Of a stretch of 64,000 nt of DNA, positions 1 to 64,000 are shown one piece after another. Every line of letters starts with the position of its first letter. Within the stretch, counting starts at the first letter, position 1. The stretch spans positions 2,604,001-2,668,000 of the forward strand of contig NZ_PHQX01000001.1 of assembly GCF_002803515.1 (NCBI RefSeq). The letters are read 5' to 3'. The position numbers and the translations under genes are program-made. The notes under the pieces are model-generated. The model was not told where the DNA came from and ran no database searches. It saw only the letters and a program-made list of their open reading frames with translations. Source of the DNA: Stenotrophomonas lactitubi. GTDB taxonomy: Bacteria; Pseudomonadota; Gammaproteobacteria; Xanthomonadales; Xanthomonadaceae.

Positions 1-469
1 GGGCCTGCAAGTCGCCACCTTCGGGAAGCCGCAACAGCCATTCACGTCCCGCGTCGCTGACGCCAGTGAGACGCACGCGACGCCCCTGCCCTTCAATTTC
101 CAGTGCCACGACCAGATCGGTGGGCGGAAGTGCGCCGGCACCGCGCTCGGGCCATTCGACCAGCCACAGCACGGCACTGCCCTCGTCCAGCCCAAGGAAA
201 TCCAGCTCGCCGGCCTGGCCGATGCGATACAGGTCCAGGTGCCAGGCTTCGCCGCCGCTGGACAACGGATAGCGCTCGACCAGGGTATAGGTGGGGCTGC
301 GGATCGCACCCTGCACGCCCAGCGCACGCAGCAGCGCGCGCGCCGTGGTCGATTTGCCGGCGCCAAGATCGCCGCGCAGTTCGACCAGCGCCTGTGGCGG
401 ACGTGTGGCTGCCAGCCACTGCCCCAGCAATTCGGTGGCATCGCTGTCGGCAAGGAAGAATTCGGTCAT
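1..469 (-). CDS. tsaE: tRNA threonylcarbamoyladenosine biosynthesis ATPase TsaE (3' end outside window)
   Basis: TsaE is the ATPase partner of TsaB/TsaD in making the t6A modification of ANN-decoding tRNAs in the cytoplasm. The frame stays open to base 1, so the C-terminus is missing. The Walker A motif GDLGAGKST lies about 35-43 residues in and is followed by the family motifs SPTYTLVERY and HLDLYRI. The ATG at 469 overlaps the TGA of nnr as ATGA, which suggests translational coupling; an in-frame ATG at 478 is the alternative start. The nnr-tsaE pairing is common in gammaproteobacteria. Confidence 0.9.
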   Translation of the reverse strand, partial: MTEFFLADSDATELLGQWLAATRPPQALVELRGDLGAGKSTTARALLRALGVQGAIRSPTYTLVERYPLSSGGEAWHLDLYRIGQAGELDFLGLDEGSAVLWLVEWPERGAGALPPTDLVVALEIEGQGRRVRLTGVSDAGREWLLRLPEGGDLQA

Positions 470-1950
470 CGGGAACATTCCGGGTTGGCCAGCCGCCGCA
501 GGGGCGCCAGCAGATCAGTGGGAAGCAGCCCGCGCGCACCGTCGGCAGCGGCGACGTCACCGGCCAGGGCATGCAGCAGCGCACCGCCTGCCGCCGCATC
601 GAATGCAGACAGGCCCTGCGCGCGCAGGCTGGCGATGATGCCGGTCAACAGGTCACCCATGCCACCTACCGCCATTCCCGGGTTGCCGGCAGCAATCAGT
701 CGAAGTGTGCGGCCGGGCGCGGCGACGATGCTGCCAGCGCCCTTCAGCACCACCACCGCGTGATAGCGCTCGGCCAGCGCCTGCGCGCTGCCGTAGCGAT
801 CGGCCTGGATTGCCGCCGTGGTGGTTTCCAGCAAGCGCGCGGCTTCGCCGGGGTGCGGGGTCAGGATCGCATCGGTCATCGCATGCGCGTCCTGCGCCAG
901 CAGGTTCAGCGCATCGGCGTCGATCACCAGCGGCAGGCCCGACTGCAGCACACGCGCATACAGCGCGCGCGCCCATTCGTCCTGGCCCAGACCCGGGCCG
1001 ATCGCTACGACCTTGGCTTTTGCCAGCAACGCGGGCAGCGCAGCGCCATCTTCCAGCGCATGCGTCATCGCCTCAGGCAACCTCGCCAGCAGCGGGCCGA
1101 CATGATCCTGACGCGTACCGATGCTCAGCAGACCTGCACCAGCGCGCAGCGCGGCTTCGGCGGCCATCGCGATGGCACCGCCGCTGCCATGGTTGCCGCC
1201 CACGCACAGCACATGGCCGGATTCACCCTTGTGGCTGTTGGCGCGGCGCGGCGGCAGCAGATCCGGCAGGCGCGACTGCGTCCAGCACTCTGCAGCGGCA
1301 ACGACTCCCTGCCAGGCCTCGTCGGCCAGCGTCAGCGCGGCCAGTTGTCTGCGCCCGGTGTATTCCAGCGCGTCGCCGGTGTACAGGCCACGATGGGCGA
1401 CGATGAACTGCAAGGTCAGGGCTGCGCGCACGGCTACGCCCGGCACGCAGCCACGGTCGGCATCGACGCCGCTGGGCACATCCAGCGCCAACACCGGCGC
1501 CGGCTGCGCGTTCAACGCCTCGATCAAGGCCTGTGCTGCACCGCCCGGTGCGCGGGCGAAGCCGAGACCGAACAGGGCATCGACCCATACATCGGCCTGG
1601 ACCAGTTCGCCGTTGAACTCGGCAACGGCTCCCCCGGCGGACCTGAAATCCGTCGCGGCGCGCTGTGCCAATGGCGTGGAAGACGGCGCGCCCGGCAGCG
1701 CGACCACCTGAACCTGCAGCCCCGCCTGCAGCGCATGGCGGGCGAGCACGTAACCATCACCGCCATTGTTGCCGCTGCCAACGACCACGCCGAGCCGGCA
1801 CGCCTGTGGCCAGTGTTGCAGCAGGCATTGCCAGGCTGCCTGCCCCGCTTGGGCCATCAGGCCCCAGCCACCCTCGCCCGCCAGCGCGGAGGCCTGGGCA
1901 TCGAGTGTGCGTGCGGCACGGGAATCGAACAGATCGGCGAGGTTGGCCAT
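466..1950 (-). CDS. nnr: Bifunctional NAD(P)H-hydrate repair enzyme Nnr
   Basis: This protein of 494 residues joins an N-terminal NAD(P)HX epimerase (YjeF_N) domain, about residues 1-210, to a C-terminal ADP-dependent NAD(P)HX dehydratase of the carbohydrate-kinase fold. It repairs hydrated NADH and NADPH. The epimerase part shows GSGNNGGDGYVLAR; the dehydratase part shows the late GGMGDLLTGIIASL loop with the catalytic Asp. The length matches the family. Transcription probably starts at or next to the ATG (see the promoter at 1951-1973), so the mRNA may be leaderless. Its last four bases overlap tsaE. Confidence 0.93.
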   Translation of the reverse strand: MANLADLFDSRAARTLDAQASALAGEGGWGLMAQAGQAAWQCLLQHWPQACRLGVVVGSGNNGGDGYVLARHALQAGLQVQVVALPGAPSSTPLAQRAATDFRSAGGAVAEFNGELVQADVWVDALFGLGFARAPGGAAQALIEALNAQPAPVLALDVPSGVDADRGCVPGVAVRAALTLQFIVAHRGLYTGDALEYTGRRQLAALTLADEAWQGVVAAAECWTQSRLPDLLPPRRANSHKGESGHVLCVGGNHGSGGAIAMAAEAALRAGAGLLSIGTRQDHVGPLLARLPEAMTHALEDGAALPALLAKAKVVAIGPGLGQDEWARALYARVLQSGLPLVIDADALNLLAQDAHAMTDAILTPHPGEAARLLETTTAAIQADRYGSAQALAERYHAVVVLKGAGSIVAAPGRTLRLIAAGNPGMAVGGMGDLLTGIIASLRAQGLSAFDAAAGGALLHALAGDVAAADGARGLLPTDLLAPLRRLANPECSR

Positions 1951-1973
1951 GCGGGGATTTTATACTGGTGCAC
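1951..1973. promoter_or_regulatory. Overlapping divergent promoter of nnr and queG
   Basis: Only 23 bp separate the two divergent start codons. The plus strand has TATACT at 1961-1966, ending 7 bases before the queG ATG at 1974. The minus strand has TATAAA (1963 to 1958), ending 7 bases before the nnr ATG at 1950. Both are five-of-six matches to the sigma-70 -10 box and overlap by three bases. There is no room for a ribosome-binding site on either side, so both mRNAs are predicted to be leaderless. This is inferred from spacing only. Confidence 0.6.
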
Positions 1974-3044
1974 ATGTCCCCCGTTCCTGCCCCCCTCGAT
2001 CCGGCCCTGGCCGTACAGCGCATCCGCGACCTCGCGCGTGCGCATGGCTTCCAGCGCTGTGGTATAGCCGGCATCGAACTGGGCGAGGATGAGGCGCACC
2101 TGGCCGACTGGCTGGGCCAGGGCCTGTACGGCACGATGGACTGGATGGCCCGCCACGGCACCCTGCGCGCGCGCCCGGCAGAACTGCTGCCCGGCACCGT
2201 GCGGGTGATCTCGGTGGGCATGGACTACAGCCACAAGGATGACACCGAGGCCTGGGCCACGCTGGCCGATCCGGGCCGCGCCTATGTGGCGCGCTACGCG
2301 CTCGGCCGCGACTATCACAAGCTGATGCGCAACCGCCTGCAGAAGCTGGCCACGCAGATCAACGATGAGGTGGCGCCGCTGGGCTACCGCGTGTTCGTCG
2401 ACTCTGCGCCGGTGCTGGAGCGCGCACTGGCGCGCAACGCGGGGCTGGGCTGGATCGGCAAGCACACCTGCCTGATTGACCGCCACGGCGGCTCATGGTT
2501 TTTCATCGGCGAGATCTACATCGATATCCCGCTGCCGATTGATACGCCGGCCAGCGCCCACTGTGGCACCTGCACCCGCTGCATCGACGTCTGCCCGACC
2601 CAGGCCATCACCGGCCCGCAGCGGCTGGATGCACGCCGCTGCATTTCCTACCTGACCATCGAGCATGACGGCGCGATCCCCGTGGAGATGCGACCACTGA
2701 TCGGCAACCGCATCTATGGCTGCGACGACTGCCAGCTGGTATGCCCCTGGAACAAGTTCGCCAAGCGCACCGACGAGGCCGACTTCCGCGCCCGCAACAA
2801 CCTGGATACCGCGCGCCTGGACCAGTTGTTCGCGTGGGACGAAGCTGAATTCCTGCGCCGTACCGAAGGCAGCCCGATCCGCCGCAGTGGCCACGAGCGC
2901 TGGCTGCGCAACATTGCCGTGGCACTGGGCAATGCGTCGACCACGGCAGAGACGCTGTCGGCACTGCAGACACGCGCCGAAGATGCTTCACCCGTGGTCC
3001 GCGAACACGTGCAATGGGCGATGGGCCAGCACGGCCTGCGCTGA
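1974..3044 (+). CDS. queG: Epoxyqueuosine reductase QueG
   Basis: QueG carries out the last step of queuosine synthesis, reducing epoxyqueuosine to queuosine in tRNA with cobalamin and two [4Fe-4S] clusters. The 356-residue product has the ferredoxin-type motifs CGTCTRCIDVCP and, further on, CDDCQLVCPWNKF. C-terminal HEAT-like helices follow. The ATG at 1974 is chosen because upstream codons would run into nnr and a -10 box sits just before it. No Shine-Dalgarno sequence is visible, consistent with a leaderless transcript. Confidence 0.95.
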   Translation: MSPVPAPLDPALAVQRIRDLARAHGFQRCGIAGIELGEDEAHLADWLGQGLYGTMDWMARHGTLRARPAELLPGTVRVISVGMDYSHKDDTEAWATLADPGRAYVARYALGRDYHKLMRNRLQKLATQINDEVAPLGYRVFVDSAPVLERALARNAGLGWIGKHTCLIDRHGGSWFFIGEIYIDIPLPIDTPASAHCGTCTRCIDVCPTQAITGPQRLDARRCISYLTIEHDGAIPVEMRPLIGNRIYGCDDCQLVCPWNKFAKRTDEADFRARNNLDTARLDQLFAWDEAEFLRRTEGSPIRRSGHERWLRNIAVALGNASTTAETLSALQTRAEDASPVVREHVQWAMGQHGLR

Positions 3045-3089
3045 CGTGCGATCCTGAGGCCCCTGCTCCATCTGCCCCACGCCGTAACC

Positions 3090-4430
3090 ATGCAGCCACG
3101 CAACAACGACGTCTTCACCCCCAGCCAGCTCAATACCCTCGCCCGCGACCTGCTGGAAGGCAGCTTTCCTGCGATCTGGGTGGAAGCCGAACTGGGCAGC
3201 GTGGCGCGCCCGGCATCCGGCCATCTGTACTTCACCCTGAAGGACGCGCGTGCACAGTTGCGCGCTGCGATGTTCAGGATGAAGGCGCAGTACCTGAAGT
3301 TCGTGCCGCGCGAGGGAATGCGCGTGCTGGTGCGCGGCAAGGTGACCCTGTACGACGCCCGTGGCGAGTACCAGATGGTGCTGGACCACATGGAGGAAGC
3401 CGGCGAAGGCGCACTGCGTCGCGCGTTCGAGGAACTGAAGGCGCGGCTGGAGGCCGAGGGGCTGTTCGACCCGGCGCGCAAGCGGCCGATGCCGGCCCAT
3501 GTACAGCGTCTGGCGGTGATCACCTCGCCTACCGGTGCCGCCGTGCGCGATGTGCTGAGCGTGCTCGGCCGCCGCTTCCCGTTGCTGGAATTGGATCTGC
3601 TGCCGACCCTTGTGCAGGGCGCGACCGCCGCCGCGCAGATCACCCGCCTGCTGCAGGCCGCCGATGCCAGCGGCCGCTACGACGTGATCCTGCTGACCCG
3701 CGGCGGTGGCTCGCTGGAAGACCTGTGGGCGTTCAACGATGAAGCCCTGGCCCGTGCAATCGCCGCCAGCCGCACGCCGGTAGTTTCGGCCGTGGGTCAC
3801 GAAACCGACTTCAGTCTCAGCGATTTTGCCGCTGACCTGCGCGCGCCGACGCCATCGGTGGCCGCAGAACTACTGGTGCCCGATCAGCGCGACCTGGCCC
3901 TGCGCCTGCGCCGCAACGCGGCTCGCATGGTGCAACTGCAACGCCACACCCTGCAGCAGGCCATGCAGCGCGCCGATCGTGCCCTGCTGCGTTTGAATGC
4001 ACAAAGCCCGCAGGCACGGCTGGATCTGCTGCGCCGACGCCAGCTGGACCTCGGGCGTCGACTGCATGCGGCGCACAACCAGCAGCAGGAGCGTCGCGCG
4101 GCCCGCCTGCGCCACGCCGCTGCAGTGTTGCGTGGTCATCATCCGCAACGGCAGATGGAGGCACTGCGACGCCGCCTGGCCGCGCTGGGCGGGCGCCCAC
4201 AGGCGGCGCTGCAGCGCCTCCTGCAACGTGATGCGCTGCGCCTGCGTGGCCTTGCACGTTCGCTGGAAGCGGTCAGTCCGCTGGCGACCGTCGCGCGTGG
4301 CTACAGCATCGTGACCCGTGCAGACGATGGCGCGCTGGTGCGTCGGGTCGAGCAGGTGCAACCGGGTGACGCACTGCAGGCCCGCGTCGGAGACGGCGTG
4401 ATCGACGTCCAGGTGACGGCGGTCAAATAA
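3090..4430 (+). CDS. xseA: Exodeoxyribonuclease VII large subunit
   Basis: XseA is the catalytic large subunit of the single-strand exonuclease VII, which acts with XseB in repair and mutation avoidance. The 446-residue protein has an N-terminal OB-fold (about 1-105), the catalytic core with [16 protein letters not shown] and [14 protein letters not shown], and a long Arg/Gln/Leu-rich coiled coil (about 265-380). xseB is not in the window, as is common when the two subunits are unlinked. It lies 45 bp after queG on the same strand and may be co-transcribed with it. Confidence 0.95.
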
Positions 4431-4434
4431 GGGG

Positions 4435-4677
4435 GGTTCGGCAGGGCTGCGCCCTGCACGTGCAGAGGCGGTAGTGCCGGCCGCTGGCCGGCAACCTCAG
4501 CAGCAACAGCTGGCATTCCGTGGGATGGCGGGGCGGTGTCGGATTGCGGGGACGCCGTGAACCCATCCATGGGGGCTTGGCAGCCGCATCCATGCGGCTG
4601 ACACCCCGCAATCCGACACCGCCCCACCTCCGACAGTTTCCCGGTGACGGTTGGCACATCCACGACATGCGTGGATG
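4435..4677 (+). repeat. Composite palindromic element, copy 1
   Basis: This is about 240 bp built from nested inverted repeats. It begins with a small hairpin (GGCAGGGCTGCGCCCTGC), then a GTAG-headed REP (GTAGTGCCGGCCGCTGGC), a CAGCAACAGC stretch, and a perfect 22-bp stem (4530-4551 with 4604-4625) enclosing an inner hairpin around ATCCATGG. It ends with a degenerate SMAG repeat (CATCCACGACATGCGTGG). The same order of modules occurs inverted at 4723-4974 and again at 22700-22965. It carries no convincing reading frame. Confidence 0.75.
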
Positions 4678-4722
4678 AATCTCCATCGAGATCGAATATT
4701 TCGAATTGAAATCGAAAAGCAT

Positions 4723-4974
4723 CCACGCATGGCGTGGCTCTACGTGTCGACCAAGGTCGACACCTACCAACAGCAGCGGGAAGCTGTCGAAGGCGGGGTG
4801 GGTCCGGTTGCGGGAGTGTCCGCGGCATGGATGCCGCGGCCAAGCCCCCATGGATGGGTTTACGGCGTCTCCCGCAATCGGACCCACCCCGCCATCCCAC
4901 GGATAGCCCGCTGTTGCTGTTGCTTCAGCTGTTGCTCCAGCCTCGGCAGGTGCAGGGCGCAGCCCTGCCGAACC
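4723..4974 (-). repeat. Composite palindromic element, copy 2 (inverted)
   Basis: This is the inverted copy of 4435-4677. It contains a SMAG repeat (ATCCACGCATGGCGTGG then CTAC), the palindrome GTGTCGACCAAGGTCGACAC, a 24-bp stem with one mismatch (4792-4815 with 4870-4893), and the inner hairpin CCGCGGCATGGATGCCGCGG. The outermost 25 bp (4950-4974) is the exact reverse complement of 4435-4459. The two copies fill the whole xseA-protease gap; between them lies a short AT-richer spacer (about 4678-4722) unlike its surroundings. The outer hairpins could end transcription from both convergent genes. Confidence 0.75.
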
Positions 4975-4979
4975 ACCCT

Positions 4980-5870
4980 TTACCTGGCCTGCTCGCAGAA
5001 CTTCTGCCGGTACTCCAGTGCCTTCGGCATCAACGCCTGCAGGTTCTGGATACGGGTACCCGGATTGGGGTGGGTCGAAGAGAATTCCGGCGGCGACTGG
5101 CCGCCACCCGCCTGACCCATGCGCTGCCACAGCGGCACCGCCTCGCGCGGATCGAAACACGCCGCCGCCGCCAGCATCAGGCCTACTTCATCAGCCTGCG
5201 TCTCGTGGCTGCGCGCATACGGCAACAGATAGCCGTAGCCCATCGCCGACATCATCATCTGCTGCTGCTGTGCATCCATGCCACTGGCGGCGCCGGCCAT
5301 CTGGCCGATCTGGGTCAGCTTCTGCTGGGCCATGCGCTGTGCACCGTGGCGCAGCAACGCATGGGCGATTTCATGGCCCATCACCACCGCCATCGCATCG
5401 CGGGTGCGCGCGACCGGAATCAGCCCCGTGTACACGGCCATCTTGCCGCCGGGCAGGCAGAACGCATTGGCCTGTTCGGACGGAATCACATTCACTTCCC
5501 ACTCGAAGTCGCGCGCGAAGTGTGCCGGTTGCAGCCCGTGTTCCTGCGCCAGCGCGGTCTCCACCACGTCCACCTTGGCGATCAGTCGCTCGGCAATCGC
5601 CCGGACATCCCGCGAGACCTGTTCGTTCGGGCCCAGCGGGCGCTCCTGCGACAGGATCTGCTGGTAGGCCTGCAGGCCCAGTGCCTTCTCCTGGCTGGCG
5701 TCCAGGCTGCTGTCGATCAGCACCTTCTCGCCGGTATAGGGGTCGACCGCACGGTTGGAGAACCAGTAGAACGCCGCATAGCCGGCGGCCAGCAGCAGCA
5801 CCCACCAGCGGATGTTGCCGAACAGGCCACGCCGCTGCTGCGGCGAGCGGGAAAAAGGATCGTTGCGCAT
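4980..5870 (-). CDS. M48 family zinc metallopeptidase
   Basis: A membrane-anchored M48 peptidase of about 296 residues, of the kind that trims or degrades misfolded envelope proteins. The zinc motif HEIAH (HEXXH) is in VVMGHEIAHALLRHG and the third ligand is probably the Glu of HETQADEVG. An N-terminal hydrophobic segment (WWVLLLAAGYAAFYWF) near residue 20 is an uncleaved anchor or signal. The start at 5870 is preferred over 5909 because GGAAG lies upstream at suitable distance and the extra residues are not hydrophobic. The substrate is unknown. Confidence 0.85.
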   Translation of the reverse strand: MRNDPFSRSPQQRRGLFGNIRWWVLLLAAGYAAFYWFSNRAVDPYTGEKVLIDSSLDASQEKALGLQAYQQILSQERPLGPNEQVSRDVRAIAERLIAKVDVVETALAQEHGLQPAHFARDFEWEVNVIPSEQANAFCLPGGKMAVYTGLIPVARTRDAMAVVMGHEIAHALLRHGAQRMAQQKLTQIGQMAGAASGMDAQQQQMMMSAMGYGYLLPYARSHETQADEVGLMLAAAACFDPREAVPLWQRMGQAGGGQSPPEFSSTHPNPGTRIQNLQALMPKALEYRQKFCEQAR

Positions 5871-5972
5871 CGGCAGGTCTTCCGGCTGACCCCGCCGGCC
5901 GGCGGGCACGGCGCAATCTTAGTGCGGCGCTGCCTGCGGCGGGTGAAACCGGCGCCGATCCAGGCGTGCCGG

Positions 5973-7856
5973 TCAGATCCCTCGCACCAGTCGGAAGCCG
6001 ATGCGCGCGTTGGTGGTATCCGAATCCTGCGATTGCCGCCACGCCGCCCGGGTCTGCTCCGGGGCATTGGCCCAGTTGCCCCCCCGGATCACCCGTGAAC
6101 GACAGCCCGGGTTGAACCAGGCCACACCATCAGCCGGCGCGCGCCGATAGCTGGCATGCCAGCAGTCGGCCACCCACTCGCTCAGATTGCCGCCCATGTC
6201 ATGCAGCCCGAAGCCGTTGGCCTGGAAACTGGCGACCGGTGCCGGCCCCCACCAACCATCGCCATAGCCGACGAAGGCGTTGTGCCAATGCCTGCCGGAC
6301 GGTGAAACGTCCTTGCTGCCGGTGTAATTGCCACTGCCTTCCGGCGGCAGCCCGGCATCGCCCCACGGGTAACGGCCACTGCTGCCGGCACGCATTGCGT
6401 ACTCGAACTCGGCCTCGCTGGGCAGGCGGTAGCTGCGGCCGGTCTGCTCGGAGAGCCAGGTCGCGTAGTTCTCCGCATCACGCACGCTGACGTGCATCAC
6501 CGGCGAATTGCCCAGCGCGCGCCCACCGTCATAGTCGGATCGCCAGTCCACGCCGCTGCGACGGATGAAATTGCCGCTGCGCTCGTCATAGACCACCGAA
6601 TGTCCACGCCGGGTCGCGCGTGGGCGGGCGTTGGTCGCCTTCACATAACGCTCGAAATCACCCACGGTGATCTCGGTGATCGCCATCGCGTAACCGCGCT
6701 CGAAGCGCACATAGTGCGACGGTCGCTCCGCATCGGTTGCGCCCGGCTCGGTATCACTGGCACCCATCTGGAATCCACCGTGCGGTACCACGATCATCTG
6801 CGGTCCACGGCCGCCATCACGCAGTGCATCGCTGAACACCTGCCCCGGCCGGAAACTGCCGTAATGGGTGGCCAGCTCGATGCGCTCGCGCAGCTGCGCC
6901 ACCACCGCGTCGCCCGGCAGGGCGATGCGCAGCGCTTCGGCCAGCTTCTCGCGCGCAGGCTTCAATCCCTGCGGGGTGGTCAGATCATGCAGGCCGCCAT
7001 CGCGCAGCTGGACCAGCGCTGCTGCGCGGATCTGCTCGATGCGCTCGAACGCATCAGCGATGGTGGGTGACGAGTCCCGCACCTTGCTGGCTTCTGCCAA
7101 CCAGGCGCCGGCACTGGCGAAATCACGGATGCGCGCGGCGTCCTCGGCACGCCGGATCAGCCCGCTTTCCGCCGCTGCCAGGCCCTGCCGCGCGCGGCGG
7201 TTGTTCGGGTCCAGCGCCAGTGCCTCGCGGAAGTTGCCGATGGCGCCATCACCCTCTTCACCTATCCGGTCGGCACGCAGATCGTCTTCGCCCGCGCGGT
7301 TGTAGGCGACCACGCGCTGCGCCGTCTCCACCCTGCCCTGCAGCGCGCGCACCTTCTCGTCCTTCGGCGCCAGGGTCAGCAGTACCAGCGCCTGCCGCCC
7401 GGCTTCGGCCAGCGCTTCACGCTGCCGCAATGGCTGCTGCAGCAACGCATCGGCCTGTTGCAGCAGGCGCTGCTTCGCACGTTGCAGGCCCAGGCGCGCC
7501 TGGCGGTCGTCGGGTTCCTCTTCCTGCACCGCCAGCCACAGCGGCACTGCCGCATCGCCATCTTCGTACAGATGCCCCCGCGCGAATGCCTGATCGGCCG
7601 CCCGGCGCAGCTGTGCCAGCGTACGTCCCTGGCGATCGACCCGCGGCGGCGTCCACTGCTGGATGTCCTCGGCCGCATCGTCACCGGCAATGGTCACCGT
7701 GCCCTGCCCGCTACCAGGCGCCGGACCGGCCTCTGGCGCGGGATCGGCCGGCTGGCCTGCGGTGCCATCGGAGGTCTGCGCAGGGGGCGACGGCGTGCAA
7801 CCGGCCAGGCCCACGGCCAAGGCGGTACACAGCACGGGCGACAGCAGAAAACGCAA
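5973..7856 (-). CDS. Lipoprotein with TPR-like region and FGE/SUMF1-type domain
   Basis: This protein of 627 residues begins with a lipoprotein signal (LAVGLAGC lipobox). Residues about 70-320 form Ala/Arg-rich helical repeats resembling TPRs. The last ~270 residues are a formylglycine-generating-enzyme-like domain (PHGGFQMGASDTEPGATDAE, SYRLPSEAEFEYAMRAG, MGGNLSEWVAD, RVIRGGNWANAPEQ, IGFRLVRG). The Cys found in true FGE after RGGSW is absent here (RGGNWANAP), and no sulfatase gene is nearby. It is therefore probably a non-catalytic periplasmic binding or regulatory member, not a sulfatase activator. Confidence 0.8.
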   Translation of the reverse strand: MRFLLSPVLCTALAVGLAGCTPSPPAQTSDGTAGQPADPAPEAGPAPGSGQGTVTIAGDDAAEDIQQWTPPRVDRQGRTLAQLRRAADQAFARGHLYEDGDAAVPLWLAVQEEEPDDRQARLGLQRAKQRLLQQADALLQQPLRQREALAEAGRQALVLLTLAPKDEKVRALQGRVETAQRVVAYNRAGEDDLRADRIGEEGDGAIGNFREALALDPNNRRARQGLAAAESGLIRRAEDAARIRDFASAGAWLAEASKVRDSSPTIADAFERIEQIRAAALVQLRDGGLHDLTTPQGLKPAREKLAEALRIALPGDAVVAQLRERIELATHYGSFRPGQVFSDALRDGGRGPQMIVVPHGGFQMGASDTEPGATDAERPSHYVRFERGYAMAITEITVGDFERYVKATNARPRATRRGHSVVYDERSGNFIRRSGVDWRSDYDGGRALGNSPVMHVSVRDAENYATWLSEQTGRSYRLPSEAEFEYAMRAGSSGRYPWGDAGLPPEGSGNYTGSKDVSPSGRHWHNAFVGYGDGWWGPAPVASFQANGFGLHDMGGNLSEWVADCWHASYRRAPADGVAWFNPGCRSRVIRGGNWANAPEQTRAAWRQSQDSDTTNARIGFRLVRGI

Positions 7857-7940
7857 GCAGAGCCTCCTTCGGCACGGATGCGGACCGACGTTAGGCTATT
7901 CTCCCCTGCCTGAGCAAACACGAGTAGTAGGCCCTGACCT

Positions 7941-9020
7941 GTGGCAACCTGGATCACCACCCCCGCCGAGCTGGACACATACCGCCAGCAGCGGCCGACC
8001 CGCATCGGCCTGGATACCGAATTCATCCGTGAACGCACCTTCTGGCCGCAGCTGGCGCTGGTGCAGATGGCCGTCGGCGAGGACATCCTGCTGATCGACC
8101 CGTTGATTCCCGGCATGCCCGAGGCGCTGGCGCCGTGGCTGGCCGATGAATCCATCACCAAGGTGATGCACAGCGCCAGCGAAGACCTGGTGGCGTTCAA
8201 GTGGACCTGCGGCGTGCTGCCGCGCCCGTTGTTCGACACCCAGATCGGCGCCGCCCTGGCCGGCATCGGTGCTGGCATGGGCTACCAGAAGCTGGTGCAG
8301 GAGATCACCGGCGTGGCACTGGAAAAGGGCGAAACCCGCTCGGACTGGATGCGCAGGCCGCTGTCGGACTCACAGCTGAAGTACGCCGCCGACGACGTCG
8401 AGCATCTGTTCGCGATGCATGACGCGATTTCCGCCAAGCTGGAATCGCTGGGGCGCCAGCAGTGGCTGCACGACGACGGCGAGCGCCTGCTGGCCAGCGT
8501 CGCCAATGACGAGGACCGCTGGCCACACTTGGGCATGCGCTCGGCGCAGTTCCTGGACGCGCCCGCGCAGCGCCGCCTGCTGCGCCTGCTGCGCTGGCGC
8601 GACGTGCAGGCGCGCGCCAGCGACCGTCCGCGCAGCTGGATCCTGGACAACGAGCTGGCCGCGACCCTGGCACGCACGCCGCCAGCCGACGCGGCTGCAT
8701 TGAGCAAGCTGTTCGAACAGTTCCCGAAGGCGCCGCGCAAGCTTGCCGCCGCGGTATGGGAGGCGCTGGATACGCCGTTGGCCGACGAAGCCGATGCACC
8801 ATTGGCGATGCAGGCCAGCGATGCCAGCAAGCAGCTGCTGAAGAAGCTGCAGGATGCCGTAGCCGAACGCAGCCGCGAGCTCGGCCTGGCCGACGGCGTA
8901 CTGGCCTCGCGCAAGCATCTGGAAAGCTATCTGGAGCATCGGCAGTGGCCTGCCGCATTGGCCGGATGGCGCCAGCAGGAACTGGAGCCGGTGCTGGCAC
9001 CGCTGTTGCCCGCCGCCTGA
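7941..9020 (+). CDS. rnd: Ribonuclease D
   Basis: RNase D is a 3'-5' exoribonuclease that matures tRNA 3' ends. The 359-residue product shows the DEDD exonuclease motifs GLDTEFIRE (Exo I), the SEDLVAFKW region (Exo II) and YAADDVEHL (Exo III), followed by HRDC-type helical domains, typical of the family. Translation starts at GTG 7941; no in-frame ATG lies close by that keeps the N-terminal strand. It is divergent from the FGE-like lipoprotein gene. Confidence 0.93.
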   Translation: MATWITTPAELDTYRQQRPTRIGLDTEFIRERTFWPQLALVQMAVGEDILLIDPLIPGMPEALAPWLADESITKVMHSASEDLVAFKWTCGVLPRPLFDTQIGAALAGIGAGMGYQKLVQEITGVALEKGETRSDWMRRPLSDSQLKYAADDVEHLFAMHDAISAKLESLGRQQWLHDDGERLLASVANDEDRWPHLGMRSAQFLDAPAQRRLLRLLRWRDVQARASDRPRSWILDNELAATLARTPPADAAALSKLFEQFPKAPRKLAAAVWEALDTPLADEADAPLAMQASDASKQLLKKLQDAVAERSRELGLADGVLASRKHLESYLEHRQWPAALAGWRQQELEPVLAPLLPAA

Positions 9021-9369
9021 GCATCCAGCCGTCGTCGCGCATGCAGCGCGGCGACGGCACGCCCGGGCATGGCCATGAGATCGCGGGGCACGTGCCTGCA
9101 GCGTGCGACACGTCGCGCTATCGCTCTTCGAAGCCCATCTGACGCAGATTGCCGCATGCGGCGGTCCGATAATCCTGTACGCCCGCCAACAGGATCGCGC
9201 CGCGCGGTTCATGTACATGACTGCAGACACATACGCCTGCGTCGACGGCATGCAAGAGTGAATCGCACGTCACCTTGTACGCCTGTTCAAGGCACGAGTG
9301 GACGACGCACCCCGCAGGACCGGTGCCGTCGGCGCAGGTCCTGCCCACGCTGCTGCGCAAAGGACTCCC
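9021..9369. other. Intergenic region without a supported gene
   Basis: These 349 bp between rnd and the serine hydrolase contain no well-supported gene. A GTG-initiated frame of about 52 codons at 9103-9261 (ending in VDGMQE) and an overlapping minus-strand Cys-rich frame (9118-9426) exist, but neither has a clear ribosome-binding site or the strong GC3 bias of neighbouring genes. It may hold the promoter of the hydrolase and decayed coding sequence. Confidence 0.4.
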
Positions 9370-10545
9370 ATGCACACGATCATCTCCGAACGGACCGCAG
9401 CTTTCCCCTCCCGCCCCATGCGCCACCTGCGCCGATGGCTGGGCGTTTCACTCCTGTGCGTCGCTGCCAGTGCAAGCGCCGCCGATGACCTGCAGGCACG
9501 CATCGCTCAGGCGTTACAGGGCACGACGACGCCGGCCATGGGAGTACTGGTGATCCGCGACGGCAAGATCGCCGAGCAGGCCGTCAGCGGCGTACGCCGC
9601 AATGATGAAAAGGTGGCCGTCAGCACGGGCGATGCCTGGATGATCGGCTCGACCGGTAAACCGATCACCGTGGCGATGATCGCGCGCCTGGTCGAACAGG
9701 GCGTGCTGAAGTGGGATGCGCCGCTGTCGACGATGCTGCCCGACCTCACGGCACAGATGCAGCCGGCCTACCGCAACGTCACGCTGGTGCAGCTGCTGTC
9801 GCACCGCGCGGGCCTGCCGGAAAACCTCACCGATGGCGCCGCTCTGGATGCGTTCTTCACCGACACGCGTGCCCTGCCGGTGCAGCGCGAGGCCTACATC
9901 AAGGCCGCGCTGTCAGAGGCACCGGTCCACCCGCCGGGAACGGAATTCGCTTACAGCAACAGCGGCTTCCTGATCGCAGCCGTGATCGCCGAGCGCGCCA
10001 CAGGCAAGGACGTGGAGACGCTGATCCAACGCGAGGTGTTCCAGCCACTGAAGATGACCGGTGCCGGCTTCGGGCCGACCACGGCAGGGCAGCCGTTGGG
10101 CCACCGCGGCGGCAAGCCCGTCACCCGCGCGCCGCAGAAAGCCGATGATGGCGTACCGCCGATCTACACCGCCGCCGGCAACCTGCACATGCGCCTGCAG
10201 GACCTGGCATTGTTCGCCATCGACCAACTCGCCGGCAGCCACGGCAAGGGCACGCTGTTGACGCCGGCGTCCTACACGCTGATGCAGAGCGCGCAACCGG
10301 TCAGCCCCTCGGGTCTGGACTGGGGCGTACAGCCGTCGATCGCCGGCCGCCAGGGCCCGGTGCTGGTGCACGGTGGCTCCGATGGCAACTGGCTGGCCTG
10401 GGTGGTGCTGTTCCCCGCACAGAACAGTGGCGTGATCGCCATTGCCAACGCCGCCGAAGACATGGGCGCCGACACGGCCACCATGGGTGTGCTCGGCGGC
10501 CTGTTCGCCGAACTGGCCCCTGCTGTCACGCCTGCCGCCAAGTAG
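9370..10545 (+). CDS. Secreted serine hydrolase, beta-lactamase/class C PBP family
   Basis: A periplasmic serine hydrolase of 391 residues. It has an N-terminal signal peptide (core WLGVSLLCVAASASA), the catalytic SxxK motif as S94-T-G-K97, a YSNSG motif (YxN) and a C-terminal HGGSDG (the HxG box). The start at 9370 has AAAGGA 5 bases upstream; a start at 9418 just before the signal peptide is also possible. The family includes esterases, D-aminopeptidases and PBP-like enzymes, so the substrate cannot be named. Hairpins follow the stop codon. Confidence 0.85.
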   Translation: MHTIISERTAAFPSRPMRHLRRWLGVSLLCVAASASAADDLQARIAQALQGTTTPAMGVLVIRDGKIAEQAVSGVRRNDEKVAVSTGDAWMIGSTGKPITVAMIARLVEQGVLKWDAPLSTMLPDLTAQMQPAYRNVTLVQLLSHRAGLPENLTDGAALDAFFTDTRALPVQREAYIKAALSEAPVHPPGTEFAYSNSGFLIAAVIAERATGKDVETLIQREVFQPLKMTGAGFGPTTAGQPLGHRGGKPVTRAPQKADDGVPPIYTAAGNLHMRLQDLALFAIDQLAGSHGKGTLLTPASYTLMQSAQPVSPSGLDWGVQPSIAGRQGPVLVHGGSDGNWLAWVVLFPAQNSGVIAIANAAEDMGADTATMGVLGGLFAELAPAVTPAAK

Positions 10546-10553
10546 ACCCGTCA

Positions 10554-10630
10554 CGACGCCCTGCACCTGCGGGGCGTCGATTCCGCGTGTCAGTTCCCAC
10601 AACGGCAAACGCCCTGCACAGGCAGGGCGT
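10554..10630. terminator. Two GC-rich hairpins after the serine hydrolase gene
   Basis: CGACGCCC pairs with GGGCGTCG (10554-10579), and ACGCCCTG pairs with CAGGGCGT (10609-10630). Neither is followed by a run of T, so they would be weak intrinsic terminators or RNA 3'-end stabilisers for the gene ending at 10545. Confidence 0.4.
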
Positions 10631-10650
10631 CTGGAGGGTAGTGCAAAGGT

Positions 10651-10674
10651 GTCGGTACCGCGTGCGGTACCGAC
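10651..10674. terminator. Perfect 10-bp hairpin between convergent genes
   Basis: GTCGGTACCG pairs perfectly with CGGTACCGAC around a CGTG loop. It lies 10 bases beyond the stop codon of the TonB-dependent receptor on the minus strand and after the serine hydrolase on the plus strand. The minus strand continues into ACCTTTGC, a poor T run, so it is a probable bidirectional but weak terminator. Confidence 0.5.
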
Positions 10675-10683
10675 CGATGCGTC

Positions 10684-13014
10684 TTACCAGTTCATGTTCA
10701 GCGACACACCCACGGTGCGCGGTTCGTTGTAGACCGCCGCCATGTAGTTCTCGATGACACCCTTGAGGTTCTTCTCGTTGGTGATGTTGCGCGCGAACAG
10801 CGACACTTCATACGCGCCGTAGTTGCCCGAGTAGCCGATCTTCAGGCCGCCTTCGAAGTCACCCTTCGAATTGAACTCCTGGCTGTCGTACAGCACGAAG
10901 CTGGTGTAGCCCTGCTTGTTCCAGTCGGTGGACACGAACATCGTGCCCGCATCGCTGAGCGGGAAGTCGTAACGCGCGGCCAGGTTGACGTTGTACTTCG
11001 GCGCGTTCGGCAGCGGATTGCCATCGATCTGGGCGAAGGTGTTGGCACCGACCTTGATCGTCGGGTCATCGACGGTGCACACCACCTTGCCGTTCAGTGC
11101 GCAGACCTGCGCATACACGCGCTTGTCCTTGATCTCGCTGTGCAGCAGGCTCAGACCGGCGCTCAGGGTCAGGTTCGGGATCGGGCGCAGTTCCATGTCC
11201 GCTTCGAAGCCGTAGGCCTTGGCCTTGTCGGCGTTGAACAGCACGCCGTTGCCGTCCGAATCGTTGCCGTTGAGCTGGATGTCGTTGACGGTGTAGGTGA
11301 ACGCGGTGGCATTCAAGCGCAGGCGGTTGTCCCACAGGCTGCTCTTCACGCCCGCTTCCCAGGACAGGATCGTCTCCGAATCGGCGGTGGTGAAGTCAGC
11401 GTTGAACACGGCCGAACGGCCCTGGATGGTCGGGCCGCGGAAGCCGCGCGCGACCTTCGCATAGACGCTCACGTCCGGGGTGATCTGATACATCGCGCTC
11501 AGATCCCAGCTCGGGGTCGTGTCGGTCATCTTGACGTCGGTGCGGCCCTTGTAGGTGACTGCACCCGCGGCGGTGTCGGCGGTCTTCAACAGACGGGTGT
11601 GCTTCTCATCACGGGTCTGGCGCAGACCGGCGGTGACGGTGAACTTGTCGGTGAAGGCGTAGCTGAGCTGACCGAAGCCGGCCCACGAGGTGTTCTTGTT
11701 GCGCAGGCGCACCCAGTTGTTCGGATTGCGCGCCGCGCCCTTCAGGAACCAGGCGCGCTGGTAGAAGTCGGTGGTATCGCTGCCGTTGAAGTAGAACGCG
11801 CCGGCCTGCCACTGCAGGGCGCTGTCATCGTGGCTGGCCAGGCGGAATTCCTGGGTCCACTGGTCCAGGTCACGGATCTGGCCCATCGATTGGCCATAGC
11901 CGTTCGGCACGTCATTGACCGGGAAGTTGACCGCGGCGCCGCCGTCGGTGTCACCGCGGCTGTAGCCGGAGGTGGTTTCGTAAGCGGTGATCGAGGTGAA
12001 GTCGATCGCGCCGAAGTCATAACGCGCCTTCACCGAACCGCCGTAGGTCTTGTACGCCTGCGGGTTGTTGTCGGCCTCGTCGTAGGCCACCTGGTCACGC
12101 GGCACGTCGGTCTTGTTCGAGCCTTTGGTCAGCGCGTTGCGCAGGAACAGGGTCGAGGTGCCTTCGTAATCGCGGGCGTGGGCCGAAGCGAGGATCGAGA
12201 ACTGGTCGCTCGGGGTCAGCAGCAGCTGCGCACGCACGTTGCGGTCGTCGAAGCCGCCCATGGCGTTCTTCTTCGGGCTGACCGTGCCGTCGGCGCTGGG
12301 GCCGGTGTAGGTGTTGTCGACGTAGTCGTCGCGGTGCTGGTACAGGGCCGACACGCGGAACGAAGCGATGTCGTTGATCGGGCCACCGAAGCCACCGTCG
12401 ATCGACACGCTGTTGTAGGAGGCGTAGCTGGCGCTGACGCGGCCGCTGTAGTCCTGGGTCGGCTTGAGGGTGTCGAACTTGACGATGCCGGCGGTGGTGT
12501 TGCGGCCGAACAGCGAGCCCTGCGGACCGCGCAGCACTTCCACCTGGTCCACGTCATAGACCGGGTTGGACTTCAGCACCACGTGTTCCAGCACGACGTC
12601 GTCCTGGATGATCGACACCGGCTGCGACGCACCCAGGTAGAAATCGATGTTGCCCAGGCCGCGGATGTAGAAGCGCGGGAAGATGCGGCCGGTGGTGGTT
12701 TCTGCATACAGGCTCGGCACGCGGCCGGACAGCGCCAGCAGGGTGTCGTCGCCGCCGGCGGTGAAGTCGCGCATGCGCTCGCCCTGCACCACGCCTACCG
12801 ACACCGGCACTTCCTGCAGGTTCTGCTCGCGGTGCTCGGCGGTCACGGTGATGGTGTCCAGCCCGGTCGGGGTCGGCGCACTGTCCTGCGCGGCAGCACC
12901 GAAGCTGGCAGCCAGGGCCAAGCCTGCACAGGCCAGGGCCAGCGGATGGCGACGGAAGGAAACGAGGGAGGACGACATGCCCGACGAACGGCGGGAATCG
13001 GAATGGGAAGGCAT
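10684..13014 (-). CDS. TonB-dependent outer membrane receptor
   Basis: A TonB-dependent receptor of about 776 residues. It shows a signal peptide (core LALACAGLALAASFGAAA), a TonB-box-like segment (TGLDTITVTAEHREQNLQ), a plug domain with RGPQGSLFGRNTTAG, and a long beta-barrel ending in a terminal Trp (SLNMNW). The plug resembles the subfamily that often imports plant- or aromatic-derived compounds and glycosides rather than classical siderophore receptors. The start at 13014 is chosen; the ATG at 12978 would also keep the signal peptide. It is downstream of the TetR gene on the same strand, behind a strong hairpin. Confidence 0.88.
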   Translation of the reverse strand: MPSHSDSRRSSGMSSSLVSFRRHPLALACAGLALAASFGAAAQDSAPTPTGLDTITVTAEHREQNLQEVPVSVGVVQGERMRDFTAGGDDTLLALSGRVPSLYAETTTGRIFPRFYIRGLGNIDFYLGASQPVSIIQDDVVLEHVVLKSNPVYDVDQVEVLRGPQGSLFGRNTTAGIVKFDTLKPTQDYSGRVSASYASYNSVSIDGGFGGPINDIASFRVSALYQHRDDYVDNTYTGPSADGTVSPKKNAMGGFDDRNVRAQLLLTPSDQFSILASAHARDYEGTSTLFLRNALTKGSNKTDVPRDQVAYDEADNNPQAYKTYGGSVKARYDFGAIDFTSITAYETTSGYSRGDTDGGAAVNFPVNDVPNGYGQSMGQIRDLDQWTQEFRLASHDDSALQWQAGAFYFNGSDTTDFYQRAWFLKGAARNPNNWVRLRNKNTSWAGFGQLSYAFTDKFTVTAGLRQTRDEKHTRLLKTADTAAGAVTYKGRTDVKMTDTTPSWDLSAMYQITPDVSVYAKVARGFRGPTIQGRSAVFNADFTTADSETILSWEAGVKSSLWDNRLRLNATAFTYTVNDIQLNGNDSDGNGVLFNADKAKAYGFEADMELRPIPNLTLSAGLSLLHSEIKDKRVYAQVCALNGKVVCTVDDPTIKVGANTFAQIDGNPLPNAPKYNVNLAARYDFPLSDAGTMFVSTDWNKQGYTSFVLYDSQEFNSKGDFEGGLKIGYSGNYGAYEVSLFARNITNEKNLKGVIENYMAAVYNEPRTVGVSLNMNW

Positions 13015-13089
13015 CGAAAGCTCTGAGGAGGCGTCCGTGCGGCCTGCGCTGACCGGGCGGCAAATAGGAGGAAAACTGCGCAAGCGGCC

Positions 13090-13114
13090 ATTATCCTCCA
13101 AATTGTTACAATTT
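13090..13114 (-). promoter_or_regulatory. Putative promoter and operator of the TonB receptor gene
   Basis: A 15-bp palindrome AAATTGTTACAATTT (7-bp arms, one central base) lies at 13100-13114, directly upstream of a -10-like GATAAT read on the minus strand (13095 to 13090). The palindrome occupies the expected spacer, where a regulator would block or aid RNA polymerase. It differs from the TetR-type operator at 13875, so another regulator may act here. Confidence 0.5.
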
Positions 13115-13176
13115 CGTTGCGCGGCACCCGAACCCGGTGAAACAAGCGGTTTCGGCACAGTCAGCCAGCACCGCCT

Positions 13177-13217
13177 GGGGTCAGATCCGTTTCCCAAGGG
13201 GAAACGGATCTGACCCC
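13177..13217. repeat. Perfect 19-bp-stem hairpin, REP-like
   Basis: GGGGTCAGATCCGTTTCCC and its exact reverse complement are separated by AAG. It lies 5 bp beyond the TetR stop codon and upstream of the TonB receptor promoter, so it can end the TetR transcript. The GGGGTCAGATCC head resembles REP-type elements dispersed in Xanthomonadaceae genomes rather than a simple terminator, and no T run follows. Confidence 0.7.
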
Positions 13218-13222
13218 GGATC

Positions 13223-13804
13223 TCACGGCAACGGCGCCAGCGCAACCTCGACCATCGCCAGCAGACGTTCGCGGCTGACGCCGTCACGCGCCTGTACCGA
13301 GATGCCATGCAGCACCGTGGCGAAATGATCGCCCAGGGCCTGCACGGACAGATCGGCCGCCAGCTGGCCGTCCGCCTGCGCCTGCTGCAGCCGCGCGATG
13401 ATCGCCGCCGTGCGCTGGCGACGATGGCTGGCCAGCCAGTCACGTACGCCCTCGCCATCCGGTGACACGCTGCTTGCCGAGGACACCACCAGGCAGCCAT
13501 GCGGACGACCGCGACGGGTGTAGGTCAACACGGCATCACGCAGCATGCTGCCGATCGCATCGCGCAGTGACGCCTGCTCGAGCGCGCGCGGCGCGAAGCC
13601 GCCCTCGCCTTCCTCGTACAGCGCCACCGCTTCGCGGAACAACTGCTCCTTGCTGCCGAACGCGGCGTAGATGCGCGCCGAGGCAATGCCAAGCGCTTCG
13701 ACCAGGGCCGACATCGAGGTGCCCTCATAGCCGTGCTGCCAGAACAGCAGCATCGCCTTGCGCAATGCCTGGTCCCTGTCGAATTCGCGCGGTCGCCCTG
13801 CCAT
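13223..13804 (-). CDS. TetR/AcrR family transcriptional regulator
   Basis: A DNA-binding repressor of 193 residues. The N-terminal helix-turn-helix is GTSMSALVEALGIASARIYAAFGSKEQLF, split here as GTSMSALVEALG then IASARIYAAFGSKEQ, at about residues 27-55; the C-terminal ligand domain is unassigned. The start at 13804 (MAGRPREF) is the usual TetR beginning. It is divergent from the isomerase/hydrolase operon, with the palindrome at 13875-13890 in between, which suggests it represses that operon. Confidence 0.88.
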   Translation of the reverse strand: MAGRPREFDRDQALRKAMLLFWQHGYEGTSMSALVEALGIASARIYAAFGSKEQLFREAVALYEEGEGGFAPRALEQASLRDAIGSMLRDAVLTYTRRGRPHGCLVVSSASSVSPDGEGVRDWLASHRRQRTAAIIARLQQAQADGQLAADLSVQALGDHFATVLHGISVQARDGVSRERLLAMVEVALAPLP

Positions 13805-13874
13805 CTGCCTGCCTGCCGTTCTGAGGCGCGCAGTGTAACGCGGGTGTTGACCATCCCGATGCACGCGCCTATTC

Positions 13875-13890
13875 TTTGTCGACCGACAAA
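13875..13890. promoter_or_regulatory. TetR-type operator between regulator and catabolic operon
   Basis: TTTGTCGACCGACAAA is a perfect inverted repeat (7-bp arms around AC). It lies 16 bp upstream of the isomerase ATG and about 70 bp upstream of the divergent TetR ATG. Palindromes of this size and form are typical TetR-family binding sites, so it probably controls the operon and perhaps the regulator itself. A GGAG ribosome-binding site for the isomerase follows at 13896-13899. Confidence 0.65.
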
Positions 13891-13905
13891 CAATTGGAGC
13901 AACAC

Positions 13906-14961
13906 ATGCAAACCCTCAAAGGCCCCAGCCTGCATCTGGCGCAGTTCGCTGGCGACCAGGCGCCGTTCGACAGCCTCGCCGGCATCGCCGAGTGGGCCGC
14001 CGGCCACGGCTTCAAGGCCCTGCAGATTCCGGCCTGGGACGCGCGCCTGTTCGACCTGGCCACCGCCGCCGACAGCCAGGACTACTGCGACGACATCCGT
14101 GGCACCCTGGCCGAACACGGCCTGCAGGTCAGCGAGCTGACCACCCACATCCTGGGCCAGCTGGTGGCCGTGCATCCGGCCTACGATGAACTGTGCGATG
14201 GCTTCGCCCCGGAGGCGCTGCGCGGCAATCCGCAGGCACGCAGCGAATGGGCACAGCAGCAGTTGCATCTGGCCGCCCGCGCCTCGCGCCGGCTCGGCCT
14301 GCAGGACATGGGCACCTTCTCCGGCTCGTTCGCCTGGCCCTACCTGTTCCCGTTCCCGCAGCGTCCGCCGGGCCTGATCGACGCCGCATTCGATGAGCTG
14401 GCACGACGCTGGCGGCCGATCCTCGATACCTGCGAGGACAACGGCATCAACCTCTGCTACGAAATCCATCCCAGCGAAGACCTGCACGATGGCACCAGCT
14501 TCGAACGCTTCTTCGAGCGTGTGGGCCAGCATGAGCGCTGCCGCATCCTGTTCGATCCCAGCCACTTCGTGCTGCAGCAGCTGGATTACCTGCAGTTCCT
14601 GGACATCTACCATCCGCTTGTCCGCATGTTCCATGTCAAGGACGCGGAGTTCCGCCCCAATGGCCGCCAGGGCATCTACGGTGGTTACGCCGACTGGACC
14701 GAACGCGCCGGCCGCTTCCGCTCGCTGGGCGATGGCCAGGTCGATTTCAAGTCGATCTTCTCCAAGCTGGCGCAGTACGACTACGCCGGCTGGGCAACGC
14801 TGGAATGGGAGTGCTGCCTGAAGGACCAGGAGGCCGGTGCGCGCGAAGGTGCCGCCTTCATCCGCGACCACATCATTCCGGTCACCGACAAGATCTTCGA
14901 CGACTTCGCCGGCGCGCCGATCAGCAGCGCCCAGATGCAGCACATGCTCGGCATCGCCTGA
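13906..14961 (+). CDS. Sugar phosphate isomerase/epimerase-like TIM-barrel protein
   Basis: A 351-residue xylose-isomerase-like (AP endonuclease 2 family) TIM barrel. Probable metal ligands are the acidic and His residues in CYEIHPSED, LFDPSHF, MFHVKDAEF and TLEWECC. Proteins of this type isomerise or epimerise sugars or act on related polyols. The start at 13906 has GGAG 6 bases upstream. It heads an operon with two alpha/beta hydrolases and is divergent from the TetR gene, which suggests inducible breakdown of a sugar-like or glycoside compound. Confidence 0.82.
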   Translation: MQTLKGPSLHLAQFAGDQAPFDSLAGIAEWAAGHGFKALQIPAWDARLFDLATAADSQDYCDDIRGTLAEHGLQVSELTTHILGQLVAVHPAYDELCDGFAPEALRGNPQARSEWAQQQLHLAARASRRLGLQDMGTFSGSFAWPYLFPFPQRPPGLIDAAFDELARRWRPILDTCEDNGINLCYEIHPSEDLHDGTSFERFFERVGQHERCRILFDPSHFVLQQLDYLQFLDIYHPLVRMFHVKDAEFRPNGRQGIYGGYADWTERAGRFRSLGDGQVDFKSIFSKLAQYDYAGWATLEWECCLKDQEAGAREGAAFIRDHIIPVTDKIFDDFAGAPISSAQMQHMLGIA

Positions 14962-14981
14962 GCCCCCACAGGAACATTCCC

Positions 14982-15875
14982 ATGACGAACATCCCCACCG
15001 CTGGCACCTCCGGCGACGACACCCTGCGCCACCACTACCTGCGCATCGACGGCCAGCGTGTGCATTGCGTCTCCGCCGGCAGCGGACAACCGGTGCTGTT
15101 GATCCCCGGCTGGCCGCAGACCTGGTTCGCCTGGCGCCACGTGCTGCATGCGCTGGCCGAGGCCGGTTTCGAAGCGATCGCGGTCGACCCGCCCGGCATC
15201 GGCGAATCCGATCGTCCCGCGCACGGTTACGACACCGGCAGTGCCGCCGCGGTACTGCATCAGACCATGCAGGCCCTCGGCCACGAGCGCTACCAGGTGG
15301 TCGGCCATGACATCGGCATGTGGATCGCCTATGCGCTGGCCAGCGACCAGCCGCAGGCGGTACAGCGCCTGGCCGTGACCGAAGCGGTGATTCCCGGGCT
15401 GGCGCCTGAGCCGGGCATCTTCGCCGCGCCAGCCGACAACATCTTCCTGTGGCACTTCATGTTCAATCAGGTGGCCGATCTGCCCGAGGCACTCATCAGC
15501 GGTCGCGAACGCGCCTACCTGGACTTCATGTTCGACCGCTGGTCGTACCGGCGCGATGCGGTAGCCAGCGAAACCTATATCGCTGCCTACAGCCGGCCCG
15601 GCGCGTTGCGTGCAGGGTTTGCCTGGTACCGCGCGATCCCGGAAACCATCCGCCAGAACCAGGTCCGCGCACAACGTCGCTTGACCATGCCGGTGCTGGC
15701 CATCGGCGCCGAGCATGCCACTGGCAACGCCCCGATGCTGACCCTGCAGCCGCACGCCGATGACCTGCGCGGCAGCGTCGTGCCGGGCTGTGGCCACTTC
15801 ATCATGGAAGAAGCACCGCAGGCCTTCCTCGCCCAGCTGCTGCCGTTCCTGCAGGAGGCTGACCATGCCGCTTGA
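14982..15875 (+). CDS. Alpha/beta hydrolase, epoxide hydrolase/dehalogenase type
   Basis: A 297-residue hydrolase. The oxyanion-side motif GWPQTWFAWR and the nucleophile elbow VVGHDIGMW, with Asp as nucleophile, place it in the epoxide hydrolase/haloalkane or haloacetate dehalogenase group rather than the Ser esterases. The catalytic His is in CGHFIMEE. AGGAAC precedes the ATG. Its 3' end overlaps the next gene by 11 bp, so the two are translated together. The natural substrate is unknown. Confidence 0.82.
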   Translation: MTNIPTAGTSGDDTLRHHYLRIDGQRVHCVSAGSGQPVLLIPGWPQTWFAWRHVLHALAEAGFEAIAVDPPGIGESDRPAHGYDTGSAAAVLHQTMQALGHERYQVVGHDIGMWIAYALASDQPQAVQRLAVTEAVIPGLAPEPGIFAAPADNIFLWHFMFNQVADLPEALISGRERAYLDFMFDRWSYRRDAVASETYIAAYSRPGALRAGFAWYRAIPETIRQNQVRAQRRLTMPVLAIGAEHATGNAPMLTLQPHADDLRGSVVPGCGHFIMEEAPQAFLAQLLPFLQEADHAA

Positions 15876-16779
15876 ACCCGCGTTGCAGGCGTTCGTGGAT
15901 GCGGTGGCGGCGCAACCGCTGCCAGACGATCTGCTGGAACTGCGCGCATTGAGCGAGCAGGCGCTGCCCACGCTGCAGGGTGCCGCCGAGGCGGTATCGC
16001 ATGTCGTGGAGCACGTCATCAGCGCGCGCGACGGCCATGCGCTGGTCGTGCGCCTGTACACGCCCGCAGCCATCAGCACGGACCCGCGCCCTGCCCTGTT
16101 GTTCGCCCACGGCGGTGGCTGGTTCCAGTGCTCGCTTGCGGTCTATGACGGCCCCTGCCGGGCCTTGGCCAATGCCAGCGGCCATGTCATCGCTGCCGTC
16201 GGCTATCGCCTGGCTCCGGAGCATCCGTTCCCGACGCCGCTGCACGACGTCGCCGACGCCTGGCTGTGGCTGCAGGCCAATGCCGCAGACCTGGGTCTTG
16301 ATCCAGCACGCCTGGTCATCGGCGGCGACAGCGCGGGCGGCAATCTCGCTGCGGCGTGCTGCCTGCTGCTGCGCGATCAGGAACTGCCGCTGCCATCGCA
16401 TCAACTGCTGCTGTACCCGGCACTGGACGCCACCATGGCCAGCAGCACCTACGGCGAGTTCGCCGACGGCTACTACCTCAGCGCCGAACTGATGCAGCGC
16501 TGCTGGCAGGCCTATCTGGGCGACGGTGACCGCCGACAGGCGCTTGCTTCGCCCCTGCATGCCCGCGATCTGCGCGGGCTGCCAGCGGCCACGGTACTGA
16601 GCTGTGAGTTCGACCCGCTGCGCGACGAAGCTGAACAGTACGCCGCGCACCTGCGGGAGGCGGGCGTGGACTGCACGCTGGAGCGCCTGCCGGGGATGAT
16701 CCACGCCTGCATCCACCTGCATGGTGTATCGGCTGCGACCGACATCGCGATCCAGCGCGCGGCGGCCCTGCTGCCCTGA
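15865..16779 (+). CDS. Alpha/beta hydrolase, hormone-sensitive-lipase (HSL) family esterase
   Basis: A 304-residue esterase with the oxyanion motif FAHGGGW and the Ser nucleophile in GGDSAGGN, both diagnostic of the HSL family. The acid is probably Asp in CEFDPLRDE and the catalytic His is in PGMIHACIH. A perfect AGGAGG (15853-15858) lies 6 bases upstream of the ATG, inside the preceding gene. It is the last gene of the TetR-controlled operon, followed by a hairpin terminator. It likely cleaves an ester or lactone of the same compound as its neighbours. Confidence 0.85.
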   Translation: MPLEPALQAFVDAVAAQPLPDDLLELRALSEQALPTLQGAAEAVSHVVEHVISARDGHALVVRLYTPAAISTDPRPALLFAHGGGWFQCSLAVYDGPCRALANASGHVIAAVGYRLAPEHPFPTPLHDVADAWLWLQANAADLGLDPARLVIGGDSAGGNLAAACCLLLRDQELPLPSHQLLLYPALDATMASSTYGEFADGYYLSAELMQRCWQAYLGDGDRRQALASPLHARDLRGLPAATVLSCEFDPLRDEAEQYAAHLREAGVDCTLERLPGMIHACIHLHGVSAATDIAIQRAAALLP

Positions 16780-16789
16780 AACGACGGGC

Positions 16790-16828
16790 CGCAGAGGGAC
16801 GCAGCGGCGATTCCGCTACGTCCCTGCG
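16790..16828 (+). terminator. Hairpin after the esterase gene
   Basis: CGCAGAGGGACGCAGCGG can fold back on CCGCTACGTCCCTGCG with one or two unpaired bases. The stem is long, but the plus strand continues TGCCCC without a T run. It sits 11 bp after the stop codon and separates the operon from the tRNA-Ala promoter. Confidence 0.5.
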
Positions 16829-16834
16829 TGCCCC

Positions 16835-16864
16835 TTGGCATCCGGCACCTGGCAGCGCTATGCT
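16835..16864 (+). promoter_or_regulatory. Putative promoter of tRNA-Ala
   Basis: TTGGCA (16835-16840) and TATGCT (16859-16864) are separated by 18 bp, about 53 bp upstream of the mature tRNA. The boxes match the sigma-70 consensus moderately well. Confidence 0.45.
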
Positions 16865-16916
16865 AGGTCCGTCACGTGGCGCCAGCTCCGCTGCCCACGG
16901 GATGCAACATCCCCTT

Positions 16917-16992
<76 letters not shown>

Positions 16993-16997
16993 TATGA

Positions 16998-17036
16998 AAA
17001 ACAGAAAGCCCCGGCACTGCCGGGGCTTTCTGTTTT
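16998..17036. terminator. Bidirectional intrinsic terminator after tRNA-Ala
   Basis: A perfect 19-bp stem runs AAAACAGAAAGCCCCGGCA / TGCCGGGGCTTTCTGTTTT around one C. It has T-rich ends on both strands, so it ends the tRNA transcript on plus and the small gene ending at 17047 on minus. Confidence 0.9.
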
Positions 17037-17046
17037 GGCCTTCCGC

Positions 17047-17220
17047 TCAGGCCGGGTCCTGCCCGCCGTCCTTGCGCACGGGTGCACGCGAATGTGCATC
17101 GTGCACCTTCTGGTCGTGCTGGCCGGGACGCTGTTTGGCCACTTCATCCTGCTGCCGGTCCTGGCGACTCTCCTGCACGCCTTCGTGTGCATTCGAGGTC
17201 TTCTTGTCGTGTTCGGTCAT
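17047..17220 (-). CDS. Small hydrophilic protein, unknown function
   Basis: A 57-residue, very hydrophilic protein ([20 protein letters not shown] start) rich in Gln, Asp, His, Lys and Arg with no hydrophobic segment, probably disordered. GGGAG lies 7 bases before the ATG, and an intrinsic terminator lies directly after the stop, so it looks like a real monocistronic gene. I do not recognise the family; stress-related disordered proteins look like this, but that is only an analogy. Confidence 0.6.
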
Positions 17221-17400
17221 GAATCGCTCCCATGGCGCCGGCAACAGGCCGGCGTGACGCAGACAACGCTATCCGCGCCTGCGTGATGCGGTGGTCGGCT
17301 GCCCGCGAACAACGCGTGCAGCCATCACGCTCCTGCAGTGCTTGTGATCGTCATCGTCGCGTGGTCACAATCGGCGGATCACCTCGCACAAGGACGCGCC

Positions 17401-17853
17401 ATGTATCGCCCTGCCCTGTTGATTCCACTGCTGCTCGCCACTGGCTGCGCGCATCGCCTTGACCGGCAACCGATGCCGCCACCGGGCTATATCGGCAATT
17501 ACGAAGCGGTGCGTGCGGCGCAGGATGATCCCTCTCGCGGCATCTCCGGCGTTTTCGTGCTGACCGTGCAGGCCACCGGTACCGAAGGCGAGCGCATCTA
17601 CCTCAACAGCGAGCGCGATTACCGCCATCCACTCAACATCACGCTCAACATCGATGCCGCGCTGCGCCCGGAACTGGAAAAAGCGTTCGGCATGAAGCTC
17701 GAACAGCTGCAGAACCGGCGCCTGCTGGTGCGCGGTACCGCGGGTCGGGTACGCATCGCCTTCATCGATTCGAACGGCCAGCAAAGCGACAAGTACTACT
17801 ACCAGACCCAGATCCAGATCCGCGACGCCAAACAGCTGCGTTTCGCCCCGTAA
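17401..17853 (+). CDS. Putative lipoprotein, unknown function
   Basis: A 150-residue protein with a lipoprotein signal (IPLLLATGC lipobox, Cys at residue 17). The mature part is beta-rich with GYIGNYEAVRAAQDDPSRG and ends in DKYYYQTQIQIRDAKQL. AAGGA precedes the ATG at 17401. It has its own terminator (17879-17911), so it is probably a single-gene unit. I cannot assign a function. Confidence 0.7.
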   Translation: MYRPALLIPLLLATGCAHRLDRQPMPPPGYIGNYEAVRAAQDDPSRGISGVFVLTVQATGTEGERIYLNSERDYRHPLNITLNIDAALRPELEKAFGMKLEQLQNRRLLVRGTAGRVRIAFIDSNGQQSDKYYYQTQIQIRDAKQLRFAP

Positions 17854-17878
17854 GCCCACGAACGGCGCGCGTCGAAGA

Positions 17879-17911
17879 TTGAGGGCACCGGTTCCGTTCC
17901 GGTGCCCTCAA
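17879..17911. terminator. Bidirectional terminator between convergent genes
   Basis: A perfect 13-bp stem TTGAGGGCACCGG / CCGGTGCCCTCAA with loop TTCCGTT lies between the lipoprotein gene (plus) and the oxidoreductase gene (minus). T runs are short, so efficiency is uncertain. Confidence 0.7.
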
Positions 17912-17923
17912 TGAAGCAATCGC

Positions 17924-18943
17924 TCAATCCAGCTTCACCACCAGCTTGCCGAAGTTGCGCCCCTGCAGCAGGCCAAAGAAGGCTTCCGGTGCACTCTCAA
18001 GCCCCTGCACGACGTCTTCGCGGTACTGGATACGCCCATCGCGCAGCCACTGCGGCATGTCGCGCTCGAAATCCGGCCACAGATGCTTGAAGTCGTGGAC
18101 GATGAAGCCACGCACGGTCAGCCGCTGGCGCAGGATCTGGCTGAACAGCGCCGGCAGCCGATCCGGCCCAGGCTGCGCGACGCCGCGGGCATTGTAGGTG
18201 GCGATGGTGCCGCACACCGGAATGCGCGCGAAATCATTAAGCAGCGGCAGCACGGCGTCGAGCACATGCCCGCCCACGTTCTCGAAATACACGTCGATGC
18301 CATCCGGTACAGCAGCACGCAGCTGCCCGGCAAAATCGGAGGCGCGGTGGTCCAGCGCCACATCCACGCCCAGTGTTTCCAGGTACGCACGCTTGGCCTC
18401 GCCACCGGCGATGGCGACCACGCGCGCACCCTGCAGCTTGGCCAGCTGCGCCACGGTGGCACCGACCGGTCCGCTGGCAGCAGCCACCACCAGGGTCTCA
18501 CCGGCTTGCAGCTTGCCGATTTCGATCAGGCTGGAGTACGCGGTGAACCCCGGCATGCCGTACACGCCCAGCGCCGTGCTGAGCGGCAGCCCGGCCGGAT
18601 CCAGGCGCCGGCTGATCGCATCACCCGCCACCACGGCATGGGTCTGCCAGCCGCCAGGGGCCAGCACCAGGTCGCCCACCGCCAGGCCAGGCGCCTGCGA
18701 CTGCAGCACTTCGGCCACGGTCTGGCCCTCCATCACCGCATCCACTGCCACGGGCGGTGCGTACGACGGGCCATCATCCATGCGTCCGCGCATGTACGGA
18801 TCCAGCGACAGGTAGCGGTTGCGCAACAGCACCTGGCCGGGGCCCAGCGCCGGAAGGGGCGCCTGTTCGAGGCGGAAATTGGCGGCGACCGGCGCACCTT
18901 GCGGACGCGAGGCGAGCACGATGCGGGTGGTTGAATCGGACAT
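17924..18943 (-). CDS. NADP-dependent oxidoreductase, MDR superfamily (CurA-like)
   Basis: A 339-residue zinc-free medium-chain reductase of the double-bond reductase/CurA type, which reduces alpha,beta-unsaturated carbonyls with NADPH. It shows the substrate-side motif SLDPYMRGRM, the cofactor loop AAASGPVGATVAQLAK and the catalytic-domain segment FENVGGHVLDAVLPLL. The start MSDSTTRIVLASRPQG at 18943 is the family's usual N-terminus; the frame extends further upstream without similarity. The gene seems monocistronic. Confidence 0.9.
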   Translation of the reverse strand: MSDSTTRIVLASRPQGAPVAANFRLEQAPLPALGPGQVLLRNRYLSLDPYMRGRMDDGPSYAPPVAVDAVMEGQTVAEVLQSQAPGLAVGDLVLAPGGWQTHAVVAGDAISRRLDPAGLPLSTALGVYGMPGFTAYSSLIEIGKLQAGETLVVAAASGPVGATVAQLAKLQGARVVAIAGGEAKRAYLETLGVDVALDHRASDFAGQLRAAVPDGIDVYFENVGGHVLDAVLPLLNDFARIPVCGTIATYNARGVAQPGPDRLPALFSQILRQRLTVRGFIVHDFKHLWPDFERDMPQWLRDGRIQYREDVVQGLESAPEAFFGLLQGRNFGKLVVKLD

Positions 18944-19211
18944 GTCCAATGGCTCTGCTGCGGGCAGCGTCGGGGAGGGAACCGCGACAGTACGCCGTGC
19001 CCTGCCCTCGTGGGTGCCATGAAAACAGCGTTCCATCGGCACCGTCCCCACTCCGCCGCTGCATTGCTTGCCCCGTCAGCTTTGGCGTCAGCGGCGGGCC
19101 GCTGTTTTCCGCGTCCGGCATTCCCATCAGGCCGGCTCAACGCAGGATCAACCACTTGCAGCGCCTTCCGCCGGCCGCAGACACCAATGTGAAGGTTTTT
19201 TTCCAAAACGC

Positions 19212-19240
19212 TTGCCGAACCTGTCCTACGTCCGTAATAT
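19212..19240 (+). promoter_or_regulatory. Promoter of the tRNA-Phe pair
   Basis: TTGCCG (19212-19217), a 17-bp spacer and TATAAT-like TAATAT (19235-19240) are followed by a GC-rich discriminator (GCGCG), as expected for a stringently controlled stable-RNA promoter. The mature tRNA begins about 33 bases after the predicted start. Apart from this promoter, the 18944-19279 gap shows nothing I can assign. Confidence 0.65.
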
Positions 19241-19279
19241 GCGCGTCCTCGGCAGCGACATCGCTGCAACGAAACAAGT

Positions 19280-19355
19280 GGCCGAGTAGCTCAGTTGGTA
19301 GAGCAGGGGATTGAAAATCCCCGTGTCGGCGGTTCGATTCCGTCCTCGGCCACCA
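19280..19355 (+). tRNA. tRNA-Phe (anticodon GAA), copy 1
   Basis: A 76-nt cloverleaf: acceptor GGCCGAG/CTCGGCC, D arm GCTCAGTTGGTAGAGC, anticodon loop TTGAAAA giving GAA, T arm GGCGGTTCGATTCCGTC, encoded CCA. It is identical to the copy at 19397. Confidence 0.97.
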
Positions 19356-19362
19356 CTTTCGA

Positions 19363-19389
19363 AGACCTGCAGAAATGCAGGTCTTTTTT
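19363..19389 (+). terminator. Intrinsic terminator after tRNA-Phe copy 1
   Basis: AGACCTGCA / TGCAGGTCT with a GAAA loop, followed by a T run. The same hairpin recurs after copy 2, so each tRNA has its own terminator. Confidence 0.9.
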
Positions 19390-19396
19390 TCTACAT

Positions 19397-19472
19397 GGCC
19401 GAGTAGCTCAGTTGGTAGAGCAGGGGATTGAAAATCCCCGTGTCGGCGGTTCGATTCCGTCCTCGGCCACCA
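19397..19472 (+). tRNA. tRNA-Phe (anticodon GAA), copy 2
   Basis: Sequence identical to copy 1 over the full 76 nt, with encoded CCA. Together with the downstream terminator it forms a 117-bp tandem duplication. No separate promoter is visible in the 42-bp gap, so it depends on read-through from copy 1 or a promoter I cannot see. Confidence 0.97.
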
Positions 19473-19479
19473 TGTTCGA

Positions 19480-19508
19480 AGACCTGCAGAAATGCAGGTC
19501 TTTTTTTT
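19480..19508 (+). terminator. Intrinsic terminator after tRNA-Phe copy 2
   Basis: AGACCTGCA / TGCAGGTCT with a GAAA loop and an eight-base T run; longer T run than after copy 1, consistent with being the final stop of the unit. Confidence 0.92.
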
Positions 19509-19647
19509 GTCTGTGACTTTCCGACCATGCGGCACGTGGATCGCGCCGCATCGATCCTGCGCGGACGCGGCCACACCGGTTGACGAAACATTCACACCTC
19601 CGCGTGCCGTGCACCCTACGCTCCAGACTCCTGCCCGGAGCCGATCA

Positions 19648-20199
19648 ATGCACCTGCGCCCTGCCCTGCTCGCCTGCCTGCTGCTTTTCGCCGCACCGGC
19701 ACTCGCTGCCGAGCCCGTGCGCGCCGTCAGTGAACTGAACATCGATCGCTACGCCGGGCAGTGGCACGAGATCGCACATCTGCCGGTGTCGTTCCAGAAG
19801 CAGTGCGTGGGCGAGATCACCGCCAACTACGGGCTGCGCCGCGATGGCCGCATCAGCGTCACCAATGCCTGCCGCAAGGCGGATGGCGAGCGGGTTGTCG
19901 CCGAAGGCGTGGCGCGGCCCGTTGCGGGACAGCCTGGCCAACTGCAGGTGCGCTTCGTTCCCGACTGGCTGAGCTGGGTGCCGCTGGTCTGGGCCGACTA
20001 CTGGGTGATCGCGCTGGACCCGGACTACCAGTGGGCGATGGTCGGTGAACCCGGCCACAAGTATCTGTGGATCCTCGCGCGCCTGCCGGAGATGGACCGC
20101 GCCCTGTTCGACCGGCTCAAGGCAAAGGCCGAAGCGATGGGCTACGACCTCGCACCGCTGCGCATGATGGCGCCCCTGCGCGACGCGCCCGCCGATTGA
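19648..20199 (+). CDS. Lipocalin family protein (Blc-like), periplasmic
   Basis: A 183-residue secreted lipocalin. A signal peptide (core LLACLLLFAAPALA) precedes the lipocalin signature RYAGQWHEIAHLP. The structurally conserved YWVIALDPDYQWAMVGEP strand pair and the late Arg-containing helix follow. Unlike E. coli Blc there is no lipobox, so it is soluble in the periplasm rather than lipid-anchored. GGAG lies 7 bases before the ATG. Lipocalins of this group bind lysophospholipids or fatty acids; the ligand here is unknown. Confidence 0.88.
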   Translation: MHLRPALLACLLLFAAPALAAEPVRAVSELNIDRYAGQWHEIAHLPVSFQKQCVGEITANYGLRRDGRISVTNACRKADGERVVAEGVARPVAGQPGQLQVRFVPDWLSWVPLVWADYWVIALDPDYQWAMVGEPGHKYLWILARLPEMDRALFDRLKAKAEAMGYDLAPLRMMAPLRDAPAD

Positions 20200-20361
20200 G
20201 GCGCCGCCCAACCGGCGCACGCTACGTCCGCAATCCGGCATCGCGCACGCCTCGCGTGCATCTTCACGCGCTACCCTCTGTGGCCGGTCGCCGCAGGCGC
20301 CCTTTCCACCATACGCCGTAGTATGCTTATTCCACGCACCGCCTTCAGAGGACCTGCGCCC

Positions 20362-20838
20362 ATGCTCCACCGCTTCCGTACCGTCTTGATCGTCCTGTGC
20401 ACCCTGGCCCTGGTCGCTTGCGGCGATGGCATCGTCAAGCGTGTTTCGGAACCGGCCGCGAGCCTGCAGCAGCTGACCGTGCAGGCCAATGGCGACTGGA
20501 CCGTCGCCCTGCGTCTGCAGAACTACAGTTCGATGCCGATGAGCTTCGACGATGTCGCGCTGGTCTTGACCATCGGCGACACCGATGCCGGCCCCCTGTC
20601 CGCCAAGCCGGGCATCTCCATCGGCGGCGTTTCCGCCGATGTCATCAACGTGAACTTCAAGCCCAGCCCGGCCGCACGCTTGGTGATCGCCGACGCCCTG
20701 GCCAGCAACCGCACCCTTGCCTACAACCTGAAGGGCACGGTGTCGGCCACGCCGCAGGAAAAGAAGCAGCGCACCTTCGACATCAACAGCCGCAGCACGC
20801 TGAACCAGGCCCCGGGCCTGCCCGGCGTACTGCGCTGA
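20362..20838 (+). CDS. LEA type 2-like lipoprotein
   Basis: A 158-residue lipoprotein with the lipobox LALVAC (Cys at about residue 20). The mature part has a WHy/LEA-type-2 pattern: SLQQLTVQANGDWTVALRLQ, then NYSSMPMSFDDVALVLTIGD. Such domains are found in desiccation-related and envelope proteins, but function is not proven for this group. AGAGGA lies 9 bases before the ATG. The next gene starts 65 bp later on the same strand. Confidence 0.72.
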   Translation: MLHRFRTVLIVLCTLALVACGDGIVKRVSEPAASLQQLTVQANGDWTVALRLQNYSSMPMSFDDVALVLTIGDTDAGPLSAKPGISIGGVSADVINVNFKPSPAARLVIADALASNRTLAYNLKGTVSATPQEKKQRTFDINSRSTLNQAPGLPGVLR

Positions 20839-20903
20839 TCTCCGCTTTCCGCCGCGACGCATCGCGCCGCTCCCCCTGTTACTGATCAAATCGAGACGCA
20901 CCG

Positions 20904-22694
20904 ATGAGCAGCTACACCGCCCCGCTTTCCGACCTTCGTTTCGGCCTGCACGATGTGCTGAAGGTCGAGCCGCTGTTCGCCCGTCTTGGCTTCACCGACG
21001 CCACCGCCGATGTTGTCGATGCCGTGCTGGAAGAAGCCGGCCGCTTCAGCGCCAGCGTACTGGCCCCGCTCAACAGCGTGGGCGACGAGATCGGCTGCGT
21101 GCTCGACCAGGCCAGCGGCGAAGTGACCACCCCGCCCGGCTTCAAGCAGGCCTACGATCAGTTCGTCGACGGCGGCTGGACCGGCCTGACCGCATCGCCG
21201 GAACTGGGCGGCCAGGGCCTGCCGCACACGCTGGGCGTGCCGCTCAATGAAATGATCAACGCCGCCAACCTCGCCTGGGGCAACTTCCCGCTGCTGTCGC
21301 ACGGCGCCATCGAAGCGCTGAAGCAGCACGGCGAAGCCTGGCAGCACGAGGCATTCCTGAAGCCGCTGATCGAAGGCCGCTGGACCGGCACCATGTGTCT
21401 GACCGAGCCGCATTGCGGCACCGACCTGGGCCTGCTCAAGACCAAGGCCGAGCCGAACGCCGATGGCAGCTATTCGATCACCGGCACCAAGATCTTCATC
21501 ACCGCCGGCGAGCACGATCTGACCGGCAACATCGTGCATCTGGTGCTGGCCAAGCTGCCCGACGCGCCGCCGGGCGCCAAGGGCATCTCGCTGTTCGTCA
21601 CCCCGAAGTTCAAGGTCGACCGCGACGGCAACGTCGGCGAACGCAACGCGCTGCGCTGCGGCTCCATCGAGCACAAGATGGGCATCAAGGGCTCGGTCAC
21701 CTGCGTGATGAATTTCGATGGCGCCCAGGGCTACCTGGTCGGCCAGCCGCACAAGGGCCTGCAGGCGATGTTCACCATGATGAACACTGCTCGCCTGGGC
21801 GTCGGCCTGCAGGGCATCGGTCTGTCCGAGCGCGCCTACCAGAACGCGCTGAAGTACAGCCGCGAGCGCCTGCAGTCGCGTTCACTCAGCGGCGCCAAGT
21901 TCCCGGACAAGCCGGCCGACCCGATTCTGGTGCATCCGGACGTGCGCCGCATGCTGCTGACCATCAAGTCGCTGGTGGAGGGCAGCCGCCTGCTGGCGCT
22001 GCACGCCGCCACCCTGATCGACGTCGCCCACCATGCAGAAGATGCCGGCGAACGTGAGCGCGCTGACACCCTGGTGAGCTTCCTGACCCCGATCTCGAAG
22101 GCCTGCCAGACCGAATGGGGCATCGAGAACACCTACAACGCCCTGCAGTGCTTCGGTGGCCACGGCTACATCCGCGAGCACGGCATGGAACAGCTGGCCC
22201 GCGATGCCCGCATCACCACGCTGTATGAAGGCACCACCGGCATCCAGGCGCTGGACCTGATCGGCCGCAAGACCGCGTCCAGCCAGGGCGCTGGCCTGAA
22301 GCTGATGCTGGCCGAGATCGAAACGTTCGCCAAGGCCAACGAGGGCAACGAAAGCCTGGCCGAGTTCATCGGCCCGCTGCGCGCCAAGGCCGCTGAGTGG
22401 GGCAAGCTGACGATGGACGTGCTGCAGCGTTCGGCCGCCAACCCGGACGAACTGGGCGCAGCCAGCTACGACTACCTGTTCTATTCGGGGTATGTGGTGC
22501 TGGCCTACTGGTGGGCGCGCAGCGTTGCCGCCGCCGATGCCAGCGCGCACGGCGCGGCATTCGCGCAGGGCAAGCGCGAGACCGCGCGCTTCTACTTCGC
22601 CCGCGTGCTGCCGCGCACCCTCGGCCATGCGGCCGCCATCCAGGCGGGTGCCGCACCGCTGATGGCAATGGACGACGAACGCTTCGGCGCCTGA
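20904..22694 (+). CDS. Acyl-CoA dehydrogenase
   Basis: A 596-residue FAD-dependent acyl-CoA dehydrogenase of the long bacterial type (about 600 aa, with a C-terminal extension after the core), which makes the trans-2-enoyl-CoA in fatty-acid beta-oxidation. It shows MCLTEPHCGTDLG (FAD and substrate loop), GTKIFITAGEHDL, the CFGGHGYIREHGMEQ segment and the catalytic-base region LYEGTTGIQALDL. The C-terminal ~130 residues match the extra domain of AcdA/Acad-C types. It appears monocistronic, followed by repeat sequence. Confidence 0.92.
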   Translation: MSSYTAPLSDLRFGLHDVLKVEPLFARLGFTDATADVVDAVLEEAGRFSASVLAPLNSVGDEIGCVLDQASGEVTTPPGFKQAYDQFVDGGWTGLTASPELGGQGLPHTLGVPLNEMINAANLAWGNFPLLSHGAIEALKQHGEAWQHEAFLKPLIEGRWTGTMCLTEPHCGTDLGLLKTKAEPNADGSYSITGTKIFITAGEHDLTGNIVHLVLAKLPDAPPGAKGISLFVTPKFKVDRDGNVGERNALRCGSIEHKMGIKGSVTCVMNFDGAQGYLVGQPHKGLQAMFTMMNTARLGVGLQGIGLSERAYQNALKYSRERLQSRSLSGAKFPDKPADPILVHPDVRRMLLTIKSLVEGSRLLALHAATLIDVAHHAEDAGERERADTLVSFLTPISKACQTEWGIENTYNALQCFGGHGYIREHGMEQLARDARITTLYEGTTGIQALDLIGRKTASSQGAGLKLMLAEIETFAKANEGNESLAEFIGPLRAKAAEWGKLTMDVLQRSAANPDELGAASYDYLFYSGYVVLAYWWARSVAAADASAHGAAFAQGKRETARFYFARVLPRTLGHAAAIQAGAAPLMAMDDERFGA

Positions 22695-22699
22695 GCCGG

Positions 22700-22965
22700 G
22701 CCGCGCCCGGCACCTGCGGTAGTGCCGGCCGCTGGCCGGCAACTGCAACAGCTGGAGCAACAGCAACAGCTGGTTTCCTGCGGGATGGCGGGGTGGGTCC
22801 AATTGCGGGGGACGGCGCAAGTACGTCCCTGTAGCCTCGGTCGCGCCATCCATGGCGCTCACGCCCCCGCAACCGGACCCACCCCGCCTTCGACAACTCC
22901 CCGCGGCTGTTGGTAGGTGTCGACCTTGGTCGACACGTAGATCCACGCCACGCGTGGATGGAAAC
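22700..22965 (+). repeat. Composite palindromic element, copy 3
   Basis: Same module order as 4435-4974: a GTAG-headed REP (GTAGTGCCGGCCGCTGGC), CAACAGC repeats, a 25-bp imperfect stem (22787-22811 with 22864-22888) enclosing the inner hairpin around CCATCCATGGC, then GGCTGTTGGTAGGTGTCGAC and the SMAG repeat GTAGATCCACGCCACGCG. Only the inner loop differs strongly from copies 1 and 2. The stem bases that differ between copies change on both arms in copy 1, which suggests selection for pairing. Confidence 0.75.
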
Positions 22966-22988
22966 CCCCGAAATCCATCTGGAGAAAA

Positions 22989-23010
22989 GCCCCCTTTTGT
23001 TAAAGGGGGC
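22989..23010. repeat. Hairpin GCCCCCTTT / AAAGGGGGC
   Basis: A 9-bp perfect stem with a TGTT loop inside the intergenic repeat region between the acyl-CoA dehydrogenase and HNH genes. It could end read-through transcription but has no T run on either strand. Confidence 0.5.
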
Positions 23011-23046
23011 GCACCGACAGGTGCGGGGATTAGGTGGAATGCGCGG

Positions 23047-23109
23047 ACCTGAATCATTGCGATTTGGGTTTCGCCCTCCGGGCGATACCCAAATCGCAAT
23101 GATTCAGGT
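23047..23109. repeat. 63-bp near-perfect palindrome before the HNH gene
   Basis: Two exact 23-bp arms (23047-23069 and 23087-23109, beginning ACCTGAATCATTGCG) enclose a 17-base centre that itself folds as CGCCC-TCC-GGGCG. A -10-like TATAAG (23109-23114) starts at the last base of the right arm, 11 bases before the HNH start codon. The AT-richer arms differ from the SMAG-type repeats beside it. It may be a MITE-like element or a control site. Confidence 0.8.
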
Positions 23110-23125
23110 ATAAGCTGTTTTCCCG

Positions 23126-23791
23126 ATGGAGACAGACACTACACGCTTGGGTCTGATCGAAGCCGGAGCTCCGTTTTCTGCTCCGGGCGCCGAAGCATCG
23201 CCCAACGCCACGACGCTGCATCGCCCCGGCACGGTCCGGTTGCTCTCACTTGATGATCACGGGCGGGTCCTGGATTGGATCACCTGGCAGGACGCAGCCT
23301 GCCTCTACGCCCGCGATGCCGTCGCCTGGACCCTCGGCGACCCCTGCCTGCACATCCACGGTGGGACAAATCGTCGCAGTGGCATGCAGAGCGGGATGGA
23401 CCTGCACCCGATCATCGCCGCGCGCGGCCACGCCCGCTCACGCGCGCTGGACCCGACGCCGAACCTGACCAACCCGGCCCTGTTCGCCCGCGACGCCCAT
23501 CTCTGTCTTTACTGTGGCCAGCAGTTCGGACGCCCTACCCTCACCCGCGACCACGTCATGCCCTTGTCCAAAGGCGGCCTGGATACCTGGGAAAACGTAG
23601 TTACCGCCTGCTTCCACTGCAATTCGCGCAAGAGCGACCGCACCCCGCAACAGGCCGGCATGCCGCTGCTGGCAGTGCCTTACCGGCCGAGCTGGATCGA
23701 GCACCTGATCCTGTCCAACCGCAACATCCTGGCCGACCAGATGGCGTTCCTGAGGGCCCAGCTGCCCAAGCGTTCCAAGCTCTGCACCTGA
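23126..23791 (+). CDS. HNH endonuclease family protein
   Basis: A 221-residue protein whose C-terminal half is an HNH (McrA-like) nuclease: the zinc Cys pair LCLYCGQQFG, then LTRDHVMPLSKGGLDTWENV with the catalytic His, and the second Cys pair ACFHCNSRKSDRTPQQAGM. Proteins of this architecture are conserved as single genes in many proteobacteria and their DNA target is not known. The start codon lies 11 bases after a -10 box, so the leader is very short or absent. No restriction or phage genes flank it. Confidence 0.85.
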   Translation: METDTTRLGLIEAGAPFSAPGAEASPNATTLHRPGTVRLLSLDDHGRVLDWITWQDAACLYARDAVAWTLGDPCLHIHGGTNRRSGMQSGMDLHPIIAARGHARSRALDPTPNLTNPALFARDAHLCLYCGQQFGRPTLTRDHVMPLSKGGLDTWENVVTACFHCNSRKSDRTPQQAGMPLLAVPYRPSWIEHLILSNRNILADQMAFLRAQLPKRSKLCT

Positions 23792-23893
23792 ACTGCCGGG
23801 AATGCAACCCTCACCGTCCTGTCACGGACGGCGGCGTTTGCTTGCCCCACCCCCGTTTGAGGGCGAAAATGGGCGTTCAGAACAAGTGCGAAC

Positions 23894-25804
23894 ATGATGA
23901 TCGACTCTGCCCGCTATCCCCGCCTCGCGCGCATCCAGACACCGGATGACCTGCGCACGTTCGACGAATCCGAACTGACGGCGGTTGCCGATGAACTGCG
24001 TGCCTACCTGATCGAATCGGTTGGCAAAAGCGGCGGCCATTTCGCCGCTGGCCTGGGCGTGATCGAGCTCACCGTGGCCCTGCACTACCTGTACCAGACC
24101 CCGGTCGACCAGCTGGTCTGGGACGTCGGCCACCAGACGTACCCGCACAAGATCCTGACCGGCCGCCGCGACGAGATCCACACCGTCAAGCAGAAGGATG
24201 GCGTCGCGCCGTTCCCGAAGCGCGAAGAGAGCGAATACGACACCTTCGGTGTTGGCCACTCCTCGACCTCGATCTCTGCAGCGCTGGGCATGGCCATCGC
24301 GCGCCAGACCGAAGGTGACGACCGCAAGGTCGTGGCTGTGATCGGCGACGGCGCGATGACCGCCGGCATGGCGTTCGAAGCGCTCATGCACGCCGGTGGC
24401 ATGGAGCCGGAACCAAACCTGCTGGTGATCCTCAACGACAACAACATGTCGATCTCCGAGGCAGTGGGTGGGCTGACCAAGATGCTCGGCCGCGCCACCG
24501 GCAGCCGCACGCTCAATGCGCTGCGCGAAGGCGGCAAGAAGATCCTCGGCGACAAGAAGAACAACCCCGCCCGTTTCGTGAAGCGCTGGGAAGAACACTG
24601 GAAGGGCATGTTCGTGCCGTCCACGATGTTCGAGGAAATGGGCTTCCATTACACCGGCCCGATCGACGGCCATGACCTGCCGGCGCTGCTGTCTGCGCTG
24701 AAGACGCTGCGTGCCTCCAAGGGCCCGAAGCTGCTGCATGTGATGACCACCAAGGGCAAGGGCTACGAGCCGGCCGAAGGCGACCAGATCGGTTACCACG
24801 CGGTGGGCCCGTTCGATCCGGACAAGGGTCTGGTGGCCAAGACCGGCGCCAAGAAGCCCACCTATACCGATGTGTTTGGCGACTGGCTGTGTGACGCCGC
24901 CGCGGCAGAGCCCCGCCTGTATGGCATCACCCCGGCGATGCGCGAAGGCTCGGGCCTGGTGCGCTTCAGCAAGGAGTATCCGCAGCGCTACTTCGATGTG
25001 GCCATCGCAGAGCAGCACGCGGTGACCCTGGCTGCAGGCATGGCCACCCAGGGTGGCAAGCCGGTGGTCGCGATCTATTCCACCTTCCTGCAGCGCGCGT
25101 ACGACCAGCTGGTGCACGACGTGGCCATCCAGGATCTGGATGTGCTGTTCGCGATCGACCGCGCCGGCGTCGTCGGCCCCGATGGTGCAACCCACGCCGG
25201 CAACCTCGACCTCAGCTTCCTGCGCTGCGTGCCGAATATGGTGGTGATGGCTCCGTCCAACGAAGCCGAGTGCCGGCAGATGCTCAGCACCGGCCTGCAG
25301 CACCCCGGCCCGGCTGCAGTGCGCTATCCGCGCGGCAGCGGTACTGGCGTGGATGCCGGCAGCGATCTGTCGACCCTGCCGATCGGCAAGGGCGAGCTGC
25401 GCCTGCAGGGCAACCGCGTCGCCCTGCTCGCCTTCGGCAGCACCGTCGCCGCCGCCGAACAGGTCGGTCGCGAACTGGGTTTGAGCGTGGTCAACATGCG
25501 TTTCGTCAAGCCACTGGATCGCGAACTGGTGCTGGCCATGGCCAACCAGCACGACGCACTGGTGACGATCGAAGACAACGTGGTGGCGGGCGGCGCCGGT
25601 TCGGCCGTGGCCGAACTGCTCAATGCCGAGGACGTGCTGCGCCCGATCCTGCACCTGGGCCTGCCCGATGCCTTCCAGCATCACGCCAGCCGCGAGGACC
25701 TGCTGGCCGAGGCCGGCATCGATGCCGCCGGCATCCGTGCGGCCCTGCTCAAGCGCTGGCCGCAACTGGCAGCCGGCAATCCGCCACTGAGCGCGGCGGG
25801 CTGA
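23894..25804 (+). CDS. dxs: 1-deoxy-D-xylulose-5-phosphate synthase
   Basis: Dxs condenses pyruvate and glyceraldehyde 3-phosphate to DXP, the first step of the MEP isoprenoid pathway, using thiamine diphosphate. The 636-residue length is typical. Visible motifs are [13 protein letters not shown], the ThDP-binding [29 protein letters not shown], the Glu-containing [17 protein letters not shown], and the transketolase C-domain [18 protein letters not shown] begins at 23894; either Met may be used. SMAG repeats follow the stop. Confidence 0.96.
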
Positions 25805-25829
25805 GCGCCGCCAGGGTTACGGGGCCACG

Positions 25830-26008
25830 TCATGCGTGGCTCCCCAAGCCCCTCATCCACGCATGGCGTGGATAGGTACTGGTGGCGCAGAAATACATCC
25901 ACACATGGCGTGGATCTACCGGGCGCTGGTGGCGCAGAAATACATCCACGCATGGCGTGGATCTGCCAGGGTGCCGGCGCAAAAGTAGATCCACGCCATG
26001 CGTGGATG
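25830..26008. repeat. Tandem array of SMAG (GTAG) palindromic repeats
   Basis: Hairpins of the type ATCCACGCATGGCGTGGAT occur at 25855-25873, 25897-25915 and 25944-25962, separated by near-identical spacers (CTGGTGGCGCAGAAATAC). A final copy in the opposite orientation, GTAGATCCACGCCATGCG, lies at 25985-26008, and a degenerate one at about 25832. GTAG-headed palindromes are the SMAG family known from S. maltophilia. The array fills the gap between the convergent dxs and small-protein genes and can stabilise or end both transcripts. Confidence 0.85.
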
Positions 26009-26036
26009 CCGCAAACCCTGCCGGCGAACGGCGCTG

Positions 26037-26240
26037 TCAGCCGTAGCTGATCGCCTCGACAAAAGCACCGCTGGACTCCACCCGCACCGAGGCGCGCTGG
26101 CCGGTATCGGTGAAATGCAGGCGGGCCAGGGTTTCGGCGAAATCGAAGGCACGGACGCCATCGCGGAACTCGATCGGTTCCGGCTTGTCCGGGTGCAGCA
26201 CGCGCCATTGGCGCTGCTCACATTGCAGTCGGATCAACAT
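26037..26240 (-). CDS. Small protein A, paralog of 27109-27315 (DUF2188-like)
   Basis: A 67-residue protein (MLIRLQCEQRQWRVLHPDKP start, ending AFVEAISYG). It shares length, the W-V-L-P pattern, a FRDGVRAFDFAETLARLH helix and a VRVESSGAFVEA end with the 68-residue protein at 27109-27315, so the two are paralogs. The pattern resembles DUF2188-type small proteins, but this is not certain. AAGGAG lies 9 bases before the ATG. An inverted repeat lies upstream at 26374-26390. Confidence 0.72.
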   Translation of the reverse strand: MLIRLQCEQRQWRVLHPDKPEPIEFRDGVRAFDFAETLARLHFTDTGQRASVRVESSGAFVEAISYG

Positions 26241-26373
26241 GCGTTGCTCACTCCTTGAACAGCGTATCGACGACGAGAGAATGACCGCACCAGGCGCGAC
26301 AGGGATGGCCAGTGCGAACCTGGACGCGCAAGGCGTCCCGGGAGTCGACAATACGAGGAAAGAAGTGTGATCG

Positions 26374-26390
26374 CTATCAGATTTCTCTGA
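26374..26390 (-). promoter_or_regulatory. Inverted-repeat motif upstream of small protein A
   Basis: CTATCAGATTTCTCTGA contains the arms TCAGA and TCTGA. The related CTATCGGATTTATCCGA lies upstream of the paralogous small gene at 27405-27421: 13 of 17 positions agree and both keep the inverted repeat. This suggests a shared regulator-binding site. Confidence 0.45.
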
Positions 26391-26414
26391 TCTTGAGCCG
26401 ATTGCGTCGGCCGC

Positions 26415-26978
26415 TCAATTCACCTGGAACTGGGCCCTGCAGCCGTTGCTGACCCAGATACCACGGCGGTCCCAGCCCCAGCTCTGGCCTTCGATGCAGG
26501 CACTGCGCGATTCCTGCCGGACCAGACGCACACCGCGACGAACCTGTGCATCGCAGTACTGCTGGCGCCGGTCATTGGAATGGCAGGCAATCACCTGGCC
26601 GCCACCACCCCACTGGCTTCCGCCCCAGCCGTTGCCACCACCGCCGCCCCAACCACCGCCGCCACCGCCCGGTCGCCGGTATTCACCGACGAATTCGGCA
26701 CGGCAGCCTTGGGTAACCCAGACACCGTAACGGGACTGGCCCCAGGTCTCACCTTCCACACAGGGGGAGCCGGACAACTGGCGGATCATGCGCGCGCGCC
26801 CTTCCAGCCGGCACTCGTTGCTGCGGTTCTTGATCGATTCGCAGCGCACGATGCCATTGCCACCACGATCATCGTAGCGATCGTCGTAGCCATAGTTCTG
26901 CGCCTGCACGCCGCCAGCGGCAGCCATCATCGGCAACAGGGTGCACGCCACGGTGCGCCAAGTGAGTCCCTTGCCCAT
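26415..26978 (-). CDS. DUF3011 secreted protein with Gly-rich linker
   Basis: A 187-residue exported protein with a signal peptide (TLLPMMAAAGGVQA) and two DUF3011 repeats. Each repeat has the pattern C-E/H-S...C...GRAR/RRGVRL-V/I-R-Q-x-S...C-x-E-G-x-WG...GVWV-GCRA-F. The repeats are joined by a linker that is nearly pure Gly/Trp/Asn (GGGGGGWGGGGGNGWGG). A paralog at 33252-33761 has the same two repeats and a different linker. The function of DUF3011 is unknown; the paired Cys suggest disulfides in the periplasm. Confidence 0.82.
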   Translation of the reverse strand: MGKGLTWRTVACTLLPMMAAAGGVQAQNYGYDDRYDDRGGNGIVRCESIKNRSNECRLEGRARMIRQLSGSPCVEGETWGQSRYGVWVTQGCRAEFVGEYRRPGGGGGGWGGGGGNGWGGSQWGGGGQVIACHSNDRRQQYCDAQVRRGVRLVRQESRSACIEGQSWGWDRRGIWVSNGCRAQFQVN

Positions 26979-27108
26979 CCCTCGTCTCCAGGTGAATACG
27001 GTGGAGGCAAGCATCGGGGATTCCGGGCGTGGCGCACAGAGGGAGCTGCGACGGCGGTTTTTCCCCCATTCAACCAACCCAACCGCAACTGACTGCGGCT
27101 GCGGCGGC

Positions 27109-27315
27109 TCAGCGGCCGAAGTGCAGCGCGTCGACCGCGGTGCCCAGTGCTTCCACGCGCACGGTGCTGTGCTGGCCGGTACGGCAGTGATGTTCGCTGG
27201 CCCGCGAGGCAGCGGCGTCGAAGGCTGCCGCACCAGTGCTGAACTCTTCGGTCGCGCGTGTCTGCGGATCCAGGACGGACCAGCGCTGGGCGGTGCATTG
27301 GACAGTGATGACCAT
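27109..27315 (-). CDS. Small protein B, paralog of 26037-26240 (DUF2188-like)
   Basis: A 68-residue protein (MVITVQCTAQRWSVLDPQTR start) with the same layout as small protein A: W-S-V-L-D-P, a TGAAAFDAAASRASEHH helix and a STVRVEALGTAVDALHFG end. AGGAG lies 6 bases before the ATG. It lies 130 bp upstream of the DUF3011 gene on the same strand, so small B, DUF3011 and small A are arranged in series. Function is unknown. Confidence 0.72.
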   Translation of the reverse strand: MVITVQCTAQRWSVLDPQTRATEEFSTGAAAFDAAASRASEHHCRTGQHSTVRVEALGTAVDALHFGR

Positions 27316-27404
27316 GGTGGGCTCCTGCGTTTCTGGGAAATCCGGGACCGGCGCAAGGCCGATCTCCGATGCCCGACCAGCCTAGCCAGCGCCCCGGGGA
27401 AGAC

Positions 27405-27421
27405 CTATCGGATTTATCCGA
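27405..27421 (-). promoter_or_regulatory. Inverted-repeat motif upstream of small protein B
   Basis: CTATCGGATTTATCCGA contains the perfect palindrome TCGGATTTATCCGA (arms TCGGAT and ATCCGA around TT). It lies about 90 bp before the ATG of small protein B and matches the motif at 26374-26390. The rest of the 27316-27553 gap shows no gene. Confidence 0.45.
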
Positions 27422-27553
27422 AAACTCCCTACCGGCACCTCAGAAAGCGCCGCCCATCACATCCCTGAGGCCATTTAGGAAATCCATTCCGTGACCCTTG
27501 TCACGAAGTCAGCCGCGCTTCACACTATCGTCATCAACAGGGGCCCCTTCCAC

Positions 27554-27658
27554 ATGCGCACCTCGCTTCCACTGCAGCGTTCGACGCTGCTGAAGTTCTA
27601 TTTTGCCGCCAGCTACGTGGTATTGATCGAGGAACTGGTCCGCGCATCGCTGAGTTGA
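27554..27658 (+). CDS. Possible 34-residue membrane peptide
   Basis: An ATG-to-TGA frame encodes 34 residues (starting MRTSLPLQRSTLLKF) with one amphipathic to hydrophobic segment, FYFAASYVVLIEEL. The sequence has a protein-like composition and starts 14 bp after a GGGG stretch, but no good Shine-Dalgarno sequence is seen. TTGTCA (27498-27503) upstream could be part of a promoter. Function unknown; it may not be real. Confidence 0.35.
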   Translation: MRTSLPLQRSTLLKFYFAASYVVLIEELVRASLS

Positions 27659-27731
27659 GGATTGGCCAGCGATGCTTGCCGCTGCTGCGGGGACCGAACA
27701 AACTGTCGGTTTACGGCACGGAGCCGCACCC

Positions 27732-27995
27732 ATGAAAGTCCTGTTCCTGATCCCGCTGCTGGCCCTGGCCGCGTGCGCCAGCCCGGAAAAACCGGTCACC
27801 CATGACACCGCCACGCCCGTGGTTGGTGGTGATCGCGATGCACACGGATGCATCGGTTCGGCCGGCTATCAGTGGTGCGAGCACAGCCAGCGCTGCGAGC
27901 GCCCATGGGAACTGGCGCAAGCGCAGGGCCTGGCCAACACTGCCGAAGCCATCGACGCCTACTGCGCCACCCCGGCAACGCCGGCGCGCAGGTAA
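27732..27995 (+). CDS. Small Cys-containing lipoprotein, unknown function
   Basis: An 87-residue lipoprotein: lipobox LLALAAC, then a short Thr/Pro linker and the compact motif HGCIGSAGYQWCEHSQRCER-PWELA, with paired Cys. Proteins with this GC-SAGY-WC-C-RPWE motif are small periplasmic lipoproteins in many proteobacteria, of unknown function. The ATG at 27732 is chosen because it starts the signal peptide directly. The DUF1653 gene starts 12 bp after its stop, so they are probably co-transcribed. Confidence 0.72.
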   Translation: MKVLFLIPLLALAACASPEKPVTHDTATPVVGGDRDAHGCIGSAGYQWCEHSQRCERPWELAQAQGLANTAEAIDAYCATPATPARR

Positions 27996-28007
27996 CGGGT
28001 GCTGCCG

Positions 28008-28241
28008 ATGACCGACCTGGCCCCACTGCCCGCGCTGACACCTGGCCGCTACCGCCACTTCAAAGGTGGCGAGTACGAGGTGATCGACATCGTCCGCAGC
28101 AGTGAAACGCTGCAGCCGATGGTGCTCTATCGCGCCCTGTACGGCGAAGGCGGACTGTGGGTGCGTCCCTATCCGATGTTCATTGAACAGGTGCCCGGCG
28201 AGCACGGCCCGCAGGCACGCTTCGCCCGCATCAGCGACTGA
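28008..28241 (+). CDS. DUF1653 domain protein
   Basis: A 77-residue cytoplasmic protein that consists of a DUF1653 domain: PGRYRHFKGGEYEVIDIVRS, ..MVLYRALYGEGGLWVRPYPMF.., ending ARFARISD. The domain is widespread and functionally uncharacterised. The ATG at 28008 is preferred over GTG 27999 as the start. It follows the small lipoprotein gene closely. Confidence 0.85.
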   Translation: MTDLAPLPALTPGRYRHFKGGEYEVIDIVRSSETLQPMVLYRALYGEGGLWVRPYPMFIEQVPGEHGPQARFARISD

Positions 28242-28311
28242 GCGCCGCGGCTCACGCCGCGCGCACGGCATCGCCGGGCATGCTGAAGCATTCCTGCGAG
28301 ACGGAACCCGC

Positions 28312-29067
28312 ATGCGCCACACCCTGTTGATCGTCCTGTCGCTGGCCAGCACCTCGGTGCTGGCCGCAGAACCTCCCAGCTTCGACCGTCCCGGCATCGG
28401 CTTCGGCACTGACACGGTGCCGCGTGGCGGCCTTGCCGTCGAAGTGGGCCTGCCCAGCTATCAACGCGATCGTGATCGCGACGGCCTGCGTACGACCTCG
28501 CTGTCGAGCGACCTGTTGCTGCGCACCGGGTTGGCGCCGGGCTGGGAACTGCAGTTGGCGTCCACACCGTGGCAGCGCCAGCGCGAACGTGGCCCTGACA
28601 TGCCACGCACGCAGCAGCGCGGCGCCGGCGACAGCACCGTCGGAGTGAAATGGGCAGGTCCTGGCAGTACCGAGCGCACGGCCTGGGCGCTGCTGGCAAG
28701 CGGTGTGATCGCACGTGGCGATGCCGCCTTCAGCGATGGCCGCCAGTACGCGCTGGCCGCCAGCGTCGAACACACCTTCAACGACCGCTGGAGCGGTGCG
28801 CTGTATGGCAGCCATCAGCGCGGCGCAGGCGAGCGCAGCACGACCTGGTCGCCGACTCTCGCGCTGAACGTGACCGAGCGGCTGGGCACCTATCTCGAAG
28901 CCGGCTTTACCCACGCCAGGCAGCAACCCGACCAGGCCATCGCCGGCGCAGGCCTGACCTGGATGCTGCGGCCGAACGTGCAGCTGGACGCCTCTTTCGA
29001 TCTCGGCCTCAATCGCAACAGCCCCGACCTGCAGCTCGGCACCGGCATCGCGTTCTATCTGCAGTGA
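28312..29067 (+). CDS. Putative outer membrane beta-barrel (transporter-like) protein
   Basis: A 251-residue exported protein. The signal peptide (LIVLSLASTSVLA) is followed by alternating amphipathic strands (YALAASVEHTFNDRWSGALY, TYLEAGFTHARQQ, VQLDASFDLGLNRNSPDLQL) and an aromatic C-terminal end (GTGIAFYLQ), the layout of proteins annotated as 'transporter' or phenol-degradation MetA-like barrels. No substrate can be named. It lies 70 bp downstream of the DUF1653 gene on the same strand. Confidence 0.72.
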   Translation: MRHTLLIVLSLASTSVLAAEPPSFDRPGIGFGTDTVPRGGLAVEVGLPSYQRDRDRDGLRTTSLSSDLLLRTGLAPGWELQLASTPWQRQRERGPDMPRTQQRGAGDSTVGVKWAGPGSTERTAWALLASGVIARGDAAFSDGRQYALAASVEHTFNDRWSGALYGSHQRGAGERSTTWSPTLALNVTERLGTYLEAGFTHARQQPDQAIAGAGLTWMLRPNVQLDASFDLGLNRNSPDLQLGTGIAFYLQ

Positions 29068-29110
29068 CCTGCTGAACTGATCGTGCGCGTCGGGCGCATC
29101 GCCCCCGCGC

Positions 29111-29133
29111 TACAATCATACCGTCCAGTCGGT
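29111..29133 (+). promoter_or_regulatory. Promoter and operator of the tetR-emrE pair
   Basis: A -10-like TACAAT (29111-29116) is followed by ACCGTCCAGTCGGT (29120-29133), an imperfect inverted repeat with ACCG/CGGT arms that covers the expected transcription start. The position fits autorepression by the TetR protein encoded 10 bp downstream. Confidence 0.55.
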
Positions 29134-29143
29134 TTCGTCCCCC

Positions 29144-29716
29144 ATGCCAGAATCCCCTCCCCGCTCCCGCCGCAAGGCGCCCGACAGCGTGCGCCAGGCG
29201 CTGCTGCACGCGACCGCCCATACCATCGGCCAGAATGGACTGGCGGCCCTCACCGTGCAGGACGTCGCCGACGCGGCCGGTGTCAGCAAGGGCGCGCTGT
29301 TCCATCATTTCGGCAGCAAGCAGGACCTGATCGAGGCGACGCTGACTTCGCTCATCGCCGACTTCGAGGACAGAGTGCGCGAGGTGCTGCGGCAGTCCCC
29401 GCCGCGCCATGGCGGCTTCAGCCGTGCCTATGTGCAGGTCAATTTCGAACATCTGCTGCAGCAGGAGCAGATCAACGACATCGGGCTCACCATGGGCAAC
29501 ATGCTGGAGCCGGCGCTGCTGGTGTACTGGCGAACGTGGCTGCGCGGCATGCTGGCCGAGTTTCCGGATGAAGCCTGCGATCCGCGGCTGTATGCCGCGC
29601 GTTGCGTTGCCGATGGGTACTGGGCCACCGCCTATGGGCGGCCCTTGGATGAAAACGAACGCCAGAACGCCCAGGCCATGGCCCTGGAGGCACTGAAGCT
29701 GTGCGAACCGGCATGA
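29144..29716 (+). CDS. TetR/AcrR family transcriptional regulator
   Basis: A 190-residue repressor. The helix-turn-helix covers LTVQDVADAAGVSKGALFHHFGSKQDL (residues ~36-62). The C-terminal domain (RAYVQVNFEHLLQQEQINDIG...) is TetR_C-like. The SMR efflux gene begins 13 bp after the stop codon, so this is a regulator-transporter operon, and the regulator probably senses a cationic compound. An operator-like site lies at its own promoter. Confidence 0.9.
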   Translation: MPESPPRSRRKAPDSVRQALLHATAHTIGQNGLAALTVQDVADAAGVSKGALFHHFGSKQDLIEATLTSLIADFEDRVREVLRQSPPRHGGFSRAYVQVNFEHLLQQEQINDIGLTMGNMLEPALLVYWRTWLRGMLAEFPDEACDPRLYAARCVADGYWATAYGRPLDENERQNAQAMALEALKLCEPA

Positions 29717-29729
29717 GCGGGAGACTGCG

Positions 29730-30062
29730 ATGAACCCCTATTTCTACCTGGCCGGCGCGATCGTGCTGGAAGTGATCGCCACCTCCCTGCTCAAGGCATC
29801 GGAAGGCATGACCCGCCTCGGCCCCACGCTGGGCGCGCTCGCCGGTTACGGTGTGTGCTTCTACCTGCTGTCGCTGACGATGAAGTCGATCCCCACCGGC
29901 ATTGCCTATGCCATCTGGTCCGGCGTCGGCATCGTGCTGATCTCGCTGATCGGCCTGCTGGTGTTCAAGCAGCGCCTGGATGCGCCGGCACTGATCGGCA
30001 TCGGCCTGATCTGTGCCGGCGTACTGGTCATCAATCTGTTCTCGCACAGCAGCGCGCATTGA
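29730..30062 (+). CDS. Small multidrug resistance efflux protein, EmrE/Qac type
   Basis: A 110-residue, four-helix SMR transporter in the inner membrane that exports quaternary ammonium and other cationic compounds against protons as an antiparallel dimer. The essential Glu is residue 14 (AGAIVLEVIATSLLKASEG), and the family motifs PTGIAYAIWSGVG and LICAGVLVINLF are intact and very close to E. coli EmrE. It is co-transcribed with the TetR gene. Confidence 0.93.
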   Translation: MNPYFYLAGAIVLEVIATSLLKASEGMTRLGPTLGALAGYGVCFYLLSLTMKSIPTGIAYAIWSGVGIVLISLIGLLVFKQRLDAPALIGIGLICAGVLVINLFSHSSAH

Positions 30063-30087
30063 GCGCGCCGCTGCACGAACTGCCGGG

Positions 30088-30261
30088 CTAGGCGACCTTC
30101 TTCGCGACGGTCATGCCAAGCACGAAAAGTACAACCGCAATGATGATGCCAGCCCAGAACAGGAACTTGGCGATCCCTACCGCGGCGCCGGCAATACCGC
30201 CGAAACCCAGCGCGCCGGCGATCAGGCCGATGATGGCGAAAATGATGGCCCACTTGATCAT
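30088..30261 (-). CDS. DUF1328 small membrane protein (YtjA-like)
   Basis: A 57-residue two-helix membrane protein: [20 protein letters not shown], a [12 protein letters not shown] turn, then [17 protein letters not shown]. This is the DUF1328/YtjA family, small stress-inducible inner-membrane proteins of unknown function. AGAGGA lies 6 bases before the ATG. The gene is convergent with the emrE-like gene, with 25 bp between the stop codons. Confidence 0.9.
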
Positions 30262-30365
30262 GTCGATCCTCTCCCTGACGGGAATACTGAAGGTGCGATC
30301 AGGTTAGGCAGGCCGCGATGCCACACGCGTGAACAGGTCGCAGGCGCGGCGTGAAACGATCCGGC

Positions 30366-31016
30366 TCAGCGCGGCCGGAAGCGCAGCAGCGCCACTGCGA
30401 AGGCGAGAAACACGCTGCCGACCAGGCGTTCGAACCAGCGTTGCGCAAAGGGCTTTGCCAGCCAACGGCGCAGCCCATGTCCACCCGCCGCGTACATCAC
30501 GTACCAGAACAGTTCGCAGGTAGCGAAGGTGGCCACCAGAACCGTGTACTGCACGGCCTGGCCACGCGCGGGGTCGACGAACTGCGGCAGGAACGCCGCG
30601 GCGAACAGCAGCAGCTTGGGATTGCTCAGCCCCACCAGCAGACCACCACGGAACACCGCCCAGGCACCATGCACCGGCGCCAGGGCTGCATCGACGTCTG
30701 TCGCCACCGGCGCCTGCCGGCAGCTGTCCCGCCAGGCCTTGATGCCCAACCAGGCCAGGTAGGCCACACCCAGATAGCGCAGCACATCGAACAGCATCGG
30801 CGACGAGCGCAGCACCGCGCTCAGGCCGGCCGCGGACGCCGCAAGCACCAGCAGCATCGCCAGCAGGCAACCGGCCATGGCGGGCACGCTGCGACGGAAG
30901 CCCAGGCCGACACTGCGCCCCAGGATGTGCAGCATGTTCGGACCCGGCGTGCCGCACAGCACGAACACTGTCGCCAGGAACCACCACCAGGTATGCAGGG
31001 CCATCACTTCGTCCAC
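30366..31016 (-). CDS. LysE/RhtB family amino-acid exporter
   Basis: A 216-residue, six-helix exporter of the LysE/RhtB family. The signature TPGPNMLHILGRSVGLGF follows the first helix and LLVGLSNPKLLLFAAAFLPQFVD is present mid-protein. Such proteins export homoserine, Leu or related amino acids; the substrate here is unknown. GTG 31016 is the first start codon; ATG 31004 is an alternative. A -10-like GATTAT ends about 7 bases before the GTG, so this gene may also be leaderless. Confidence 0.87.
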   Translation of the reverse strand: MDEVMALHTWWWFLATVFVLCGTPGPNMLHILGRSVGLGFRRSVPAMAGCLLAMLLVLAASAAGLSAVLRSSPMLFDVLRYLGVAYLAWLGIKAWRDSCRQAPVATDVDAALAPVHGAWAVFRGGLLVGLSNPKLLLFAAAFLPQFVDPARGQAVQYTVLVATFATCELFWYVMYAAGGHGLRRWLAKPFAQRWFERLVGSVFLAFAVALLRFRPR

Positions 31017-31103
31017 CGGAATAATCCCTGCAAGGATAGTGCGCAGCGGCTGTCACCACCATGCACAGTCCAAGGTCGATTCGACGGTTACAGCTGCTGC
31101 GGC

Positions 31104-31736
31104 TCAGCCGCTGGCAACGCGCGACGCACGCAGTTCGGCCATCGCGATGCGAAGCACCCGCAGCGCCGAGCGCAGGAACACGACCAGCAGTGCGACGGCG
31201 ACCAGCAGGTCCGGCCAACCGGCACCAAACAGCGCCACCAGCGCCGCCGCCAGCACCACCGAAATGCCCTCGAAGATATCGTTGCGCGCGCATTCCCAGG
31301 CCGATGCCAGGTTCACGTCGTCATTGCGATACGGCGTCAGCAGCCACAGGCAGAAGCCATTCGCGGCAAGATTCAGCAGCGCGGCCAGGCCCATGCTTTC
31401 GAACAGGGGAACCTGCGGATGCGCCAGCCGCCATCCGATCTGTACCGCCACTGCCACCGCCGCCGCCAGGATCAGCACGCCCTTGAACAGCGCAACCCGC
31501 GCCTTGGCCGCCACGCCGGCACCCACCACCAGCAGGCTCAGCAGGTAGGTGGCGGCGTCACCCAGGTTGTCCAGCGCACCGGACAGCAGCGCGGACGAGT
31601 GGCTGTACCACGACGCGCCGACCATCATCAGGAAGGTTGCCAGGTTGATCAGCAGCACGATCCACAGCACACGCCGGTGGCGCGCCTGCATGGCCGCCAC
31701 ATCCAGCGTCTTGCCGCAGCCACAGCATTCGCCCAT
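31104..31736 (-). CDS. Cation transporter, CDF-like
   Basis: A 210-residue inner-membrane cation diffusion facilitator-like protein. The N-terminus has a Cys-rich ECCGCGK metal site, followed by helices with SGALDNLGDAATYLL (the conserved Asp-containing CDF metal site) and NLASAWECARNDIFEG (second site with Asp). It is shorter than typical CDFs because the C-terminal cytoplasmic domain is missing. It is divergent from the racemase gene. Confidence 0.82.
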   Translation of the reverse strand: MGECCGCGKTLDVAAMQARHRRVLWIVLLINLATFLMMVGASWYSHSSALLSGALDNLGDAATYLLSLLVVGAGVAAKARVALFKGVLILAAAVAVAVQIGWRLAHPQVPLFESMGLAALLNLAANGFCLWLLTPYRNDDVNLASAWECARNDIFEGISVVLAAALVALFGAGWPDLLVAVALLVVFLRSALRVLRIAMAELRASRVASG

Positions 31737-31895
31737 CGCCCTGCCCTCTGCCTGTCGTACCCCATTATCACGCCGATCAGGCGTGTCGGCAGCTGCTGCG
31801 ACGGATCCGCCCGTAATTGCGCGTCCGGCCAAGCCGGCACGCAGCATCCCGACCTCGGTTGTGCTGCAATGGCACTCCCCGGCATGGAGACACGC

Positions 31896-32588
31896 ATGAA
31901 GACGCTTGGCCTGATCGGTGGCATGAGCTGGGAAAGTTCGGCGCAGTACTACCGCCTCATCAACGAAGAGGTACGCGCGCGGTTGGGCGGCGCGCACTCG
32001 GCGCAGTTGCTGATGTGGTCGCTGGATTTCGCCCGCATCAAGCAGCTGCAGCATGACGGCGACTGGGACGCACTGGGCAACGAGATGGTCGATGCGGCCC
32101 AGCGGCTGCAGGCCGGTGGCGCCGAACTGCTGCTGATCTGCACCAACACCATGCACAAGCTTGTTGGTGAGATCGAGGCGGCCTGCCCGCTGCCCCTGCT
32201 GCACATCGCCGACCCGACCGCCACGGCGATCGTGCAGGCCGGTCTGCAGCGTGTCGGCCTGCTCGGCACGGCGTTCACCATGGAAGAGGACTTCTACCGT
32301 GGGCGGCTGAGCGAGCGCTTCGGCCTGGACGTCCTGGTTCCGGAGGCCGACGACCGTCGCGATGTGCACGCGATCATCTACCAGGAGTTGATCGCCGGCG
32401 TGGTCAGCGAGCGATCACGGCAGGTGTACGTCGAGGTGATCGAACGCCTGGTTGCCCGCGGTGCCGAAGCGATCATCCTGGGCTGTACCGAGATCATGCT
32501 GCTGGTACGTACCGAAGACAGCCCGGTGCCGCTGTTCGACACCACGACCCTGCATGCGCGCGCGGCGGTGGACGCGGCGTTGGCATGA
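31896..32588 (+). CDS. Aspartate/glutamate racemase family protein
   Basis: A 230-residue cofactor-independent racemase. The two catalytic Cys are in LLLICTNTMHKL and AIILGCTEIMLL, and the N-terminus has TLGLIGGMSWESSAQYYRLIN, typical of the YgeA-type broad-specificity amino-acid racemases. GGAGA lies 6 bases before the ATG. No peptidoglycan gene is adjacent, so a role in D-amino-acid turnover is more likely than cell-wall synthesis. Confidence 0.9.
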   Translation: MKTLGLIGGMSWESSAQYYRLINEEVRARLGGAHSAQLLMWSLDFARIKQLQHDGDWDALGNEMVDAAQRLQAGGAELLLICTNTMHKLVGEIEAACPLPLLHIADPTATAIVQAGLQRVGLLGTAFTMEEDFYRGRLSERFGLDVLVPEADDRRDVHAIIYQELIAGVVSERSRQVYVEVIERLVARGAEAIILGCTEIMLLVRTEDSPVPLFDTTTLHARAAVDAALA

Positions 32589-32609
32589 CGCACATCGCCG
32601 TGCACCCGG

Positions 32610-32978
32610 TCACGCGGTCGGTTCGGGCTGCACTTCCAGCGAAGTGACCAGCCATTCCACCACCGGTGGCGAATCGCACAGGAAGAACACGGCGTCGCCG
32701 CTGCGGGCTTCGGTCAGCATCCGGTAGACGCTGATCGCCACGCCCGATTGGTTGGCGATGAAAATCTCACTGCTGCGCGGCCCGTCGGCCTGGCGGGAAA
32801 CCAGCCGCAAGGCACGCCGGGCCGCTACCGTATCTTCCGGCTCGGCTTGGCGGGTCAATTCCAGGCCACGCAGGCCCCAGGCAACAAAAACACGCTTGCC
32901 CTTGAACGTCGTGTCCAGGACCTGCACTTCGACCGCGCCTGTGCCGGCCGACCGATGAATGACGATACTGCTGATCAA
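32610..32978 (-). CDS. Hypothetical protein, unknown function
   Basis: A protein of about 122 residues (middle: FKGKRVFVAWGLRGLELTRQ, end SPPVVEWLVTSLEVQPEPTA). It looks globular and cytoplasmic, with no signal peptide or known motif. No ATG fits: TTG 32978 preceded by AGGGGG is preferred; ATG 33011 has a ribosome-binding site too close. I do not recognise the family. It is convergent with the racemase gene. Confidence 0.5.
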   Translation of the reverse strand: MISSIVIHRSAGTGAVEVQVLDTTFKGKRVFVAWGLRGLELTRQAEPEDTVAARRALRLVSRQADGPRSSEIFIANQSGVAISVYRMLTEARSGDAVFFLCDSPPVVEWLVTSLEVQPEPTA

Positions 32979-33251
32979 CGCAACCCCCTGTGGTCGTCGT
33001 GGTCCGCACATCCTTGTCCGCACCCGCGCCAGCAGCCACGGGCGAGGCCCGGAGGTCGCGTTCGAAAGCGCTGGAACGTGTAAAAAACTGTAAACCGATG
33101 CAATCGGATGTGCCGGGGATGATACGGGATGTAACGCCCTGCATGCGCTGCCGGACACTTATAAATCCGTCCTGAGCCAGCGCGGGCCCCGGTCGTCGCA
33201 GAGCGCCGCACGTGCGCCATTCTTGCGTCCCATTCCCAACCCGAGGTTTCA

Positions 33252-33761
33252 ATGAGCCTTCGCCTGCTACTGCCCCTGGGCGGTTCTGCGCTTGCCCTGC
33301 TGCTGGCCGCAACCACGGTCTCGGCCCAGGATTACGACAGCGAGTCATCGCCGCGCACGACCTGCGAATCACACTTCAACAAGACCCAGCAGTGCCCGTT
33401 CGAAGGACGTGCGCGACTGGCGCGGCAGCTGTCGGTGACGCGATGCGTGGAAGACGACAACTGGGGACAGCGCCGCGGCATGCTGTGGGTTACCGATGGC
33501 TGTCGCGCCGAATTCGTCGCCGAAGAGCGTGGGCGAGGTCGTTGGCCCGGACGTGACCGTGACCGTGATCGCGATGGCGAGCGCCTGGTCTGCGAATCCT
33601 ACGAAAACAAGGAGAAACAGTGCCGCATCCGCGTCCGTCATGACGTGCGGCTGGTCAAGCAGAAGTCGGTCACCACCTGCACCGAGGACCGCAACTGGGG
33701 CTGGGACCGACGCGGCGTATGGGTCAGCGACGGCTGCCGCGCCGAATTCCGCGTCTACTGA
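33252..33761 (+). CDS. DUF3011 secreted protein with Arg-Asp linker
   Basis: A 169-residue exported protein, paralog of 26415-26978. A signal peptide (LALLLAATTVSA) precedes two DUF3011 repeats (CESHFNKTQQCPFEGRARLA and CESYENKEKQCRIRVRHDVR, each closing with a W-D/T-DGCRAEF block). The linker is charged (GRDRDRDRDGER) instead of Gly-rich. GAGG lies 6 bases before the ATG. Function unknown; conserved Cys positions suggest disulfides. Confidence 0.82.
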   Translation: MSLRLLLPLGGSALALLLAATTVSAQDYDSESSPRTTCESHFNKTQQCPFEGRARLARQLSVTRCVEDDNWGQRRGMLWVTDGCRAEFVAEERGRGRWPGRDRDRDRDGERLVCESYENKEKQCRIRVRHDVRLVKQKSVTTCTEDRNWGWDRRGVWVSDGCRAEFRVY

Positions 33762-33820
33762 GTGCGATGGCTGCGCACCCATCCTCGCTAGAATGAGGCT
33801 CTCACAGCAGGAAACACCGC

Positions 33821-34174
33821 ATGGAACGCTGGTATCTGGCAACGATGATGTCCTTGCTGCTGCATCAGATCGATGCCGCGTTCTGGCAGGAGTGGCAGAT
33901 GTTCCAGGTGCCCGGCGGCATCCAGGGATTCCTGCTGTTCAATCTGCTTGCCATCGGCGTACTGCTGCACGGTTATCGCCAGGTGGTGCTCGGCCTGGGT
34001 TCTGCGCGCCGCTACGCGCTGTTGTGCGGCGTGCTGGGTATCGGCACCGCCCTCATCCATGCCGGCTTCGCTGCGGCCGGTCGCGATGAATTCCACCTGC
34101 CGCTGTCGCTGCTCACGCTTCTGGCCTGCCTGGTCAGCGGCAGCGGCTTGCTGCTGCGCAGCCGTCGGCGATGA
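33821..34174 (+). CDS. Small four-helix membrane protein (DUF6713-like)
   Basis: A 117-residue inner-membrane protein with about four helices (YLATMMSLLLHQIDAAFWQE, IQGFLLFNLLAIGVLLHGY, ALLCGVLGIGTALIHAGFA, LSLLTLLACLVSGSGLLL). The HQIDAAFWQEW motif with paired His and acidic residues is distinctive and resembles DUF6713-type proteins. Its stop overlaps the start of the GNAT gene as ATGA (34171-34174), so the two are coupled. Function unknown. Confidence 0.68.
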   Translation: MERWYLATMMSLLLHQIDAAFWQEWQMFQVPGGIQGFLLFNLLAIGVLLHGYRQVVLGLGSARRYALLCGVLGIGTALIHAGFAAAGRDEFHLPLSLLTLLACLVSGSGLLLRSRRR

Positions 34175-34620
34175 CCCCGCAGGCTCCAGCACTTCGGGTG
34201 CGCGCGGCCGAGTGCACGGATCTTCCGGCACTGATCGCCCTGGACAGCGTTGCGGCCGATGACCCACGCCGTGCCGCGCAGATCGGCCAGTGGCTGGCGG
34301 ACGGCCACATGCACGTTGTCGAGCTCGATGGCACGCTGGCTGGCTACCGGGTCCAGCATCGGCACTTCTTCGGCGAGGCCTTCATCGAGATGCTGATGGT
34401 GGCCGCGCCGCTGCGCAGACACGGCATCGGCCGTGCGTTGCTTCTGCATGCCACGTCGATCAGCGCGGGCACCCGACTTTTCAGCTCGACCAACCAGTCC
34501 AATGCCAGCATGCAGCGGCTGCTGGCAGCCGCAGGTTTCGTGCAGTGCGGGATCGTGCACGGCCTCGACGAAGGCGATCCGGAGCTGATCTACCGCTTCG
34601 CCACTGACGATGTGAGGTAA
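34171..34620 (+). CDS. GNAT family N-acetyltransferase
   Basis: A 149-residue acetyltransferase. The acetyl-CoA loop is APLRRHGIGRALLLHA (R-x-x-G-x-G/A) and the preceding strand is GEAFIEMLMVA; the NASMQRLLAAAGFVQCG block is the usual C-terminal helix and strand. The substrate is unknown. It overlaps the membrane-protein stop by four bases, and its 3' end overlaps the phosphatase gene on the other strand by 31 bp. Confidence 0.88.
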   Translation: MTPQAPALRVRAAECTDLPALIALDSVAADDPRRAAQIGQWLADGHMHVVELDGTLAGYRVQHRHFFGEAFIEMLMVAAPLRRHGIGRALLLHATSISAGTRLFSSTNQSNASMQRLLAAAGFVQCGIVHGLDEGDPELIYRFATDDVR

Positions 34621-34931
34621 GGCGCAACCTTCGCTTCCAGCAGCGCCATCAACGCCGGATCCATGCAGCGATAGTCGTCGGGGATGTCCAGGCAGTGCAG
34701 CGGCGTGTGCTCAAGCAGGCGCGCGAAATTCGCCTGCAGCCGATGCTGGTGCTTGGGCTCCATGACGAAGATGACATCAGCCCAGCGGATATCCGCTGGG
34801 CTGATGGGCCGGCGCGCGTGCGGGCTGGTGCCGGCCGAGCGCGCACTGATACCCGGCCGGCGCTGCCACATCGCTTCGGCGGTGGGGCTGCGCAGCTGGT
34901 TGCGGCTGCAGACAAACAGCAGGTTCAACAT
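34590..34931 (-). CDS. Low-molecular-weight protein-tyrosine-phosphatase-like protein
   Basis: A 113-residue protein with the CX5R phosphatase loop as C8-S-R-N-Q-L-R14-S (VCSRNQLRSPTAE) and a late DIPDDY segment that can supply the general acid. It is shorter than typical LMW-PTPs (about 150 aa). Members of this short type are found in many proteobacteria without known substrate. Its start overlaps the preceding gene by 7 bp (coupled). A 30-bp perfect palindrome lies inside the gene (34776-34805). Confidence 0.78.
   Translation of the reverse strand: MLNLLFVCSRNQLRSPTAEAMWQRRPGISARSAGTSPHARRPISPADIRWADVIFVMEPKHQHRLQANFARLLEHTPLHCLDIPDDYRCMDPALMALLEAKVAPYLTSSVAKR
34776..34805. repeat. Perfect 30-bp palindrome inside the phosphatase gene
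   Basis: ATCAGCCCAGCGGAT is followed directly by its reverse complement, with no loop. It codes for Ile-Ser-Pro-Ala-Asp-Ile-Arg-Trp-Ala-Asp on the minus strand. Because it is coding, it is constrained by both protein and DNA structure. It would form a strong hairpin in mRNA. Confidence 0.8.
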
Positions 34932-35128
34932 TCCTGATCCAGTAGTTGTCTCGGGCTGAGGACCGGATAGGTGAAACCCAGCTGGCGCGCCCGCAGCAGC
35001 TTGTCGCCACGCGTATACATCAGCTTCCAGTTCTTTTCCGGCTTGAAGATCGGCAGTGGTGCCGTGTGGTCGCCGCCGTGGTGGCGCGACTGCGAGCGCC
35101 TCCAGGCGCGGTTCCTTTGCGTTTCCAT
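34925..35128 (-). CDS. Small basic protein, unknown function
   Basis: A 67-residue hydrophilic protein (METQRNRAWRRSQSRHHGGD start; later IFKPEKNWKLMYTRGDKLLR, end LSPRQLLDQEC). The pattern resembles small conserved proteins of unknown function in Xanthomonadales. Its 3' end overlaps the phosphatase start by 7 bp, so the two are probably translated together. No strong ribosome-binding site is visible. Confidence 0.6.
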   Translation of the reverse strand: METQRNRAWRRSQSRHHGGDHTAPLPIFKPEKNWKLMYTRGDKLLRARQLGFTYPVLSPRQLLDQEC

Positions 35129-35200
35129 GATCGTATTCTCGTGAGTACCGGGTTCAGCAGCCGCGGTAGTACGAGTGCGCGCAGGATACAACGCCGCAAC

Positions 35201-35230
35201 AAAAAAGCCCACGCATCGCTGCGCAGGCTT
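35201..35230 (-). terminator. Intrinsic terminator after tRNA-Pro
   Basis: On the minus strand AAGCCTGCGCA pairs with TGCGTGGGCTT (two G-T pairs) around GCGA and runs into TTTTTT. It lies 16 bases beyond the tRNA 3' end. Confidence 0.85.
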
Positions 35231-35246
35231 GTCTGTTTCATCACAG

Positions 35247-35323
35247 TGGTCGGGACGGCCGGATTCGAACCGACGACCCTCTGCCCCCCAGGCAGATGCG
35301 CTACCAGGCTGCGCTACGCCCCG
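35247..35323 (-). tRNA. tRNA-Pro (anticodon GGG)
   Basis: A 77-nt cloverleaf with encoded CCA. Acceptor CGGGGCG/CGTCCCG, D arm GCGCAGCCTGGTAGCGC, anticodon stem TCTGC/GCAGA around CTGGGGG giving GGG, T arm TCGTCGGTTCGAATCCGGC. It reads CCC. An intrinsic terminator follows. Confidence 0.96.
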
Positions 35324-35390
35324 ACTGATGCTGCGATGTACCCGCCAGTGCGGCGGGCCGTGAAGTATAGCGGATTACGGCGGAAATGGG

Positions 35391-35747
35391 TCAGCGACGC
35401 AGCAGTTGCAGCACTTCTTCCAGTTCCATCCGCACCTGCTTGATGATCTGGTTGCTCAAGGCCGATTCCTCGCGTGCATCCGGACCATCCAGGCGCAGGC
35501 GCGCGCCGCCGATGGTGTAGCCCTGTTCGTACAACAGGCTGCGGATCTGCCGCACCATCAGCACGTCGTGGCGCTGGTAGTAACGACGGTTGCCACGGCG
35601 CTTGGCCGGCTCGAGACTGGGAAACTCGGTTTCCCAGTAGCGCAGCACGTGCGGCTTGACGTCGCACAGTTCGCTGACTTCACCGATGGTGAAGTAGCGC
35701 TTGGCCGGAATCGGCGGAAGTTCGCGGTTACTGCCCGGATCCAGCAT
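35391..35747 (-). CDS. MerR family transcriptional regulator next to ihfA
   Basis: A 118-residue regulator with the winged helix of the MerR family ([28 protein letters not shown], then [33 protein letters not shown]) and a short coiled-coil end. Unlike metal-sensing MerRs it lacks Cys in the C-terminus. It overlaps the 3' end of ihfA by 20 bp, an arrangement seen in many gammaproteobacteria where a MerR gene follows ihfA. Its target genes are unknown. Confidence 0.9.
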
Positions 35748-36027
35748 AAGCTTCCACCCTCTCCTTGAGCTTCTGGCCCGGACGGAAAGTAACCACCGTA
35801 CGGGCGGAAATCGGAATTTCCTCGCCGGTCTTGGGGTTGCGACCCGGGCGCTGGTTCTTGCGCCGCAGGTCGAAATTGCCAAAGCCCGACAGCTTCACCT
35901 GACGTCCCTGTTCCAATGCTTCACGCAGCACATCGAAGAACGCGTCGACGAATTCCTTGGCTTCCCGCTTGTTCAGACCGACTTCGTCGAACAGCTTTTC
36001 CGCCATCTCCGCCTTGGTCAATGCCAT
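35728..36027 (-). CDS. ihfA: Integration host factor subunit alpha
   Basis: IhfA pairs with IhfB to bend DNA at specific sites in transcription, replication and recombination. The 99-residue protein has the HU/IHF fold with [20 protein letters not shown] and the DNA-wrapping arm [24 protein letters not shown]. It follows pheT by 27 bp, the classic thrS-infC-rpmI-rplT-pheST-ihfA order. Confidence 0.96.
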
Positions 36028-36054
36028 TGCCTGCTACCCCCGAGTGCTGCCCGC

Positions 36055-38451
36055 TCAGCCGCGGATCCGGGCGTGGTGTTCACGCTCGATGGCAGTGACC
36101 GCCTCGGCCACTACCGCTTCCACGTCGCGGTCCGTCAGAGTGCGCGACTTGTCCTGCAAAATCAAGCCCATAGCGAGACTCTTGAATCCCGGCTCGACGC
36201 CCTGGCCGACGTAGCGGTCGAACAGGTTCAGCTCGCGCAGCAACGGGCCGGCAGCCTGGCGGATGGTCGCGGCCAGGTCACTCCAGGCCACCTGTTCAGG
36301 CACCAGGAAGGCCAGGTCGCGGCGCACCGCCGGGTATCGCGACAGTTCACCGGCGCGCGGCAGCGCACGGGCGGACAGCGCCTCCAGATCCAGCTCGAAG
36401 GCGTACACATCCACGTCGATGTCCATCGCCTTGGCCAGGCGCGGGTGGATCTGACCGATCCAGCCGATCGCCAAGCCGTCGCGGAAGACTTCGGCCGAAC
36501 GCACCGGATGGCCGTAGGCACGGCTGGACGGGCGGAACTCCAGCACCGCGCCACTGGCAGCGGCCAGCGATTCCAGGTCGCCCTTCAGGTCATGGAAATC
36601 GACCTTGCGGGTTGGCAGGCCCCACTGCACTGCCTGCGCTTCACCGCAGACCGCAGCGGCCACGCGCGAGGTTTCCAGCGGTGCCGGCCGGCTTTCGCCG
36701 AGCGACGCGTCGCCGGCCTGCTGGGCGAACACCCGGCCGATCTCGAACAGGCGCACGCGGCCCAGCTGGCGGGCGGCGTTGCGGCCAAGGGTGGCGACCA
36801 GGCCCGGCAGCAGCGCCGGACGCATCACTGCCAGCTCGGCCGACAGCGGGTTGGCCAACGGCACCAGGTTGTCGCGCAGCTGCCACTGGCTCAGCAGTGC
36901 GTCGTCGACGAAGGCGAAATTGACGGTTTCCTGCAGGTCGCGGGCAACCAGCTGGCGGCGCACGCTGAGCGTGTCCAGCTGGGTCTCGGTCGGCATCGCA
37001 ACACGCGATGCACCACCCGGCAGCGTGGTCGGGATCTGCTCGTAACCGTGGATCCGGGCCAGCTCCTCGATCAGGTCTTCTTCGATGGCGATGTCGAAGC
37101 GGCGGCTCGGTGCAGTGACCTGCCAGCCTTCGCCAGCGACCACCACCTGCATGCCCAGCGCGCGCAGGATGCGCTCGACTTCGGCGTCTTCAATGGTGAT
37201 GCCCAGCACGCGGGTGATGCGTGCGCGGCGCAGCAGGATCGTGGCCGGCTGCGGCAGATCGGCCGCGTTCACCGCCTCGGTCACCGGCGCCGGGGTACCG
37301 CCGGCCAGGTCCAGCACTAGGCGGGTGGCATATTCGATGGCGGTACGCGGCAGCGCCGGGTCGACGCCACGCTCGAAGCGGTGGCCGGCATCGGTATGCA
37401 GGCCCAGCTTGCGGCCACGGCCCATGATCGCGGCGGGCGCGAAGTGCGCCGCTTCCAGGAATACGGCGGTGGTGGCATCGGTAACGCGCGTATCGAAGCC
37501 GCCCATCAGGCCGGCCAGGCCGACCGCGCGGTCGGCGTCGGTAACCACCAGGAAGCTGTCGTCCAGCGCAGCATCACGGCCGTCCAGCAGCTTCAGGTTT
37601 TCGCCGGCGCGCGAACGACGCACACCGATCGTGCCCTGCAGGGTGCCCAGATCGTAGGCGTGCATCGGCTGGCCCAGCTCGAGCATTACGTACTGGGTGA
37701 TGTCGACCAGCAGCGACACCGGGCGCACGCCACTGCGGCGCAGGCGCTCGGCCATCCACAACGGAGTCTTCGCCGCAGCGTTGACACCTTCGATGACACG
37801 ACCGAGATAGCGCGGCGCTTCGGCACCTGCATCGAGCTGGATCGCCAGCTCGCGACTGCCGTGGGCGGCGATCGGCTCTGCGATGAAATCCAGTACTTCG
37901 CTGCGCGTGGCTGCAGCAACGTCATAGGCGATGCCGCGGATGCTGAAGCAGTCGGCGCGGTTGGGGGTCAGCTTGATCTCGATGCTGGCGTCCGGCAGGC
38001 CGAGGTACTCCACCAGGGTCTGGCCAACCGGCGCGTCATCCGGCAGTTCCAGCAGGCCGGAAGCGTCGTTGTCCAGGCCCAGCTCCTTGGCCGAGCACAG
38101 CATGCCGTTGGATTCGACGCCGCGCAGCTTGGCCGGCTTGATCTTCAATTCGCCGATCTGCGCACCGACCATCGCCAGCGGCGCGACCAGGCCCGGGCGC
38201 GCGTTCGGCGCACCACAGACGATCTGCAGCAGCTCAGCCTGCCCCGCATCAACCTTGCACACCTGCAGGCGATCGGCTTCGGGATGGCGTTCGGCTTCGA
38301 CGATACGCGCGACGACCACGTGCTGCAGGCCATCGCCAAGCGCGGTCACGTCTTCCACTTCCAGGCCGATGGCGGTCAGCACCGCGCTCAGCTCATCGCG
38401 CGAGGCAGTGGTCGGGACGTGGCTGCGCAGCCAGTTTTCGGAGAATTTCAT
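36055..38451 (-). CDS. pheT: Phenylalanine-tRNA ligase beta subunit
   Basis: PheT is the large subunit of the alpha2-beta2 phenylalanyl-tRNA synthetase. At 798 residues it has the usual length: N-terminal tRNA-binding (EMAP-like) domain (HVVVARIVEAERHPEADRLQ), B3/B4 editing domain, B5 domain, and a C-terminal ferredoxin-fold anticodon-binding domain (YPAVRRDLAFLVPEQVAW). The start MKFSENWLR at 38451 is the family's start; upstream in-frame residues are not conserved. The gap to pheS carries a REP hairpin. Confidence 0.97.
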   Translation of the reverse strand: MKFSENWLRSHVPTTASRDELSAVLTAIGLEVEDVTALGDGLQHVVVARIVEAERHPEADRLQVCKVDAGQAELLQIVCGAPNARPGLVAPLAMVGAQIGELKIKPAKLRGVESNGMLCSAKELGLDNDASGLLELPDDAPVGQTLVEYLGLPDASIEIKLTPNRADCFSIRGIAYDVAAATRSEVLDFIAEPIAAHGSRELAIQLDAGAEAPRYLGRVIEGVNAAAKTPLWMAERLRRSGVRPVSLLVDITQYVMLELGQPMHAYDLGTLQGTIGVRRSRAGENLKLLDGRDAALDDSFLVVTDADRAVGLAGLMGGFDTRVTDATTAVFLEAAHFAPAAIMGRGRKLGLHTDAGHRFERGVDPALPRTAIEYATRLVLDLAGGTPAPVTEAVNAADLPQPATILLRRARITRVLGITIEDAEVERILRALGMQVVVAGEGWQVTAPSRRFDIAIEEDLIEELARIHGYEQIPTTLPGGASRVAMPTETQLDTLSVRRQLVARDLQETVNFAFVDDALLSQWQLRDNLVPLANPLSAELAVMRPALLPGLVATLGRNAARQLGRVRLFEIGRVFAQQAGDASLGESRPAPLETSRVAAAVCGEAQAVQWGLPTRKVDFHDLKGDLESLAAASGAVLEFRPSSRAYGHPVRSAEVFRDGLAIGWIGQIHPRLAKAMDIDVDVYAFELDLEALSARALPRAGELSRYPAVRRDLAFLVPEQVAWSDLAATIRQAAGPLLRELNLFDRYVGQGVEPGFKSLAMGLILQDKSRTLTDRDVEAVVAEAVTAIEREHHARIRG

Positions 38452-38499
38452 GGGGTCACCCTGGTGGGCCCGGCGCATGCGCCTGGGCTTCGGATTCAA

Positions 38500-38523
38500 G
38501 TGCAGCCGGGCATGGCCCGGCAC
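38500..38523. repeat. REP-like hairpin between pheS and pheT
   Basis: GTGCAGCCGGGCATGGCCCGGCAC folds with the stem GCCGGGC/GCCCGGC (38505-38521). The same core (GCCGGGCATGGCCCGGC) recurs near 54522 and 60219. In an operon gap it could change the pheS/pheT ratio by shielding RNA ends. Confidence 0.6.
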
Positions 38524-38537
38524 GACATGGTTGTGGC

Positions 38538-40087
<1,550 letters not shown>

Positions 40088-40098
40088 TTTTCAGTTCC

Positions 40099-40296
40099 TC
40101 AGAGGTAAGGGAGCATGCGGTCCAGACGGCCTGCGTCTTCTGCGCGGACGTGATTCGTCTGACGCAGGTTACGCTTACGCTTGGTCGCTTTCTTCGTGAG
40201 GATGTGGCTACGGTTGGCGTGGCCGCACTTGTACTTGCCCGAGGCGGTCTTGCGGAAACGCTTGGCCGCCGCCCGGTTGGTCTTGATCTTGGGCAT
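40099..40296 (-). CDS. rpmI: 50S ribosomal protein L35
   Basis: A 65-residue basic L35 ([20 protein letters not shown] start, ending LDRMLPYL). In the E. coli model its leader is the binding site for L20, which represses both genes. The 274-bp gap upstream is long enough for such a structure. Confidence 0.96.
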
Positions 40297-40570
40297 TGCA
40301 ATGTCCTTGATGGGATATGACCCTGGTTTCTGACTGATCTGGCGGCGGCCTGGGCCGCTCTTTCCGTCCTGCCATGATCGGCGTACGACCCGTCCTGGGT
40401 GGGTCGAGCCGGGCATGATACAGGCAAAACCGCCCTGTAACCAGCCCCCATACAGCTTTTCATCCGCAACCCGGCTGCGCCGGTCCCGGAAAAGCAAAAG
40501 GACGCCAGCGGCGCCCCTTCACCTTCATCCATTCAGCCGCCAGGCGCCCCGCGAGGCAGCCCGTCAGGCC
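40297..40570 (-). promoter_or_regulatory. infC-rpmI intergenic region: candidate leader with promoter
   Basis: 274 bp without a gene. On the minus strand a -10-like TATCAT (CCTGTATCATGCC, near 40417) could start an rpmI-rplT transcript. The RNA after it has G/C-rich complementary segments (ACCCACCCAGG with the later CGGGT; GCGGCCCAGGCCGC) consistent with the autoregulatory L20 leader known upstream of rpmI in proteobacteria. I cannot confirm the fold by eye. Confidence 0.4.
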
Positions 40571-41098
40571 TCAGGTCTTCTTCTTCGGCGCGATCATCAT
40601 CACCATCTGACGCCCTTCCAGGCGCGGACGGGATTCGATGACGATGTCCTCGCCCAGATCACCCTCGATCCGGCTGGCCATCTCGCGACCCAGTTCCTGG
40701 TGGCTCATTTCACGGCCACGGAAACGGATGTTGACCTTGATCTTGTCGCCTTCTTCAAGGAAACCGCGCATCTTGCGCAGCTTGATCTGGTAGTCGCCCT
40801 CGTCCGTGACCGGACGGAACTTCACTTCCTTGATCTCGACCTGCTTGGTCTTCTTCTTGGCCTCGCTGGCCTTCTTCTGGGCTTCGAACTTGAACTTGCC
40901 GAAGTCCATGATCTTGCACACCGGCGGGTCTGCCTGCGGCTGGATCTCGACCAGGTCCAGGCCTTCATCTTCGGCCATGGACAACGCTTCGTCTCGCGTC
41001 AACACGCCGATCATTTCTCCGTCACTGCCGATCACGCGGACGCGCGGCACACGGATTTCCTGATTCTTGCGGTTCTGTTTGTTGTCAGGGGTACTGAT
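40571..41098 (-). CDS. infC: Translation initiation factor IF-3 (non-AUG start)
   Basis: IF-3 keeps the 30S subunit free and checks initiator codon pairing. The expected N-terminus ([20 protein letters not shown]) is reached from an ATC codon at 41098, with GGGAG 8 bases upstream; no ATG or GTG is available at that point. Starting at ATC gives 175 residues, the usual size. A rare start codon is a known feature of infC (AUU in E. coli), where IF-3 represses its own translation by rejecting non-AUG starts. thrS ends 64 bp upstream. Confidence 0.95.
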
Positions 41099-41162
41099 AT
41101 TGCGATCTCCCAAGGGTGTCGAACCCGGCCCGGGCGCCAATGCGCACGGGCCGGACCTTTAT

Positions 41163-43064
41163 TTACGCGCCCTCGGCCTGGAGCCGCTCGGTGAAAGCCT
41201 GGAGGCTCATGCTGCCGAGATCTTCGCCAGAACGCGTACGCACCGCCACAGCGCCGTTTTCCTTCTCGCGGTCACCAATGACCAGCAGGTACGGCACGCG
41301 CTGCAGCGTGTGCTCGCGAATCTTATAGCCGATCTTCTCGTTACGCAAATCGGCGCTGACGCGGAAGCCTTGATCCGCAAGGCTTTTGGTCACGGCAGAC
41401 ACGTATTCAGCCTGCGCATCGGTGATATTGGCCACCACCACCTGGGTCGGCGCCAGCCAGGCCGGGAACTGGCCGGCATGGTGCTCGATCAGGATGCCCA
41501 GGAAACGCTCCATCGAGCCGACGATGGCCCGGTGCAGCATCACCGGATGCTTCTTCTGGCTGTTTTCGTCCACGTATTCAGCGCCCAGACGGCCAGGCAT
41601 CATGAAATCGACCTGCATGGTGCCCAGCTGCCAGGTGCGGCCGATGGCGTCCTTCAGGTGGTACTCGATCTTCGGGCCGTAGAAGGCGCCCTCGCCCGGC
41701 AGTTCCTGCCATTCCACCCCGCAGCTGGACAGTGCCGAGCGCAGCGCGCCCTCCGCCTTGTCCCAGGTGGCGTCATCGCCCAGGCGCGATTCGGGGCGCA
41801 GCGCGATCTTGACCTGGATCTCCTCGAAGCCGAAGTGCTGGTACACCGCCAGCGCCTGCTGGTGGAACGCGGTCACTTCCGCCTCGACCTGGTCTTCGGT
41901 GCAGAACACGTGACCGTCGTCCTGGGTGAAGCCACGCACGCGCAGGATGCCGTGCAGCGCGCCGGAGGGCTCGTTGCGGTGGCAGGCGCCAAACTCACCG
42001 TAGCGGATCGGCAGATCGCGGTAGCTGTGCAGCCCCTGGTTGAACACCTGCACGTGGCCCGGGCAGTTCATCGGCTTGAGCGCGTAGGTACGCTTCTCCG
42101 ACTCGGTGAAGAACATCGCGTCCTGGTAGTTGTCCCAGTGGCCCGACTTCTGCCACAGCGACACGTCCAGGATCTGCGGGCAGCGCACTTCGCCGTAGCC
42201 GGTGCTGCGGTACACCTTGCGCATGTACTGCTCGACCACCTGCCACAGCGCCCAGCCCTTCGGGTGCCAGAACACCAGGCCCGGGGCCTCTTCCTGCAGG
42301 TGGAACAGGTCCTGCTGCTTGCCGATGCGACGGTGGTCGCGCATCTCCGCTTCTTCGATGCGCTTGATGTACGCATCGAGCTGCTTCTTGTCGGCCCAGG
42401 CGGTGCCGTAGACGCGCTGCAGCTGCTCGTTCTGCGCGTCGCCGCGCCAATAGGCGCCGGAAATGCGGGTCAGCTTGAAGGCCTTCAGGAAACGCGTGTT
42501 GGGCACGTGCGGGCCACGGCACATGTCCACGTATTCCTGGTGGTAGTACATGCCCATCGCCTGGATCTCCGGCGACATGTCTTCGATCAGGCGCAGCTTG
42601 TAGTCCTCGCCACGGGCCTTGAAGATCTCGATGACTTCCGCACGCGGGGTCACCTTCTTGATGACGTCGTAATCCTGCGCGATCAGCTCGCCCATGCGCT
42701 TTTCGATCGCCGCCATGTCTTCGGGGGTGAACGGGCGCTCGGAATAGATGTCGTAGTAGAAGCCCTCGGCGATCACCGGGCCGATGACCATCTTCACGTC
42801 CGGATAGAGCTGCTTGACCGCGTGGCCGACCAGGTGGGCGCTGGAGTGGCGGATGATTTCCACGCCCTCCTCGTCCTTGGCGGTGATGATGCGCAGGGAG
42901 GCGTCGTGGTCGATGACGTCACTGGCATCGACCAGCACGCCATCCACCGAACCGGCGATGGTGGCCTTGGCCAGGCCGGCGCCGATCGACTGGGCGACGT
43001 CCATGACGCTGACGGGATGTTCGAATTCGCGGCGGCTGCCGTCGGGAAGGGTAATCGTGATCAT
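41163..43064 (-). CDS. thrS: Threonine-tRNA ligase
   Basis: ThrS charges tRNA-Thr and edits mischarged Ser. The 633-residue protein has the N-terminal TGS domain ([20 protein letters not shown]), the editing domain with [10 protein letters not shown] and the class II core (motif 2 region [22 protein letters not shown], motif 3 [18 protein letters not shown]), then the anticodon domain. The start at 43064 is chosen because upstream in-frame sequence lies inside the terminator region. An attenuator with a Thr-rich leader peptide precedes it (43132-43295). Confidence 0.97.
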
Positions 43065-43131
43065 TGCAATGGCTTCATGCGGGGCCCGCCGGGCGGGCTG
43101 GAAAGCGCTCCCGGGCCAACGCCCGGGCAAT

Positions 43132-43154
43132 AAAAAAGCGCCACGAGGGCGCCT
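43132..43154 (-). terminator. Intrinsic terminator in the thrS leader
   Basis: On the minus strand AGGCGCC pairs with GGCGCTT around CTCGT and is followed by TTTTTTA. It lies 25 bases after the stop codon of a Thr-rich leader peptide and 68 bases before the thrS start, the layout of an amino-acid attenuator. Confidence 0.75.
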
Positions 43155-43178
43155 GGAATGCAGGGCCTTCGGGGCAGG

Positions 43179-43205
43179 TCAACAGTGGGCGGTGGTAGTG
43201 CTCAT
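43179..43205 (-). CDS. thrS leader peptide (Thr-rich)
   Basis: A short frame encodes MSTTTAHC, with three consecutive Thr codons (ACT ACC ACC). It starts about 55 bases after the predicted transcription start and ends 25 bases before the terminator at 43132-43154. This is the classic form of a leader peptide whose ribosome stalls when charged tRNA-Thr is scarce, letting RNA polymerase read into thrS. The Shine-Dalgarno sequence is weak (GAG), and a matching antiterminator is not obvious by eye. Confidence 0.6.
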   Translation of the reverse strand: MSTTTAHC

Positions 43206-43266
43206 GTCGCACGCTCGGCCGGCGCAGTGCGCGGGCCACCTTGGTTCCAGGATGTGGTTGCCGATG

Positions 43267-43295
43267 ATCTTAAACCAGTGGCCGACAAAGCCCAA
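43267..43295 (-). promoter_or_regulatory. thrS: Promoter of the thrS leader
   Basis: On the minus strand TTGGGC (43295-43290), a 17-bp spacer and TAAGAT (43272-43267) form a sigma-70-like promoter. Transcription would start near 43260, giving a leader of about 195 bases before thrS. Confidence 0.55.
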
Positions 43296-43482
43296 GCGGC
43301 GCCTGAATGGCGCTCGCTGGCGGCGTGAAAACGCAATGATTACCATGTGCGCGCAGCCAGCCTCCGTGCCGGCCTGCCCGCTTCCCCCAGGACCCTGCAA
43401 TGCGCCACCCGCCCCGACCGGCGCCTGCCGGTCCCGCCCGTGCCCCGCGTTCACCGGCCGTATGCCGGGCTCGGAGCCCGCA

Positions 43483-43779
43483 ATGATCACCGTTGGCCTG
43501 TCGACCCTTGGCTTCTGCAGCCTCGGCATGCTGTCGGCGATGTTCTCCGCGCTGGCCTTCTATGCCGCCTCCCCGCACTGCCGTTGGCCACGCCTGCGCC
43601 GTGCCGGGCGCCTGGGTCGGCAGATCGGCCTGGTCGCTGCCGTGGCCGCGCTGTGGCTGTGGATGGCCGAACTGGGCTTTGCCGCCGGCCTGGTGGCGAT
43701 GCTGTGCACCTGGATGCTGGCCGCCATGCTGCTGCCGGCACTGGCGGCATGGCACCGCCCCGATGTGGAGCCGCGCTGA
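43483..43779 (+). CDS. DUF3325-like membrane protein
   Basis: A 98-residue inner-membrane protein with about three helices (LGFCSLGMLSAMFSALAFYA, IGLVAAVAALWLWMAELGF, GLVAMLCTWMLAAMLLPALAAW). It resembles DUF3325 proteins that accompany PepSY proteins in iron-uptake loci. GGAG lies 7 bases before the ATG. Its stop overlaps the next start (TGATG), so the three-gene unit is coupled. Confidence 0.72.
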   Translation: MITVGLSTLGFCSLGMLSAMFSALAFYAASPHCRWPRLRRAGRLGRQIGLVAAVAALWLWMAELGFAAGLVAMLCTWMLAAMLLPALAAWHRPDVEPR

Positions 43780-44042
43780 TGTGGTCGCGCGCACTGGCCG
43801 GCATCTTCGCCGGCTTCTTCCTTGCCGCTGCGGCGACCGGCCTGGTCGCATGGCTGCCGCCGGGCCCCTGGCAGAAGGCCCTGGTGCCGAGCCTGATCGC
43901 ATTCGTCCCGTTGTGGATGCTGGCCGCGCTGTGGGCCTTCAGTTTCCGCAGCCCGCTGCGCGCCTGGCTGACCCTGGCCGGTTGCGCGGCCCTTGGCTTC
44001 GCCGTACTCGGCCTGCTGCGCCTGACCGGCGCGGTGCAATGA
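43779..44042 (+). CDS. DUF3649-like membrane protein
   Basis: An 87-residue inner-membrane protein with a hydrophobic first half (MWSRALAGIFAGFFLAAAAT) and a second WMLAALWAFSFRSPLRAWLT segment, the pattern of DUF3649 proteins. It is translationally coupled to the gene before it and 11 bp from the PepSY gene. Function unknown, but the trio is typical of iron-related operons. Confidence 0.72.
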   Translation: MWSRALAGIFAGFFLAAAATGLVAWLPPGPWQKALVPSLIAFVPLWMLAALWAFSFRSPLRAWLTLAGCAALGFAVLGLLRLTGAVQ

Positions 44043-44052
44043 GATCGACCGC

Positions 44053-45612
44053 ATGAAATTCAGTTCACAGACCCTGCGCACGTTCACCACCCTGCACACC
44101 TGGGTTGGCCTGGTCGCCGGCTTCGGGCTGTTCGTGGCGTTCTATGCCGGCGCGCTGACTCTGTTCCACCACGATCTCCCGCTGTGGCAGACGCCTGGCG
44201 CAGCAACCGCGTTGCCGGCCGGCCTGGATGACGCCCAGTACCTGCTCGACGATGTACTGGCCACCCACGCCGAAGCGCGTCGCCACGTTGGCATGACCTT
44301 CCCCGGCGCCGATCATCCGCAGCCGCTGGCCTACTGGCAGGCCGAAGACGGCAGCTGGCGCTATGCATGGCCGGGACAGACCGGCGGCAGTCCGACGCCA
44401 CCGCAGACCGGGCTGGCCGAACTGGTCAACGAACTGCATTACAGCCTGGGCCTGCCGGTGGCCGGCATCTACGTGATGGGCATCGTCAGCCTGCTGTACG
44501 GCATGGCCCTGCTCAGCGGACTGGTGATCCACCTGCCCAAGCTGCTGGGCGATCTGTTCGCGCTGCGCCCGGGCCGCAATCTGAAGCAGCAATGGCAGGA
44601 CGCGCACAACGTGATCGGCGTGCTCAGCCTGCCGTTCCATCTGATGTTCGCGGTGACTGGCGCCCTGCTCTGCCTGGTGTTCATGCAGATGGCCGTACTC
44701 AATCCCCTGATCTACGACGGCAAGGCACTGCAGGCGGTACCGACGGCGATGGATACCGCGCCGCTGCGCGAAGCCAGTGGCATCCCGGCTGCACCGGGCA
44801 GTCTGCGCGAACTTCATGCACGGGCGCTGGAAGTGGCGCGCGCGCAAGGTGTGGCCAACTTTGAACCGGCCTACCTGAAACTGGCCAATGGCGGTGATGC
44901 CAACGCGACCATCGAGATCACCGGCGAGGCCAGCGGCACGCTCGGCCCGCTCGGCGCTGTCGCGCTGGATGTCGAAAGCGGCCGCGTGCTGGCCAGCCAG
45001 CTGCCTGGCCAACGCGATGCCAACCACGCCACGCTCAGTGCCGCCTATGCCCTGCACTTCGGCGAATTCGGCAATGGCGTGGTGGTCTGGCTGTACTTCC
45101 TGCTCGGCCTCGGCGGCGCCTTCCTGTTCTATTCGGGCAACCTGCTGTGGATCGAGTCGCGCCGCAAGCGCCGTCAGCCGCAGCAGTCACGCGCGGCCGT
45201 CAACATGGCGCGGGCCACGGTGGGTTTCTGCATCGGCCTGTGCGTGGCGATCTCGGTGGCCTTCGTCGCCGCACTGGTGCTGGAGCGGGTCGCCCCTGCA
45301 CAGGTCGACCACGGCATCCGCTGGGCCTGCTTCCTGACCTGGGCGGCGTGTGCGCTGTGGGCAGCCCTGCGCCGCCCGGCGCAGGCGGCGCGCGAGCTGC
45401 TGTGGGCCGCAGCGATCAGCACCGCGCTGGTGCCGGTGGCACACGGCGCCCTCAACGGTGACTGGCTGTGGTTGGCCGCCGCACGCGGCCACTGGCCGTT
45501 GTTCTGGATCGATGCGATGGCACTGGCGATGGCCTTTGGCTTTGCCCGCCTGGCGTATGCGAGCCAGCGGCGGGCCCGCAACGGTGACCCCAACAGCGTG
45601 TGGGCGAACTGA
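44053..45612 (+). CDS. PepSY-associated transmembrane protein (iron-regulated type)
   Basis: A 519-residue inner-membrane protein with PepSY-TM architecture: a first helix (TLHTWVGLVAGFGLFVAFYA), two periplasmic PepSY-like segments, and helices with conserved His and Trp (NHATLSAAYALHFGEFGN, WLYFLLGLGGAFLFYSGNLL). Relatives lie next to TonB siderophore receptors and are thought to reduce or handle ferric siderophores in the periplasm; this is inference for this protein. No TonB receptor is next to it here. Confidence 0.85.
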   Translation: MKFSSQTLRTFTTLHTWVGLVAGFGLFVAFYAGALTLFHHDLPLWQTPGAATALPAGLDDAQYLLDDVLATHAEARRHVGMTFPGADHPQPLAYWQAEDGSWRYAWPGQTGGSPTPPQTGLAELVNELHYSLGLPVAGIYVMGIVSLLYGMALLSGLVIHLPKLLGDLFALRPGRNLKQQWQDAHNVIGVLSLPFHLMFAVTGALLCLVFMQMAVLNPLIYDGKALQAVPTAMDTAPLREASGIPAAPGSLRELHARALEVARAQGVANFEPAYLKLANGGDANATIEITGEASGTLGPLGAVALDVESGRVLASQLPGQRDANHATLSAAYALHFGEFGNGVVVWLYFLLGLGGAFLFYSGNLLWIESRRKRRQPQQSRAAVNMARATVGFCIGLCVAISVAFVAALVLERVAPAQVDHGIRWACFLTWAACALWAALRRPAQAARELLWAAAISTALVPVAHGALNGDWLWLAAARGHWPLFWIDAMALAMAFGFARLAYASQRRARNGDPNSVWAN

Positions 45613-45637
45613 CCACCCGCCATCGATGATCGGATTG

Positions 45638-45662
45638 CAGCGCCGGCCCTTGCCCGGCGCTG
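45638..45662. terminator. Hairpin between convergent genes
   Basis: CAGCGCCGG pairs with CCGGCGCTG around CCCTTGC. It lies between the PepSY gene (plus) and the GH18 gene (minus), 10 bases from the GH18 stop. No T run, so probably a weak bidirectional terminator or REP. Confidence 0.5.
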
Positions 45663-45671
45663 ACAGCACGC

Positions 45672-46862
45672 TCAGTCGCCGACGCGGGCCTTCTGCCACG
45701 GAGCCAGCATGGCGTTGAGCAGGCTGGCCTGCTCGTCGTCACCGGTCAGCTCCCACATGAAGACACCGGCCAGGCCCTGCTCGCGCGCGAACTGCGCCCG
45801 CAGCCCGATCGAACGCGGGTCTTCATAGCTGATGAAAATCTTCTCGGTCGGGTTGTACAACCACGGGCTCTGCGCCTGCGGCTGCCAGTGCTTGTTCCAG
45901 CCCGGCTGGTCGAGATAGCGTGCCTTGATCACCCGCCAGTCACCGGCATCGGCCGGAGCGCTGTAGGCCTGGTACAAGCCATCTGCCGACTCGCCGGTGA
46001 CCTTGAAACCGCGCCCATAGAACGGCACGCCCAGCACCAGCTTGCTCGCGGGTACGCCATGCTCGCGGTAGTACTGCACGGCACCGGCGACGTTGTTCCA
46101 GCGCCGCAGTTCCGGCGCCAGCGGATCGGCAGGCACTTCATGCAGGGGGGCATTGAAGGTCGACACCGCCGAGAAGCCGGTGCCCATGTCGTAGCTCATC
46201 AGGTTGATGAAATCGAACACCTTGGCCAGCGCCGGCAGATCGTAGCTGGCGACGGGATCGTACGGACCGTCGGTCTGCAGGCGACCTGCCGCCAGCGCCG
46301 CAGTCAGCAGCATCGGCTGCCCCGCTTTTCTGCCGCGAGCATCCAGCGCCACGCGGAAAGCCTGCGCAAGCTTGGTCAGGTTGGCACGGTCCTGCGGACG
46401 GTGCGCCAGTTCCTTCGGGCCACCGCTGACCGGGAACTCCCAGTCGATGTCCACGCCATCGAAGCTGCCGGCATGACGCTCGAAGAACAACGCCATGCAC
46501 GAGTCGACCAGGCGCCTGCGGCTGGCCTCGGTCAGCGCAGCGTCGGAGAATCCGCCCGCGCCCCAGCCACCGATCGAAATCAACGTGCGCAGATGCGGAT
46601 GATGGCGCTTGAGCTCGGCCAATGCGGCGAAGTTGGCCGGCGCCTCGGCTCCGATCGCACAGCGCCCGTCCTCGATGGTGGAGAACGCATAGAACAGATG
46701 GGTGAGTCGTTCGGCCGGGACGCTCGATACCGGATAGCGCTCGGCCGAACCGCCAGGGTAGTACGCACCGAAGATCGGCGTTTGCGCGGGTTGCGCCTGC
46801 GCGGCAATGGGCAGGGTACCGGCGATCAGCACTGCAAGTACGGCCAAGGTCTGGCGGAACAT
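45672..46862 (-). CDS. Glycoside hydrolase family 18 (chitinase-like)
   Basis: A 396-residue secreted GH18 enzyme. The signal peptide (LAVLAVLIAGTLPIAAQA) precedes the TIM barrel with the catalytic DxxDxDxE motif in FDGVDIDWEFP, strand 3 motif LRTLISIGGWGAGGFSDA and later YDMGTGF and YGRGFKV. It likely cleaves chitin or chitooligosaccharides. The start at 46862 gives a normal signal peptide. The gene is monocistronic. Confidence 0.93.
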   Translation of the reverse strand: MFRQTLAVLAVLIAGTLPIAAQAQPAQTPIFGAYYPGGSAERYPVSSVPAERLTHLFYAFSTIEDGRCAIGAEAPANFAALAELKRHHPHLRTLISIGGWGAGGFSDAALTEASRRRLVDSCMALFFERHAGSFDGVDIDWEFPVSGGPKELAHRPQDRANLTKLAQAFRVALDARGRKAGQPMLLTAALAAGRLQTDGPYDPVASYDLPALAKVFDFINLMSYDMGTGFSAVSTFNAPLHEVPADPLAPELRRWNNVAGAVQYYREHGVPASKLVLGVPFYGRGFKVTGESADGLYQAYSAPADAGDWRVIKARYLDQPGWNKHWQPQAQSPWLYNPTEKIFISYEDPRSIGLRAQFAREQGLAGVFMWELTGDDEQASLLNAMLAPWQKARVGD

Positions 46863-47067
46863 GGAAACTCCCGGGTCGAAGGCGCAGCCACGTTAGCAAA
46901 CAGATCGGCCCAGGGTGCGGATGTCCGTGCAAGTCGTCCGCTGGACAGTGGCCGGTCACTGGAAGCTGACACGGTCGTGGCTGCGCAACGTCGAAAGCAC
47001 TTCGCTGCAGGACAACACACGACCTGCCTGAGCTAAGGTGGCGCTGGATCTTCAATGGCACACGGAC

Positions 47068-48069
47068 ATGACCGCAGACCACGACGCAGACGACGAACTG
47101 CTGGACGACGAAACCCTCGAAAAGCTGCAGGCAATGGAAGCGCGTGCCTATGCGGCGTTCGATGCTGGCGACCTGGCGGAAGCCACTGCCCTGTTCGGCG
47201 AGCTGATCGAACTCACACCCGAACTGCCCAATCTGCACTACATGCGCGGGTTGGCGCACAAGTACCTGCGCGACTGGCCGGCATCGCTGCAGGACAACCT
47301 GCGCTCGGAACAGCTGCGCGATGCATTCGACGAGGCCACCGCATGGAACGCCGGCATTGCCGCCACCGGCGCCGGTGACTGGGCCGAGGCGCGCCGGCAA
47401 TGGACCCGTTGCGGCATCACACTGCCAGAGGGCGAAGGCCCGATCGACGGCAATTTCGGCGTTGCCTGTGTCCGCTTGAATCCGTGGTCCAGCGGCGAGA
47501 CCGTGTACATGCGCCGATTGGATCCGGTGCGTGCACGGGTGGAGAACGTACCGCTGCCTGAGAGCGGGTTCCGCTTCGGCGACATCGTGCTGCATGACGG
47601 CGCATCCACCGGGCATCGCAGCCATGGTGAGCGTCAGGTACCGGTGTTCAACGCCATGCAGCGTCTGCAGCCGTCGGACATGGCAACCCATGCCGTGTTC
47701 GTGCAGTGCGATGGACCGGAGGACATTGCCGCGCTGCGCGCGCTGACTTTGCCGGGCATCGGCCTGGTCGAGGACTGGACCGAGTCGGTGCGTCACCTGT
47801 GCCTGCGCTGCAGCTATGGCACGCCGCACCAGCACGATGACGACCGTGGCGATGACGAGACCCGTGATGATGACGATCGCTGGGAAAGCGAACGCAACCT
47901 CGGTATCGCCGCACAGGGCCGGACCGCGGTGGAGAAGCTGATGGCGGTATGGACGGCAGCCGGCAGGGGGCGCGTGCTGGAGGCGATTGAACAGCGCGAG
48001 CATCCGCTTCCGGATCCGGAGCCCGGTCAGGTGTGGTGGCTGGGGCACGAAGAAGAACAGCCCGTGTAG
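47068..48069 (+). CDS. Hypothetical TPR-like protein
   Basis: A protein of 333 residues. The N-terminal ~110 residues form TPR-like helices (AYAAFDAGDLAEATALFGEL, LRGLAHKYLRDWPASLQDNL, AWNAGIAATGAGDWAEARRQ); the rest (GETVYMRRLDPVRARVENVP, FGDIVLHDGAST) is a beta-rich domain I do not recognise, followed by an acidic Asp/His stretch (HQHDDDRGDDETRDDDD). ATG 47068 is chosen; GTG 47038 extends it. It is cytoplasmic and its function is unknown. Confidence 0.65.
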   Translation: MTADHDADDELLDDETLEKLQAMEARAYAAFDAGDLAEATALFGELIELTPELPNLHYMRGLAHKYLRDWPASLQDNLRSEQLRDAFDEATAWNAGIAATGAGDWAEARRQWTRCGITLPEGEGPIDGNFGVACVRLNPWSSGETVYMRRLDPVRARVENVPLPESGFRFGDIVLHDGASTGHRSHGERQVPVFNAMQRLQPSDMATHAVFVQCDGPEDIAALRALTLPGIGLVEDWTESVRHLCLRCSYGTPHQHDDDRGDDETRDDDDRWESERNLGIAAQGRTAVEKLMAVWTAAGRGRVLEAIEQREHPLPDPEPGQVWWLGHEEEQPV

Positions 48070-48172
48070 CGCCGAGCCTTGCAACGCAAGGCTTTCAGAA
48101 TTCTTCAGGGGAATTTCCAGCACTTCAGCCGGTGCTCTGGCCCAATCGGGCTCCTTTCGATGGAGCCCGATC

Positions 48173-49231
48173 ATGCGTTCACTCCTGGCCATTTCCGGCC
48201 TGCTGGCATCTCTTCTCAGCCTGCCCTGCACCGCCGCCCCACCCGACCCTGCGCGTCTGCAGGCGCTGGAACACGCCATTGCCAGCGATGAACTGAAGCA
48301 GATCCGCAGCGTGCTGCTGCAGGTGGACGGCAGGGTCGTCTACGAGGGCTACTTCAACGGCGCCGATGCGCAGACCCTGCACGACGTGCGTTCGGCCAGC
48401 AAGAGCGTGACCGCCCTGCTGGTGGGGGCCGCCATCGGCGAGGGCAAGCTGCCGGGCGTACACGCGCGCGTCTATGACTACTTCCCGGCTTACACCGCGC
48501 TCCATGCGGTGGATCCGCGCCTGCGCCAAACCACGGTGGAAGACCTGCTGACCATGAGTTCCCTGTGGGAGTGTGATGACGAGAATGCGTTCTCGGCAGG
48601 CAACGAAGAGCGCATGTACGTGACCGAACGCTGGCTCGATTTCACCCTGGGGTTGCCGGTCAAAGGATTTGCACCATGGATGCAGCGTCCGGCGGACAGC
48701 CCGCACGGGCGCGCCTTCGCCTACTGCACCGCCAATTCCTTCGTACTCGGCGCGGTGCTGGAACAGGCGACCGGCCAGCCGTTGGCAGACTACGCCGCAC
48801 GCGTGCTGGAGCGACCACTGGGAATCACGGCAAGCCACTGGAACCGGTCGCCCGAGGGCATCGGCATGGGCGGTGGCGGGACGCGCTACCGCAGCCGCGA
48901 TCTGGCCAGGCTGGGCCAACTGGTACTCGATGGCGGCCGCTGGCAGGGCCGACAACTTCTGCCGCGCGACTACATCGCCGCCATGATCCAACCGCAGGCA
49001 CAGGCCGGCGATGGCAGTGACTACGGTTATCAATGGTGGGGATTGAAACTGGCGGTCGACGGCAAACCACAGACGGTGTGGGCAATGTCCGGCAATGGTG
49101 GCAACTATGTCTTCGTGCTGCCGCAGCATCGCGCCGTGGCCGTGGTTACCAGCCAGGCCTACAACCGCAGCCTGGCCCACCCACAGTCGCGACGGATTCT
49201 CACCGAGTTCCTGTTGCCGGCGCTGCGCTGA
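48173..49231 (+). CDS. Secreted serine hydrolase, beta-lactamase-like family
   Basis: A 352-residue exported serine hydrolase. A signal peptide (ISGLLASLLSLPCTAA) precedes the catalytic SxxK as S74-A-S-K77 and a GMGGGGTRYRSRDLARLGQL segment typical of the DUF/CubicO beta-lactamase-like group. GGAG lies 7 bases before the ATG. It belongs to the same broad family as 9370-10545, but the two share little beyond motifs. The substrate is unknown. Its end overlaps the regulator gene on the other strand by 32 bp. Confidence 0.82.
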   Translation: MRSLLAISGLLASLLSLPCTAAPPDPARLQALEHAIASDELKQIRSVLLQVDGRVVYEGYFNGADAQTLHDVRSASKSVTALLVGAAIGEGKLPGVHARVYDYFPAYTALHAVDPRLRQTTVEDLLTMSSLWECDDENAFSAGNEERMYVTERWLDFTLGLPVKGFAPWMQRPADSPHGRAFAYCTANSFVLGAVLEQATGQPLADYAARVLERPLGITASHWNRSPEGIGMGGGGTRYRSRDLARLGQLVLDGGRWQGRQLLPRDYIAAMIQPQAQAGDGSDYGYQWWGLKLAVDGKPQTVWAMSGNGGNYVFVLPQHRAVAVVTSQAYNRSLAHPQSRRILTEFLLPALR

Positions 49232-50759
49232 GGCCCGAGAGATCGGCGGGACGCCAGTCGGCAGCCAGTACCCGGCTGCGTTGGCGTGCGATATCGGTAT
49301 CGATGCGCGCCAGCAGAGCCGCCCATCCCGAAGTGTTGTGCAAGGGCGCGAACAGCGGCGTGGCGCGCAGCCACGCCGCATCGCGGAAGCCGTCGTTGAC
49401 CGCCTGCTGCAACGCCCCCATCGCGGCAGCGGTGTTGCCTGACGCCTGCAACAGCAGGGCCCGCTCCAGAGCGGCGTCGGACCAGCCATCACCGGCCTGT
49501 GCCTGCAGCGATGCGAGGCGGTCGCCAATCCATTCCGGTGATGGGCCCGGCGCTGCGTACAGCATGGCCAGGGTCTGCCCGAACGACTGCTGCGGACGCA
49601 GTTGGCGCCCCTGCTCGAAGGCAGCGGCGACGGCGGCGCGATCCCCGGCCTGCAGCGCCAATTCGCCCTGCAGCCGCAGCAGTTGTGGATGCGGAGTGCC
49701 GCGCGACAGCGCTTCGGACAGCGCCTGTCTGGCTGGCCCGGATGCACCGGCTGCAAACAGGCTGCGCGGCCAGGCGATGTTGGCAAAGACGTTGTCGGGG
49801 TACAGCTGGAAGTTCCGCGCGTGACGTTGTGCCGCCGCTTGGGTGAAGCCCAGCAGCTCCAGTTCACGTGCCACCTGCACGTCGCGGAAACGCAGGCGCT
49901 CGGGCGCCTTCAATGCGAGATTGTCGCGCAGCGCAAGAACAAGATGGCCCTGCTCCTGGTGCAGATAGGCCAGCGATGCGCGCGTGCGCTCATCAGCGGG
50001 ATCCAGCTGGATGGCGCGCTGGTAATCGGCAATGGCATCGCCCATCCGCCCCAGGCAGTCGTAGGCATAGCCGCGCAATGCGTGCGCCGCACCGTCATCG
50101 AAAGCGCGACGGAGTTCGGCGTCCGCCAGGGCAAGGGCTTCGTCCATCTGCGCAGCCGAGCCATTGAACAGGCACCCCTGCGCGGACAAGGCACGTGACA
50201 GCCCGCGTCGTGCGCTGCTGGATTCGGGATCCACCTGCAGTGCCTGCCGGTACAGGGCAATGGCACGCTCGTTGTTGCCGGCCTGGCCGATGCTGGCGTA
50301 GTACTCGGCGCGCTGCAGCAAGGCCTGCGCGGCCGGCGGCGATGGCGTAGCGGGCCACAGTAGAACAGTGGCCAGTACGACAACGGCGGCGGCACCGCCG
50401 GCCAGCCAAGGCCACTTGCGGCGTGCAGCTGGCGGCGAGGTCCGCTCCAGCGCGACCGGCGCAGCGCACAGCTGGTAGCCACGCCCACGTACCGAGCGGA
50501 TATACCGCGGGCGGCGGCTGTCGTCGCCCAGCGCCTTGCGCAGCAGCTTCACCCGCTGGCTGATCGCATCTTCGCCCACGACCGCTGGTGCCCAGACCTG
50601 TTCGGCCAAGGTGTCGAAATCGACGATGTCGGTACCACGCTCCAGCAGCACTTCGAACAGGCGCCAGCTCAGGCCATGGAGCGGCAACGCGACACCTGCG
50701 CGGGTGACCCGCTGTGCAGGGAAATCTATTTCAAGGTCGAGCAGACGCAGGCTGTCCAT
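49200..50759 (-). CDS. Winged-helix (OmpR/CadC-type) regulator with transmembrane helix and TPRs
   Basis: A 519-residue membrane-bound regulator. Residues about 5-100 form a Trans_reg_C winged helix (FEVLLERGTDIVDFDTLAEQVWAP, VKLLRKALGDDSRRPRYIRSV), then a transmembrane helix (LAGGAAAVVVLATVLLW, near residue 125), then periplasmic TPR repeats (NNERAIALYRQALQVDPES and more). This is the CadC/ToxR-like layout in which a periplasmic sensor controls cytoplasmic DNA binding. Targets are unknown; the neighbouring serine hydrolase is a candidate. Confidence 0.85.
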   Translation of the reverse strand: MDSLRLLDLEIDFPAQRVTRAGVALPLHGLSWRLFEVLLERGTDIVDFDTLAEQVWAPAVVGEDAISQRVKLLRKALGDDSRRPRYIRSVRGRGYQLCAAPVALERTSPPAARRKWPWLAGGAAAVVVLATVLLWPATPSPPAAQALLQRAEYYASIGQAGNNERAIALYRQALQVDPESSSARRGLSRALSAQGCLFNGSAAQMDEALALADAELRRAFDDGAAHALRGYAYDCLGRMGDAIADYQRAIQLDPADERTRASLAYLHQEQGHLVLALRDNLALKAPERLRFRDVQVARELELLGFTQAAAQRHARNFQLYPDNVFANIAWPRSLFAAGASGPARQALSEALSRGTPHPQLLRLQGELALQAGDRAAVAAAFEQGRQLRPQQSFGQTLAMLYAAPGPSPEWIGDRLASLQAQAGDGWSDAALERALLLQASGNTAAAMGALQQAVNDGFRDAAWLRATPLFAPLHNTSGWAALLARIDTDIARQRSRVLAADWRPADLSGLSAAPATGTR

Positions 50760-50804
50760 GCGCGAAGCATAGCGGCCGGTGCGGCCTGCGGGACGACAGG
50801 CAAA

Positions 50805-50832
50805 GAAAAAGCGGGCCGAAGCCCGCTTTTTC
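50805..50832. terminator. Bidirectional intrinsic terminator after pnp
   Basis: GAAAAAGCGGGC pairs perfectly with GCCCGCTTTTTC around CGAA. It is flanked by A and T runs, so it can end transcription on both strands. It lies upstream of the regulator gene and downstream of pnp (minus). Confidence 0.88.
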
Positions 50833-50840
50833 ATTTCGGC

Positions 50841-50896
50841 GTGTCAACCAAGGTTGACACCTACCGGAATCGAGGCGTGCCAACCAAGGTTGACAC
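50841..50896. repeat. Two SMAG-type palindromes between terminator and pnp
   Basis: GTGTCAACCAAGGTTGACAC (50841-50860, perfect palindrome) and GTGCCAACCAAGGTTGACAC (50877-50896, one mismatch), each followed by a C(T/C)ACC tail, the reverse of the GTAG head. The same palindrome type (GTGTCGACCAAGGTCGACAC) lies at 4745 and 22917. Confidence 0.75.
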
Positions 50897-50906
50897 CCAC
50901 CGTCGA

Positions 50907-53015
50907 TTACTCGGCGGTGGCGCCTTCGCCTTCCTCGACGGCCTTCATCGACAGGCGGATACGGCCCTGCTTGTCGACTTCCAGCACCTTGACCTTGACC
51001 ACGTCGCCTTCCTTCAGCACGTCGCCGACCTTCTCGACGCGGTCGCTGGAGATCTGCGACACGTGCACCAGGCCGTCCTTGCCCGGCAGGATGGTGACGA
51101 ATGCACCGAAGTCCATGATCTTGGCGACCTTGCCTTCGTAGATGCGGCCCGGCTCGACGTCCGAGGTGATCTGCTCGATGCGGGCCTTGGCAGCCTGCGC
51201 AGCGATGGCATTGACCGAAGCGATGACGATGGTGCCGTCATCCTGGATGTCGATCTGGGTGCCGGTTTCCTTGGTGATGGCCTGGATGGTCGAACCACCC
51301 TTGCCGATCACTTCGCGGATCTTGTCCGGGTGGATCTTGATGGTCAGCAGACGCGGCGCGTAGTCCGACAGCTCTTCGCGCGGAGCGGTCAGGCCGTGGG
51401 CCATTTCGCCCAGGATGTGCAGACGGCCAGCCTTGGCCTGCTGCAGAGCCTGCTTCATGATCTCTTCGGTGATGCCTTCGATCTTGATGTCCATCTGCAG
51501 GGCGGAGATGCCCTCAGCGGTACCGGCAACCTTGAAGTCCATGTCACCCAGGTGATCTTCGTCACCCAGGATGTCGGACAGGACGACGAAGCGATCGCCT
51601 TCCTTGACCAGACCCATGGCGATACCGGCAACCGGTGCCTTCACCGGCACGCCGGCGTCCATCAGGGCCAGCGACGAGCCGCAGACCGATGCCATCGACG
51701 AGGAGCCGTTGGATTCGGTGATTTCCGACACGACACGGATGGTGTACGGGAAGGATTCCAGCGACGGCATCACTGCCAGCACGCCGCGCTTGGCCAGACG
51801 GCCGTGGCCGATCTCGCGACGCTTCGGGCCCATCATGCGGCCGGTCTCACCCACCGAGTAGGGGGGGAAGTTGTAATGGAACAGGAAGTTCTCTTTGTAC
51901 TCACCGGAGACGGCATCGATGACCTGGCCATCACGGGCGGTGCCCAGGGTGATGGTCACGATGGCCTGCGTTTCGCCGCGGGTGAACAGCGAGGAACCGT
52001 GGGTACGCGGCAGGATGCCGGTCTTCACTGCGATCGGGCGGACGGTGTCCAGCGCACGGCCGTCGATGCGGACCTTGGTGTCCAGCACCGAGTTGCGCAT
52101 GGTGCTGTATTCCAGCTCGCCGAATTCCTTCGACAGCTCGGCCGGGTTCCAGCCTTCAGCGGCCACGCGACCAGCCAGCGACTCGACCACGTCCTTCTTG
52201 ATCGCCGAGATGGCGTCGCGGCGCTGCAGCTTGTCGCGCACCTGGAAGGCTTCGCCCAGACGCGGGCCGATGGATTCCTGCAGGGCGCTGATCAGCACGT
52301 CGTTCTTGGCCGGGGCGACCCAGGTCGACGGCTTGGTGCCGGCTTCCACGGTCAGTTCGTTGATCGCGTTGATGACCTTCTGCATTTCGCGGTGACCGAA
52401 GGTCACGGCGCCCAGCATCACGTCTTCGGACAGCAGCGCGGCTTCGGATTCCACCATCAGCACAGCGTTGGCGGTACCGGCAACGACCAGCTCCAGCTCC
52501 GAATCCTTCAGTTCGGTCACGGTCGGGTTGAGGATGTACTCACCGTTCTTGTAACCCACCTTGGCGGCGGCGATCGGACCCTTGAACGGGGTGCCGGCCA
52601 GCGACAGCGCAGCCGAGGCACCGATCAGGGCAGCGATGTCACCATCGATGTCCGGGTTCAGCGACATCACCGTGGCGATGATCTGGACTTCGTTCTTGTA
52701 GTCTTCCGGGAACAGCGGACGGATCGGACGATCGATCAGACGCGAGATCAGGGTTTCCTTCTCGGTCGCGCGGCCTTCGCGCTTGAAGAAGCCACCCGGG
52801 ATACGGCCACCGGCGTAGAACTTCTCCTGATAGTCACAGGTCAGGGGGAAGAAGTCCTGGCCCTCACGCGCGCTCTTGGCGGCAACGGCGGAGACCAGCA
52901 GCACGGTGTCGTCGAACTTGACGATGACGGCGCCACCGGCCTGGCGGGCGATTTCGCCGGTCTCAAGCGTGACGGTGTGCTTGCCGTACTGGAAGGTTTT
53001 GGTGATTTTTGCCAC
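50907..53015 (-). CDS. pnp: Polyribonucleotide nucleotidyltransferase (PNPase)
   Basis: PNPase is a phosphorolytic 3'-5' exoribonuclease and part of the degradosome. The 702-residue protein has two RNase PH domains, a KH domain ([19 protein letters not shown]) and an S1 domain ([20 protein letters not shown]). It starts at GTG 53015 with AAGGA upstream; [15 protein letters not shown] is the family's N-terminus. In E. coli the rpsO-pnp pair is processed by RNase III in the gap; here an rpsO terminator lies in between. Confidence 0.97.
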
Positions 53016-53118
53016 GGGGGTGTCCTTGGGGATGCTGTCTGCGAATGGACCGGGGGCGACCCTTGCCGCCAACGGATGACCGGTCGTTCCGGTCTGAAAA
53101 AGGTATTGCGGTGCTACA

Positions 53119-53150
53119 AAACAAAACCGCGGCGCATCGCTGCGCCGCGG
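53119..53150 (-). terminator. Terminator between rpsO and pnp
   Basis: On the minus strand CCGCGGCGCA pairs perfectly with TGCGCCGCGG around GCGA and is followed by TTTTGTTTTG. It lies 12 bases after the rpsO stop. Partial read-through would supply pnp. Confidence 0.85.
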
Positions 53151-53162
53151 GGGATTCGTTGC

Positions 53163-53423
53163 TTAGCGACGCAGGCCAAGCTTCTCGATCAGGGCCTTGT
53201 AACGCTCGACGTCCTTCTTCTTCAGGTAGTCGAGCAGGCTGCGGCGGCGGTTGACCATCTGCAGCAGACCGCGGCGGCTGTGGTGATCTTTCTTGTGGGT
53301 CTTGAAGTGGCCGGTCAGCAGTTCGATGCGGGCGGTCAGCAGTGCAACCTGGACTTCCGGGGAGCCGGTGTCAGCCGAGCTGCGCTTGTTGTCTTCAATG
53401 ACCTTCTGGGTGTCGATCGACAT
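53163..53423 (-). CDS. rpsO: 30S ribosomal protein S15
   Basis: S15 is a primary 16S rRNA binding protein. The 86-residue protein starts [20 protein letters not shown] and ends LIEKLGLRR, standard for the family. It has its own promoter (53546-53574) and terminator, so it can be expressed apart from truB. Confidence 0.97.
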
Positions 53424-53545
53424 GTCTTTTTTTTCTCTGTGATGCGTGGCCGGCAGGAACGCGCTTTCGCGCACCGCCTGGCTCGCCGTGAACCAACAAA
53501 TGGATGAAACCCGCCTTCGGCAGGCTGCCGTAAAACGGCCGCGAA

Positions 53546-53574
53546 ATTGTAACGGCCAGGGGGCTTTGGAACAA
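53546..53574 (-). promoter_or_regulatory. rpsO: Promoter of rpsO
   Basis: On the minus strand TTGTTC (53574-53569), a 17-bp spacer and TACAAT (53551-53546) form a good sigma-70 promoter about 120 bases before the rpsO ATG. The leader contains small hairpins (GCCGTTTTACGGC, CTGCCGAAGGCGG), the region where S15 autoregulation acts in E. coli. Confidence 0.65.
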
Positions 53575-53602
53575 GGTCCGGGGCTGAACCGGACTTCCCC
53601 GT

Positions 53603-54511
53603 TCAGAGGTTGAAGCGGCGCTGCGGGGCCAGCAGACCGCTATCGTCGACCTGGCCCAGGCCCTGCGCCGCCGATCCGGGACCGAACACGGCCACCAGGC
53701 CGCGCGGCCAGGAAGGGTCGCGCTGGCGCTGGCCCACGCAGAAACGCTGGGTCTGCTCGGCGTCCAGGTCGACCCGGGGATACTCGGACAGACCGGCTGC
53801 AAGCGGTAGCAGCAGCGCGTCCATGGCGGTCTCGTCCTGCGCTTCCACCAGGGCCCTCAGCTGCTCCAGGGTGACCATCGCCGGTTCGTGGAACGGCTCC
53901 ACCCACAAGCGACGCAGGGCACTGATGTGCGCCCCGCAGCCCAGCGTTTCACCCAGGTCACGGGCCAGACTGCGGATATAGGTGCCCGAGCCGCAGGTGA
54001 CCCGCAGCCGCAGCCGCTCGGGCTGCTGCTCCAGTATCTCGATGGCATGGACCTTGACCTGGCGCTCGGGCGCCTCGATGGCGTCGCCTCGGCGGGCCTT
54101 CACATAAAGCGGTTCCCCGCCCTGCTTGAGCGCGGAATAGATCGGCGCACGCTGCAGGATGTCGCCCAGCAGCGGCGCGATCGCCGCCTGCAGGGTCTCG
54201 GGACTGATCGCAGGCACCGGCCGCTCGAGCAGCACCTGGCCCTCCGAGTCATCGGTATCGGTGGTCTGGCCCAGCACGATCTCGGCGTCGTAGGCCTTGG
54301 CCGAGCCCAGCAGCAGGCCGGCGATCTTGGTGGCCTCGCCGAAGCACAGCGGCAACAGGCCGGTGGCCAGCGGGTCAAGGCTGCCGGTGTGGCCGCCCTT
54401 TTCCGCACGGAACAGGCGACGAGCGACCTGCAGCGCGGCGTTGGAGCTCATGCCGGTCGGCTTGTCGAGCAGCAGGATGCCATCCAGGCGGCGGAACTGA
54501 ATTCGGGTCAT
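53603..54511 (-). CDS. truB: tRNA pseudouridine(55) synthase
   Basis: TruB makes pseudouridine at position 55 of the T loop of nearly all tRNAs. The 302-residue protein has the catalytic Asp in [15 protein letters not shown], plus [16 protein letters not shown] and the RNA-binding [20 protein letters not shown], and a C-terminal PUA-like domain. It follows rbfA in the conserved nusA-infB-rbfA-truB-rpsO-pnp order. Confidence 0.97.
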
Positions 54512-54520
54512 GACAGGTAC

Positions 54521-54613
54521 GGGTAGCGCCGGGCCATGCCCAGCGAGCGCGCAGCGCGGTCTGCATCAGACATCGCGCAGCCGGAATGCAACAACGCCGG
54601 GCATGCCCGGCGT
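54521..54613. repeat. Two REP-like hairpins in the rbfA-truB gap
   Basis: GGTAGCGCCGGGCCATGCCC (near 54521-54545) is a GTAG-headed REP, and ACGCCGGGCATGCCCGGCGT (54594-54613) is a perfect 20-bp palindrome. They fill most of the 109-bp gap and may stabilise the upstream RNA. Confidence 0.7.
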
Positions 54614-54620
54614 CGCGCGG

Positions 54621-55004
54621 TTATTCTTCGTCGCCTTCGCGACGCTTTTCGGCGGCCACGGTATCGGGCAGGTCGCGCAGCAGGTTGTCGATGCGCTCGC
54701 CACGATCGACCGAGTCGTCGTAATGGAAATGCAGCTCCGGCACATGCCGCAGCTTCATCGCGCGCGCCAGCTCCATGCGCAGGCCCCAGGCCAGTTCCTT
54801 CAGGCCCTTCACTGCTTCCACCGAACGTTCCGGCATCAGTGCGGTGACGAACACCTTGGCGTGGGCCATGTCGCGGGTGATTTCCACGTCGGACACGCTC
54901 ACCGAGGGCAACCCGTGCTCGCGCACGGCGTTGTGCACCAGGGTGCCGAGTTCACGGCGCAGCTGGGCGGATACACGGTCGGTTCGGTGGAAAGTCTTGG
55001 GCAC
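54621..55004 (-). CDS. rbfA: 30S ribosome-binding factor A
   Basis: RbfA binds the 30S subunit late in 16S rRNA maturation. The 127-residue protein has the KH-like fold with RELGTLVHNAVREHGLPSVS, ITRDMAHAKVFVTAL and LRMELARAMKLRHVPELHFH. It starts at GTG 55004 (MPKTFHRTDRV), with AAGAG 8 bases upstream; the upstream in-frame sequence to 55049 is not conserved. It lies 100 bp after infB. Confidence 0.95.
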   Translation of the reverse strand: MPKTFHRTDRVSAQLRRELGTLVHNAVREHGLPSVSVSDVEITRDMAHAKVFVTALMPERSVEAVKGLKELAWGLRMELARAMKLRHVPELHFHYDDSVDRGERIDNLLRDLPDTVAAEKRREGDEE

Positions 55005-55103
55005 GCGGCAGGCTCTTGATTCGATTGTGGCCCGACCGAGGTCAGGCACTACAGTTTACGGGATGAAACGAGACCGGCCCGTGAGGGCCGGTCCGTTGCA
55101 GCA

Positions 55104-57746
55104 TTACAGGGTGCGCGGCACTTCGATACGCTCGAAGCACTCGATCTGGTCACCCGGCTTGACGTCGTTGTAGGCCTTCACCGCGATACCACACTCGGTA
55201 CCGTTGCGGACTTCCTCGACGTTTTCCTTGAAGCGGCGCAGCGATTCCAGTTCGCCTTCGAAGATCACCACGCTGTCGCGCAGGACGCGGATCGGCTTGT
55301 TGCGCTTGACCACACCCTCGATGACCATGCTGCCGGCGACGGCACCCAGCTTGGAGCTGCGGAAGACGTCGCGGACCTCGGCGATACCGATGATCTCTTC
55401 GCGGATCTCCACGCCCAGCAGACCGGAGGCCACCTGCTTCACCTGATCGATCACGTCATAGATGATCGAGAAGTAACGCAGGTCCACGCCGTTGGATTCG
55501 ATGATGCGACGGGCCGAAGCATCCGCACGCACGTTGAAGCCGATGACGGTGGCCTTCGAAGCGGCGGCCGAATTGGCGTCCGACTCGGTGATGCCGCCCA
55601 CGCCGGAGTGGATCACGTTGATGCGGATGTCGTCGTTGGACAGCGCCACCAGGGCCTGGCTCAACGCCTGCACCGAACCCTGCACGTCGGCCTTGATGAC
55701 CAGGTTGAGGACCTGCTGGCCCTCGCCCTTGCCCAGGGTCGCCATGATGTCTTCCATGCGGCTGCCAGCGGTGGCGACCAGGCGCGATTCACGGCGCTTG
55801 GTCTCACGCTGCTGGGCAACGTCCTTGGCCAGACGCTCGTCGTCGACGACGACGAAGTCGTCACCGGCTTCCGGCACGCCGGACAGGCCCAGGACCTGCA
55901 CCGGGATGGACGGGCCAGCGAACTCCGGCTGCTTGCCGGTTTCGTCGAACAGCGCACGCACGCGGCCGTACTGGATACCGCACACCAGGTAATCGCCCTT
56001 CTTCAGGCGGCCCTGCTGCACCAGCACCGTCGCGATCGGGCCACGGCCCTTGTCCAGCGACGATTCGATGACCACGCCGTTGGCACGACCCTCGTCGACC
56101 GCCTTCAGTTCCAGCAGCTCAGCCTGGACCGAAACAGCTTCCAGCAGATCGTCGATGCCCAGGCCGGTCTTGGCCGAGATCTCCACCATCTGGGTGTCGC
56201 CACCGAAGTCTTCGGCCACGACCTGCTCGGAGAGCAGCTCGTTCTTGACCCGCATCGGGTCGGCGCCGGACTTGTCGATCTTGTTGATCGCCACGATCAG
56301 CGGCACACCCGCCGAACGGGCGTGCTGGATCGCCTCCTTGGTCTGCGGCATGACGCCGTCATCGGCAGCCACGACCAGCACCACGATGTCGGTCAGCTTG
56401 GCACCGCGGGCACGCATCGAGGTGAACGCGGCGTGGCCCGGGGTATCCAGGAAGCTGATGACGCCCTTCGGCGTTTCAACGTGGTACGCACCGATGTGCT
56501 GGGTGATGCCGCCGGCTTCGCCGGTGGCGACCTTGGTGCGACGGATGTAATCCAGCAGCGAGGTCTTGCCGTGGTCGACGTGGCCCATGATGGTGACCAC
56601 CGGCGGACGCTGCACGGCCTCGCCCTTGTTCTCACCCGCCGATGCCAACAGCGCGTCTTCGGCGTCGTTGTCGCTGGCGCGGATCGCCTTGTGGCCCAGC
56701 TCTTCGGTGACCAGTGCCGCGGTGTCGTGGTCGATGGACTGGGTGATGGTGGCCATCACGCCCATCTTGAACAGCGCCTTCACCACCTCGCCGCCCTTCA
56801 GCGCGAGCTTCTGCGCCAGGTCGGCCACGGTGATGGTGTCGCCGATCGCCACTTCACGCACGACCGGTGCGGTCGGACGCTCGAAGGCATGCGGGCCGGA
56901 GTTGCCACCGCCGCGCGACATGTCGCGACGGCCGGACGTCGGACGGCTGCCCGGGCGACCACGGTTGTTGCTGTTGTTGCTGTTGCCACGGCGCGCACGA
57001 TCGGCAGCGGACAGGTGCATCTGACCGGCAAAGCGGTCACCCGGTCCACGCTCGTTGCGCGGCGCGTTGCGGTTGTTGCGGTCGTCGCTGCGCGGCGGCG
57101 CTGCACTACGCGGAGCAGCCGGGGCTGCGGCCGGAGCGCGCGGCGGGCGCGGCGCGGTTTCGTCGATCGGAGCACGCACCTTGGGCTTGCTGGCAGCCAG
57201 GGCCTCGGCAGCCTTGGCGGCAACCGCAGCTTCCTCGGCCGCCTTCTTCTCGGCCTCGGCACGCTCCTTGGCAGCGACCTCTTCCTCGCGTGCACGGACG
57301 ATGGCCTCGTCACGCAGGCGGTCCTTCTCGGCCAGGGCCTGCTGCTCGGCAAGGTTGCGTGCGCGCGACTCTTCCAGCTTGCGCAGGATGTCGGCACGCT
57401 CTTCGTCCGGGGTCATCGCACGCGCACCATCCTTGACGTAGGTGCGCTTCTGGCGCACTTCCACGTTCACGGTTGTCTTGCTGCGACCGGAACTGACCGT
57501 CACTTCCTGTTGCTTGCGACGGTTGAGGGTGATCTTCTTGGCAGATTGATCAGTCTCTTCCGGGGCCTGCTCGGGCTTGCCGTGCGAGCGACGAAGGAAG
57601 CCCAGGAGCTTCACTTTCTCGGAGCTGGTCACGACCTGGTCGGGACCGCTGAACTTCATGCCGGCACCAGCCAGCTGTTCCAGCAGTTTTTCGACCGGTG
57701 TATTGACCAGTTCAGCAAGCTTGCGGATGGTGGTTTGCTGCGACAT
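55104..57746 (-). CDS. infB: Translation initiation factor IF-2
   Basis: IF-2 is the GTPase that brings fMet-tRNA to the 30S subunit. The 880-residue protein has the N-terminal IF2_N domain ([20 protein letters not shown]), a long Ala/Lys/Glu/Arg-rich linker (about residues 90-250) with an Asn/Arg/Gly-rich part, a second N domain, the G domain ([14 protein letters not shown] near residue 386, NKIDK later), then domains for fMet binding. Confidence 0.97.
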
Positions 57747-57838
57747 TCGGATCCTATGATCTTGTGGGCGCCCCCCCGCATCTGGAGGTGGCGCGGATTC
57801 TACGCCCTGATCGGCTCAGGGCCCTGTTCATTGCCGGC

Positions 57839-59350
57839 TCATTCGCCGCGTTCCAGTCGGGCGATTTCCTCGGCACGCGCGGCCAGGATCAGCGCCGCGG
57901 CGCGCTCCTGGTCCAGCCCTTCAATGCCGAAGTCCATGACCTCGTCGGCGGCCAGGTCGGACAAGTCCTCGCTGGTACGCACGCCGTGGCCGGCCAACGC
58001 GTATGCGGTGGCTTCGTCCATGCCCTTCAGGGACAGCAGGTCCTGTGCCGGCTGGCCGTCCTCCAGGCCTTCCTCGACTGCCAGGGCCTCATTGAGCAGC
58101 GCATCGCGGGCACGTGCGCGCAGCTCTTCGACGATGTCTTCGTCGAAACCTTCCACGGCCAGCAGTTCGCCGACCGGTACGTATGCAATTTCCTCGACCG
58201 TGCCGAAGCCTTCGCTGACCAGGATGCCAGCGATTTCCTCGTCCACTTCCAGCTTGTCCATGAACAGCTGGCGGGCCGAAGCCTGCTCGGCTTCCGACTT
58301 GGCGGTCACCTGGTCCTGGGTCATCACGTTGAGCTGCCAGCCGGTCAGGCGGCTGGCCAGGCGCACGTTCTGGCCGCCCTTGCCGATCGCCTGGGCCAGG
58401 CGGTCTTCAGCAACGGCCAGGTCCATCGAATGCTTGTCTTCATCGACGATGATCGACTGCACTTCGGCCGGCGCCATCGCATTGATGACGAAGTTGGCCG
58501 GGTTCTCGTTCCACAGGACGATGTCCACGCGCTCGCCATTGAGCTCGTTGGACACGGCCTGCACGCGCGAACCACGCATGCCGATGCAGGCGCCGATCGG
58601 ATCGGTGCGCTGGTCGTGGGCGAGCACGGCAATCTTGGCGCGGTCGCCCGGATCGCGGGCACAGGCCTTGATTTCCACCAGGCCCTGGCCGACTTCCGGC
58701 ACTTCCAGCTTGAACAGCTCGATCATGAATTCCGGTGCGGCGCGGCTGATGAACAGCTGCGGGCCACGCGGCTCCGAACGCACTTCGGCCAGGTAACCGC
58801 GGACGCGGTCGCCGGCACGCAGGACATCACGCGGAATGCCCTTGTCCTTCGGAATGAAACCTTCAGCGTTGCCGCCAAGGTCGACATAGATGTTGCCGCG
58901 CTCGGCGCGCTTGACCACACCGGTGATGAGCTCGCCCACACGGTCGGCCCATGCATCGACAACCTGCTGGCGCTCGGCTTCGCGCACGCGCTGCACGATC
59001 ACCTGCTTGGCGGCCTGGGCGGCGATGCGACCGAAGTCGGGGTTCTCGATCTGCTCTTCGATGTAATCGCCGACGTCCACGCCTTCGGCTTCGTCGATCG
59101 CGTCCATCAGGCGGATCTGGCGATCCGGCGATTCCATCACTACGTCATCGGCCACCACTTCCCAGCGGCGGTAGGTTTCGTAGTTGCCATCCTTGTGGTC
59201 GATGACCACGCGGGTCAGCACTTCCTCGTCGGGATAGCGCTTCTTCGCTGCCGAGGCCAGGGCGGCCTCGATGGCATCGAAGATTACTTCACGCGGCACG
59301 CCCTTCTCGTTGGCGACCGCGTCCACTACCAGCAACAGTTCCTTGCTCAT
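57839..59350 (-). CDS. nusA: Transcription termination/antitermination factor NusA
   Basis: NusA binds RNA polymerase and modulates pausing, termination and antitermination. The 503-residue protein has the N-terminal polymerase-binding domain (MSKELLLVVDAVANEKGVPR), the S1 domain (GVVKRAERGNIYVDLGGNAE), two KH domains (PIGACIGMRGSRVQAVSNEL, RLAQAIGKGGQNVRLASRLT) and two C-terminal acidic HhH repeats, the longer gammaproteobacterial form. The start at 59350 lies 4 bp after the rimP stop. Confidence 0.97.
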   Translation of the reverse strand: MSKELLLVVDAVANEKGVPREVIFDAIEAALASAAKKRYPDEEVLTRVVIDHKDGNYETYRRWEVVADDVVMESPDRQIRLMDAIDEAEGVDVGDYIEEQIENPDFGRIAAQAAKQVIVQRVREAERQQVVDAWADRVGELITGVVKRAERGNIYVDLGGNAEGFIPKDKGIPRDVLRAGDRVRGYLAEVRSEPRGPQLFISRAAPEFMIELFKLEVPEVGQGLVEIKACARDPGDRAKIAVLAHDQRTDPIGACIGMRGSRVQAVSNELNGERVDIVLWNENPANFVINAMAPAEVQSIIVDEDKHSMDLAVAEDRLAQAIGKGGQNVRLASRLTGWQLNVMTQDQVTAKSEAEQASARQLFMDKLEVDEEIAGILVSEGFGTVEEIAYVPVGELLAVEGFDEDIVEELRARARDALLNEALAVEEGLEDGQPAQDLLSLKGMDEATAYALAGHGVRTSEDLSDLAADEVMDFGIEGLDQERAAALILAARAEEIARLERGE

Positions 59351-59354
59351 TGGC

Positions 59355-60281
<927 letters not shown>

Positions 60282-60302
60282 GGATCGACGGAAGCCGCAA
60301 AG

Positions 60303-60334
60303 AAAAACGCCCTCGAAGCAGAGCTTCGAAGGCG
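60303..60334 (-). terminator. Terminator after initiator tRNA copy A
   Basis: On the minus strand CGCCTTCGAAGC pairs with GCTTCGAGGGCG (one T-G) around TCT and runs into TTTTT. It lies 11 bases after the tRNA 3' end and separates it from rimP. Confidence 0.85.
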
Positions 60335-60345
60335 CATTCTTTACT

Positions 60346-60422
60346 TGGTAGCGGGGGCAGGATTTGAACCTGCGACCTTCGGGTTATGAGCCCGACGAGC
60401 TGCCAGACTGCTCCACCCCGCA
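60346..60422 (-). tRNA. Initiator tRNA-fMet (CAT), copy A
   Basis: A 77-nt cloverleaf with encoded CCA. The three G-C pairs of the anticodon stem (GGG/CCC around CTCATAA) and the A11-U24 D-stem pair mark it as the initiator. Position 1 is U and position 72 is U, so the 1-72 pair is broken, as required for initiators, but as U-U rather than the C-A of E. coli. It has its own promoter (60434-60462) just upstream. Confidence 0.95.
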
Positions 60423-60433
60423 TCAGAAGCGGA

Positions 60434-60462
60434 ATTATGAGGGATAACTTCAAAACCTGCAA
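60434..60462 (-). promoter_or_regulatory. Promoter of initiator tRNA copy A
   Basis: On the minus strand TTGCAG (60462-60457), a 17-bp spacer and CATAAT (60439-60434) end 11 bases before the mature tRNA. Copy A can thus be expressed without copy B. Confidence 0.7.
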
Positions 60463-60506
60463 GCTTTTCCTCATTCATCGAATTGGTTGGAGCCGATTCG
60501 ATGTGT

Positions 60507-60583
60507 TGGTAGCGGGGGCAGGATTTGAACCTGCGACCTTCGGGTTATGAGCCCGACGAGCTGCCAGACTGCTCCACCCCGCA
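60507..60583 (-). tRNA. Initiator tRNA-fMet (CAT), copy B
   Basis: Sequence identical to copy A over 77 nt, with the same U1-U72 mismatch and encoded CCA. No terminator is visible in the 84-bp gap to copy A, so both may also form one transcript from the strong promoter at 60679-60707. Confidence 0.95.
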
Positions 60584-60678
60584 CCGGAAGTGCTTGAACT
60601 GCTGCCCCACTCTGGCGAGGGGGCGCTCCGCAACGATGTTCTGGCTGAACCGCTGCAGTGACAACTCAAGCTGCGTAT

Positions 60679-60707
60679 ATTACACGAATCGCGCAGCTTT
60701 GTGTCAA
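60679..60707 (-). promoter_or_regulatory. Strong promoter of initiator tRNA copy B
   Basis: On the minus strand a perfect TTGACA (60707-60702), a 17-bp spacer and TGTAAT (60684-60679). It lies directly after the nuoN stop codon (60711), and the predicted start is about 90 bases before the tRNA. Confidence 0.8.
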
Positions 60708-60710
60708 CTT

Positions 60711-62174
60711 TTATGCAAGATGCGCAAATGCCTGCTGGCACCAGACCATGATCGGGTTCCAGGCAAGGCCCAGCGCCAGCAATGCCAGTGCGTTCACGCC
60801 CAGCACCACGCCCAGCACGCGGTCCTTGCTGCGCGGCATGGCCTCGCCCACCGGCTCATCGAAGTACATGACCTTGATGACGCGCAGGTAGTAGAAGCAG
60901 CCGACCACGGCACACAGCACGCCCAGGATCGCCAGCCACAGCAGGCCACCGTTGACGGCTGCGCCCAGCACGGCCAGCTTGGTCCAGAAGCCGAGGAACG
61001 GCGGGATGCCCGCCAGCGACGCCATGATGCACAGCACCAGGCCGGCCATCCACGGGTTGCGGGCGTTCAGGCCCTTGAAGTCCTCGATGTTCTCCGCCTC
61101 GAAGCCGGCACGCGACAGCGCGATGATCGCGCCGAAGGCCGCGGTCGACATGATCGCGTAGGCCAGGGCGTAGAACAGCGCCGCCGCATAGCCCTGCGAA
61201 CCACCGCCGGCGATGCCCATCAGCAGGAAGCCGATGTGCGACACGGTGGAGAACGCCAGCATGCGCTTGAGGTTGCTCTGCGCGATGGCCATCAGGTTGC
61301 CGATCACCAGCGACAACGCGGCCAGGCCGGCAATCATCAGCTGCAGTTCGGTCGACAGCGGGCCCACGCCCATTTCCAGCAGGCGATAGGCCATGCCGAA
61401 GGCGGCCAGCTTCGGCGCCGAACTGATGAACAGCGCGATCGGTGCCGGAGCACCCTGGTACACGTCCGGCAGCCACATGTGGAACGGTGCGGCACCCAGC
61501 TTGAAGGCAACACCGGCAATCATGAATACCGCGCCGGTGATCAGCAGCACGCGCTCTTCCGAGTGCGGGATGGCGGCCTGGATGGCATCCAGGTGCAGGC
61601 TGCCGGTGGCGCCATAGATCAGCGACATGCCGTACAGCAGCAGGCCCGAAGCCAGCGAGCCGAGGACGATGTATTTCATCGCCGCTTCCGAGGCCAGCCC
61701 GCTTTCGCGGTTGCTGGCGACCAGCGCGTAGGAGCACAGGGCCAGCAGTTCCAGGCCCAGGTACACCATCAGCAGGCTGCCGGCGGAGACCAGGATCATC
61801 ATGCCGGCGGTACCGAACAGGATCAGCACCGGAATCTCACCCTGGAACAGCTTGCGCTCGCGCAGGTAGCCCCAGCCGTAGATCAGGGTCAGGCCGCTGA
61901 GCAGCACGATCCCGGTCTTCATCACGTCCGCGGCGGTATCGCGCACGAACATGCCATGGAAGACCTCCCCCTGCCCGCCCACGCCGGTGGCCAGCATGAA
62001 CAGCACCACGGCCAGTGCGGCGACCGAGAACAGGTGGGTGACGATCTTGTTCCGTTCGCTGACGAACAGGTCGAGGATCATCAGGGCGAAGGCACTGCCG
62101 ATCAGCACCAGCTCGGGAGCGAGCGGTGGCAGGTCAGCGGCGGTCAGTGGCAGCAGCGGCGAGGTGGTCATCAT
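60711..62174 (-). CDS. nuoN: NADH-quinone oxidoreductase subunit N
   Basis: NuoN is one of the three antiporter-like proton-pumping subunits of respiratory complex I. The 487-residue protein is almost all transmembrane helices; the proton-path Glu and Lys are in LLMVYLGLELLALCSYAL and AGVAFKLGAAPFHMWLPD. ATG 62174 and 62171 are both possible starts; AGGA lies 4 or 7 bases upstream. It is the last gene of the nuo operon and ends 4 bp before a tRNA promoter. Confidence 0.96.
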   Translation of the reverse strand: MMTTSPLLPLTAADLPPLAPELVLIGSAFALMILDLFVSERNKIVTHLFSVAALAVVLFMLATGVGGQGEVFHGMFVRDTAADVMKTGIVLLSGLTLIYGWGYLRERKLFQGEIPVLILFGTAGMMILVSAGSLLMVYLGLELLALCSYALVASNRESGLASEAAMKYIVLGSLASGLLLYGMSLIYGATGSLHLDAIQAAIPHSEERVLLITGAVFMIAGVAFKLGAAPFHMWLPDVYQGAPAPIALFISSAPKLAAFGMAYRLLEMGVGPLSTELQLMIAGLAALSLVIGNLMAIAQSNLKRMLAFSTVSHIGFLLMGIAGGGSQGYAAALFYALAYAIMSTAAFGAIIALSRAGFEAENIEDFKGLNARNPWMAGLVLCIMASLAGIPPFLGFWTKLAVLGAAVNGGLLWLAILGVLCAVVGCFYYLRVIKVMYFDEPVGEAMPRSKDRVLGVVLGVNALALLALGLAWNPIMVWCQQAFAHLA

Positions 62175-62186
62175 CAAATCCTGGAA

Positions 62187-63695
62187 TTACAGCAGCTTGC
62201 TGGATGCGATCTGCATCGCCAGCTTTGCGATCGAGGGCTCCATCAGGTCGGTCAGCGGCTTGGGGTAGATGCCCAGGGCCAGCACGCCAATGGCGAACAC
62301 GCCCAGCACCAGCCATTCGCGGCCGTTGATGTCCTTCAGTTCGGCGACGTGGCTGTTGGCCACCTCGCCGAAGAAGACGCGCTTGTACAGCCACAGGGTG
62401 TAGGCCGCGCCGATGATCAGGGTGGTGGCTGCGCCCAGGGCGATCCACGGGTTCCGCTGGAACGCCGCGAGGATGACCATGAACTCGCCGACGAAACCGC
62501 TGGTACCCGGCAGGCCCGCATTGGCCATGAAGAACAGCATGGCGAAGGTGGCGAACCAGGGCATCACGTTGACCACGCCGCCGTAATCGGCGATGCGGCG
62601 GCTGTGCATGCGGTCGTACAGCACGCCGACGCAGGAGAACATCGCGCCGGACACGAAGCCGTGCGAGATCATCTGCACCATGGCGCCCTGCAGGCCCAGG
62701 CGGGCCGCATCGACGTTGCCGGCTTCACGCACCAGCCACAGGGCAATGAAGGTGCCCAGGGTGACGAAGCCCATGTGCGCGATCGACGAATAGGCGATCA
62801 GCTTCTTCATGTCGTCCTGCACCAGGGCGACCAGGCCGACGTAGATCACCGCGATCAGCGACAGTGCGATGACCAGCCATGCCCACTCCTGCGACGCATC
62901 GGGGACGATCGGCAGGTTGAAGCGCAGGAAGCCGTAGCCACCGATCTTCAGTGCGATGGCGGCCAGGATCACCGAACCGGCGGTCGGCGCTTCCACGTGC
63001 GCGTCCGGCAGCCAGGTGTGCACCGGGAACATCGGCACCTTGACCGCGAACGCGATCAGGAAGGCGAAGAAGATCCAGGTCTGTTCCTTGCCCGACAGCT
63101 GCAGTGCATAGAGGTCGGCCAGCTGGAAGCTGCCACCCTTCATGTACAGGTAGATCAGCGCCACCAGCATCAGCACCGAGCCGAGGAAGGTGTACAGGAA
63201 GAACTTCAGCGCGGCGTAGATGCGGCGCGGGCCGCCCCAGACACCGATGATCAGGAACATCGGGATCAGCATCGCCTCGAAGAACACGTAGAACAGCATC
63301 GCGTCCGTGGCCGAGAAGATACCGACGGTGACACCTTCCAGGATCAGGAAGGCCGCCACGTACTGGTTCACGCGCTTGTCGATCGCGCTCCAGGCACCGA
63401 TCAGGGCGAGCACGCTGACCAGCGTGGTCAGCAGGATCAGCGCTACGGCGATGCCGTCCACGCCCAGGTTGTAGCCGATGTTGTAGGTCGGGATCCAGGC
63501 GTGGGTCTCGACGAACTGCAGCGCGTCGATGCCCGGGTTGTAGCCGCCCAGCAGCGAGAGACTCGCCACGAAGGTCAGCACCGCGACGCCCAGCGACGCC
63601 CAGCGGGCGGTCTGCGCATCACGGATCGCAAGGATCAGGGCACCGCCGAGGATCGGCAGCCAGATGAGGACACTGAGTAGAGGCCAGTTCGACAC
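62187..63695 (-). CDS. nuoM: NADH-quinone oxidoreductase subunit M
   Basis: NuoM is a proton-pumping membrane subunit of complex I. The 502-residue protein shows FYVFFEAMLIPMFLIIGVWG (key Glu), FAVKVPMFPVHTWLPDAHVE (key Lys) and LIAYSSIAHMGFVTLG. It starts at GTG 63695 and lies 12 bp upstream of nuoN, 23 bp downstream of nuoL. Confidence 0.97.
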   Translation of the reverse strand: MSNWPLLSVLIWLPILGGALILAIRDAQTARWASLGVAVLTFVASLSLLGGYNPGIDALQFVETHAWIPTYNIGYNLGVDGIAVALILLTTLVSVLALIGAWSAIDKRVNQYVAAFLILEGVTVGIFSATDAMLFYVFFEAMLIPMFLIIGVWGGPRRIYAALKFFLYTFLGSVLMLVALIYLYMKGGSFQLADLYALQLSGKEQTWIFFAFLIAFAVKVPMFPVHTWLPDAHVEAPTAGSVILAAIALKIGGYGFLRFNLPIVPDASQEWAWLVIALSLIAVIYVGLVALVQDDMKKLIAYSSIAHMGFVTLGTFIALWLVREAGNVDAARLGLQGAMVQMISHGFVSGAMFSCVGVLYDRMHSRRIADYGGVVNVMPWFATFAMLFFMANAGLPGTSGFVGEFMVILAAFQRNPWIALGAATTLIIGAAYTLWLYKRVFFGEVANSHVAELKDINGREWLVLGVFAIGVLALGIYPKPLTDLMEPSIAKLAMQIASSKLL

Positions 63696-63718
63696 GTCTT
63701 CTTATTCCGTACAGGTCA

Positions 63719-64000
63719 TCAACGCAGGTAATGCATCAGCACGCCCAGGAGGGCAATCAGGCCGATGATCATCGCGAAGGCGTAGTGATAGAGGAAACCG
63801 GATTGGGTACGGCGCAGCACGCTGGCTGCGACGTCCACAACACGTGCCGAGAGATTGACCACGCCGTCGACGATGTTGCTGTCGATCCAGCGCGAGACCT
63901 TGCCCAGCTTGACGCTGCCACCGGCGAGGCCATCGATCCACAGCTTGTCGAAGCCGTACTTGTTTTCCAGCACGGACACCACCGGGGCGAAGGTCTTGCG
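63719..64000 (-). CDS. nuoL: NADH-quinone oxidoreductase subunit L, C-terminal part
   Basis: The last 93 residues of NuoL (ENKYGFDKLWIDGLAGGSVK, then the C-terminal helix YHYAFAMIIGLIALLGVLMH). The frame is open to the window edge, so the N-terminus lies outside. The segment matches the lateral helix end that braces the membrane arm of complex I. Confidence 0.92.
   Translation of the reverse strand, partial: RKTFAPVVSVLENKYGFDKLWIDGLAGGSVKLGKVSRWIDSNIVDGVVNLSARVVDVAASVLRRTQSGFLYHYAFAMIIGLIALLGVLMHYLR

Follow-up and report, generated by a model that had tools for sequence, protein, structure and literature searches.

The leader of thrS in Stenotrophomonas lactitubi is very probably a leader-peptide transcription attenuator that couples transcription of this threonyl-tRNA synthetase gene to the supply of Thr-tRNA. 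The comparative sequence evidence on which this reading is based places a conserved block and a short frame before thrS in 190 of 200 genomes of the same family, so that the threonine-codon mini-ORF and terminator described in an earlier note on this DNA are real; the pair of Thr codons is missing from 12 of the 190 genomes, and the terminator U-run from 40 of 200 unique leaders. Sequence comparison or modelling identified the leader ORF with its Thr codons, the arrangement of Shine-Dalgarno sequence, hairpin and start codon, the terminator, and a pairing that competes with it.

Organization of the thrS leader

Within the window (the whole stretch of 64,000 nucleotides that was analysed), the leader runs on the minus strand from 43295 to 43064 and comprises the following features.

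43290..43295, minus strand: candidate -35 hexamer TTGGGC, read by eye and absent from the consensus scan.
43267..43276, minus strand: -10 region GGTTTAAGAT, holding TAAGAT (43272-43267); this or a close variant recurs in same-genus leaders.
43237..43241, minus strand: AGGUG, the likely Shine-Dalgarno sequence of the leader ORF; an SD-like word is found here in 197 of 200 unique leaders.
43217..43237, minus strand: hairpin P1, separating the SD-like word from the start codon and identified by covariation.
43206..43216, minus strand: GAGCGTGCGAC, strongly conserved, directly 5' of the leader start codon.
43205-43179, minus strand: leader ORF ATGAGCACTACCACCGCCCACTGTTGA, encoding MSTTTAHC plus stop, read from the sequence.
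43139..43176, minus strand: predicted antiterminator hairpin; when the window's own leader is folded, the post-stop segment pairs with the loop and 5' arm of the terminator.
43132..43154, minus strand: putative intrinsic terminator, a hairpin AGGCGCC-CTCGT-GGCGCTT (43154-43136) of 7 pairs running into T6 (43137-43132).
41163..43064, minus strand: thrS, threonyl-tRNA synthetase, with its ATG at 43064 (Pfam TGS, tRNA_SAD, tRNA-synt_2b, HGTP_anticodon).

The earlier note had read a promoter from TTGGGC and TAAGAT, which are 17 nt apart. A consensus scan of 901 nt reported no promoter. Of 53 same-genus leaders, 51 have a -10-like box of the form GGTTTA[AC][GCT]AT (GGTCTAAAAT or GCTAGAATC) whose 3' end lies 55-63 nt 5' of the leader start (8 further same-genus leaders, fetched later, were left out of this count). 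Between TAAGAT and the leader ATG frame lies CAAGGTGGCCCGCG. The hairpin and T run noted earlier before thrS proved to be the sole hit of a terminator scan across the same 901 nt (0.4 expected, s.d. 0.6). In its own genome, the leader block gave a single significant match (E 1.4e-22), the runner-up having an E-value of 0.35.

On the same strand as thrS, its 3' side carries frames that we take to be infC, rpmI, and rplT, and pheS and pheT (Pfam) follow. Termination at 43132 could also lower expression of these downstream cluster genes, unless they have promoters of their own. The start codon of the infC-like frame appears to be a rare ATC (41098-41096, minus strand), with GGGAG (41111-41107) before it; rare infC start codons in E. 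coli are linked to autoregulation by IF3. Neighboring genes encode a family 18 glycosyl hydrolase (45672-46862, minus strand) and a PepSY-associated TM protein (44053-45612, plus strand). Elsewhere in the window are two tandem tRNA-Phe genes (19280-19472, plus strand) and two tandem tRNA-Met genes (60346-60583, minus strand).

Conservation of the leader ORF and its threonine codons

The thrS search covered 61 genomes of the genus (61 positive) and 149 of the family (145 positive), with 6 shared, and the thrS upstream region was read in all of the resulting 200 distinct thrS-bearing genomes. Among the 190 that carry the block, the frame has 8 codons in 155, and 5, 6, 7, or 9 codons in 1, 11, 21, and 2 genomes, respectively. 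Comparison across relatives, as suggested earlier, found the Thr codons conserved: Thr occupies codon 3 in 189 genomes, codons 3 and 4 in 178, and codons 3-5 in 99. Thus, of the three consecutive Thr codons that had first drawn attention to the frame, the first two are conserved and the third is variable. The 12 frames without the pair at codons 3-4 read MSTIFAHC, METCSHRH, MSTSANRS, MRTRSRH, MDTPLRHR, MSPPIAHR, MVTSASR, MSTRPFS, MRTPRH, MRTIRFPR, MDTGPDQP, and MVTSR.

A second sample consisted of 200 unique leaders from the two families in which the leader occurs (its size equals that of the genome set by chance). The pair is present in 182 of them, with codon 4 spelled ACC in 153, ACG in 18, ACT in 6, and ACA in 5; because all four Thr codons occur there, it is the amino acid that is kept at this position while its spelling changes. 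At codon 2 the amino acid varies freely. Codon 3 is spelled ACT in 195 of the 200 leaders, although ACT makes up only 9 of the 115 Thr codons counted in five window genes. Leaders of the second family mostly read GCA ACT ACN at codons 2-4.

By eye, the 10 family genomes without the block fall into three kinds. One (L356) has a variant in which hairpin P1 is gone and AGAGGTG stands directly 5' of an 8-codon frame, MGTTTYHL. Five from one genus (L383, L384, L386, L388, L391) have a different frame of 7-8 codons, MTRNG.. or MTRTG.., followed by a terminator; this is possibly a replacement leader with fewer Thr codons (one or two). The remaining four (L092, L104, L338, L390) have no leader visible upstream of thrS.

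A predicted competing pairing and its modelled dependence on ribosome position

No clear antiterminator had been visible in the first reading, which proposed folding the leader for alternative structures. Ribosome-mask folding, spacer shuffles, and terminator swaps now point to a competing antiterminator, although the fold of the whole leader is not significantly better than that of shuffles (z -0.81 and -1.31). In the window, UGCC.CGA.GGCCCUG of the post-stop segment is predicted to pair with CAGG.GCC.UCG.GGCG of the terminator 5' arm and loop.

For the ribosome-mask folding, an equilibrium model in which the ribosome footprint is kept unpaired, we used the 147 unique leaders of the family that have both a U-run and a hairpin. 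The mean modelled probability of the terminator was 0.36 with no ribosome. Placing codon 4 in the A site lowered it to 0.29 (12-nt footprint edge) or 0.22 (15-nt edge), and placing the stop codon there raised it to 0.58 or 0.66. Within this equilibrium model, the terminator was likelier at the stop than at codon 4 in 114 of the 147 leaders with the 12-nt edge and in 131 with the 15-nt edge. The difference was lost when spacers were shuffled, the probability then being 0.66-0.71 in both ribosome states; an earlier run with 99 leaders agrees. Equilibrium folding alone may account for the modelled tendency of the untranslated family leader towards read-through.

For the window's own leader, the terminator probability was 0.000 with the ribosome stalled; with the ribosome at the stop it was 0.00 (10-nt edge), 0.02 (12-14 nt), and 0.69-0.91 (15-18 nt). 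Its switching therefore depends on the footprint, because only an edge at least 15 nt past the A site yields the terminator at the stop. In the second family (28 leaders) the terminator dominates at either ribosome position (0.64 and 0.88; 0.59 and 0.87), and its probability was the higher one at the stop in 23 or 25 leaders; shuffled spacers gave 0.81 and 0.75, and 0.73 and 0.73.

Spacers are predicted to bind their native terminators more strongly than foreign ones (-16.99 versus -15.77 kcal/mol). The native spacer ranked above half in 91 of 122 cases, and in 63 of 87 after similar spacers had been removed (p about 8e-6). The shuffled-spacer and swapped-terminator tests were used because the register of the antiterminator pairing differs between lineages; relatedness is not fully removed in them, and the spacer shuffles preserve base counts only. 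In fixed columns, the antiterminator showed no covariation signal (82.4 versus 82.1% of cells paired; 188 of 500 shuffles as high); the terminator helix passed the same kind of test (97.1% of cells paired; 0 of 500 shuffles as high). The choice of leaders for alignment A2 favors a tidy alignment: it holds 50 of 60 listed leaders, the 10 with differently built terminators having been excluded, and the list itself took in only leaders whose U-run lies 38-46 nt past the stop.

The U-run is present in 160 of the 200 unique leaders, in 146 of these at 33-50 nt after the stop. The 40 in which it is absent by the criterion used retain the ORF; some have interrupted runs and others have none, such as L040 and the identical-looking L280 of Xanthomonas codiaei. 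The same combination of a kept Thr leader ORF and a missing terminator U-run is seen in L048-L051. Such leaders may have lost control, or may be controlled by Rho or at translation. They are also what would be expected if the leader were a real upstream ORF that acts through Rho-dependent termination or translation instead of through an intrinsic terminator. We consider that explanation very unlikely, since most leaders have the U-run, the terminator helix is kept, and the terminator probability tracks ribosome position in our folding model only with native spacers.

A probable split ribosome-binding site

The leader ORF had been described as having a weak ribosome-binding site; it looks split instead. 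Upstream of the start codon the order is AGGUG, hairpin P1, and GAGYGUGYGAC, and AGGUG, about 32 nt upstream, is joined to the start by the covarying P1. The first SD-like word 5' of P1 is AGGTG in 157 of the 200 unique leaders, AGGA in 17, GGGTG in 15, AGGAG in 4, GGTG in 2, and AGGT in 2, with none in 3. Counted from the 3' side of the word's fourth base, the start codon lies 28-41 nt away (median 32), and removal of the predicted helix leaves 11 unpaired nucleotides between the word and the start codon in 172 of 197 leaders. In the 76 leaders of alignment A1 (from 86 listed, 10 close relatives of kept ones having been left out), P1 shows changes on both sides in 5 of 7 pairs and has 96.0% of cells paired; in 500 shuffles, none of the five measures ever reached the observed value. 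The support for P1 is covariation, because the folding energy of the SD-to-start segment is only slightly better than that of its own shuffles (mean z -0.65; 29% below -1).

Leaders that depart from this layout have an SD-like word close to the start codon. Two of the three without the upstream word (L118 and L360) carry GAGGTG 4 nt 5' of the start codon, and L356, which lacks P1, carries AGGTG 5 nt 5' of it. Judged from these sequences, AGGUG is probably the Shine-Dalgarno sequence, brought to the start codon by P1. The anti-Shine-Dalgarno sequence of these bacteria is assumed; two patterns for the 16S tail had no match in G000, and a third had none in three relatives. Since the apparently split site occurs in both families and is repaired in a few lineages by a start-adjacent Shine-Dalgarno sequence, the idea of a hairpin-bridged site is testable.

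Running into and including the start codon, GTG.GACATG is invariant in all 76 aligned leaders; because G[TC]G[CT]GACATG was the pattern by which leaders were retrieved, its invariance is partly selection. GUGYGAC appears not to be the Shine-Dalgarno sequence or, in the family, to pair with the post-stop segment. A protector helix between the pre-start stretch and the post-stop segment is unsupported in the family (native -8.35 versus shuffled -9.61 kcal/mol; 120 leaders) and has weak support in the second family (-10.22 versus shuffled -8.69 kcal/mol; 38 leaders). That AGGUG is there mainly so that AGGUGG can pair with the Thr codons (GGUGG with CUACC) was rejected by eye: L097, L100, and L113 (AGGAG or AGGAA) have lost this pairing and kept an SD-like word, and L065, L069, L087, and L088 have changed Thr codons with GGTG still present. 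We think it unlikely that the leader start is itself a regulated device, in which the split Shine-Dalgarno sequence would be joined by an invariant GUGYGAC recognized by a factor (ThrRS or something ribosome-linked) and thrS would be set by two signals, ribosome entry into the leader and stalling at the Thr codons.

Strong nucleotide conservation 5' of the start codon would also fit an operator of the E. coli kind, in which ThrRS, bound to a tRNA-like RNA, acts as the repressor and the mini-ORF is secondary. The variable base in AG-N-GUG is C, T, A, or G (L118, L360), and by eye NGU resembles the anticodons for Thr. In the consensus fold of the conserved block, however, P1 is accompanied by a short helix between GUG and the start region; the fold contains no anticodon-like hairpin and no 7-nt loop presenting NGU. 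Neither the synonymous changes in the Thr codons nor the conserved ORF length would be required by an operator alone, and the block is separated from the thrS start by the terminator and a spacer of variable length. We regard it as very unlikely that the conserved block is such an operator.

Distribution of the leader

A covariance model of the 5' part of the leader matched 103 of 250 genomes of the order (E 0.001): 54 from the same family, 48 from a second family, which is probably Rhodanobacteraceae, and one from a third (G251, 86% complete). In a sample of the class, the same model matched 5 of 369 genomes, all in the two families, and 364 had no match; the order and class scans used stricter filters, with which weak matches are lost. 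Of 40 stretches read from the order-level matches, 38 hold the block pattern. The match in the third family (L197, from G251) lies on a short contig, and the block occurs as well in L291, from a metagenome bin labelled Rhizobium; mis-binning is the likely cause, although these may be transfers.

A pattern scan of named public contigs found at least 80 loci. Among the matches listed are loci from Stenotrophomonas, Xanthomonas, Pseudoxanthomonas, Lysobacter, Luteimonas, Thermomonas, Arenimonas, Rehaibacterium, Rhodanobacter, Dyella, Luteibacter, Frateuria, Fulvimonas, Mizugakiibacter, and some unplaced bins. They give no independent evidence on codons, because the search pattern contained the start block and ACTAC. 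In 78 of the 80 listed loci thrS lies downstream of the block, and the two remaining stretches end too early to tell. A tRNA-like 3' end (by eye tRNA-Val, GAC) adjoins the leader upstream in L098, L101, L105, L110, L114-L116, L118, L356, and L383-L391; a tRNA promoter may therefore reach the leader in those relatives.

With its own -10 box and its own terminator, the stretch might be thought an independent small RNA that lies before thrS by accident. Its position before thrS at nearly all of these loci and in 190 of the 200 family genomes argues against this, and such an RNA would give no reason for an ORF with Thr codons, so this explanation has very little chance of being right; a terminated leader RNA may nevertheless have a second role. 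Chance occurrence of a short frame and a hairpin without function was a concern while the reading rested on one sequence with an apparently weak ribosome-binding site and a negative promoter scan, but conservation across two families refutes it.

Proposed mechanism

We infer transcription start and stop, translation, stalling, and the response to threonine as follows. RNA polymerase would start near 43260. A ribosome would bind AGGUG, placed near the start codon by P1, and translate the 8 codons. When charged Thr-tRNA is short, the ribosome would wait at codons 3-4, leaving the post-stop segment free to pair with the 5' arm and loop of the terminator. With this antiterminator formed, transcription would continue into thrS.

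Comparison with known systems

Rfam 15 gave no match in the window at gathering thresholds. At E up to 5, the region 43050-43330 had one match, to an unrelated family, and none to a T-box or to the Thr operon leader (which we take to be the Rfam family Thr_leader); if the attenuator reading is right, the thrS leader would add an RNA family to those in Rfam 15. A search of open-licence papers listed none that describes, for these bacteria, a leader peptide ahead of thrS. An earlier prediction in the literature is possible; the work of Vitreschak and others from 2004 is said to be the main comparative study of proteobacterial attenuators.

In E. coli, thrS itself is controlled by an operator at which ThrRS represses translation by binding a tRNA-like RNA, the textbook case of a synthetase repressing its own mRNA. 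The controlled gene is the same, but the E. coli system is not known to have a leader ORF or a terminator. In Firmicutes, T-box elements before thrS sense Thr-tRNA and act by antitermination, binding the tRNA directly without a ribosome; they share with the attenuator proposed here the control of thrS by Thr-tRNA and differ in dispensing with the ribosome. A hairpin that brings a Shine-Dalgarno sequence, distant in the primary sequence, near the start codon is found in gene 38 of phage T4. The predicted bridge in the thrS leader is similar, with the difference that it lies in an attenuator leader and is kept over two bacterial families.

Amino-acid operons of proteobacteria (trp, his, thr, and others) have leader-peptide attenuators, which the thrS leader resembles in its short ORF with cognate codons and in a predicted antiterminator and terminator that share a segment. 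It differs in that the gene downstream encodes a tRNA synthetase, that the control codons are the third and fourth of only 8, and that the Shine-Dalgarno sequence is probably split from the start by a hairpin. For comparison, the E. coli trp leader peptide has 14 residues with control codons 10-11, and blocked translation of the leader favors termination (PMC1183508). An untranslated leader of the thrS family tends in our model to read through, whereas that of trp tends to terminate.

A synthetase operon attenuated via a leader peptide with cognate codons is known in E. coli pheM-pheST, which differs from the case proposed here in the amino acid (Phe versus Thr); in S. lactitubi, pheST lies downstream of thrS in the same cluster. 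In Bacillus, His leader peptides have been predicted before hisS and hisZ, in a text that makes no mention of thrS (PMC2965389). These too are predicted cognate leader peptides before a synthetase gene, in another phylum and for another amino acid. If the thrS leader is indeed an attenuator, two neighboring families of Gammaproteobacteria control thrS by attenuation driven by Thr-tRNA, unlike E. coli, and do so with a very short leader ORF.
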